Notes under the pieces: model-generated
The model's database searches: none
What the model saw: the letters and a program-made list of their open reading frames with translations, nothing else
What the model was told of the DNA's origin: nothing
Assembly (NCBI GenBank): GCA_026389585.1
Contig: JAPLHP010000079.1
Span: 1 to 37,614 of the forward strand
Source of the DNA: Chloroflexota bacterium
Lineage (GTDB): Bacteria > Chloroflexota > Dehalococcoidia > UBA2247 > RBG-13-53-26
Direction of reading: 5' to 3'
DNA length: 37,614 nucleotides
Shown here: in pieces, positions 1 through 37,614 of the stretch
Position numbering within the stretch: position 1 is the stretch's first letter
Layout: the number at the start of each line of letters is the position of its first letter
Position numbers and translations under genes: made by a program

Positions 1-476
1 TAAACTGAGTAGAAGATTATCTGGAAGATAGAGTTAAAGGCTACCAGCCCGGCGGAATACTCATTATCTGCTCCAGCTAGATCACACCACACAATGACCA
101 TGGCGATGCAGCGGGCCAGGCCTATCATGATCAGGCCTATCATGTATTCGGGCATCGGCCAGAGAAAGCCAAGAAAGAGAATCGCCAGGAAAAACATCAG
201 CAGCGGGCCGATGATCCAGTTCTGCACCAGAGAGAGCACCAGCACCCTCCAGTCACGGAAAACGCGGCCCATCTCCTCGTACCTCACCTTGGCCAGCGGC
301 GGGTACATCATCAAGATGAGGCCCACGGCAATCGGGATGGAGGTAGTGCCCACCTGGAGACGGGTGATCGTATCGGCCACCTTGGGAACGAAGTTGCCCA
401 GAGCCACGCCCAGGCCCATCGCCAGGAATATCCACAGCGTCAGGAAGCGGTCGAGTAGGGAAAGCCGCCTGACCAC
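1..476 (-). CDS. acr3: ACR3-family arsenite efflux permease (3' end outside window)
   Basis: The reverse-strand reading frame is open to base 1 and gives about 158 residues of a polytopic membrane protein. It carries ACR3 hallmarks: a start region like [19 protein letters not shown], the segment [19 protein letters not shown], and [19 protein letters not shown], whose cysteine (about residue 123) matches the conserved TM4 cysteine needed for As(III) transport in the family. ACR3 proteins expel arsenite using the membrane potential. It is the last visible gene of an ArsR-headed operon, which fits. The start is uncertain. The GTG at 476 is the only standard start near the family's usual N-terminus, and an in-frame ATG-GAA-TAA lies a little upstream. 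The missing part is the C-terminal half or more, past the window edge. Confidence 0.9.
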
Positions 477-558
477 ACCTTGCGGCTCAGTGTCTCCTAT
501 CGGTGATCTCCCTTATTCCATAAGATTGTCTTCAGTGGTATGCCCCCCACAATTTATG

Positions 559-1473
559 TCATGTTCTGCTGGCCAGAACCTCGTCAATAGCAGCTATCAA
601 ATCCGCTTCATTCAGCGGACCTTCAAGGCGCCAGGGCTCTATGTATCCTCCCCTTTTCTTACCAGTGATCACCAGGGTGGTCGGGAAGATATGCACATTG
701 AATTCTTCTACAGCGATATGCACATTGAGTTCTTCTTCAGCGTTGGGCTGCTGTTCACAATTGACCCGACGGAAAGAAACTGACTGATACTGTTGCTCCA
801 GATCCATGATGATGTCCAAGCCTGCCGGGTTTCCTTTCCGGAAGAACACGACCACGACTTTTTCATACTGCAGATCACTGTCAATATCGGTATCCAGCTT
901 GCTCTTTGGTGTGCCCCATAGCGAGACCGCCACTATCATGGCAATAACGATGATGGTTACCCCGAGTACAAATCTGGCCGACCCGCGCAGGCCCGGGATA
1001 TCCTTTCCTTTCCCCAGAAAGCGCCCCAGGCCCAAAGAGTTCGCCTTGGCCCGGTGATACAGCAACAGCGCTGCCACCAGCAGCATGGCAATATCGATCG
1101 CCAAAGCAGCAGGGTGGCTCAGTCGGACCAATCCTCCCAGGCAGTCACAGGCCTCGCCTACGTAGCGGAACAGGGCATAGATATTAGCCACAGTGAAGCT
1201 GGCGATTAGTGGAATACAGACTGCAGATGCAAATACGGAGAATATCCCCAGGACCAAGGAGCACCCGATGAATAGCTCCGCCCAGGGCAGCACGGTGCCA
1301 TAGAACCGGGCCAGGCCATCGGGCAGCATGCCATACTTCAGAACAGCATCAATGAATAAGTCTTGGTGCTGCAGCTTGCCAACGGCCGAGACAACAAAGA
1401 GCACGCCCAGAGCCAGGCGTAGAACGGTAACCGGCCATACATTCCCCGTAATCTGTCTCAGACTGATTTTCAT
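559..1473 (-). CDS. MauE/DoxX-type membrane protein fused to a cysteine-less thioredoxin-like domain
   Basis: The N-terminal half (about residues 15-140) has four hydrophobic helices of the MauE/DoxX type, with a CDC motif (C109, C111) before a short loop, as in MauE proteins linked to disulfide chemistry. After a fifth helix (about 168-187) comes a thioredoxin-like domain (about 200-304) with a conserved-looking FPTTLVITG strand holding the cis-proline position. The usual CxxC is replaced by FFRKGNPAG, so this domain cannot do standard disulfide exchange; C239 is its only cysteine. Residues 245-262 are a tandem 9-residue duplication. It lies between the MtrA-like gene and the arsenite pump, so a role in passing electrons or binding a partner in the redox relay is inferred. 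RBS candidate is a G-rich run just before ATG 1473. Confidence 0.75.
   Translation of the reverse strand: MKISLRQITGNVWPVTVLRLALGVLFVVSAVGKLQHQDLFIDAVLKYGMLPDGLARFYGTVLPWAELFIGCSLVLGIFSVFASAVCIPLIASFTVANIYALFRYVGEACDCLGGLVRLSHPAALAIDIAMLLVAALLLYHRAKANSLGLGRFLGKGKDIPGLRGSARFVLGVTIIVIAMIVAVSLWGTPKSKLDTDIDSDLQYEKVVVVFFRKGNPAGLDIIMDLEQQYQSVSFRRVNCEQQPNAEEELNVHIAVEEFNVHIFPTTLVITGKKRGGYIEPWRLEGPLNEADLIAAIDEVLASRT
689..742. repeat. 27-bp tandem duplication inside the MauE-thioredoxin gene
   Basis: Two adjacent 27-base units (689-715 and 716-742) differ at only two bases. They preserve frame and encode two near-identical 9-residue blocks (EELNVHI and EEFNVHI cores) in the thioredoxin-like domain. 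The high identity suggests a recent duplication. Confidence 0.85.
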
Positions 1474-1531
1474 TTTCCCCCCTGTGAACAGGATATCCCC
1501 AACCCCTTCGTACCCCCGCTATAGTTTATCG

Positions 1532-2365
1532 TCATTTCAGAAGCTTAGCCAACGCCTGGCGGTCAGCGGCATACTCCGGCTGATCTAACAAAGGACAATC
1601 TTCAAGGCATACCTTACCCCTGACCAGCTCGATAGCAAAGGCAAGGCACGTCGGTTTGCCGCACTTCCTACAATTGGTCCTGGGCAGGAGCCTTTGGAGC
1701 GTAAACCCCATGCTCAAATTTGCCTTACCGGGTTCCATGCTCTGCTGGGGCTGGGCTAACCTGGACACGATTTTATGCAATATCGCTGGCTCCGGATATG
1801 CCCCCATGTCGTAGAGAGTATGGCCCATGAATATTACCGGGTTCTCCTGGTAACAGCTCCAGACCGCCTTCTCTATCACCTTGGGGCTAAGCCCAGGGGT
1901 CCTCACATCACTTTCTCCCGGCTGGCACAGGAGGTTGATGATACTGACGATCTGCTTGTTGAACCTCCCTATCACTTCCAGGGAGATATTGCTCAGATAT
2001 GGGGTCGGGGCTTCAGAGCCTATGATGTGCTTCTTGTCATCCACCCCGTTTTGCTTCAGTGCCAGCAACGATTCTCCCGGGAGGTGTCCGTTGGACTCCC
2101 TGCCACACAGAACGATATAGCGGATGTTCGGGTTGGCCACAATGTTGCAGATAACTTTCTCCAGCCCAATGTTTTCTGTTTGCAGCATACCCGATATGGC
2201 AGCGCCGGCATCCACACCGGCCATCACCATTTCGTTCAATTCAGAGGGTATGGCAGAATCAAAGGTGTCCAGAATAACGCAGACAGCCACCGGAGAGTAA
2301 TCATTACCCCTTACATAGCGGCCTTCTTCTGGAGGATAGCTATCCGCGGGCTTGACTTTGAGCAC
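1532..2365 (-). CDS. MtrA-like corrinoid-binding protein with C-terminal 4Fe-4S domain
   Basis: Residues about 10-145 match subunit A of tetrahydromethanopterin S-methyltransferase (MtrA). The block YIVLCGRESNGHLPGES contains His94, equivalent to the histidine that coordinates cobalt in MtrA, followed by ALKQNGVD and IIGSEAPTPYL. The C-terminus (about 230-260) has C232-x2-C235-x4-C240-x16-C257 followed by proline, the spacing of the 4Fe-4S domain of corrinoid/iron-sulfur proteins, which keeps the corrinoid in its Co(I) state. In methanogens MtrA is membrane-anchored. No transmembrane helix is visible here, so it should be soluble. The start is GTG 2365, with GAGGAG about 13 bases upstream. 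It sits between ccdA and the MauE-like gene. A methyl transfer or dealkylation step on a metalloid is inferred, not shown. Confidence 0.85.
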   Translation of the reverse strand: MLKVKPADSYPPEEGRYVRGNDYSPVAVCVILDTFDSAIPSELNEMVMAGVDAGAAISGMLQTENIGLEKVICNIVANPNIRYIVLCGRESNGHLPGESLLALKQNGVDDKKHIIGSEAPTPYLSNISLEVIGRFNKQIVSIINLLCQPGESDVRTPGLSPKVIEKAVWSCYQENPVIFMGHTLYDMGAYPEPAILHKIVSRLAQPQQSMEPGKANLSMGFTLQRLLPRTNCRKCGKPTCLAFAIELVRGKVCLEDCPLLDQPEYAADRQALAKLLK

Positions 2366-2382
2366 CTGATGTCAACTCCTCT

Positions 2383-3072
2383 TTAGAACAGATAGACAAG
2401 CAAATAGACTCCTGCACCTATCAGGAACAGTCCTCCAACTTTCTTGGAGTAGTTGGAAAAATTGGCAATACCTTTGGACTCCAGTACCCTCTGGGCAAGG
2501 CCCGCCGATATGCCCGCGCCCAAAACCAGAATCCAGTGCCCCAGGGCATATGCCAGCAGCAGACCACCACTGTAGGCAATCCGCTTCTGGGTGGCAGCAA
2601 AGGTCAATATAACTGCCAGCACCGGTGTAGCACAGGGGGACGCCACGATGCCGAAGAAGAGCCCCATGAGAAAGGCTCCCAGCAATGCCTTCCGCTTCGG
2701 CATGAAACGCTGCGACATGCCAACGTTGAACTTGAATACACCAAGCAGAAACAGCCCCAAAATGATAGCCACAGGCGGGAGGACATACTTCCAGAATCCG
2801 CCGACATCCCCGAATAGTCTGCCTAAGGCTCCCGCGATGACACCGAGGATGGTGAAGGTTATGGTGAGGCCAAGGGTGAAGACCAGGGAATACTGAATGG
2901 CCTTCTTCGGCGAACCTTCTGAGTAGCCGCTGACAAAGCCAATGACCAGCGGGATCATGGCCAGGACACAGGGGCTGGCGCTGGAGATGACTCCGGCCAG
3001 AAAGCAGGCCGGAAAGGCCACCCAGCCATGATTCTGGACAATGTTGCCGAGGGTTTCCAGCCAAGTGTCCAC
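2383..3072 (-). CDS. ccdA: CcdA/DsbD-type transmembrane thiol-disulfide electron carrier
   Basis: This is a 229-residue protein with about six hydrophobic helices and two internally repeated halves. Each half has the cysteine-proline pattern of the family: SASPCVLAMIP (C35) and ASPCATPVLAV (C147). Such proteins carry reducing equivalents from cytoplasmic thioredoxin to extracytoplasmic thiol proteins. Its GTG start abuts the TAG stop of the preceding thioredoxin-like lipoprotein gene in the same frame. Those two lipoproteins are therefore its probable electron acceptors. The role in cytochrome c maturation is less likely here because no haem genes are nearby. Confidence 0.9.
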   Translation of the reverse strand: MDTWLETLGNIVQNHGWVAFPACFLAGVISSASPCVLAMIPLVIGFVSGYSEGSPKKAIQYSLVFTLGLTITFTILGVIAGALGRLFGDVGGFWKYVLPPVAIILGLFLLGVFKFNVGMSQRFMPKRKALLGAFLMGLFFGIVASPCATPVLAVILTFAATQKRIAYSGGLLLAYALGHWILVLGAGISAGLAQRVLESKGIANFSNYSKKVGGLFLIGAGVYLLVYLF

Positions 3073-3486
3073 CTACAACAATCCCAATTCCTCTAAATGA
3101 GCCATGATTTCCTCCTTGGGCCAGAATCCGACATGCCTGGTTACCTCCTGCCCGCTGGTGTCAAAGAAAATCTGCGTGGGAATCAGCGAGATAGCGTACC
3201 GGTTGGCAAGATCAGGCTGTTTGAATACGTCCACAAACGACATATTCAATCTGTCACCGTACTCTGCCGCCAGCTCCTCCAGGATTGGCTTCATCCTCTT
3301 ACATGGGATGCAGGTGGCCGCTCCGAACTCAGCTACGGTCGGTTTCCCGTTACTCAACGCCTCTTCCAGCGGAGTCGCGCCCACCCAGGCACTACTGTCA
3401 CCCTTGGAGCAAGCAACAGACAGCACCAGTGAGACCATAAGGGAAACCAACAGAATGAGACTTATGCTTGCTTTCGTTCTAATCAT
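3073..3486 (-). CDS. Thioredoxin-fold lipoprotein, CIPC active site
   Basis: The protein has 137 residues. A signal peptide ends in a lipobox-like LSVAC (C26), so it should be anchored outside the cytoplasmic membrane by a lipid. The mature part is a thioredoxin fold with TCIPCKRMKP (C59 and C62) and the cis-proline region SLIPTQIFFD. Lysine after the second cysteine and the KPTVAEFG strand fit the TlpA/thioredoxin families. It should exchange disulfides with the CcdA protein encoded immediately downstream. Start ATG 3486 follows the stop of the previous lipoprotein gene by two codons in the same frame. Confidence 0.88.
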   Translation of the reverse strand: MIRTKASISLILLVSLMVSLVLSVACSKGDSSAWVGATPLEEALSNGKPTVAEFGAATCIPCKRMKPILEELAAEYGDRLNMSFVDVFKQPDLANRYAISLIPTQIFFDTSGQEVTRHVGFWPKEEIMAHLEELGLL

Positions 3487-3492
3487 TACAGA

Positions 3493-3885
3493 CTACACTA
3501 CCCCCATCCCGGTTAACCGGTCGATCATCTCCTCTTTCGTGGATGCACCCACAATTCGTTTCACCTCTGCCCCGCTGCTGTCGAAAAACACCTGCGTTGG
3601 TGTCAGCATGATTCCGTATTGACTGGCAAGATACTTGTGCTCGCTTACGTCAATGGTCACGACATTGCACCTGCCATCGTACTCAACGGCCAGCTCCTCC
3701 AGGATGGGTTTTATGTTCTTGCACGCGCATTCTTGCCCGACGAAGCCGGCCAGTGTCGGCTTGCCACTGGCCAAGGCATCATCCAATATACTGCCAGAAG
3801 TGGTACTCTGAGAGCAGGCACTAACCACCGTCAGCAGCACTATCACGGCAACCGCCAGACCAAGGTATGCTTTCCTGTTGGCCAT
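3493..3885 (-). CDS. Thioredoxin-fold lipoprotein with CAC motif
   Basis: This 130-residue paralogue of the next gene has a signal peptide with lipobox VVSAC (C24) and a thioredoxin fold with PTQVFFDSSG. At the active site it reads QECACKNIKP, where the neighbour reads ATCIPCKRMKP. The CxxC is thus shortened to CxC (C53, C55). CxC motifs are known in some oxidoreductases and isomerases and have a different redox potential, so the pair may work in series. The start is ATG 3885, preceded by a G-rich stretch. The 200 bases upstream hold no convincing gene. Confidence 0.85.
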   Translation of the reverse strand: MANRKAYLGLAVAVIVLLTVVSACSQSTTSGSILDDALASGKPTLAGFVGQECACKNIKPILEELAVEYDGRCNVVTIDVSEHKYLASQYGIMLTPTQVFFDSSGAEVKRIVGASTKEEMIDRLTGMGVV

Positions 3886-4086
3886 TTCACCCCCCCTTTC
3901 CCCATCAAAAGTAGAATGCCCAAGCTAATCGATGCCCTCATCCGCGACGCAAATCCGAGCCGGTTGAGTATAGAGATCGTCTTTGTGCTTTCTTCTCGTC
4001 CATCCATTTCCTAATTGGGCAGGACGACTTGATCAACCACAACAGGATGAATCGCCGCTGTCACGAGCGGCTGTGCTTGATCCCCC

Positions 4087-4428
4087 TCAGGTGCAACCGC
4101 TTCCGGCAATGGCACTCTCAGACGCCTCTTGCTTTGCCTGTTCATCATGCGTCGAAGGCCGGTCAGGGCGCGCCTGGTACTTACGGATCTTCTCGATGAT
4201 CTCCTCATTTCGAGGCAGTCGCCCGCCCTCTCTGCGATTGGAGTAAACCACCCCGTCATCAACGTACACGTCAAACAGGCCGACGGGACCCTTCTTCAGA
4301 TCCGGCACAATGCCAAGCTCCTTTTCGATAGCAGTCGCCAAACTGGCGGCTGTAGCCAAGAAGCCTCACTCAGCACAGTAGACGATCTCGACCTTTGTTG
4401 GTTTCCGTACTTTGTCTGTCTTACTCAT
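4087..4428 (-). CDS. SelW-like (Rdx family) selenoprotein with in-frame UGA (Sec21)
   Basis: Reading from ATG 4428, which follows a strong AAGGAGG, gives EIVYCAE-UGA-GFLATAASL and continues for 113 residues to TGA 4087. The motif C18-x-x-U21 with strand-loop-helix context, followed by GPVGLFDVYVDD and GRLPRNEEIIEKI, matches the Rdx/SelW/SelT/SelH family, where CxxU or CxxC is the redox centre of a thioredoxin-like fold. Reading the UGA (4366-4368) as a stop would leave a 20-residue peptide and cut the conserved motif. A hairpin with bacterial SECIS features lies directly downstream of the UGA. A tool that treats UGA as a stop would call only the part after it (TTG 4359). The role is probably a selenol reductant or metalloid-binding partner in this operon. 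Sec synthesis genes are not in the window. Confidence 0.9.
4332..4352 (-). promoter_or_regulatory. Candidate bacterial SECIS hairpin
   Basis: In the mRNA, the hairpin begins 13 nt after the UGA. A lower CAG/CUG stem and one C-A mismatch support an upper CGCCA/UGGCG stem capped by a GUU loop, whose G is 23 nt past the UGA. A small apical loop with G in its first two bases at about this distance is the reported feature of bacterial SECIS elements, which recruit SelB with Sec-tRNA. Confidence 0.7.
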
Positions 4429-4492
4429 GACATTCCTCCTTCTGCAATTTCGCCTTGCGATTCAAACCGTCCCCATAGGAGAGCTTGCCTCC

Positions 4493-4759
4493 CTACTTTT
4501 TCTGGCTTCGTTCCTCTTTCTCCATGGCGTTGATAATCAATTGGGTTACCTCTGCCTTATTCGGCACCCGACCGGAGCAGACCAGTTCTTCGTTGATCAC
4601 CAGTCCTGGGGTGGCCAGGATAGGGTAACTCATGATCTTCTTGATGTCCTTCACCTCCTCAATGCTGGCGTCAATGGCCAGATCCTTCACCACTTCTCGC
4701 ACCACCTTCTCCAGCTTCTGGCAGTTGGCACATCCGGGCCCCAATGTCTTAATGTTCAC
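4493..4759 (-). CDS. Small thioredoxin-like redox protein (CANC)
   Basis: The 88-residue protein begins MNIKTLGPGCANC, with C10 and C13 in a CxxC at the N-terminal end of a thioredoxin fold. A cis-proline region ATPGLVINEE and a C-terminal helix follow. This is the pattern of the compact 'redox-active disulfide protein 2'/MTH895-type thioredoxins. They are often encoded next to COG0701 permeases and ArsR regulators, as here. It is cytoplasmic with no signal peptide. It may hand thiol-bound metalloid or electrons to the permease; that step is inferred. Confidence 0.88.
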   Translation of the reverse strand: MNIKTLGPGCANCQKLEKVVREVVKDLAIDASIEEVKDIKKIMSYPILATPGLVINEELVCSGRVPNKAEVTQLIINAMEKEERSQKK

Positions 4760-4835
4760 AATTACCTCCTCTTGAAATGAAACTCAATTTACCAAATCGG
4801 TTGTCATATTTCACTCGAATCTTGATCGGATTCAT

Positions 4836-5924
4836 TTACAGAATGGCATTAAAGAGGTAGCCGATGATTATTATGCCTATCGCTACTACTCCGACAAATA
4901 CGGCAATGAGTTGCCATTTAAGCACCTTGCGCAAGATCATTGTCTCTGGAAGCGAAAGCCCAATGACGGCCATCATGAAGGCGAGCGCTGTCCCCAGTGC
5001 CGCGCCTTTCTCTATGAGCGCCTGCACCACCGGCATAATACCTGCTGCATTGGAATACATGGGCACACCAATCACCACGGCTGCGGGTACGCTCCACCAC
5101 GCCCCTTTACCCATAAACCTGGCCAGAACACCTTCCGGCACATACCCGTGAATGGCAGCGCCAACGCCGATTCCGATCAGAACGTATGGCCAGACCTTGC
5201 TGACAATATCACGCACGGCGTTCAGGCCGTAGCGTATCCTGTCCTCAAGTGTCATGTTTGGTGCTATGGACGAGGCTTGAGCCATCTGGATTTCAGAAAC
5301 CCAGCCCTCGATGTACTTTTCCATCTTGAGTTTGCCTATTACCCATCCGGCAATGATAGCTATGGCCATCCCGGTAGCCACATAGATCAGACCAATGCGG
5401 AAGCCGAACAATCCAATGAGTAGAACCAGGGCCACCTCATTGATCATTGGAGAGGCGATCAGGAAGGTGAATGTAACGCCCAGAGGGACTCCCGCCTCCA
5501 CAAAGCCAATGAAGAGCGGGACAGCCGAGCAGGAACAGAACGGTGTCACTACGCCTAGCCCACCGGCAAGCACGTTGCCCACAATCTGACGTTTTCCTGC
5601 TAGAATTTGGCGTGTTCGTTCCGGAGTGAAAAAGGACCTGATGATTCCTACCACGAGGACGACCATGCCCAAGAGGAGTATTACTTTCGGTGCATCAAAC
5701 AGAAAGAAGGCGACACTGCTGCCGAGATGGCTTGAAGGTTCTAGCCTGAATACGTCATACGTAAGGAAATTAGCCACCCTCTGCAGCATGAGGTAGACGA
5801 ATAGCCATACGGCAAACCCGATACCAAGCTTGATGAACAGCTTGGCCCTGCTCCCTTTTTGCCTGTTGGCACTCAATGGAACGGAAGGGGCGGATTCACA
5901 ATTGCATCCATCACCTTGTTTCAT
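4836..5924 (-). CDS. COG0701 permease (ArsP/SaoE-like metal or organometalloid exporter)
   Basis: The protein has 362 residues with eight or more hydrophobic helices. The family signature is clear: VTPFCSCSAVPLFIGFVEAG (C130, C132), FLIASPMINEVALVLL, and the second half VWPYVLIGIGVGAAIHG with VPMYSNAAGIMPV. The N-terminus adds GDGCNCESA (C7, C9), a further possible metal-binding pair. Members of this family include ArsP, which exports trivalent organoarsenicals, and Cu/Zn exporters, so the substrate cannot be read from sequence. It is the first structural gene after arsR. With ACR3 at the far end, the operon has two separate efflux routes. Confidence 0.9.
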   Translation of the reverse strand: MKQGDGCNCESAPSVPLSANRQKGSRAKLFIKLGIGFAVWLFVYLMLQRVANFLTYDVFRLEPSSHLGSSVAFFLFDAPKVILLLGMVVLVVGIIRSFFTPERTRQILAGKRQIVGNVLAGGLGVVTPFCSCSAVPLFIGFVEAGVPLGVTFTFLIASPMINEVALVLLIGLFGFRIGLIYVATGMAIAIIAGWVIGKLKMEKYIEGWVSEIQMAQASSIAPNMTLEDRIRYGLNAVRDIVSKVWPYVLIGIGVGAAIHGYVPEGVLARFMGKGAWWSVPAAVVIGVPMYSNAAGIMPVVQALIEKGAALGTALAFMMAVIGLSLPETMILRKVLKWQLIAVFVGVVAIGIIIIGYLFNAIL

Positions 5925-5992
5925 TATATTTAGACCTCGTTGAATTCTTCCCTAGATGCGCAACAACGCATAAGTAAGATAAAAAGAGGGAA

Positions 5993-6355
5993 CTATGCTA
6001 CTGCGCACTCCCGTACGCACCCAGCACCAACACGCCTGGCACTCTTGAGCCGCTTCCTGTCCTGCGCCACCAAATCATTGCCCACAAGTCCTTCCCTCAC
6101 AGCCTCTATCAGATTGGCGTAATAGGGCTTTATTCCCTCTTTATCTATCGAGTACAACGACCACAGACCGTCTTTCCTCAGCTTGAGAAAGCCGGCGTCG
6201 CGCAGGATACTGAGGTTGCGCGAAGCCCTGGTCTGAGAGATCTCCAGCGCCTGTATCACCTCGCAGACGCAGCACTCCCTCTCCAGCAACAGGTTCAGTA
6301 TCCTCAGCCGGGTATCGTCCGACAACGCCTTCATCGCTTTGACCATTTCATGCAT
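5993..6355 (-). CDS. arsR: ArsR-family metalloid-responsive repressor
   Basis: The protein has 120 residues and a winged helix: MKALSDDTRLRILNLLLE, a recognition helix near QTRASRNLSILRDAG, and a wing LKLRKDGLWSLYSI. The segment ERECCVCEVIQ (C28, C29, C31) matches the As(III)-binding cysteines of the alpha-3 type sensors. A second cysteine pair at the C-terminus (C113, C117) may add a ligand. Such repressors leave DNA on binding arsenite or related species. The gene heads the whole minus-strand operon, and a dyad just upstream is a plausible operator, so autoregulation of the operon is likely. Confidence 0.92.
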   Translation of the reverse strand: MHEMVKAMKALSDDTRLRILNLLLERECCVCEVIQALEISQTRASRNLSILRDAGFLKLRKDGLWSLYSIDKEGIKPYYANLIEAVREGLVGNDLVAQDRKRLKSARRVGAGCVRECAVA

Positions 6356-6370
6356 CTTGAAACCTCATGT

Positions 6371-6392
6371 TATATGCGCACCTACGCCTATA
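6371..6392. promoter_or_regulatory. Dyad upstream of arsR, candidate ArsR operator
   Basis: The sequence has the symmetric form TATA-N-GCG-N6-CGC-N-TATA, 22 bp long, starting 15 bp upstream of the arsR start codon. ArsR dimers bind imperfect inverted repeats in this position. No clear -10/-35 pair could be fixed. Confidence 0.45.
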
Positions 6393-6439
6393 GTCTATCA
6401 CAGCACTGCATCTCCATCAAACAGCCGCGCTGTTACAGC

Positions 6440-6586
6440 CTAGTGCCTAGTTGCAGAAATAGGCGTCATTCGCCTTGTGAGGGGAGACCCTTCGGCTTCG
6501 CTCAGGGTGACATATTGCCCACTGTGTCATTCTGAGCAAAGCGAAAAATCTCGATTGCTACGCTTACTTGTGCAACCAGGCACTAG
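6440..6586. mobile_element. MITE-like element, 147 bp, with terminal inverted repeats
   Basis: The ends read CTAGTGCCTAGTTGCA and, inverted, CTAGTGCCTGGTTGCA, with one mismatch. CTAG at each end could be a 4-bp target duplication. Inside are a second imperfect inverted pair around GCTCAGGGTGACA and its partner TGTCATTCTGAGC, and a small hairpin AGGCG-TCATT-CGCCT (6461-6475). There is no coding capacity, so a transposase elsewhere would have to act on it. Confidence 0.6.
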
Positions 6587-6888
6587 TCATCTAACCAGCC
6601 CCCACACCGGCATTTTCATAGCAATGACACACAGCAAGGTAGTCCGCAGATTATGACAATATGCGATTGATGACGCACGGAAGGGAAGATGATAAGATAC
6701 AGCAGAAATGCCAACAAAGCAGACCAGATGGGCAATACCCAAAGTAAACCCCACAACATCTGCGATTTTGCGGGGACCCTGCCCTTGCCCAAGGGGATGC
6801 TGCGCCCCCTTGGAACTCCAGCAAGTGGTTCTCGCCAGCAAGCTGGTAGGCATAAGAAGATAGCAATGAATGCCGCGGGAGTTAGATA
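6587..6888. other. Intergenic stretch before degV, nothing recognised
   Basis: No reading frame here has a convincing start, RBS or protein pattern. It presumably contains the degV promoter, which I could not place. Confidence 0.4.
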
Positions 6889-7743
6889 GTGGTCAAGGTG
6901 GTGACTGACAGCACTGCAGATATTCCCCCTGAGTTAATAAGAGAGCTGGATATTGCAGTAGTACCGATATATGTGGTGTTCGGAGATAAGGTCTATCGTG
7001 ATAGAGTGGATATCAGCGAGGAGGATTTCTACCGCAGACTCGTGAGCGATTCCGTCTTCCCTACCACATCAGTGCCTTCTCCAAAAGACTTCGCTGACGT
7101 TTACAGCAGGCTGGCTAATGACACGGATGAAATCATCTCCATACACCTCACCTCAAAAGAGAGTGGCATCTACAACTCAGCACTGCTGGGCAAGCAGCTT
7201 GTGGAGAAGAAGTGCCATATTGAGGTAGTGGATTCACAGTCGATATCCATGAGCTACGGACTGCTGGCTATGGCTGCGGCAAGGGAAGCCCGTGCCGGGG
7301 CTAGCTTGAGCCAGGTGGTCGAATCAGTACGTCGATCCATTCAGCGGATTCATATTCTGTTCCTGGTGGATACCCTCAAGTATGTGGTCAGGGGCGGGCG
7401 CATCGGCAAGGCCCAGGGGATGCTGGGGACCGTTCTGGGGGTGAGGCCACTGCTCACCATGCGAGACGGCGATCTCTCAATCAGCGGCATAGCCCGGACG
7501 CGTCTCAAGGCTGTACAGCGCCTTTACGATTTTGCCGGAGGTTTCCCAGGGCTCAAGGAGGCAGCCGTGTCATATACCACCAACCGCGACGAGGCAGAGG
7601 CACTGGCCAAACGCATAGAGGCAGCTTTCCCCCAGGCACCCGTCTATGTGACCAGGGTTGGACCGGCACTCGGGACCCATGCAGGTCCAGGCGCTATGGG
7701 CATAGTCGTCAGTGAAGGGGAGACTCCCCAGGGTGTGAGATAG
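6889..7743 (+). CDS. DegV family fatty-acid-binding protein
   Basis: The 284-residue protein has the DegV signature: KVVTDSTADIPPELI at the N-terminus, TTSVPSPKDFADVY, the SKESGIYNSA segment that contacts the acyl head group, and LKYVVRGGRIGKAQGMLGTVLGVRPLL. FakB proteins of this family bind a fatty acid and present it to the kinase FakA. No fakA is visible here. The start is the GTG at 6889, with a GGGAG about 8 bases before it. Confidence 0.92.
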   Translation: MVKVVTDSTADIPPELIRELDIAVVPIYVVFGDKVYRDRVDISEEDFYRRLVSDSVFPTTSVPSPKDFADVYSRLANDTDEIISIHLTSKESGIYNSALLGKQLVEKKCHIEVVDSQSISMSYGLLAMAAAREARAGASLSQVVESVRRSIQRIHILFLVDTLKYVVRGGRIGKAQGMLGTVLGVRPLLTMRDGDLSISGIARTRLKAVQRLYDFAGGFPGLKEAAVSYTTNRDEAEALAKRIEAAFPQAPVYVTRVGPALGTHAGPGAMGIVVSEGETPQGVR

Positions 7744-7879
7744 GGTTTTGTGAGAATACCGCCACGCTTTGAGATACCACCGCAAGCCCATCCATATAAG
7801 ATAAGATCGAGTTACCTTGACAGACATGGAACAGGAATATAATATAGCCCAGGCAGCAGTCTGAGTTGGAACTAGAATC

Positions 7880-9361
7880 ATGATCTGGTTGAGACGCATT
7901 TCAGCTATACCCCTGATCCTCATCTTTGTCGTCATATTCGTCTTCGTGCTCCTCCTTACCCAGTTAAATGGCGCGCTGGGCAATCCCAAGTTCTACAACG
8001 ACCAATTAAGCCAGGCAGATATGTACAACTGGATCTATGATGACTTTATGCCAGTAGCACTGGATGAAGCACAAGTGGACATGTCTTCAGACATCCCCTT
8101 CCCCATAAACGCCATCAAGAGCGATCTCATCGATGCCACCGAGGCAACATTTCCTCCTGAATGGCTCCAGAAACAGGTCGAATCAGCAGACACTAAGCTA
8201 ATTAGATACGTTCTGGGCGACAAAAACGAGTTCACCATCACTATAGAGCTACGTGACCGCGTCGATCACCTGAAAACAGCTATTCTTGAAATCACCAACC
8301 GGCAGGAAATATACGACTACCTGATGTACGAGATAATAACGCCTACCATCATGACCAACCTCGGCTCCGCCGTTAACTTGCCGTTCCAGGTCACTCTGAC
8401 CAAGCAAGAGATTTTCGAAGCCATTAATGAAGTGCTGCCGCAGAAATGGGTGCAAGAGCACCTAGCAGATGTCATCAACGGTATCGCCGCCTACCTGAAG
8501 GGCGGTGACACCATAAACATAGAGATCAACCTGGCCGATAAAAAAACGGCAGCCATGGATATCCTCACAACTCAGACTGACCAGAAGCTGGAGGTTATCT
8601 TCAATAGTCTGCCACAGTGCTCGCTGGCGCAGTTCAACCAGATGGTGGCGAACTTGCATCCAGGCAAATTGCCCAGTTGCCGCCCTTCCGGGGTGTCGTA
8701 TCAGCAATTCAAGACCACACTGAATATCAATGTGGCCGCATCGGTCAACCAGATGATCGGCGATCATATACCAAACTCCTGGGCTTACACCGATGCCCAG
8801 TTGAGGCAGTCCTTGGGGGAGGATAATGCAGAGTCCCTAGACAAGGCCCGCGACTTTATAACCAAGGGTGGGGTCATGACCGAGGCAGACCTTAGGGACA
8901 AAATTTCAGACAACCCTGAAGATCTCCAGAGATTTGATAACGCCCGTCACTCGATACACACTGCCAGAACCTGGCTGTGGGCTCTCTGGCTGATTCCCCT
9001 CCTATTGCTCCTCTTCATTGGTCTCCTGGGTGGCCGAAGCTGGAAGACTAAACTGATCTGGGCACTGGCGGTGCTGTTTGTCACCTGCCTGGTCATATTC
9101 ATCGCTATTGCCCTAATCCAGAGTAACGTGATAGATCAGCACGCGCAGAGCCTGGTAGGCGACCCGGCGTCGAAACATAGCGCAATGGAGATGGTAATGA
9201 CCACAAAAGGCAACGAGATAGCCTACAATGTCATCAGCTCCTTTGCCTCAGGGATACAAAACAAAGCGCTGTGTATAATGATATTCTCCGGAGTCCTGAT
9301 TCTGGGAGTGATCGCTTGGACCGTGATACGGTCAAGAAGGGGCCACTCAGCCAGCAAATAG
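7880..9361 (+). CDS. Conserved-looking hypothetical membrane protein with large extracytoplasmic domain
   Basis: I do not recognise this 493-residue family. One N-terminal helix (about 4-27) precedes a long hydrophilic region of about 330 residues rich in short helices. Three C-terminal helices follow at about 365-384, 391-413 and 464-484. The topology suggests a large domain outside the cell held by four helices. Two nearby cysteines (PQCSLAQF and KLPSCRPSG) in the outer domain could form a disulfide. It is convergent with the methyltransferase gene, with only seven bases between the stops. Confidence 0.8.
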   Translation: MIWLRRISAIPLILIFVVIFVFVLLLTQLNGALGNPKFYNDQLSQADMYNWIYDDFMPVALDEAQVDMSSDIPFPINAIKSDLIDATEATFPPEWLQKQVESADTKLIRYVLGDKNEFTITIELRDRVDHLKTAILEITNRQEIYDYLMYEIITPTIMTNLGSAVNLPFQVTLTKQEIFEAINEVLPQKWVQEHLADVINGIAAYLKGGDTINIEINLADKKTAAMDILTTQTDQKLEVIFNSLPQCSLAQFNQMVANLHPGKLPSCRPSGVSYQQFKTTLNINVAASVNQMIGDHIPNSWAYTDAQLRQSLGEDNAESLDKARDFITKGGVMTEADLRDKISDNPEDLQRFDNARHSIHTARTWLWALWLIPLLLLLFIGLLGGRSWKTKLIWALAVLFVTCLVIFIAIALIQSNVIDQHAQSLVGDPASKHSAMEMVMTTKGNEIAYNVISSFASGIQNKALCIMIFSGVLILGVIAWTVIRSRRGHSASK

Positions 9362-9368
9362 CGTCCCG

Positions 9369-10055
9369 TTAGTCATTTCTGGCAGCAATAACAATCTCTA
9401 CGGGCAATCCCACCATTGATCCCCTCGCACTGCTCAACATCTTGTATCCGGCATCCACTAAACATCCCTCGACATAGATCGGACGGCAATCTGCGTACCT
9501 GGGCCACCTCTTATGTGCCCATTCATAAAGCCTCAACATCCCAGAATTCCCGCCTTCCCTGGACATACCAACTACGCCAAACCTGCCCGTTGGCTTCAAA
9601 ACCCTTTTTACCTCTTCCACCACTATAGGGATCTCCGGGGTATCAAACAGTTCGAGCGTGAAGGACATGAAAACTGCATCAAAACTACTGCTGTGATAAG
9701 GTAAGTTCGCCGCATCTCCACAGCACAACTCCACCATACCCGGAGACTCCCCTTTTCGTAACCTTCTCCTGGCGACTTGTATCATACCCGGAGAAAGGTC
9801 CAAACCGTATGCTTTGCCCATCCGTCCTACACGGTGAGCAATTCGCTGGAGGCAGCATCCCGAGCCAAAGCCAATCTCCAGCACCGACTCTCCTTCCTTG
9901 ACAGAAAGACGTTCCAGGGCTTGTTCAGCATGCTTCCGCTCAAAGGCAGCAGTAAGGGGGTCGTAGACTCTGCTGATGCGATCGTAGAAGTGCCTGGCCT
10001 CAGCCTTGCTCCTGGGGACTGCTGATATTGCCCGAGGCGTCGATCGGTTTCTTAT
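9369..10055 (-). CDS. Class I SAM-dependent methyltransferase (start codon unclear)
   Basis: The frame contains the SAM-binding motif VLEIGFGSGCCLQRIA, motif II LDLSPGMIQVARRR, the acidic loop CGDAANLPY and the LKPTGRFGVVGM strand of UbiE/COQ5-like methyltransferases. The substrate is unknown. In-frame upstream codons encode the expected N-terminal helix (AEARHFYDRISRVYDPLTAA), but no ATG, GTG or TTG precedes it. The frame opens directly after the TAG of the MBL gene, in the same frame. A GTG at 9884 would begin inside the SAM motif and lose this helix. Either a non-standard start or readthrough of the TAG is needed for a full-length protein. Confidence 0.8.
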   Translation of the reverse strand: MRNRSTPRAISAVPRSKAEARHFYDRISRVYDPLTAAFERKHAEQALERLSVKEGESVLEIGFGSGCCLQRIAHRVGRMGKAYGLDLSPGMIQVARRRLRKGESPGMVELCCGDAANLPYHSSSFDAVFMSFTLELFDTPEIPIVVEEVKRVLKPTGRFGVVGMSREGGNSGMLRLYEWAHKRWPRYADCRPIYVEGCLVDAGYKMLSSARGSMVGLPVEIVIAARND

Positions 10056-11081
10056 CTAGCTATTCTCCGCCAGTCTGTAGAGATTGACGCCTTCCCTCTC
10101 CACCATGGCTACCCGACCGCGCTGTTCCAGAAGTTGCAGATGAGCCATCGTTTCCCGTACAGCCAGAACCCTGTTGGTGCCATCCATCTGCTCCCACTCG
10201 CCCACATCCCATCCCACCTGGCAGGCTATTTCCCAGGGGCTCAAGATATGATCGGATAACGCAGCCACCACCTCATCCAGACGGTGGCTGTGATGCTGCA
10301 GAAGCTCATCCACTCGCTGGCTCAGGTGCGTAAAAGGTCTCTCGTGGGCCGGGAGAACCAGTTTCACATCCAGATGCTGCACCTTCCGCAGGGCATTGAG
10401 ATACTGGCCGAGCTGGTCGTAGCTGGTGAGGTGGCTGGGTGAAATATGAGGAGTTATCTTAACCAGGACATGGTCGCCGGAAAAGAGCACCTTATTCTCT
10501 TCATCATAAACGCAGACGTGCCCCGGGCTATGGCCCGGCGTGAGAATGGCACGCAGACGCCCACTCTCTCCAATCGGATTCTCCTCACCCTGAAGCAACA
10601 GGTCCACCTCCAGACCCCTGGGGAAGAAATCCCTGCCAAACATCGCTGTCTGCTGGAAAGTCTCCAGTTCCGATGAGGGCACACCGAGAGACCTGACCCA
10701 GGGAACCAGCCCATGTATATTCCACTCTTCGGATGAACCGACGATATTCCGGAGGATATTCCAATCATCCTGGTGCATCACTACCCTGGCCCCTGAAGCT
10801 GTCCTGACCCTATTAGCCAGCCCACTGTGATCGGGGTGGTAATGGGTAATCAAGAGCCAACGAATGTCCTTCAGGGATATGCCAAGGGAAGCAATCTGGC
10901 TACAGAGAACGTCAAAGGAGCCCTTGTCGTTGTAGCCGCTATCCACCATAACCCACCCCTTGTCCTCTCGTACAAGGTAGCAAAGTGTTACCGATTCATG
11001 GCCCTGTGACCGCAGCCCCAGAGTAAAGGGGACCTCCAGCATATAGATTCCCGGGGCTACCTGTTGTGGCATTTCCTTCAT
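10056..11081 (-). CDS. MBL-fold metallo-hydrolase with C-terminal winged-helix region
   Basis: The metallo-beta-lactamase core has THYHPDHSGLANRV (the HxHxDH metal ligands), TPGHSPGHVCVYD and LFSGDHVL, followed by LPAHERPF. A C-terminal region of about 90 residues (HHSHRLDEVVAALSDH onward) looks like a small winged helix, as in LACTB2-type and glyoxalase II-like proteins. ATG 11081 is chosen because the protein then begins MKEMPQQVAPGIYMLEVPF, a typical beginning. The frame stays open to ATG 11156, which has AGGAGGG 17 bases upstream. The substrate is unknown, probably a thioester or phosphodiester. It ends in TAG, after which the methyltransferase continues in frame. Confidence 0.88.
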   Translation of the reverse strand: MKEMPQQVAPGIYMLEVPFTLGLRSQGHESVTLCYLVREDKGWVMVDSGYNDKGSFDVLCSQIASLGISLKDIRWLLITHYHPDHSGLANRVRTASGARVVMHQDDWNILRNIVGSSEEWNIHGLVPWVRSLGVPSSELETFQQTAMFGRDFFPRGLEVDLLLQGEENPIGESGRLRAILTPGHSPGHVCVYDEENKVLFSGDHVLVKITPHISPSHLTSYDQLGQYLNALRKVQHLDVKLVLPAHERPFTHLSQRVDELLQHHSHRLDEVVAALSDHILSPWEIACQVGWDVGEWEQMDGTNRVLAVRETMAHLQLLEQRGRVAMVEREGVNLYRLAENS

Positions 11082-11297
11082 AATCAGGCTGCGGTGCTTT
11101 GCGGGTGGTGCGCTATTCTCAAGTATAACACAAGAAGGAGGATATCTGGCGCTCATCAGTCCGAGCGACAGATCCCTCCTCTACTGCATACGAAACCTCA
11201 TAGCAGGAGAACCTGTGTTGTCAGGTCTTACGACACTCTTACCCTGAGGATCGACTATAGTCCAAATATATCCCGATGATAGAAAGGACAGAGGCAG

Positions 11298-11675
11298 TTA
11301 GTACCTTCCTCCCCCTCCACCCCTTCCTCCACCACCGCCACCTCCGCCGCCTCTACCACCACCAAAGCCACCACGTCCTCCCCCTCCACCCCTTCCTCCA
11401 CCTCGCTGAGGCCCACCGCCTCTACCACCAGCAGGTCGTGGACGCGCCTCATTTATATCAAGCGTCCGCCCATTCACCATTTTGGCCTTGAGACCGACAA
11501 TCGCAGCCTGACCCTCAGTTTTCTCTGGCATCTCGACAAACCCAAAACCTCTGGGCTGACCACTATACCTGTCCCTGACAATGCTAACCGTCTCTACCTT
11601 TCCGAAAGGCTCAAACTCATGACGTAACTCATCCTCGGTGGTCTCAGATGACAAATTGCCTACATATATCTTCAC
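11298..11675 (-). CDS. RRM-domain RNA-binding protein with glycine/arginine-rich tail
   Basis: From GTG 11675, preceded by AAGGAGG, the protein has 125 residues. RNP2 is IYVGNL (3-8) and RNP1 is RGFGFVEM (42-49), which together form one RNA recognition motif. After about residue 82 comes a tail of RGG and GGG repeats. Similar proteins in cyanobacteria and Chloroflexota are cold-induced RNA chaperones. The tail contains duplicated low-complexity DNA. The upstream frame to 11744 lacks an RBS and is not used here. Confidence 0.92.
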   Translation of the reverse strand: MKIYVGNLSSETTEDELRHEFEPFGKVETVSIVRDRYSGQPRGFGFVEMPEKTEGQAAIVGLKAKMVNGRTLDINEARPRPAGGRGGGPQRGGGRGGGGGRGGFGGGRGGGGGGGGGRGGGGGRY

Positions 11676-11739
11676 CGAATCCTCCTTTCTTCGAACGGGG
11701 GTTAGTATACAACTGTTGGTTGTTGGTGACGGAATCAGA

Positions 11740-11777
11740 ACCATCGGAGGCCAGGATAGTACCCCGCCTCCGATGGT
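11740..11777 (-). terminator. 12-bp perfect hairpin between zinc-ribbon and RRM genes
   Basis: ACCATCGGAGGC and its exact complement enclose a 14-base loop, 16 bases past the zinc-ribbon stop codon. There is no clear T-run after it, so it could be a processing or attenuation hairpin as well as a terminator. Confidence 0.55.
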
Positions 11778-11793
11778 AATAGAGGCTAAACGA

Positions 11794-12117
11794 TTAGCGG
11801 CTATTCATTCTGACTTTGTCATAGCAGCGGCTGCAATACACCGGTCTGCCATCTCGGGGCTGAAAGGGTACCTGGGTCTCGATGCCGCATTCAGCACATA
11901 CGGCAGCAAACATCTCGCGATTCGACGATCTGGAACCGCCAAATCCGCCTGATCCGCCAGGGCCATTGCGCTGCGCCCTCTTTGCCTGACGGCACGACGG
12001 GCATCGCTTGGGCTCATTGGTATACCCCTTAACTGCAAAGAACTCTTGCTCTTCGGCGGTGAATGTGAAGCTACTTCCACAATCTGCACACTGAAGCGGT
12101 TTGTCCACTGGGCTCAT
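11794..12117 (-). CDS. Double zinc-ribbon (CxxC) protein
   Basis: From ATG 12117, preceded by AAAGGAGG, the protein has 107 residues. The first ribbon is CADCGSSFTFTAEEQEF followed by CPSCR; the second is CAECGIETQVPFQPRDGRP with YCSRCYDK. A Gly/Ser-rich linker joins them. The second half is the 'CxxC zinc ribbon' found in small proteins of Chloroflexota and related phyla, with no proven function. It precedes the RRM gene on the same strand, so an RNA- or stress-related role is plausible. Confidence 0.9.
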   Translation of the reverse strand: MSPVDKPLQCADCGSSFTFTAEEQEFFAVKGYTNEPKRCPSCRQAKRAQRNGPGGSGGFGGSRSSNREMFAAVCAECGIETQVPFQPRDGRPVYCSRCYDKVRMNSR

Positions 12118-12394
12118 TGGATGACCTCCTTTCTTCTCATAGTTGGCTAGAGTTCGGTCATCCAGAGCCTGCAAGAATCGCTAAAAAGGAGTCCTGAGTG
12201 GCCGGGTAACCTATGCAATAACCACTGGCCCCAATATACAACAAAAAGTGACCGTATGCAATAGTCTGCACCCGCCAACTACATAATGAGAGAGATTTGT
12301 GACCCCGATAGCCTCCATCGAGACACCCCTGCAAGGTCATCTTGGTAGGCTCTAGCTGTAGAGTAAAAACCCACCCGGGGGAATAGGAGGACAC

Positions 12395-12607
12395 ATGGAT
12401 CCGGTGATAACGAGGCACGCCATTGAAAACGGATTTGCCATGTCTGAGCCACTGGCCTTGCTGGCCCTTCTGGCAGCTGTTGCTGCAGGAGTTACGATGA
12501 CTGCCACAAGTTCACTGGGGGAAGGTTTCACTGAGACGGCCAATGCTGAGCTGGTCAAAGCCCACCCGGCTGTCACCGCTTGGCTGGACAACCTCAACAA
12601 ACCTTAA
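12395..12607 (+). CDS. Small hypothetical protein with one hydrophobic segment
   Basis: The 70-residue frame starts at ATG 12395 behind an excellent AGGAGG. An alanine-rich hydrophobic stretch lies at about residues 20-38, followed by a polar tail ending AWLDNLNKP. I do not recognise the family. The 125 bases between it and the PHP gene stop hold no supported gene. Confidence 0.55.
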   Translation: MDPVITRHAIENGFAMSEPLALLALLAAVAAGVTMTATSSLGEGFTETANAELVKAHPAVTAWLDNLNKP

Positions 12608-12732
12608 CTCCAGACTTGGAAGCAGAAGCTACTTCTACGCCACCAATAGCGCTCCCGACGGCACCGGTACGGTGATCCCGAGGAAGAAAGGCACCTCTGT
12701 TGGCCAGGCCATCCTCAAGATGAGCCTTCAGC

Positions 12733-13404
12733 CTACCGGAAGTTGGGAAAGGGCAGCTTGTTGATCAGGGCCAGGGGATTAGCCTCCACTACCAATTGCG
12801 CTTCTTTCTCTGCCAAACCAGCGCCTCTCAATATGGCAGCCGCCAGTATTGGTGTGAGCAGATCCGGACTGTCATGAGCATCAGAGTCAAGCACCAGCTT
12901 GATACCCGTGACCGCAGCCAGTTGAACAATATGCCCATTGGTCAGGCAATGTCCCTTGCGAGCACTTATCTCAACAAGCACACCATTCGCCGCTGCCAAC
13001 TTTGCCTCCTCTAAGGTGAGCAGACCGGGGTGGGCCAGAATATCCACATCAGACGACCGGACTGCTGCCAGGTTAGTCCCTTTCTCTACCGGCTCAACTA
13101 TAGTCTCGCCGTGGACCACCACCAGGCACGCCCCTAATTCCTTGGCCTGCCTTGCCGCCCCGGCAATGGCATTTGCCGGAACATGAGTGAGTTCAACACC
13201 AGGGATAGCCACAATGTCCCAGCAGTTCCTGGCTACCCTGCAGTCCTCAACGATTTCGCGGAGCACCCTCTCCATCGAGCCCGGACCAACGTGGTCAGTG
13301 AGCGCAATACCACGGTAGCCGTTCTCTGCTGCCCGCCGTATCAGCTCAAGAGGTGAGAGCTCTCCATCGCTCAATGAGGTGTGAGTATGGAAGTCGTAGA
13401 TCAT
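12733..13404 (-). CDS. PHP-domain phosphoesterase (histidinol-phosphatase-like)
   Basis: Starting at ATG 13404, the 223-residue protein shows all PHP metal motifs: YDFHTHTSLSDGE, ALTDHVGPG, IPGVELTH, VVHGET, DILAHPG and DSDAHDSPD. Proteins of this size are usually called histidinol-phosphatase-like. No his genes are nearby, so the substrate is open. The earlier ATG 13464 would add a stretch not matching the family. Confidence 0.9.
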   Translation of the reverse strand: MIYDFHTHTSLSDGELSPLELIRRAAENGYRGIALTDHVGPGSMERVLREIVEDCRVARNCWDIVAIPGVELTHVPANAIAGAARQAKELGACLVVVHGETIVEPVEKGTNLAAVRSSDVDILAHPGLLTLEEAKLAAANGVLVEISARKGHCLTNGHIVQLAAVTGIKLVLDSDAHDSPDLLTPILAAAILRGAGLAEKEAQLVVEANPLALINKLPFPNFR

Positions 13405-13475
13405 ACCTTGCCTCAAAACATGGTTTGGGTATATAACTATAGCATTGAAAAAAATGCCAGACAAGCAGGCGTACT

Positions 13476-13967
13476 ATGCAGCATAGGCCAAGTTTCAAGA
13501 GATTATTAGTTCCATTGGATGGCTCAAAACTCGGGGAGGCATCCTTGCCATATGTGGAGGAACTGGCCACCATAGCACAGGCAGAAGTCATCTTGCTCAA
13601 GGTCGTGAGGCCACAATACGACGTCGCTCTCGCCGAGTCGTATTCCTCCCATCTTGCCCAAATATCGAAGGAATACCTCGCCCATGCCTCAGCCGCCGCC
13701 AATGAATACCTGAACTCCATTAAAGAAAACCTGACAAAGAGAGGAATAACAACCCATGCCGTTGTAGATGTAGGCTCACCAGCCGAAAGGATCATTTCCT
13801 GCGCCAGGGAAAAACACGCTGACCTTATCGTTCTCTCCACCCATGAACACCCGGGTGTCGGCCAGCGGCTACTCGGCAGCGTAACCTATAAATTACTCCA
13901 TTACACGGATAAACCGGTTTTCCTCGTCACATCATCCGCTAAGTCAGCGACTCATACAGAGATTTAA
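13476..13967 (+). CDS. Universal stress protein (UspA family)
   Basis: The 163-residue single USP domain has FKRLLVPLDGSKLGEASLPYV at the N-terminus. The C-terminal ATP-binding pattern is less regular than usual: STHEHPGVGQRLLGSVTYKLL resembles the G-2x-G-9x-G(S/T) loop. It lies 21 bases upstream of the inositol phosphate synthase gene. It is complete, unlike the second copy at 18856. Confidence 0.92.
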   Translation: MQHRPSFKRLLVPLDGSKLGEASLPYVEELATIAQAEVILLKVVRPQYDVALAESYSSHLAQISKEYLAHASAAANEYLNSIKENLTKRGITTHAVVDVGSPAERIISCAREKHADLIVLSTHEHPGVGQRLLGSVTYKLLHYTDKPVFLVTSSAKSATHTEI

Positions 13968-13988
13968 GGGAAAAGGGGGCGTACAAAC

Positions 13989-15086
13989 TTGGGAAAAATA
14001 AATGTGGCCATAATAGGTGTGGGCAACTGTGCCTCCTCTTTGGTTCAGGGTGTTTACTTCTATCGTGATGCACGAGATGACATCTTCGTACCGGGCTTGA
14101 TGCATCCCACCCTCGGGGGATACCACATCCGCGACATCCATTTTGTAGCTGCTTTCGATATTGACAAGAATAAGGTGGGGAAGGACCTGGCAGAGGCTAT
14201 CTATACTCCCCCCAACAATACCTTCAAGTTCTGCGAAGTACCTCTTAGCGGAGTAAAGGTTCACCGGGGGATGACCCATGATGGGCTGGGAAAATACCTC
14301 TCACAGGTCATCACCAAGGCCCCGGGTTCCACAGCCAATATCGTTAACATCCTCAAAGAGACGAAAACCGATGTGGTCTTGAGTTATCTCCCCGTCGGAA
14401 GCGAAGCAGCAACCAAATGGTATGTGGAACAGATCCTCGATGCTGGTTGCGGCTTTGTCAATTGCATCCCTGTATTCATCTCCCGGGAGAATTACTGGCA
14501 GGAGCGCTTTGCTGAACGAGGATTGCCAGTCATAGGGGATGATATTAAGTCTCAGGTCGGCGCCACCATCACACACAGGGTGCTCACCAGGCTCTTCCGA
14601 GAGCGAGGTGTTAAGCTCGAGAGAACCTATCAGCTCAACTTCGGTGGGAATACCGACTTCTACAATATGCTGGAACGAGAGCGCCTGGAGTCAAAGAAGA
14701 TTTCTAAGACCAACGCAGTGATATCACAACTGGACTATGAACTTGAACCCGGCAATGTCCATGTTGGACCAAGCGACTATGTCCCCTGGCTCACCGACCG
14801 CAAGTTCTGCTACATTCGTATGGAGGGAACAACCTTCGGCAACGTCCCCCTGAATCTCGAGCTTAAACTCGAGGTGTGGGACAGCCCCAACTCAGCAGGG
14901 ATAGTCATCGACGCTATAAGATGCTGTAAGCTGGCCCTGGAGAGAGGCCTCAGCGGGTCACTGGTTGCTCCTTCGGCCTGCTTCATGAAATCGCCTCCCA
15001 TCCAATATACGGATGACGAGGGGCATCGAATGCTAGAAGAATTCATTGCCGGGACAAACAACGAGACCCTGCCACCAAAGAAATAA
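13989..15086 (+). CDS. ino1: Inositol-3-phosphate synthase
   Basis: This 365-residue protein converts glucose 6-phosphate to myo-inositol 3-phosphate using NAD. It has the NAD-binding loop [16 protein letters not shown], the block [27 protein letters not shown] and [13 protein letters not shown], which carries substrate-binding residues of the actinobacterial/archaeal short form. The start is TTG 13989, giving the glycine-rich loop at the expected distance. Together with the next two genes it supplies the head group for inositol phospholipids. Confidence 0.95.
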
Positions 15087-15115
15087 TCTACAAGGGATGG
15101 CTTGCTTCCTAGGCG

Positions 15116-16234
15116 ATGAATATTGGATTGGTCTCCCCCTACGACTATGCTTACCCCGGTGGGGTTAATACCCATATCTCAAACCTTGCCATCAATTTGG
15201 CAGGACTCGGGCATCACGTAAAAATCCTTGCCCCTTGTTCAAGCAAGAAAGATCTTCCCACTAACGCAGATATCATCCCTTTGGGCACGACAATCCCTTA
15301 TCCATCCAACGGCTCCGTGGCCCGCTTCACCCTGTCCTGGTGGCTAATGCCTAAAGTGAAGTCAATCCTCGATCAGGAGAAATTCGACATACTCCATTTC
15401 CATGAGCCACTGTTCCCTTCCTTACCCTGGATGGTGCTCCCCTATTCCCGATCCATCAACGTGGCTACATTTCATGCGTACTACAAACGCTCTATTGGTT
15501 ACTCATTTTGGAAACCACTCCTGAAGAGGTTCTATAACAAGCTTGACGGCAAGATCACCGTTTCTGAACCAGCAAAGAAGTTCGTTTCCAGGTATTTCCC
15601 CGGCGACTACCGTGTGATACCACACGGCGTCGATCTGGAACACTTCTCAACACAAGCAGCGCCAATTGAGAATTTTTGCGACGGCAGATTGAATATCTTG
15701 TTCGTCAGCCGGCTTGAGGAAAGAAAAGGGGTAAGATATCTCCTCAAGGCATACAAGAGAGCCAAGGAATATCTTCCTCAATCAAGGCTTATCATGGTCG
15801 GCCCCGGCGATAGATCACGTCGGGAATATGAAAGATGGGTCAAAGCTGTGAAATTAGAGGATGTTGTCTTCACCGGTCATGTAGCCTACGCCGATTTGCC
15901 GCGCTATTACCATACCGCAGATATTTGTTGTATGCCGGCTATCGGACAGGAAAGTTTTGGGCTCGTTTTGCTCGAGGCTATGGCTGCCGGCAAACCCATT
16001 ATCGCCTCCAACATCGAGGGTTATGCCAGTGTCTTAAGGGATGGCGTTGAGGGATTGCTGGTGAAACCAAAGGATGAAAAGGCACTGGCCAATGCCATGG
16101 TTTCTCTGGCCAACGACAAGAATCTCAGACAACAGCTGGGCAGCAATGGAAGAAACAAAGCACAGGCACATAACTGGAAGTCCGTCGCTCAAAGAACAGT
16201 GGATTTTTACATGGAGTTGTCGGGGGCAAAATAG
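15116..16234 (+). CDS. GT4 glycosyltransferase, PimA-like
   Basis: The 372-residue GT-B enzyme has an N-terminal acceptor domain with SPYDYAYPGGVNTHI, a hallmark of PimA-type phosphatidylinositol mannosyltransferases, and FDILHFHEPLFPSLPW. The C-terminal nucleotide-sugar domain has FVSRLEERKGVRYLLKAY and the EX7E motif in ESFGLVLLEAMAAGKP. PimA adds mannose to phosphatidylinositol at the inner membrane face. The location between ino1 and a CDP-alcohol transferase supports a related reaction. The sugar donor is not readable from sequence. Confidence 0.88.
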   Translation: MNIGLVSPYDYAYPGGVNTHISNLAINLAGLGHHVKILAPCSSKKDLPTNADIIPLGTTIPYPSNGSVARFTLSWWLMPKVKSILDQEKFDILHFHEPLFPSLPWMVLPYSRSINVATFHAYYKRSIGYSFWKPLLKRFYNKLDGKITVSEPAKKFVSRYFPGDYRVIPHGVDLEHFSTQAAPIENFCDGRLNILFVSRLEERKGVRYLLKAYKRAKEYLPQSRLIMVGPGDRSRREYERWVKAVKLEDVVFTGHVAYADLPRYYHTADICCMPAIGQESFGLVLLEAMAAGKPIIASNIEGYASVLRDGVEGLLVKPKDEKALANAMVSLANDKNLRQQLGSNGRNKAQAHNWKSVAQRTVDFYMELSGAK

Positions 16235-16846
16235 TTGATCAATCTGTCGGAAGCGCGTCACAAGCTCGCCGAGCGCATCACTACACCCATCGTTCGAATG
16301 CTCTGCAAGACGGGGGTGACGCCGAATGTGCTAACAGTAACAGGTTTTCTGGTGAGCGTTGCTGCCGCGGCGGCACTGGCGAAGGGATACTTTCTAGCCG
16401 GAGGACTGCTGGTGCTCTTCTCCGGAGTTTTCGACCTTCTTGATGGCCCACTGGCCCGGGCGAGAGGGCAGACCACGCAATTCGGAGCCATGCTTGATTC
16501 CAGTCTTGACCGTCTTTCCGAGGCAGCAGTATTCCTCGGTCTCCTCATTCACTATGCCAATCAGGGCAGTACATGGGAGATCTTGCTACCATACATTGCC
16601 TTTGTAGGCTCAGTCATGGTCAGCTATATCAGGGCCAGATCTGAGGGGCTAGGCATAAAATGCGAGGTGGGGGTATTCACCCGAGCAGAGCGGGTCATCG
16701 TCCTGGCAGTGGGACTCATTATCAGCCACTGGATCAGCAAGGCCGTGCCTGTCACGCTAGGTATATTAGCCACACTCGCCTTTGTAACAGTCATACAGCG
16801 CCTCTTCCACACACAACAACTCAAAAGGGAAAGGCCCACAATATGA
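16235..16846 (+). CDS. CDP-alcohol phosphatidyltransferase (inositol-phosphate type likely)
   Basis: The 203-residue membrane enzyme has the full motif D-G-x2-A-R-x8-G-x3-D-x3-D (DLLDGPLARARGQTTQFG, then AMLDSSLDR) and about six helices. These enzymes replace CMP of a CDP-lipid with an alcohol. Next to ino1, inositol 3-phosphate is the most likely acceptor, as in phosphatidylinositol-phosphate synthase. The start is TTG 16235, directly after the TAG of the glycosyltransferase. The end overlaps the next small gene. Confidence 0.88.
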   Translation: MINLSEARHKLAERITTPIVRMLCKTGVTPNVLTVTGFLVSVAAAAALAKGYFLAGGLLVLFSGVFDLLDGPLARARGQTTQFGAMLDSSLDRLSEAAVFLGLLIHYANQGSTWEILLPYIAFVGSVMVSYIRARSEGLGIKCEVGVFTRAERVIVLAVGLIISHWISKAVPVTLGILATLAFVTVIQRLFHTQQLKRERPTI

Positions 16847-16974
16847 ATGATCGGACTCTCCCGTGGGGCTTTATCAGGGTCGTTCTCCCAGCTATCACCA
16901 TTATCAGTGGCCTTGCTATTAGTGTGGCCTTGCCCTACTATTGGTGGGGCAAAAATTACATGCGCCAATATTAA
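16843..16974 (+). CDS. 43-residue single-helix membrane protein, translationally coupled
   Basis: ATG 16843 overlaps the TGA of the phosphatidyltransferase (ATGA), a sign of translational coupling. The peptide starts MNDRTLPWGFIRVVLP, has one helix (about 11-31) and ends YYWWGKNYMRQY, rich in aromatic residues. I do not recognise it. It may be an accessory subunit of the lipid enzyme or a small stress protein. It then leads into purA, 49 bases on. Confidence 0.55.
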   Translation: MNDRTLPWGFIRVVLPAITIISGLAISVALPYYWWGKNYMRQY

Positions 16975-17023
16975 GCTCGCACGTTTTAACGCTATTGAGG
17001 ATTACCCCGATTTTTGAGGTTGC

Positions 17024-18307
17024 ATGCCAGTAATCGCTGTTATAGGAGCCCTATGGGGGGATGAAGGGAAGGGCAAGATTGTTGACCTGCTTGCCGAGAA
17101 AGCAGATATGGTGGTTCGTTTCTCCGGTGGGCCGAACGCAGGACACACCGTACACAACCCTTTCGGCAAGTTCAGTCTCCATTTAATTCCATCGGGTATC
17201 TTCTATCCCCATACAACCTGCCTTATTGGCAATGGTGTAGTGGTCTCCCCGTCTGTGCTCCTTGGCGAACTGGAGCAACTCTGGGGAAAAGGAATAGACA
17301 CCTCAAGGCTGTTCATCAGCACCCGCGCCCACCTTATCATGCCATACCACGTTCTTTTGGATAAGCTGGAGGAGGAGGCAAAAGGTGCCAAGGCGCTGGG
17401 CACCACCCGCAGCGGTGTGGGCCCAGCCTATGCGGATAAGGTCGCCCGCCTGGGGATTCGAATCGGAGACCTCGCCGACAAAGGAGAGTTGCTCCATAGA
17501 CTCCGTCCTGTCCTCGAACAGAAGAATCTGATCCTGACCAAGGTGTACGAAGTCCCCCCGCTCTCCCTCGAGGATATCTACGATCAGTACTGCCAATATG
17601 CGGAGCGCTTGGCTCCCTTTATCTGTGAAACTGAGCTGATGGTCAGGCAAGCCGTGGAAAGAGGCGACCTGATATTACTAGAGGGAGCGCAGGGTACTCT
17701 CCTCGATGTCGACTTTGGCACCTATCCCTATGTTACCTCTTCTTCAGTTTCAGCTGCGGCAGCTTTTGCAGGGTTAGGGCTAAGCCCAACCAGAATCGAC
17801 TACATTCTGGGCGTCATGAAATCCTATACCACCAGGGTAGGCGCAGGCCCCATGCCTACGGAGCTTCGGGATGAGACTGGAGAGTTGATTCGAGAAATAG
17901 CTCAGGAATATGGGGCAACAACAGGGCGACCGCGCCGTTGCGGCTGGTTTGATGCAGTCGCCGCCCGCTACAGCACCTTGCTTAATGGCTTCAGCGGAAT
18001 TGCCCTTACTCGCCTTGATGTCTTGGACACTTTTGCCTCTATCAAGATATGCATCGGTTACAAGGTAAATGGTCAGACTATCAATCAATTCCCCAGTAGC
18101 TCACTACTACTCGAAAGATGCCAACCGGTGTACGAGGAGGTGCCTGGCTGGCAATCCCCAACAGCCCACCTGCGCCGTTTCGGAGATCTGCCGCCACTAG
18201 CTCAATCCTACGTAAGAAAGCTGGAGAATCTTGTCGGTTGCCCCATCGATATCATTTCCGTTGGCCCCCAGCGCGAAGAAACCATCACAGTAAGACCTGT
18301 CCCGTAA
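17024..18307 (+). CDS. purA: Adenylosuccinate synthetase
   Basis: The 427-residue enzyme joins IMP and aspartate using GTP in AMP synthesis. It has the GDEGKGKIVDLLAEKADMVVRFSGGPNAGHTV block, GTTRSGVGPAYADK, the LEGAQGTLLDVDFGTYPYVTSS segment and the TGRPRRCGWFDAVAARY segment. Length matches the family. The first motif reads GALWGDEGKGK, with leucine where glutamine is common. Confidence 0.97.
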   Translation: MPVIAVIGALWGDEGKGKIVDLLAEKADMVVRFSGGPNAGHTVHNPFGKFSLHLIPSGIFYPHTTCLIGNGVVVSPSVLLGELEQLWGKGIDTSRLFISTRAHLIMPYHVLLDKLEEEAKGAKALGTTRSGVGPAYADKVARLGIRIGDLADKGELLHRLRPVLEQKNLILTKVYEVPPLSLEDIYDQYCQYAERLAPFICETELMVRQAVERGDLILLEGAQGTLLDVDFGTYPYVTSSSVSAAAAFAGLGLSPTRIDYILGVMKSYTTRVGAGPMPTELRDETGELIREIAQEYGATTGRPRRCGWFDAVAARYSTLLNGFSGIALTRLDVLDTFASIKICIGYKVNGQTINQFPSSSLLLERCQPVYEEVPGWQSPTAHLRRFGDLPPLAQSYVRKLENLVGCPIDIISVGPQREETITVRPVP

Positions 18308-18314
18308 AAGATAG

Positions 18315-18749
18315 CACAGGTTACTTGAGATAAACCATTACTATGGTATCTCCATTCAACTGACGAATTCCTGGTGGCTCTTGATTGGACTGATTCTCAC
18401 TGCAATTATCTTCGTTATCCGCATTCCTGTCGTTCGTCTCTCGGCCCCCAGGTCTATCCCCAAGGAGGACGCATCTCTCATGGCAGTACTGGTGCCCAGA
18501 GGATTGGCCGCCGCTGTGTTGGCTCTCATCCCAATTCGTGAGGGCGTTGCTGGTGGTGACCTCATCCAGAGTGTCACCTTTGCTGTGGTTCTATTCAGTA
18601 TCGTTTTGATGTCCATTCTAATCTTCCTCCTGCAGAGAACGCCGTTCTCGAAGTTGTATGCATTGATGTTCTCGGGGTTTGCAGTGCCTGTCCAGCCATT
18701 GACTGCAACAGGCAAGAATCCAAGCGATAGCGGACAGCTCGGGCCATGA
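18315..18749 (+). pseudogene. C-terminal fragment of NhaP-type cation/proton antiporter
   Basis: The frame opens after a TAG at 18312 and reads ISIQLTNSWWLLIGLIL, then LVPRGLAAAVLALIP and a last helix FAVVLFSIVLMSILIFLL. This is the final part of CPA1 antiporters, where an R-G-L-A motif precedes the last helices. About two thirds of a normal antiporter is missing and there is no good start codon. The matching N-terminal piece lies downstream at 19383. Confidence 0.65.
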
Positions 18750-18855
18750 AGACTGTTTGTATCACGCCCCTGCAATATGCTAAAGTCGTTTCTATCTCAG
18801 GAGACTTCAACCGAATTTCAGTAGTATTGAGATATTGATATTGAAGGGGGCCGGA

Positions 18856-19311
18856 ATGTACGAAAACATACTCGTGTGTTTAGATGGTTCCAATCTGGCA
18901 GAACAAATTCTGCCTCATGTGACGGAGCAGGCCAGCCGTTTCGGTAGCAGGGTAGTACTCATAGAAGTAGTTGCCGACGTACCGATTACCGTTGCGCCGG
19001 GAGACCCGCAGGTCGTCGTCGAACAGTTTGGCCGAATTCCGAGGGCAAAGCATGAAGCCGAGAGCTAGCTGAAGTCTGTGGCAGAACTGCTACGAGGGAA
19101 AGGCCTGAAAGTGGAGTGTGTTGTTCTGGAAGGACCTGTCGGGGAGACGATCAGCCAGTATGCCGAAAAGAGTGGACTGGATCTTATTGCTATTGCCACT
19201 CATGGCCGCAGTGGCTTGGGGAGAGCGGTGTTTGGCAGTGTAGCAGACTATGTATTGAGGCACTCGAGGTTGCCCGTCCTGTCCATAAGACCGCGAGCTA
19301 CTGGGAAATAG
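18856..19311 (+). pseudogene. Universal stress protein gene interrupted by one in-frame TAG
   Basis: ATG 18856, with GGGGGCC upstream, begins MYENILVCLDGSNLAEQILPHV. The frame continues to KHEAES, then TAG (19066-19068), then LKSVAELLRGKGLKVECVV without a shift, ending with the ATP-binding loop THGRSGLGRAVFGSVADYVL. One base change from a tyrosine codon would restore a normal USP of 151 residues. A nonsense mutation is the simplest reading. A sequencing error or readthrough remains possible. Confidence 0.8.
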
Positions 19312-19382
19312 TGCACCTATCATCACGCAACTGAATCACGGCAGGGCCAGAGGATCCCTACCTAGTTTCCCTGGAGTAATAG

Positions 19383-19517
19383 AGAGCTGCGAATACCGCC
19401 TTAGCTATAGTCGTTCTGGGCGGCGTTGTTCTCCTCGCTCATCTGTTCACCGAAATCTTCAGCCTCTCCAAGCTCCCCGATGTTCTCTGGTTAATCTTGA
19501 TCGGCCTTCCATGCTAG
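19383..19517 (+). pseudogene. N-terminal fragment of NhaP-type antiporter
   Basis: A 44-codon frame between two TAG stops reads NTALAIVVLGGVVLLAHLFT, then EIFSLSKLPDVLWLILIGLP. This matches the first helix and the following signature of NhaP-type antiporters. No start codon is available. Its 3' end overlaps the TetR gene end by four bases. Confidence 0.6.
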
Positions 19518-20173
19518 GCTTGCCTTCGTCTATCACTGACAATGGATCCTCGCAACATGCTCCAGAGAGAAAGGTATCGTTGTTCAAGGTTGAAGCTGTA
19601 ATTGCCCAGAGCCCACCTGTTGACCAGCCCCTGTATGGCAGCAGTGACAAGAGTTGCGGCCTCTTCCGGGTCGATGTCTTTCCGTATTTCTCCGGCCTTG
19701 ATCCCCTCTGATAAAATGTCCCGAATATGACCAGTGTACCTGTCCAGGGCCTCTGATGCCTGCCTATTTAACTTCTTGTCCCCCAGGCTGATGACTTCAG
19801 CAATGACCTGGAAAGAGACGCCCTTCCTCTGTTCAATGGCAGATATGTGATTCTTCAGCGAACTGTCGAGGATCTCCAGCGGCGTGTGCCCGGCAACAGC
19901 AGCACCACCTTCCCTGATGTCTCTCACCAGGTCTTCTTCCACACGCTCGACCATCAGGGACAGGATATCACGCTTGCTCTTGAAGTGCCTGTAGAGAGCG
20001 CCTTCGGAGACCCCGATCTCCTTGGCGATTCTTCTGACCGTGAGGTGCTCACTGCCATATTTGACCGTTAGAGTTCTGGCGGCGTCGGCTATCTGCGTTC
20101 GCCGCACCTCCGTGCTCTGGCGTCTTTGAACCTTTTTTGACACAGTTGCCGCGCTCCGACGTCCTGATGACAA
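19514..20173 (-). CDS. TetR-family transcriptional regulator
   Basis: The 219-residue protein has an N-terminal TetR helix-turn-helix: RTQIADAARTLTVKYGSEHL, then TVRRIAKEIGVSEGALYRHF with KSKRDIL. The C-terminal domain has helices with SEGIKAGEIRKDIDPEEAA, TLVTAAIQGLVNRWAL, common in AcrR-like regulators of efflux or fatty-acid genes. It ends an apparent minus-strand operon with two small membrane proteins, which are its likely targets or partners. Its ligand is unknown. Confidence 0.92.
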   Translation of the reverse strand: MSSGRRSAATVSKKVQRRQSTEVRRTQIADAARTLTVKYGSEHLTVRRIAKEIGVSEGALYRHFKSKRDILSLMVERVEEDLVRDIREGGAAVAGHTPLEILDSSLKNHISAIEQRKGVSFQVIAEVISLGDKKLNRQASEALDRYTGHIRDILSEGIKAGEIRKDIDPEEAATLVTAAIQGLVNRWALGNYSFNLEQRYLSLWSMLRGSIVSDRRRQA

Positions 20174-20191
20174 TCCAGGCTTATCTTACTC

Positions 20192-20449
20192 TTAACGGAG
20201 CACGAAACACAAGACAAGGAGCACTACCAACGCGATTGCAGCAGACAGGCCAATGCGCCGTAAGTCAGAAACCATACGCCTGGGCAGCCTATATTGTTCA
20301 CTTACTGCCGTCTCAGGTTTCGTGACAACTGCCTGCTTGGGGGAAGCAGTAAATGATGACGGAGGTTGCCCAGCCTCTCTTCTGACTAAAGGTGTGGACG
20401 TATCCCGTGCTCTGCGCGTTGATCTACGCTTTCCGTATTTCTTTGGCAT
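20192..20449 (-). CDS. Small basic protein with C-terminal membrane anchor
   Basis: From ATG 20449, with GGAGG before it, the 85-residue protein begins MPKKYGKRRSTRRARD. A polar middle of about 40 residues follows, then one helix near the C-terminus (LSAAIALVVLLVLCFVL). It lies 18 bases upstream of the TetR gene. I do not recognise a function. Confidence 0.7.
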   Translation of the reverse strand: MPKKYGKRRSTRRARDTSTPLVRREAGQPPSSFTASPKQAVVTKPETAVSEQYRLPRRMVSDLRRIGLSAAIALVVLLVLCFVLR

Positions 20450-20544
20450 AGCCTCCACCTATCGACGATGTAGTCATGGATTCAAGAAGATATGAGATTC
20501 CCTTCTACCATTCATGTAGCAAGACCGCCGGGGAAACAGGTTTG

Positions 20545-20874
20545 CTACCGTAGAGCCACCCTGATGCCCCATACGATAGCACCCATCACCATCTCGAGAA
20601 ACAAGAGCACAATGGCAGCCATTCCCAATGGGAACGTCGTACCCAATCGGGCGTTCACAGGCACTAACACCAGGCCAAGGGCAAAGAGAATGAGCCCGCC
20701 ACAGAGCGCGCCAACAGCAGCGCCATGACCCAGAGCAAGGCTCCACATTGCACCGGCCCCGCTGCCGACGAGTCCGAGCAACGCAGCGCCACACACCACT
20801 CCTAGTAAAGTGAAGAAAACCCCTTGCCATCGAGGGCCGTATGCCAGGGCGTTTCTTCCGCTGTGACTATACAT
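20545..20874 (-). CDS. Small polytopic membrane protein, hypothetical
   Basis: The 109-residue protein has about three hydrophobic helices (about 18-40, 47-71 and 80-106) rich in Gly and Ala. AAAGGAG lies about 11 bases before ATG 20874. It is the first gene of the group that ends with the TetR regulator. No family recognised. Its promoter would lie in 20875-20960, an AT-rich stretch. Confidence 0.7.
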   Translation of the reverse strand: MYSHSGRNALAYGPRWQGVFFTLLGVVCGAALLGLVGSGAGAMWSLALGHGAAVGALCGGLILFALGLVLVPVNARLGTTFPLGMAAIVLLFLEMVMGAIVWGIRVALR

Positions 20875-21060
20875 AGTAGGGCCGCTCCTTTGGTCACCTT
20901 CTAAGACGGTTGACTGGGTGTTTAGGTAAGTCTATGATTACTTATATAGTAATACGCGCTGTTTGCCCTGTCAATCTTTCACATCTTCTCCCAAAAAGCG
21001 ATTGGGATTTCTTCCAAAGTCATAGATGTTCTATAGCACACCAATAGGGCCGCAGAAGGC

Positions 21061-21426
21061 ATGACAAAACAACTTCCAGAAGCGGCAATGCTCGCTCTAA
21101 TCGGGGCGGTGGTAGTTTTCGCCGGACTTGCCATCTTGATGTTGGCTATCATGGTGCTTAATCGACTGCTGCCAGGCAACAAGAAGAATAAGGAGGAGAT
21201 AGCACCCGGGATTGTGGAGGGACAGAGTCCTAGCAAGGAGAGTATTGCTGCTATAGCTGTCGCTGTGGCGTTACTGATGGAGGAGCATGAAGCAGCCTCC
21301 GCCAGCGAGCATGGCGATGCCCCCGCGCCTCGGCTCATGGTCAGCCCGTGGGCAGCAGCCGGCAGGCAGCAACTAATGCTTTCCAGAAGAAAAGCAGGGC
21401 ACCAATGGGGAAGATCCTCAAAATAG
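21061..21426 (+). CDS. OadG-like gamma subunit of sodium-pump decarboxylase
   Basis: The 121-residue protein has one N-terminal helix (GAVVVFAGLAILMLAIMVLN), a charged stretch, and the C-terminal APRLMVSPWAAAGRQQLMLSR pattern typical of OadG/GcdC-type small subunits. These assemble Na+-translocating decarboxylases with a biotin carrier and a membrane beta subunit. The next frame overlaps its end and is a decayed biotin-carrier gene. No beta subunit (OadB) follows; instead there is an NhaD-type permease. Confidence 0.75.
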   Translation: MTKQLPEAAMLALIGAVVVFAGLAILMLAIMVLNRLLPGNKKNKEEIAPGIVEGQSPSKESIAAIAVAVALLMEEHEAASASEHGDAPAPRLMVSPWAAAGRQQLMLSRRKAGHQWGRSSK

Positions 21427-21740
21427 CGGTTAATGACAGGTCATATACAGTTGAGGCAGGAACCTTTCCGAAGCTCCTGTTATGGTGAAGGTCAATGGTA
21501 AGGTCTTTCGGGTAGGGCCAGGAAAGGAAGCTCCCGGAGCCTCCCGCCAGCCTCTGCAGCGCCAGCAGTGGCTTCAGGTCCAGTGCCGTCTTCAGTAGAG
21601 CGCGGGCTCCATTGCCGGTCAAAGAGCCAATAGTAGCGGCTGATGGAGCTATGGTGGTGACCAAACATGGGGCAGGGATTGAGCCAGTCGTAGATACAGT
21701 CGAAGGCCAAGACTTAGGACAGGGCTATCCAGAGAGATGA
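21405..21740 (+). pseudogene. Frameshifted biotin/lipoyl-carrier gene remnant
   Basis: The start ATG 21405 reads GKILKIAVNDRSYTVEAGTF and then hits TGA 21486. Another frame continues APVMVKVNGKVFRVGPG, a third gives a Pro/Ala-rich linker, and a fourth piece reads KEPIVAADGAMVVTKHGAGI with EPVVDTV. In order these match the N-terminal strand, linker and the end of a biotinyl domain. The EAMKM biotinylation motif is absent. At least two frameshifts and an internal deletion are needed to explain it, so it is probably dead. Confidence 0.6.
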
Positions 21741-23119
21741 CCGCAGAACAGATACTCGCCATTATCATCTTTGCCGGCATGTTCATCGCCATCATGTCAG
21801 GGAAGGTTCATCGCTACATCCCTGCCCTGATCGGTGGTGCTGCCAGTGCCCTCGTGATTCTCATGCTGACGCACCCTGGTCCGCAGAACCTGTGGCATGT
21901 GCTGAGGTTGTACGACTTCATCGATCTCCACTGGTGGTATGGCAAACATGCTGCAGAGGCAGCCTCGGGCAGCGGACTGGAGATCACCGGTGTCAACTGG
22001 CAGACCATGGTCTTTATCGGTGGCATGATGGTCATGGTGGAGGGGCTAGCGGCAGTGGGCTTCTTCCGCTGGCTGTGCCTCCTAGTGGCCAAGCTGGTTA
22101 ACTATCGTGTTGTCCCCATCCTGATCACCTTTATGCTGCTGTCCGGTTTTCTATCCATGTTCATCGACAGCATCACTGTGTTGCTCTTCCTCGCCACAGC
22201 AACCATTGAGCTGGCTCGTCTGCTCAAGTTCGACCCCGTGCCAGTAATAATCGCCGAGATATTTGCTGCCAACACTGGCGGCAGTGCCACTATGTCTGGC
22301 GATCCTCCCAATATCATCATCGGTACCCATTTCGGCTATACCTTCATGGACTTTATCGTCAATACCGGACCCATCGCCTGGATAGGGATGGTCGCCGCGC
22401 TAGGCCTCTTCTACCTCTTCTTTCGCAAGATTCTAGCCCGGCCATCCTCTGACAATTCGGCCACTCTCCCCAGGCAATACCCTGCACCAAGAGAGGCCAT
22501 CCTTGACCTGCGCCTGTTCAAGATACACACTGCCATCTTCATTCTGGTTATCATCCTGCTGGTCACGCATGCCACCACCGGCCTGTCAGTGGGATTGATC
22601 GGCTGCATCGCTGCCTTTCTTACTCTCGTGGCGGCAGGAAAACGGGCAGGTCATATCCTTAGGGGAGTGGACCGGCTTACCCTGTTCTTCTTCCTTGGGC
22701 TGTTCGTCTGTGTGGGGGGGCTGGAAGCTACCGGGGTTCTGCAGGAGTTGGCCCATGCCATCGGAAATGCGTCGGGAGGGAGCATCATCATTGCAATCAC
22801 CTTCATCCTGTGGATTTCGGCTTTTGCTTCTGCAATAATCGACAACATCCCCTTTGCCGCCACCATGGCTCCCGTGATCGGCAGTCTGGCAGCCACTCAG
22901 GGATTCGGTCTAAAGACTTTAGCCTGGACGTTGGCATTGGGGACAGACATCGGAGGCAACGCTACTCCCATCGGTGCTTCGGCTAACGTAGTTGGCATAG
23001 CTATTGCCGAAAAGGAAGGCTATAGGATTAGCTGGGGCAGGTACTGCAAATACGCCTTGCCAGCAATGCTAATCGTTCTTGCCCTCTGTCACATCTACCT
23101 GGTTCTGAGGTATGCCTAG
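21737..23119 (+). CDS. NhaD/ArsB-type ion transporter (IT superfamily)
   Basis: The 460-residue protein has about eleven helices. Signatures include VNWQTMVFIGGMMVMVEGL, the half-site GGSATMSGDPPNIIIGTHFG, and the second repeat TDIGGNATPIGASANVVGI. These mark the CitM/ArsB/NhaD group, which moves Na+/H+, arsenite or dicarboxylates. It starts with an ATG that overlaps the TGA of the biotin-carrier remnant, so coupling to the OadG locus is old. A Na+/H+ role fits the sodium-pump context; this is inferred. Confidence 0.9.
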   Translation: MTAEQILAIIIFAGMFIAIMSGKVHRYIPALIGGAASALVILMLTHPGPQNLWHVLRLYDFIDLHWWYGKHAAEAASGSGLEITGVNWQTMVFIGGMMVMVEGLAAVGFFRWLCLLVAKLVNYRVVPILITFMLLSGFLSMFIDSITVLLFLATATIELARLLKFDPVPVIIAEIFAANTGGSATMSGDPPNIIIGTHFGYTFMDFIVNTGPIAWIGMVAALGLFYLFFRKILARPSSDNSATLPRQYPAPREAILDLRLFKIHTAIFILVIILLVTHATTGLSVGLIGCIAAFLTLVAAGKRAGHILRGVDRLTLFFFLGLFVCVGGLEATGVLQELAHAIGNASGGSIIIAITFILWISAFASAIIDNIPFAATMAPVIGSLAATQGFGLKTLAWTLALGTDIGGNATPIGASANVVGIAIAEKEGYRISWGRYCKYALPAMLIVLALCHIYLVLRYA

Positions 23120-23207
23120 CCCGGACAAGCGGTGTGACATTACCCCTCTTCCTTATTTTGGTGGTTAGGTGCAGAAAACCAGCGTATAATACTGGAAAAC
23201 GGACGTT

Positions 23208-24230
23208 ATGGAGCGAATAATCTCAGGCAAACCCAAGGAAGATGATATCACCCTAGATACCAGCCTCCGTCCCAGACGCCTTGCTGAGTATATAGGGCAG
23301 GATAAAGTCAAAGAGAACATCAAGATATCTATTGCGGCAGCGCAAGCAAGGAAGGAATCTCTAGACCACATCCTGATCTATGGACCACCGGGCCTGGGCA
23401 AGACCACCCTGGCTCATATTATTGCCGCCGAGAAGAGGGCCAGCATCAGGGTCACCTCCGGCCCGGCCATAGAGCGCGCCGGGGATCTAGCCGCTATAAT
23501 AACCAATCTTCACGAAGATGACATTCTATTCATCGACGAGGTCCATCGCCTCCCCAGGATAGTAGAGGAGGTTCTTTATCCGGCGATGGAGGACTTTGCC
23601 CTGGATATTGTCATCGGCAAAGGGCCGGGAGCCAAAAGCCTGCGACTTCACCTCCCGCACTTCACTCTTATTGGGGCCACCACGCGCTTCGCCATGCTCA
23701 GCCCTCCTTTAAGGGACAGATTTGGTTCCATATATCGACTCGATTTCTATGACCAGCAGGCTATGGAGATAATAGTGAAACGCTCTGCCAATATTCTCAA
23801 GATAGAAGCGGATCTAGAAGGGATAAAGGAGATTGCCTGCCGGGCCCGAGGAACACCCAGAGTGGCTAATCGACTGCTCAAAAGGGTGCGGGATTATGCC
23901 CAGGTCATGGCAAAAGGAGTGATCACCAATGAGGTAGCTGTCAAGGCACTGGCCAAACTTGACGTGGACAATATCGGCCTGGACGAAATAGACCGCAAAG
24001 TGCTGCGGACTATCATCGAGAAGTTCGATGGTGGCCCTGTGGGACTGGAGACAATCGCCGCCTCTATCAGCGAGGAGGCAGATACGATTATGGATGTCTA
24101 CGAACCTTATTTACTGCAACTGGGTTTTCTGGAACGAACACCGCGGGGCAGGGTAGCCACGCGCCTGGCCCACAAACACCTGGGCCTACCCTACACGAGA
24201 GGACAATCCCCTCAGGCAGAATTATTCTGA
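23208..24230 (+). CDS. ruvB: Holliday junction branch-migration ATPase RuvB
   Basis: The 340-residue AAA+ motor has Walker [13 protein letters not shown], Walker B FIDEVHRL, sensor 1 [20 protein letters not shown], the arginine-finger region, and the winged helix at the C-terminus ([16 protein letters not shown]). It drives branch migration with RuvA, which is not in the window. It is followed after 10 bases by queH. Confidence 0.97.
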
Positions 24231-24240
24231 GACTAATACC

Positions 24241-24789
24241 ATGACTTCTTTGCTCCTCCACACCTGCTGTGCGCCCTGCGCCACTGGCTGTCTTGAACAC
24301 TGGCAGCAGAAGGGGTTAGAGGTCACCTCTTTCTGGTATAACCCCAATATACACCCCTTTACCGAGCATCAGCGGCGGTTGCAGACCCTGCAGGGATTTT
24401 CAGAGAAAACGAATACCCCCTTGATCATCTCCGAAGGCTATGACATTATCGAGTACTTCAGAGCCGTAGTGGAGCACGAAAGAGAACGCTGCAGATACTG
24501 CTTTCGGCTCCGCCTTTCTTTCACAGCTTCAATAGCCAAGCTAAAGGGCTACCAGGCTTTCAGCACTACGCTACTCATAAGTCCATACCAAAACCAGCAG
24601 ATTCTAAAGGAAGTGGGAAATGAGATTGCCCAAAAAGAGGGAATCGAGTTCATCTGTGAGGACTTGAGACCCTGTTATAGTGAAAGCCGCAGGATAAGCA
24701 AGGAGCTCGACCTGTACAGACAGAAATACTGCGGCTGCGTCTACAGTGAATGGGAACGGTTCAGCAAAACGAAAATAGACAAGGACTAG
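24241..24789 (+). CDS. queH: Epoxyqueuosine reductase QueH
   Basis: The 182-residue DUF208 protein has HTCCAPC (C9, C10 and C13), then FWYNPNIHPFTEHQRR, RCRYCFRLRL and KYCGCVYSE. These cysteines bind the 4Fe-4S cluster and a second metal in QueH, which reduces epoxyqueuosine to queuosine in tRNA without B12 and replaces QueG. Start ATG 24241 is close behind ruvB, so co-transcription is likely. Confidence 0.93.
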   Translation: MTSLLLHTCCAPCATGCLEHWQQKGLEVTSFWYNPNIHPFTEHQRRLQTLQGFSEKTNTPLIISEGYDIIEYFRAVVEHERERCRYCFRLRLSFTASIAKLKGYQAFSTTLLISPYQNQQILKEVGNEIAQKEGIEFICEDLRPCYSESRRISKELDLYRQKYCGCVYSEWERFSKTKIDKD

Positions 24790-24874
24790 CGATTAACCAA
24801 AATCAGCATGACAGGAGCCGGATCACTTCGGAATGCAGAGACACCCAGAACCGGGGCTGACCGGCGGCGCTTCA

Positions 24875-25699
24875 CTATGGCCATCCCAGCCAATCAAATG
24901 CACCCACCATACTCAGGCCCACAAATAACATCACCACAGAAAAAGCAATCCTCAGTATGTCTCCCTTGAGCCTGTGCGCCATCCACGCACCAACCTGCGT
25001 CATGACTATACTGGTCGTTGCCAGACAGATCCATGCAGGAAAATTGAAATAGCCTACGGATTGAGCCGGCAGTCCGGATACACCCAATCCGTTCAGGATA
25101 TAACCCAATGCCCCCGCACTACTGCTAAACAACATCACTGCTGTCGAAGTGCCCACGGCCCGATGCATCCTGAATTTGAGCACTATTGTCATCACAGGCA
25201 CCATTATTATCCCACCGCCAATTCCAAGGAGGCCGCTGACCATTCCTAGGAGGAACCCGCAACAAGCCCAAACCAGGGGATTCATATCCGGATCCTCCTC
25301 AGCGTCCGATAACTTCGATGTGAGCAGCCTCACGCTGGCAAGAATGACCACTGCCCCAAAAACAACCTTTATCACACTCCCGCTGATGAACCGCGAAGTC
25401 AGTGTTGCGCCTAATACTGACCCTGCTGCCGCCGCGATACCAAGAACAATAGCCGCCTTCCACCAGACCGCTCCCCTTCGATGGTGGGCCCATGAACTAA
25501 ACACAGCCGTGGGGAATATAACCAATAAACTGGTGCCAAAGGCCAGTTTCACTGCTGCATCGGTAGGAATGTCCATACCGGTGAAGACGGCCACCATCAC
25601 CGGAACCATGATGAAAGCACCGCCAACGCCCAAGAGCCCCTGGCCCAGGCCAACCACCACACCGGTTACAAGCAATATGCCAACAACACCAGGTTCCAA
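24875..25699 (-). CDS. TauE/SafE-family sulfite or anion exporter
   Basis: The 274-residue protein has eight helices in two repeats, each with the family motif: VGLGQGLLGVGGAFIMVPV and LGMVSGLLGIGGGIIMVPV. Family members export sulfite, sulfoacetate or related anions, but the substrate is unknown here. It is convergent with queH. The 147 bases upstream lead to the transketolase genes and hold nothing else. Confidence 0.92.
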   Translation of the reverse strand: MEPGVVGILLVTGVVVGLGQGLLGVGGAFIMVPVMVAVFTGMDIPTDAAVKLAFGTSLLVIFPTAVFSSWAHHRRGAVWWKAAIVLGIAAAAGSVLGATLTSRFISGSVIKVVFGAVVILASVRLLTSKLSDAEEDPDMNPLVWACCGFLLGMVSGLLGIGGGIIMVPVMTIVLKFRMHRAVGTSTAVMLFSSSAGALGYILNGLGVSGLPAQSVGYFNFPAWICLATTSIVMTQVGAWMAHRLKGDILRIAFSVVMLFVGLSMVGAFDWLGWP

Positions 25700-25846
25700 A
25701 GCTGTCCTCTAGTCAACCACCACTGAAGCAAACTCGTATTTCGATACGCCTGTAATAAATTGGGGTAACTATAAAAGAGAGAGGATTACGAAAACGATGC
25801 CGCTACGATATCAGAGCAGAACGGCCGGAGTCGCCACAAGTCCCAA

Positions 25847-26794
25847 CTATTTCTTCCTGAGAACCGTAGCCTTGACTGCCTTCTCGATCTCAGCCGCAGT
25901 CAAGCCATAGCGCTGCAGCAGTTCATCAGGGGTTCCTGATTTGGCAAAGACATCCTTGATAGCTACAAAAGCCATGGGCACGGCCCAGTGCTGGACCACG
26001 ACCTGAGCCACCTTGCTCCCCAACCCCCCATGTTCCAGGTGCTCCTCAGCCGTAACAATAGCCTCGGTCTCATTAGCTGCCAGAACAATAGCCTCAATAT
26101 CTAAAGGCTTGATAGTGGACATATTCAGTACCCGGCAGTCAATACCCTGTTGTGAGAGGTTCTCTGCTGCCTCCAGAGCCCTGGCAACCATTAGTCCACA
26201 AGCAATAATAGTCGCATCAATGCCCTGTCTCAAAGTCGCCGCTTCGCCCAATACAAATTGATAGTCATCGCCCAAAATAAGAGGAGTCTTAAGACGACCC
26301 AAACGTACATAGAAAGGTCCCCTGGTGGCCGCAGCCACCCGAATTACCTGAGCAGTCTCAATAGCATCTGCAGGAACAACAACAGTGAACCCGGGCAGAG
26401 AGCAGGCAAGAGCCAGGTCTTCAATCGAGTGGTGAGACAAGCCATCCTCTCCTACACTGATCCCGCCATGAGTAGCGACCACCTTGACATCGTGGCGGGG
26501 TTGCGCCACAGACATGCGCAGTTGGTCATAGCAGCGGCCGGTGGCAAACACAGCAAAGGTACTGGCGAAGGCAATCTTCCCCGAAGCAGCCAACCCGGCG
26601 GCAATGCCTATCATATTCTGCTCGGCAATACCGCAATCAAAGAAACGGTGGGGGAATTCTCTGGCGAAGAACTGGGTCATGGTTGACTTCGAGAGGTCAG
26701 CATCAAGAACAACGATGTCCGGGTTCTCTTTGCCTAAAGCCACCAAAGTCTTGCCGTAGACTTCTCTGGTAGAGGACTGTTCCCTGACTTTCAC
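25847..26794 (-). CDS. Transketolase, C-terminal subunit
   Basis: The 315-residue protein has the pyrimidine-binding and C-terminal domains of a split transketolase: DADLSKSTMTQFFAREFP, FDCGIAEQNMIGIAAGLA, the conserved ATHGGISVGEDGLSHHS block and the EEHLEHGGLGSKVAQVV C-domain motif. It starts at GTG 26794, one base past the TAG of the N-terminal subunit gene. The pair makes one enzyme of the pentose phosphate pathway. Confidence 0.94.
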   Translation of the reverse strand: MKVREQSSTREVYGKTLVALGKENPDIVVLDADLSKSTMTQFFAREFPHRFFDCGIAEQNMIGIAAGLAASGKIAFASTFAVFATGRCYDQLRMSVAQPRHDVKVVATHGGISVGEDGLSHHSIEDLALACSLPGFTVVVPADAIETAQVIRVAAATRGPFYVRLGRLKTPLILGDDYQFVLGEAATLRQGIDATIIACGLMVARALEAAENLSQQGIDCRVLNMSTIKPLDIEAIVLAANETEAIVTAEEHLEHGGLGSKVAQVVVQHWAVPMAFVAIKDVFAKSGTPDELLQRYGLTAAEIEKAVKATVLRKK

Positions 26795-26795
26795 T

Positions 26796-27719
26796 CTAGG
26801 CCAATTCCTTCAGCGCTCTCTCTGCTTCCTCCGGCGTGGGGGCCTTGCCATGAAAGTCCACATTGTTCTCCATGAAGCTTACCCCCTTGCCCTTAATAGT
26901 ATGGGCAATAATCGCCGTGGGCTGCCCCTTCACCTTTTCTGCCTGCGCAAAAGCAGCCAGGATCTGGGCCAGGTCATGACCATTCACTTCAATAACATAC
27001 CAGCCAAAGGCACGCCATTTATCGGGAAGGGGCTCAAGGTTCATCACCTGCCGGTTCCAGCCGTCGATCTGCAGTTCATTATGGTCAATAATAGCCACCA
27101 GGTTATCCATCTTGAAATGGGCTGCGGCCATCGCCGCCTCCCAGACCTGCCCCTCGTCACATTCCCCGTCACCCAGAAGGACATATACCCGATAGGTTTG
27201 AGAGTTGAGGCGGGCAGCCAGGGCAGCACCGATACCAAAGGACAGTCCCTGGCCCAGGGAACCACAAGTCATCTCTACTCCGGGCGTGCAAGTCTTATCA
27301 GGATGGCCCTGAAGCCTGCTATCCAGCTTCCTCAAGGTACACAGCTCTCCTACAGGCATATACCCAGTTTCAGCGAGAGCAGCATAGAGCAACGGCGCAG
27401 CATGCGCCTTGCTCAGAATGAACCGGTCACGATCAGCCCAATGGGGCTCCGAGGGTCGATGGCGTAACACACGGAAGAAAAGAGCAGTTACAATCTCTAC
27501 AGATGAAAGCGAACCACCCGGGTGGCCGCTGCCTGCTGCAGCCGTCATAGTAATAATATGACGGCGCAGAGTTTTGGCTACTGCCTCAAGGTCCTGATTC
27601 GTGGTCTGGTCTTTGCCCACAGAAGAGACGGCCTCAGCCGAACTACAGGCTACCGAGGCAGAACGAACACCTTTTGGAATTTCTTGCCCAGCCGTTGCCA
27701 GAATTACCTCGCGGAGCAA
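26796..27719 (-). CDS. Transketolase, N-terminal (TPP-binding) subunit
   Basis: The TPP domain shows TMTAAAGSGHPGGSLSSVEI, HPDKTCTPGVEMTCGSLGQG, and the diphosphate-binding GDGECDEGQVWEAAMAA up to NELQIDGWN. The start is uncertain. TTG 27719 gives 307 residues with an N-terminal extension unlike the family. GTG 27620 would start near the usual position but has a weak RBS. The stop is adjacent to the C-terminal subunit gene. Confidence 0.93.
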   Translation of the reverse strand: MLREVILATAGQEIPKGVRSASVACSSAEAVSSVGKDQTTNQDLEAVAKTLRRHIITMTAAAGSGHPGGSLSSVEIVTALFFRVLRHRPSEPHWADRDRFILSKAHAAPLLYAALAETGYMPVGELCTLRKLDSRLQGHPDKTCTPGVEMTCGSLGQGLSFGIGAALAARLNSQTYRVYVLLGDGECDEGQVWEAAMAAAHFKMDNLVAIIDHNELQIDGWNRQVMNLEPLPDKWRAFGWYVIEVNGHDLAQILAAFAQAEKVKGQPTAIIAHTIKGKGVSFMENNVDFHGKAPTPEEAERALKELA

Positions 27720-27822
27720 TTATACCTTAACCACTGATCGAGAGACAATAGAAGCACAATGCGGCTGACGTGTCCCCTCCTCAGTGTGGTAAAATCAAAG
27801 TCTGCTGCAAGAAAAAGACATT

Positions 27823-28515
27823 ATGGGTTACACTATACGCCGCATGGCGGTTGAGGATATCTCCCAGGTAAGTGGGATTGATCGGGAAGCCTTCCCTACC
27901 GAGTGGCCTCCCCCTTCTTTCAAGAGAGAGCTCAATAACCCCTTGATCCGCTACCTGGTTGTCCTGGATGACTCTGTCACCCCGTCCGGCAGCACTGAAG
28001 TCACTGAGCACAAGACCAACGGAACATGGGGACGCTTATTGTCCAGAGTGCGCCATCTTCTAGCCACAGGCCATCCCCCCAGCAACTCGAGCATCCCTCC
28101 AGACAGAAAGAACATCATTGGCTACGCCGCCATCTGGCTTATGGTGGATGAAGCTCACCTGACCTCCATCGCGGTGCGGAAAACGAACCGCCGGCAGGGC
28201 ATCGGCGAGTTGCTGCTCATCTCCATTATAAAATTGGCGGTGCAAATGAAGGCCGAGGTAGTTACTCTAGAGACAAGGGTCTCCAATCTGGAAGCCCAGG
28301 CACTTTATGACAAGTATGGCTTTAACAGGGTGGGGCTACGCCGCCGCTATTACACGGACAATAGCGAAGATGCCGTCATCATGACCACTGATAAGATAAC
28401 TTCTCCCTCGTATCAGACGAGGTTTCGAAAACTGGAACGGAACTATATCGAAAGATACGGGACAGCTGCAATGCTAACCACTCCCCCACTCGGCCAGCAG
28501 ACAGCCTGGCCATAG
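27823..28515 (+). CDS. rimI: RimI-like GNAT N-acetyltransferase with a long insert
   Basis: The 230-residue protein has the RimI start YTIRRMAVEDISQVSGIDRE, the TEWPPPSFKRELNNP segment, AHLTSIAVRKTNRRQGIGEL (the acetyl-CoA binding loop) and NLEAQALYDKYGFNRVGLRR. RimI acetylates the N-terminal alanine of ribosomal protein S18. A polar insert of about 45 residues (about 55-100) sits between the early strands, and there is a C-terminal extension past the GNAT fold, so it is longer than the roughly 150 residues usual. Confidence 0.88.
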   Translation: MGYTIRRMAVEDISQVSGIDREAFPTEWPPPSFKRELNNPLIRYLVVLDDSVTPSGSTEVTEHKTNGTWGRLLSRVRHLLATGHPPSNSSIPPDRKNIIGYAAIWLMVDEAHLTSIAVRKTNRRQGIGELLLISIIKLAVQMKAEVVTLETRVSNLEAQALYDKYGFNRVGLRRRYYTDNSEDAVIMTTDKITSPSYQTRFRKLERNYIERYGTAAMLTTPPLGQQTAWP

Positions 28516-28542
28516 CCGACTCGGCCTGCAGCATCTTTCCCT

Positions 28543-28821
28543 CTACCCGTACTCGTAGGATACCCCAAAGTGTCCTCTGGGATAGGACCACTCTATAGCC
28601 TCCCGACTACAGGAGATATGACAGCTCCCGCATTCGAGGCAGCCCTCATGGTTGAAGCTGATCTTGCCCTCCCGTGCCTTAAAGCATTCCGCAGGACAGA
28701 CATAGAGGCAACTTTGCCGTTCGCACTGGCGGCAGATCTCCTCCTTCAGGCGAATATGGGGTTCCGTGTCAACTTCGTATGTGTTGAGTGCCAGCCTTTG
28801 CTCTATGGTCATCAAACTCAT
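28543..28821 (-). CDS. fixX: FixX-type ferredoxin-like protein
   Basis: The ATG at 28821 overlaps the TGA of fixC (ATGA). The 92-residue protein has CRQCERQSCLYVCPAECF and CLECGSCHISCS, one 4Fe-4S motif plus a degenerate one, as in FixX. It partners the FixC flavoprotein in passing electrons from electron-transfer flavoprotein to quinone. The upstream frame to 28905 is not used. Confidence 0.92.
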   Translation of the reverse strand: MSLMTIEQRLALNTYEVDTEPHIRLKEEICRQCERQSCLYVCPAECFKAREGKISFNHEGCLECGSCHISCSREAIEWSYPRGHFGVSYEYG

Positions 28822-30107
28822 ATCGTTCTCCTGGCTGCCAGGCCGTCCCGAAGCAACTGCCAGAGAGAGACCTTCCCCTTCATCTCTTCCCGGGCCAACT
28901 GCCACACGGTCTTCTTCGGTTTCCCATCAACCCTGAATATCTTCTCCGCCAGGCTGCAGGCCAGGCCGGGATAGAGGCTGTAGAGGCGCTGATTCTCCAG
29001 GAAGTCGGCAGACTGTTCGAATTTCTTCAAGTCCCGAAGGACAAAACTCTCCGCCAGCAGCTTCTCATACTGAGAGAGTGTCTCTTTGCTGAAATCACCT
29101 TTTGCTTTGGCCAGCTTCACCGTCTCCGCCGCGGCCATCCCTGAGGCCAGGGCAAAATTCAGCCCTTCCAACGCCCTGCCTGTCGCCAGCACCAGAGCCG
29201 CCGCATCGCCAGTCACCAGCAGACCGTCCGTATATAAACGAGGCACCATCCTCAGGCCGCCGGCAGGTACCAGATGAGCAGAATACTCCACCGTGGTGCC
29301 ACCTTTGATCAACTCCCTTACTGCCGGGTGTGCCTTGAAACCCTCCAGAAGCTCCACGCTCTTGAGATTGTTCTCAATGAGCGCCTGCAATTGCACCACC
29401 ACACCCAGAGAAAGGCTCTCCTTGTTGGTGTAGAGAAAACCACCGCCATGAACACCCCTAGTGCAAAAACCCAGGAAGTGCATCGCGGCCCCACCATCGC
29501 CAGCCACATTGAAGCGCTCCTCTATAACCTCCCGCCGCATCTTGATGACTTCCTTCACTCCCTGATTAACATTCTCAGGGGAGAGCTTCACACCCAGGCC
29601 AGCCTTCCCGGCCATAACGGAGTTAACCCCATCAGCCGCAATGACCACCTCCGCAGGTATCCTATCCCCACCAGCCACTATCCCTACCACCCGCTGACCG
29701 TCCCAGAGGAGGTCATCAACCCGAACCCCTGTAATCACCACCCCTCCCGCCTGCTCCACCTTATCGGCAAACCAGCGGTCAAATCTGGCCCGGAGCACCG
29801 TGAAACCATCATAGAGAGGCTGATCAAGCCCTGCCGAGTTGAAGTCAATGGATACGGATGTCTTCTCAGAGAGGAAGGTAATTACATGGCGGCTGACATG
29901 CCGCTCAACCGGCGCTTCCTTCCAGAATTCGGGGATCAAATCATGGAGAACCGGCCCATAGAGCACGCCGCCGGTCATATTCTTCACCCCGGCGAATCTG
30001 CCCCTTTCCACCAGAAGGACCGCCAAACCCCCCTTTGCCAGGGTATAGGCAGCAGCACAGCCAGCCGGGCCGCCTCCCACCACGATGGCGTCAAATCTCT
30101 CCTTCAT
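28818..30107 (-). CDS. fixC: FixC-type FAD-dependent ETF:quinone oxidoreductase
   Basis: The 429-residue protein begins with the FAD-binding AIVVGGGPAGCAAAYTLAKG. The second FAD motif is LLVTGDAAALVLATGRALEG with LNFALASGMAAAE, typical of the FixC/geranylgeranyl-reductase family. With FixX it forms an ETF-dependent quinone reductase. The EtfA/EtfB genes are not adjacent, so they must be elsewhere. Its 5' flank is a palindromic repeat block. Confidence 0.92.
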   Translation of the reverse strand: MKERFDAIVVGGGPAGCAAAYTLAKGGLAVLLVERGRFAGVKNMTGGVLYGPVLHDLIPEFWKEAPVERHVSRHVITFLSEKTSVSIDFNSAGLDQPLYDGFTVLRARFDRWFADKVEQAGGVVITGVRVDDLLWDGQRVVGIVAGGDRIPAEVVIAADGVNSVMAGKAGLGVKLSPENVNQGVKEVIKMRREVIEERFNVAGDGGAAMHFLGFCTRGVHGGGFLYTNKESLSLGVVVQLQALIENNLKSVELLEGFKAHPAVRELIKGGTTVEYSAHLVPAGGLRMVPRLYTDGLLVTGDAAALVLATGRALEGLNFALASGMAAAETVKLAKAKGDFSKETLSQYEKLLAESFVLRDLKKFEQSADFLENQRLYSLYPGLACSLAEKIFRVDGKPKKTVWQLAREEMKGKVSLWQLLRDGLAARRTI

Positions 30108-30128
30108 GGCTGATTAAGTATAATAACC

Positions 30129-30164
30129 GAGCATGCCCGCTGCAAGCCAGCAGGGGGCATGCTC
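30129..30164. repeat. Hairpin upstream of fixC
   Basis: GAGCATGCCC pairs exactly with GGGCATGCTC, and an inner GCTG/CAGC adds four pairs with a bulge. With no T-run and lying upstream of both flanking genes, a repeat or regulatory role is more likely than a terminator. Confidence 0.6.
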
Positions 30165-30186
30165 GCGAACCGCCCATAAACTCTGG

Positions 30187-30228
30187 ATTCCCGCTTTCGC
30201 GGGAATGACCTTCATTGGGGAATGAAGG
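30187..30228. repeat. Two short palindromes in tandem
   Basis: ATTCCCGC-TTTC-GCGGGAAT (30187-30206) is followed at once by CCTTCATT-GGGG-AATGAAGG (30209-30228). Both are perfect 8-bp stems. The first resembles a dispersed intergenic palindrome seen in many bacterial genomes. Confidence 0.65.
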
Positions 30229-30348
30229 GCCTGTCCCTACAGCTGACCGGTATCCGGCGGAATTCTCCATTGATTGATACTTGCAGCCAGTAAGACAAAG
30301 CCCTTACAATTACCACACCATGATCGGGATGGTAAGAGAGGTTCACTG

Positions 30349-31272
30349 ATGAATCTGGCTGTCCAGCTAGCTCCTGCCCACCCCCGAGGACTCCTCTTGA
30401 AAAACCCGGTGATGACGGCCTCCGGCACCTTCGGCTATGGCACAGAGTACGCCAGTTTCGTTGACACCCGGAGATTGGGGGCTATCGTCTGCAAGGGAAC
30501 CACCCTCAAGCCGCGTGAGGGAAACCCCCAGCCGCGCATAAAGGAGACCCCGGCCGGCCTGCTCAACTCAATAGGGCTGCAAAACATCGGTGTAGAGGCC
30601 TTAATCAAGGAGAAGGCCCCACTCTGGGCCTCATGGCAGGTGCCTGTCATTGTCAATATTGCCGGTGAATCCGTGGATGATTATGCCAGACTGGCCTCCA
30701 GATTAGATGGCGTAGCCGGAGTCAGCGGCCTCGAGGTGAATATCGGCTGCCCCAACGTGAAAGCAGGGGGCATGGAATTCGGCAAAGACCCAAAAGCGGC
30801 TGCCACCGTGACCAAGGCGGTGAAAGCAGCCACCTCTCTGCCCGTTATAGTGAAGCTGACCCCCAACGTGACGGATATCGTCAAGATTGCCCTGGCGGTG
30901 AGCGAGGCCGGTGCCGATGCTGTCTGCCTGATCAACACGTTAAGGGGAATGGCCATCGATACTGACACCCGGAAACCGTCCCTGGGCAACATCTGCGGCG
31001 GACTATCCGGGCCAGCCATAAAACCCATCGCCCTGTATATGGTCTATGAGGTCGCCGGGCAGGTGAAGATCCCGATTGTGGGCTGCGGGGGCATCAGCTC
31101 CGCTGAGGATGCTCTGGAGTTCATCATGGCCGGCGCCAGTGCTATTGAGGTGGGCACCGCCCAGTTCGCAAACCCTCGTGCTCTGCTCGACGTCCTCGAA
31201 GGCATAGAACGATTCATGCAGAAAGAAGGGGTAAACGAACTCTCCGAGATTATTGGCGCGGCCCGGCACTAG
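30349..31272 (+). CDS. pyrD: Dihydroorotate dehydrogenase, class 1B catalytic subunit
   Basis: From ATG 30349 the 307-residue barrel enzyme has [16 protein letters not shown], the catalytic loop [15 protein letters not shown] (class 1 base is the Cys), [17 protein letters not shown] and the FMN-phosphate site [20 protein letters not shown]. It oxidises dihydroorotate in pyrimidine synthesis. The class 1B partner PyrK is not in the window. The frame extends upstream to 30274 without family similarity. Confidence 0.95.
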
Positions 31273-31329
31273 CCCCCGCCTACCCTGGGTATGACAAGAG
31301 CAAATTGCTATAATTAGATATGGTGAACT

Positions 31330-32397
31330 ATGGATAAGGTATCAGCCAAACTGGAGACTATGGAGAAGCGCTATGAGGAGCTGAACCAGCTCATGGCCTC
31401 CGGCACCGGGCAATGGCAGAGCAGCCTGGCTCAGGAGCAGGCTGGCATCGGGCCTGTGGTCTCCAAATTCAGGCACCACAAGAAGACCCTGCAGCAACTG
31501 GAGGACACGGAACAGCTTCTCCGGGACAGCCCAGACCCTGAGATGCTGGCCCTGGTGAAGCAGGAGATAGAAGAACTGAAGAAGCGCCGCGACGATCTGA
31601 TGCAGGACCTCAAGGTATTACTCCTGCCCCGGGACCGCAGCAGTGAGAAGAGCGCCATTGTGGAGATCCGCGCCGGCACCGGTGGGGAGGAGGCAGCCCT
31701 GTTTGCTGCAGATCTGTACCGTATGTACTCACGCTACGCCCAGGCGAAGGGCTGGAAGACAGAGATTATTGACACCAGCCACAGCGACCGGGGAGGGTTT
31801 AAGGAGATCATCTTCGAAATCTCCGGGAAGAACGCCTTCGGTAGATTGAAGCATGAGCGAGGGGTGCACCGGGTGCAGCGGGTGCCTGCTACCGAAGCCG
31901 GAGGACGAATTCACACCTCTACGGCCACCGTTGCCGTCCTGCCCGAAGTAGAGGAGGTGGAGATTAATATCAAACCGGACGACCTGAAAATGGAATTCTT
32001 CGCTCGCGGTGGCCCCGGCGGACAGAATGTCAACAAGGTGGCTACCGCCGTGAGAATCCTCCACATCCCCACCGGGCTAACAGTGGTCTGCAATGAGGAG
32101 AGGTCCCAGCTTCAAAACCGCACGAAGGCCATGGCGCTGCTGCGTTCCCGCCTGTTCGACAATGAGCAGAGCAAACAGCAAGAGGAAATCACCAAGGAGC
32201 GCCACGCCCAGGTCGGCACTGCCGAGAGAGCGGAAAAGATCCGGACCTACAATTTCCCCCAGAACAGGATTACTGACCACCGTATTGGCCTGACCCTCCA
32301 TAGTCTGCCGGCCATCCTCGAAGGTGCCCTGGATGAGTTGATCGATGCCCTGGCTGCCGATGAGAGAGCAAAGCAACTCGAGGAAGCTTTTGCGTGA
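31330..32397 (+). CDS. prfA: Peptide chain release factor 1
   Basis: The 355-residue factor has the coiled N-terminal domain, EIRAGTGGEEAALFAADLYR, and the catalytic GGQ in ARGGPGGQNVNKVATAVRI. Release of UAA and UAG stops by RF1 matters here, because UAG is a common stop in this genome and UGA has a second meaning. It overlaps prmC by four bases (GTGA). Confidence 0.96.
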   Translation: MDKVSAKLETMEKRYEELNQLMASGTGQWQSSLAQEQAGIGPVVSKFRHHKKTLQQLEDTEQLLRDSPDPEMLALVKQEIEELKKRRDDLMQDLKVLLLPRDRSSEKSAIVEIRAGTGGEEAALFAADLYRMYSRYAQAKGWKTEIIDTSHSDRGGFKEIIFEISGKNAFGRLKHERGVHRVQRVPATEAGGRIHTSTATVAVLPEVEEVEINIKPDDLKMEFFARGGPGGQNVNKVATAVRILHIPTGLTVVCNEERSQLQNRTKAMALLRSRLFDNEQSKQQEEITKERHAQVGTAERAEKIRTYNFPQNRITDHRIGLTLHSLPAILEGALDELIDALAADERAKQLEEAFA

Positions 32398-33248
32398 CCC
32401 TCAGGGAAGCACTGAAGCAAGCCGAAGCCGCTATCGCCTCCCGCGGTATTCCTGACGCCCGTATTGAAGCCGAGCTGCTCCTGATGCATTCCCTGGGCAT
32501 CAGGAAGGCTGAACTATACACCAGGCTGGAGGAGCCACTGCCTCCTTCAAAGGCCGAGATGTTCCGGGGCCTGGTAGAGCAGCGCCTCCAACATGAGCCT
32601 GCGGCTTACATCCTGAAGCAATGCCAATTCTACGGGATCGATCTGTACATCGATCCCCGTGCGATCATCCCCAGGCCCGAGACCGAGCTGTTGGTGGAGA
32701 ATGCGCTGGACTTCATCAAACAACGCTTCCCAAAGGGACAGCTCTGCACTGTGGCTGACGTAGGAACAGGGAGCGGCGCTATCGCCATCGCCCTTGCCTT
32801 GCATCTGCCCCAGGCCAGGGTCTATGCCACAGATATCTCGCCTGATGCCCTGGAGGTGGCCCGCATCAACTGCCGCCAGCATGGAGTGGAAAAACAGGTA
32901 CACCTCCTGATCGGGGATATACTTCAGCCTCTCCCCGAACCGGTGGACGTCATCGTGGCCAATCTGCCTTATGTCAAGGATTCGGATTTGCCCCGGTTGA
33001 TGCCCGAGATCAGGGATTTTGAGCCAGCCGCTGCTCTGGCCGGCGGTGCAGACGGATTAGACAAGGTACGCCAGTTGCTCTCGCAGGCCGGGCAGAAGCT
33101 CCTTCCCCGGGGGGCCATTTTACTGGAGATAGGGCTTGGACAGGGGCAGGCAGCCCTGGCCCTGTCCAGGAAACACTTCCCCGATAGCAGGATAGACCTG
33201 ATCCCTGACCTTGCGGGTATTGACCGGGTCTTAAAGGTACTGACTTAG
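32394..33248 (+). CDS. prmC: Release factor glutamine methyltransferase PrmC
   Basis: The 284-residue enzyme methylates the GGQ glutamine of release factors. It has the N-terminal substrate-recognition helices, the block PRAIIPRPETELLVENAL, the SAM motif VADVGTGSGAIAIALA and the catalytic loop VIVANLPYVKD, where NLPY stands for the usual NPPY. A leucine substitution at that second position is seen in some family members. The GTG start lies inside the end of prfA. Confidence 0.95.
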   Translation: MTLREALKQAEAAIASRGIPDARIEAELLLMHSLGIRKAELYTRLEEPLPPSKAEMFRGLVEQRLQHEPAAYILKQCQFYGIDLYIDPRAIIPRPETELLVENALDFIKQRFPKGQLCTVADVGTGSGAIAIALALHLPQARVYATDISPDALEVARINCRQHGVEKQVHLLIGDILQPLPEPVDVIVANLPYVKDSDLPRLMPEIRDFEPAAALAGGADGLDKVRQLLSQAGQKLLPRGAILLEIGLGQGQAALALSRKHFPDSRIDLIPDLAGIDRVLKVLT

Positions 33249-33287
33249 ATACCGATTGCCCCTGAATTCAAAGGCATAGATTCCTGT

Positions 33288-34061
33288 CTATCCCAATTCC
33301 GCCAGGTCAAACCTCATGCCGTCTCTGGCAGCAATCACGCGGACACCGGTCTCCTCAGAGAGCCGTTGGGCCACTTCCCAGGGCTTAGCCCGCCACATGG
33401 TCATTCCGAAATGATTCAGGATGGCCACTTTTGGCTTGAGGTTCTTAATGATCTCGCTGGCATCCGGGACTGACAGGTGGTCAAAGGGGCCGCCCGGCTC
33501 CAGCCTGACCACGTTGAGGATAAGAAGGTCAGCCTTGTAATGTTGGCAGAGTTCATCGAAGTAGCGCGTATCTACAAGGCAGGAGATAGTGTGATTGCCA
33601 GCATTGAATACTATGCCGTAGGTCTCCACCGGGTGGCGGTGTCTCAACGGGGTGTGAAAAGAGACACCATCGACGTGATAGCTTCCCCCCTCCTGAAGTA
33701 TCTCGATGCGCTCCAGGAAGGGCCGCACATACTGCAGGACCACCGGGTCATTGTCGAGGGCATCCCTGGGAGCAAAGAGCACTCCTCCCGGCCGAAAGCC
33801 GCCTTCGGTCATGGCTTCGATCATAACGTTGACATCGCCTGAATGGTCCAGATGCTTGTGAGAGAGGATGATGGCTTTCAGCTTCGTAGCCTTGAGCTTG
33901 CGCCTGGCTGTTTGAACAATGGTTCCGGGGCCGGGGTCGAGCAATATCTCCGTACCTCCGAAATCAAACCAGAGTCCCCCTGAAGCCAGTATCTGGCTGG
34001 CCACCATTATCCTGGCACCGGCCGTGCCCAGGAAGGTAATCCCATAGTCAGACTGCTGCAA
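33288..34061 (-). CDS. MBL-fold hydrolase, RNase Z-like group
   Basis: The 257-residue protein has GTAGARIMV at the N-terminus, FGGTEILLDPGPG, the metal site ILSHKHLDHSGDVNVMIEAM, and a later metal histidine in NHFGMTMW. This fits the RNase Z/PhnP-like MBL group; the substrate is unknown. The start is TTG 34061 with AGGAGG 8 bases upstream. It diverges from rtcA across 57 bases, so they may share a control region. Confidence 0.88.
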   Translation of the reverse strand: MQQSDYGITFLGTAGARIMVASQILASGGLWFDFGGTEILLDPGPGTIVQTARRKLKATKLKAIILSHKHLDHSGDVNVMIEAMTEGGFRPGGVLFAPRDALDNDPVVLQYVRPFLERIEILQEGGSYHVDGVSFHTPLRHRHPVETYGIVFNAGNHTISCLVDTRYFDELCQHYKADLLILNVVRLEPGGPFDHLSVPDASEIIKNLKPKVAILNHFGMTMWRAKPWEVAQRLSEETGVRVIAARDGMRFDLAELG

Positions 34062-34118
34062 TGTTTATCCTCCTCTTCTGTTATCATTCAGTATATAACA
34101 GGGCAGATCGGCAATACC

Positions 34119-35162
34119 ATGATCCAGATAGACGGCTCAGAGAAATCGGGCTCCGGCACCATTGTGCGTCTGGCGGCAGCCCTGTGTACCATCCTCGGCC
34201 AGGAATTGCACCTGTGGAATATCCGGGCCAAGAGGGACAAGCCAGGACTAAGGCCACAGCATCTCCAGGTGGTGCTGGCCTGTGCCCAGATGTGCCACGG
34301 CAAAGTGGAAAAGGCAGAGGTGGGGTCGCACGAGATAATCTACAGGCCAGGCAAACAGCTAGTGGGTGGCGTCTACGAGTGGGATATCGGCACTGCCGGC
34401 TCTACCACCATGCTGGCCATGAGCCTGGTACTGGTGGGGTGCTTCGCCGACAAACCCTCTACCTTCAGGATCTCCGGAGGCCTCTTTCAGGACTTTGCTC
34501 CCTCGGCTTACCACATGCAGCAGGTGCTGTTTCCGCTTTTGCGGAGGATGGGAGCCAGTGCCGAACTTGAGGTGAAGAAGCCTGGGTATGTGCCCGAGGG
34601 CAAAGGCGTTATTGAGGTGAAGGTCAAGCCAGCCGAAGGCAGGCTCAGGCCGTTGGTCCTGCCTCAGCAGGGGAAGGTAACAGGCATTAAAGGCATTGCC
34701 CTTTCCTCGCACCTGGCAGAGCAGAGGGTCAGCCAGAGAATGGCCGAGGAGTGCCGCAACAGGCTCAGGGAGGATAGCTACCACGCCGACATAGAATCAA
34801 GACACGACACCCAGGCTAATCAGAAAGGGGCTATCCTCAGCATATGGGCCGAAACCGACAGTGGCTGCCTCATCGGCTCCGACAGAGCGGGCAGAAGGGG
34901 AAGGAGTTCAGAGGAGATCGGCCGCTATGTGGCCGGAAACCTGCTCCAGGATTTGAAGACAGGGGCCACCGTGGATCGGTATGCGGCAGACCAGCTGATC
35001 CCTTATTGTGCCGTCGCCAGTGGCCCCAGCGAATACGTTATTCCAGCCATAACAGAGCATGTGGAGACAAACCTCTGGCTGGTGCACCGGATTATGGGTT
35101 CCAGTACTAGCCTAGAGAACAATCATGTCAGGATACAAGGTCACCAACAATCACTTCGATAA
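34119..35162 (+). CDS. rtcA: RNA 3'-terminal phosphate cyclase (RtcA-like, variant motif)
   Basis: The 347-residue protein has the RtcA fold: AGSTTMLAMSLVLVGCF, ISGGLFQDFAPSAYHMQQVL, and the C-terminal ADQLIPYCAVASG with the catalytic-His motif EHVETNLWLVHRI, where the His matches His309 of E. coli RtcA (placed by motif). The N-terminal motif reads DGSEKSGSGTIVR in place of DGS..EGGGQxLR, so this is a variant subgroup. RtcA makes 2',3'-cyclic phosphate ends with ATP. Confidence 0.88.
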   Translation: MIQIDGSEKSGSGTIVRLAAALCTILGQELHLWNIRAKRDKPGLRPQHLQVVLACAQMCHGKVEKAEVGSHEIIYRPGKQLVGGVYEWDIGTAGSTTMLAMSLVLVGCFADKPSTFRISGGLFQDFAPSAYHMQQVLFPLLRRMGASAELEVKKPGYVPEGKGVIEVKVKPAEGRLRPLVLPQQGKVTGIKGIALSSHLAEQRVSQRMAEECRNRLREDSYHADIESRHDTQANQKGAILSIWAETDSGCLIGSDRAGRRGRSSEEIGRYVAGNLLQDLKTGATVDRYAADQLIPYCAVASGPSEYVIPAITEHVETNLWLVHRIMGSSTSLENNHVRIQGHQQSLR

Positions 35163-35259
35163 CATTGGTAACCTGCGATGCTTCCTCACCAGACTGAGAT
35201 CGCACAGGCGGGACAGAAATCCACGCACCCAGTGCATGGTACAGTCCAGTCAAAATGAA

Positions 35260-35288
35260 GGCCCCGACAGTTGTTTACAATCGGGGCC
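35260..35288. terminator. GC-rich hairpin downstream of rtcA
   Basis: GGCCCCGA pairs with TCGGGGCC; an inner TTGT/ACAA pair adds four more base pairs after a CAG bulge, with a two-base loop. There is no T-run. It lies about 100 bases past the rtcA stop, at the edge of the accessory-looking genes. Confidence 0.5.
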
Positions 35289-35403
35289 ACGGACTCAGGC
35301 GAGGTAGCGCCCAAGTACAGGCCTATACTGTAGCACACCAGCCTGCCAGGATGCAAGAAAGCGAATATGCCACATTCTGACCTATTGCCTCTCTTAGGCT
35401 GAA

Positions 35404-35652
35404 ATGCCAAAGCGAGCTCGATTCAATTGCCTGCCAGCGGTTGGCAGTGTCCTCTTGGAGAGAAGAATCGTTCCTGGAATCAGAAATGAATACGAGTGGA
35501 TCGATTTCGGCCACCGTTCGACGTATGGTCTCCGCTGGCCGTTGGTGAATATTGTCTCGTTCTTAGGTCTCTGGCTGCTGGCCCTTGTTTTTTCTGCTGG
35601 AGCATGGTATAAGCATTTAATCATAGACGATAGACGTCTCATCAAGAGGTGA
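35404..35652 (+). CDS. Small hypothetical membrane protein
   Basis: The 82-residue frame has one strong helix (about 47-66, VNIVSFLGLWLLALVFSAGA) and basic ends. The RBS is weak. It ends six bases before the GGQHR-motif gene, so it may be part of the same unit. I do not recognise it. Confidence 0.45.
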   Translation: MPKRARFNCLPAVGSVLLERRIVPGIRNEYEWIDFGHRSTYGLRWPLVNIVSFLGLWLLALVFSAGAWYKHLIIDDRRLIKR

Positions 35653-35658
35653 TAGACA

Positions 35659-36192
35659 ATGAAAGTAACGTTCGACAAAAGCGCCGTGAGCGATGAGAGG
35701 GTGAGGAAAGACGTCGGTGAGTTTTTGGAAAAGGTCGATACCCTTGAGAAGGTGAATGATCAGATGGTAGTCATCCATCAGGATGGCAAGGACCAGGGTT
35801 ACTACATTCGTTGCTCGATTTCGGCCACCGATGTTGCGTCTCTTTTGGATCTCGGTGCCCGTCTAAACCCAGCTAGCCCCGAGAGTTACAGGGCGAACAG
35901 GGATCTCCGCTTGCAGCACAAGACGTATGAACGCATGCGGGCAGATGCGAAGATGGGGCGTGAGTTCAGTGACATCATAGTCGAGTTCAATACGACATAC
36001 TGCCCAAAGACGCCACTGAAGGTGTGGGGTGGTCAGCATAGGTCGAAGGCCATTCAGGACGCAGTGGAAGCTGGTTCTTCTCGCTACCATGGGTTCAGTG
36101 TCTACTTTTGCCTGTCGAAAGAGCAGCGGGCCGAGCTGGCCCTAGTGTCCAATACAAACATAGACGTATCTAACGACTTGTTTGATCGCTAG
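35659..36192 (+). CDS. GGQHR-motif (ParB/DGQHR-like) protein, N-terminal part up to in-frame TAG
   Basis: The start is ATG 35659, with AAGAGGTG upstream. Residues about 105-160 read EFNTTYCP, KVWGGQHRSKAIQDAVE (G124-G125-Q126-H127-R128) and VYFCLSKEQRAELALVSNTN. This is the pattern of ParB-like and DGQHR/DndB-like domains, where a (D/G)GQHR motif is followed by an I-N-x-T/N segment. These occur in phosphorothioation, defence and partition systems. The stop TAG 36190 falls just after SNDLFDR; the next codons continue in frame into the 36193-36918 part. Together they would make a protein of about 419 residues. Confidence 0.7.
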   Translation: MKVTFDKSAVSDERVRKDVGEFLEKVDTLEKVNDQMVVIHQDGKDQGYYIRCSISATDVASLLDLGARLNPASPESYRANRDLRLQHKTYERMRADAKMGREFSDIIVEFNTTYCPKTPLKVWGGQHRSKAIQDAVEAGSSRYHGFSVYFCLSKEQRAELALVSNTNIDVSNDLFDR

Positions 36193-36918
36193 GTCGAAGA
36201 GACACAGGTTGGCCCTGAGCTTCGTAAGTGGTGCGTGGAGGTTGGCCTGCTGAAACAGGGGGAGGATTTTCCTGACCAAGGCTCGAGATCGGAGCGAGTG
36301 ACCGTGCAGTCTGCGCGCACCTTCGTAGTAAACTTCTACAAAGGCAAGGAGAGGGGCCAGCAGCTGACTGGTGATCAGTTGGGCAAGAAGGTATACGAGC
36401 CCTACCTGTGCGGCTCAGGGCCATTCTTGGATCAGAACTACGCGAGCCTTGTCTCTCCAGACGGCGTGAGTCCATGGAAGGACGAGGCTCTGAAGAAGGC
36501 TGGGAGAGCGTTTGCTGAACTTCATCGTGCTCAGTATGAGGCAATCAAGAAGAGTAAGTCTAGGCGGAAATCGTTCCGCAGCAAGTGCCTGACCGATTCG
36601 GTTCTTTCGGCCTGGAGCTACGTGGCTGGCCTACTGCAACCCCACCCTGCGAGGCTGCAGAACCACCTCATCATTCCAAAGCCTCCGAAGGGGGCGCCAG
36701 ACCCTCTCAATGCGGCAGAGATGTCGACGTTCAAACATGACCAGGACGTCCGGACTTATAGGGGACTGGGCACGAGATCGGCGCTCAAGGACCGGCAGAG
36801 AATGGCTCAGGTCTTCTTGTCAAGAAGCCAGTACTCGAACCTTTTGCTGGATAAGTTCCTCCTCAATAAGGCGGTGAGCACTGTGGTGGGGTTGAAGGTT
36901 CTGGAAAAGGGGTATTGA
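36193..36918 (+). pseudogene. C-terminal part of the GGQHR-motif protein, in frame after TAG
   Basis: The reading frame is the same as the preceding part and shows no shift. If translated alone, it would start at a GTG such as 36235. It begins VEETQVGPELRKWCVEVG and has a basic helical region (EAIKKSKSRRKSF) and a C-terminal stretch, DKFLLNKAVSTVVG. No recognised domain by eye. Its coding look (no further stops in 242 codons) implies the TAG is recent, an error, or read through. Confidence 0.6.
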
Positions 36919-36928
36919 GCATAGGCCT

Positions 36929-37453
36929 ATGCAGTTCGAAGAGTATCTTGAAACCGCAGAGAAGTTCCATGAACTTGCGTGCAACGAGCCACCTGAAGGC
37001 ACTGGGAACCGTTACGTAGTAGCATCTGTGCTCTTCTCATGGATAGCAATGGAGGCCTTTGTAAATCATATGATGGAGGACTTTGCTGCTATTCCGCCTG
37101 AGTTGTTTACAGTTCATGAGCGGGGGTTCCTACAGGAGAGAGAGGTTGAGTTCTCAATGACAGGGGATACGCTTGGTCAGTTTGTCATCAAGAACTCAAG
37201 AAAATACCAGAATATTGGGAACAAAATAGCGTTTCTTATTGCCAGGTTCAGCCCAGGTACGAAGATAGACAAGGGCTCCACATTCTGGCAGAGGTTTGAA
37301 GCAGCAAAGGGTGTGAGAGATGCACTCTCGCATCCCCGAAAAGGAGTGGACACAAGCATTTCACCTGAGGAGGCATGGCAGGCCTTGGAAGTGGCGAGAG
37401 ACGTGATAAGGTTCTTGGGCATAAAAGTGTGGGGAAAGACAATTGAGGTTTAG
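36929..37453 (+). CDS. HEPN-like protein with RxxxxH motif
   Basis: The 174-residue helical protein starts 10 bases after the previous stop. Its last third has GVRDALSHPRKG, where R130 and H135 form the R-x4-H signature of HEPN ribonucleases. The N-terminal half has helices with NRYVVASVLFSWIAMEAFVN, typical of HEPN helix 1-2 regions in RiboL-PSP-HEPN/MAE-28990-like proteins. HEPN proteins often act as toxins or RNA-cleaving effectors. Pairing with the GGQHR gene suggests a two-gene module. Confidence 0.65.
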   Translation: MQFEEYLETAEKFHELACNEPPEGTGNRYVVASVLFSWIAMEAFVNHMMEDFAAIPPELFTVHERGFLQEREVEFSMTGDTLGQFVIKNSRKYQNIGNKIAFLIARFSPGTKIDKGSTFWQRFEAAKGVRDALSHPRKGVDTSISPEEAWQALEVARDVIRFLGIKVWGKTIEV

Positions 37454-37614
37454 AGGAGTAGGGTGGGCTGCGCCCCATAAGCGCTAACTTAGTATGCATG
37501 GTAGTTTCTGCCGCAGTGACTCTACCTGTGATAGACGTTTGCGCGGGGGCTCCCTAAGACGCCATGATATGTAATCCCACTTGTTTAGGCATTCAACCAG
37601 TCTTAGCGCCGGAT

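Follow-up and report, generated by a model that had tools for sequence, protein, structure and literature searches.

Bacterial SELENOW-like (Rdx) selenoproteins (PF10262, TIGR02174) have a thioredoxin-like Rdx fold with a CxxU motif where helix 1 begins, a SECIS element just downstream of the selenocysteine (Sec) codon, and Cys homologues. Among the Sec families of the Sargasso Sea set, SelW-like proteins ranked first in abundance (PMC1088965). In the 2026 review and inventory of prokaryotic selenoproteins, SELENOW-like proteins have one Sec only, and none of the several other double or tail-Sec families listed there has an Rdx domain (PMC13188914). The window (the whole 37,614-nucleotide stretch of DNA analysed here, a contig of a Chloroflexota bacterium) encodes a protein that has all of the SELENOW-like features in common and differs in a C-terminal extension, with a probable second Sec and its own SECIS, and in its location in an ars operon. 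Comparison of sequences (conserved frame, Sec/Cys exchange at the first site, hairpins at both sites, Sec machinery and ars neighbourhood) leads us to read the gene, with a probability of roughly 0.87, as encoding a functional selenoprotein of the SelW (Rdx) family, 131 residues long, with selenocysteines at UGA codons 21 and 114. The SelW/Rdx family itself is known; the double-Sec form appears to be new. UXX-star and other tail-Sec or double selenoproteins (NF041114, NF041211, NF041212, NF047649, MbdU NF045648, SaoC NF040734) likewise have Sec or Cys in a C-terminal or nearly C-terminal position and a predicted metal(loid) role, but their domain is different, and the window protein gave no match to these family models at the thresholds used.

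Table 1. Features of the SelW-like gene and its neighbours in the window.
Feature	Position	Strand	Remarks
SelW-like gene, predicted double selenoprotein	4033..4428	(-)	131 codons + stop; ATG 4428; UGA stop 4035-4033
Ribosome-binding site	4435..4441	(-)	AAGGAGG, direct reading; 6 nt upstream of ATG
Rdx / SelW thioredoxin-like domain (PF10262)	4180..4395	(-)	Spans first UGA
First Sec codon UGA (site 1)	4366..4368	(-)	Codon 21, CxxU motif (YCAEU); almost certainly Sec
SECIS 1 hairpin	4332..4352	(-)	Apical G at +23 (position 4343)
Second in-frame UGA (site 2)	4087..4089	(-)	Codon 114, GSGCT-U-GG; very probably Sec; stop in the earlier note
SECIS 2 hairpin	4054..4071	(-)	GCCGCT-CGTGAC-AGCGGC; loop start +22, G at +23 (position 4064)
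True stop	4033..4035	(-)	UGA in window
ArsR/SmtB-family metalloregulator	5993..6355	(-)	NF033788, 84 bits vs 55
ArsP_1 permease	4836..5924	(-)	
Trx_3, MTH895/ArsE-family thioredoxin-like protein	4493..4759	(-)	TIGR00412 above cut-off
Lipoprotein-like thioredoxin	3493..3885	(-)	CAC motif
Thioredoxin	3073..3486	(-)	CIPC
CcdA/DsbD-type membrane electron carrier	2383..3072	(-)	
MtrA-like + Fe-S domain protein	1532..2365	(-)	
MauE/DoxX membrane protein	559..1473	(-)	
ACR3 arsenite efflux transporter	3..476	(-)	Cut by contig end; best match for N-terminal half

An earlier note, made from the letters of the window, had placed a SelW-like selenoprotein gene at 4087-4428 and given no strand. The feature is real and lies on the minus strand, where the frame from the ATG runs MSKTDKVRKPTKVEIVYCAE-UGA-GFLATAASL...; the plus strand of 4087-4428 is meaningless in that frame. 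The ribosome-binding site and ATG that it described are present, and its identification of YCAE-UGA-GFL as the CxxU motif of Rdx proteins holds, since PF10262 matches through the UGA, at 46 bits where the cut-off is 22.6, and a search of the raw genome gives 39.4 bits with '1 TGA' within the match. TIGR02174 is also matched (40.3 bits, cut-off 34.2). For the 92 codons of homology claimed beyond the UGA, we count 92 sense codons between the first and the second in-frame UGA. Translation with table 11 gives a 90-residue ORF from TTG 4359 that begins past the CxxU site, and the 23 codons predicted to escape gene callers are indeed lost. An AlphaFold2 model of the window protein, calculated with Cys in place of Sec, predicts the Rdx core with confidence (residues about 11-85, pLDDT about 90) and leaves the C-terminal tail disordered. 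Foldseek and sequence searches retrieve the SelW-family structures 3dex, 2fa8, 2oka, 2obk, 2p0g, 2ojl and mouse SelW (2npb), all but 2ojl among the top Foldseek matches. By sequence and by fold the window protein is thus a member of the SelW/Rdx family.

Site 1 was compared with Rdx sequences of the same class and phylum, comprising 26 distinct sequences with TGC or TGT at this codon and 23 with TGA, one of which (L184) is a chance frame match. Cys therefore stands in place of the first UGA in homologues, and the homologues begin before the UGA; a start after it is what the earlier note had named as evidence against its proposal. Bacterial SECIS elements are described as a hairpin just past the UGA with a G in a small apical loop (PMC1088965), and the hairpins behind both UGAs of the window gene have this form. 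SECIS 1 (CAG-C-CGCCA-GTT-TGGCG-A-CTG) has its apical G 23 nt from the UGA, as previously claimed. G is found at +23 in 22/23 of the distinct Sec sequences, and a stem of at least 6 bp surrounds this position in 20 of the 23, compared with 4/26 of the Cys sequences. Across the 19 Sec sequences that were aligned the G is invariant and the helix covariation score lies above 500/500 shuffles and every slid control. The folding energies are unremarkable by themselves (z of -1.2 for the site 1 hairpin, -1.3 for the other), and it is position, conservation and gene content that carry the case. As these alignments have it, the hairpin accompanies Sec rather than Cys, and the first UGA almost certainly encodes Sec. 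The draft genome to which the contig belongs is fragmented (103 contigs), which would suit a pseudogene or a sequencing or assembly artefact in which a Cys gene has acquired the UGA as a nonsense error; this is extremely improbable and is refuted by recurrence, the UGA being found at the same codon, with SECIS hairpins, in many independent genomes, next to which stand the full sel gene set, the good ribosome-binding site and the intact operon.

The genome of the window holds the genes for which the earlier note had suggested looking (selA, selB, selC and selD): selA (554 bits), selB (358 bits) and selD (389 bits) lie on contig C65, and tRNA-Sec (74 bits, anticodon TCA, also called by ARAGORN) on C98. 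selA is also present in 6/6 of the other genomes with a double-UGA SelW gene. A selA match was not found in G023, an 81% complete genome whose SelW has one Sec UGA at site 1 and no second Sec. Two further in-frame UGAs were seen on C65. selD (L162, about 5490-6470) contains one (GAG-U-ASK), followed by a strong hairpin, so that SelD of this genome is itself probably a selenoprotein. Beside selD, a DsrE/YedF-like frame (L129) is joined through a UGA to a DUF3343-like frame (KVISL-UGA-GGPARP-METAQ); here the UGA probably terminates the first frame in the ordinary way, and a new start follows.

The second in-frame UGA is where the earlier note ended the gene. In the window the frame continues past it as GSGCT-UGA-GGSSTAARDSGDSSCCG-UGA, giving a tail of the form GC-T-U-G...SSCCG. 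The UGA is kept in seven genomes of three families: that of the window, G008 and G001 (same family, another genus), G009 and G007 (a third genus there), and G075 and G174 (two other families). Four relatives have long tails, ESGCT-UGA-GCTSEAARDSGNSSCCG-UGA in G008, ASGCS-UGA-GCGSEAARDSGDSSCCG-TAG in G001, DAT-UGA-GDPSGRNSCCG-TAA in G075 and GGT-UGA-RCSSSRNSCCE-TAA in G174. Long tails thus terminate in SCCG or SCCE, and the codon corresponding to window position 4035-4033 is UGA, TAG, TAA and TAA, respectively. The tails of G009 (CGCG-UGA-GS-UGA) and G007 (CGCG-UGA-SS-TAG, from UGA-AGC-TCA-TAG) are short. In 7/7 genomes an unbroken hairpin of 6-7 bp follows the second UGA, its loop starting at exactly +22 with G at +23. 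Two unrelated sequences form it, GCCGCT-CGTGAY-AGCGGY in the first family and CGCAAC-AGTT-GTTGCG in the other two, with loops of 6 and 4 nt (the seven were compared ungapped, by position). Such a hairpin at such a place occurs behind 5/676 ORF-ending UGAs, a control set that may contain some SelW site 2 UGAs, and at about 0.4% of random positions. Because members within one family share ancestry, these seven cases count as fewer than seven independent events.

Constraint on the hairpin can be followed among the window, G008 and G001. The 18 nt of SECIS 2 show zero changes, even synonymous ones, whereas the Rdx core differs by 19-24 synonymous changes per pair; in the codons past the hairpin (SSCCG) the three pairs together show nine synonymous and two non-synonymous changes. 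In G007 the hairpin sits beyond the TAG stop with its spacing from the second UGA unchanged, which we read as constraint on RNA, not protein. The second UGA could instead be a plain stop, the first alone encoding Sec and the hairpin behind serving as a 3' regulatory or terminator-like element. UGA is read as a stop by default, and the TAG two codons on in G007 means that read-through there would add only three residues, but the hairpin has no T-run, its spacing from the UGA is fixed and its G has the same position as at site 1. Translation beyond the UGA is further favoured by the near synonymous-only drift of SSCCG, by true stops that change between UGA, TAG and TAA, and by Cys in the corresponding tail of G005 (GCGCSG), the only Cys-type tail at site 2, in a protein with Sec at site 1 only. 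We regard termination at this codon as quite unlikely and conclude from the comparison that site 2 very probably encodes Sec. The earlier proposal of a SelW-like selenoprotein with a Sec UGA and SECIS is supported and incomplete; its end point at 4087 is wrong, as that UGA is conserved with a hairpin and with read-through in relatives. By taking it as a stop, the note missed the probable second Sec, the second SECIS and about 18 C-terminal residues.

The third UGA (4035-4033) was considered as a third Sec codon and rejected, since relatives have UGA, TAG, TAA and TAA there and the fold downstream has no small loop where a SECIS would place one. Apparent tails past the stop in G070 and G023 show no tail similarity and were treated as ordinary stops. 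Across 60 genomes, the exact SECIS 2 pattern occurs in five SelW tails only; other matches have 2-3 mismatches, and a reversed-pattern control gives similar numbers. One match, in G002, was set aside as no SelW frame surrounds it. Of several hundred genomes belonging to one class, seven were found to have the double-Sec SelW, and a phylum-wide search gave no further member among the other genomes sampled. A scan of genome contigs yielded for the most part remote homologues, with 22-36% identity, and no close relative.

In the mechanism we propose, SelB and tRNA-Sec would decode UGA 21 in the CxxU active site and UGA 114 in the C-terminal tail (GC-x-U-G), each helped by its own separate hairpin with apical G at +23, and translation would end at the third UGA to give 131 residues. 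Mammalian thioredoxin reductase combines a second redox centre with a flexible C-terminal tail (GCUG) in which Cys and Sec are neighbours. The tail of the window protein is alike in layout only; the folds are unrelated. U-x-x-stop tails like those of UXX-star occur in G007 and G009 only, whereas the window tail ends in SSCCG and places Sec114 about 18 residues before the C-terminus. Arsenicals may be bound or reduced by a dithiol-selenolate pair, made up of the CxxU in the folded domain and the flexible Cys/Sec-rich tail; in this model the protein would serve an operon for detoxification of arsenic or organoarsenicals, either relaying electrons or carrying bound metalloid. The thioredoxins, the ArsE-like one among them, and CcdA would supply the electrons, and the product would leave by ACR3 or the ArsP permease.

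The operon was also missed by the earlier note. An ArsR-type regulator with ACR3 or ArsB efflux was taken to mark an arsenic operon, and the SelW gene lies within a tight minus-strand run from an ArsR-type regulator through to ACR3. Parts of this gene order are kept in G009, G007 and G008. The runs are ArsR, ArsP, Trx_3, SelW, an arsenate-reductase-like protein, an ArsF-like protein, CcdA and ACR3 in G174; ArsR, SelW, an ArsC-like protein and ACR3 in G023 (L160 303-2516); ArsR, ArsP, Trx_3, SelW, an ArsC-like protein and MauE in G005 (these three recognised by eye from sequence); and ArsP, Trx_3, SelW, an ArsF-family protein, CcdA and ACR3 in G075 (this one and G009 partly by family search). 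Known ArsEFG/ACR3/ArsP operons have in common the ArsE-family Trx_3, the ArsF-family protein (G075), a DsbD-like membrane protein, ACR3 and ArsP_1; they differ in that the window CcdA falls under the ArsG cut-off (53.5 against 200) and a selenoprotein is added.

By association with these genes, a role in arsenic metabolism is likely for the SelW-like protein. The substrates of ArsR-family repressors and ArsP_1 permeases are diverse, and there is weak similarity to proteins of other Sec-rich operons, with models below cut-off (TsoR 34.4 against 115, TsoB 50.8 against 805, SaoE 134 against 325 bits). A real selenoprotein whose operon serves another toxic element (e.g. Hg, Sb, organometals) or general redox balance is on this account conceivable, yet we consider it unlikely, given ACR3 beside the SelW gene (N-terminal half in the window; full-length TIGR00832, 462 bits, in G009) and the ArsC-like, ArsE-family and ArsF-family genes that adjoin it. 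For SelW together with arsenic in bacteria, no report was found in the open-licence literature. We favour, with some reserve, a double-Sec SelW subfamily, so far of one bacterial class, whose tail Sec would take part in arsenical detoxification and in which the frame behind that Sec is free to shorten or extend while the SECIS distance stays fixed even past a stop. A SelW variant established in ars operons, its Cys-rich tail bearing an additional Sec, would point to a testable substrate class, arsenicals. Ordinary gene callers cut such proteins at both ends, missing the N-terminal active site as well as the Sec in the tail, and paired SECIS elements, one of them kept past a stop codon, amount to a natural experiment that separates RNA from protein constraint.

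Two neighbours have unusual features of their own. In the protein encoded at 1532-2365, an MtrA-like domain (tetrahydromethanopterin S-methyltransferase subunit A) is fused to an Fe-S domain, which is odd for a bacterial arsenic operon; perhaps it transfers methyl groups to or from arsenic. In the thioredoxin-like lipoprotein, CAC (C-x-C) replaces CxxC, and its ECACK motif is also kept in G008 (L157 2451-2849).
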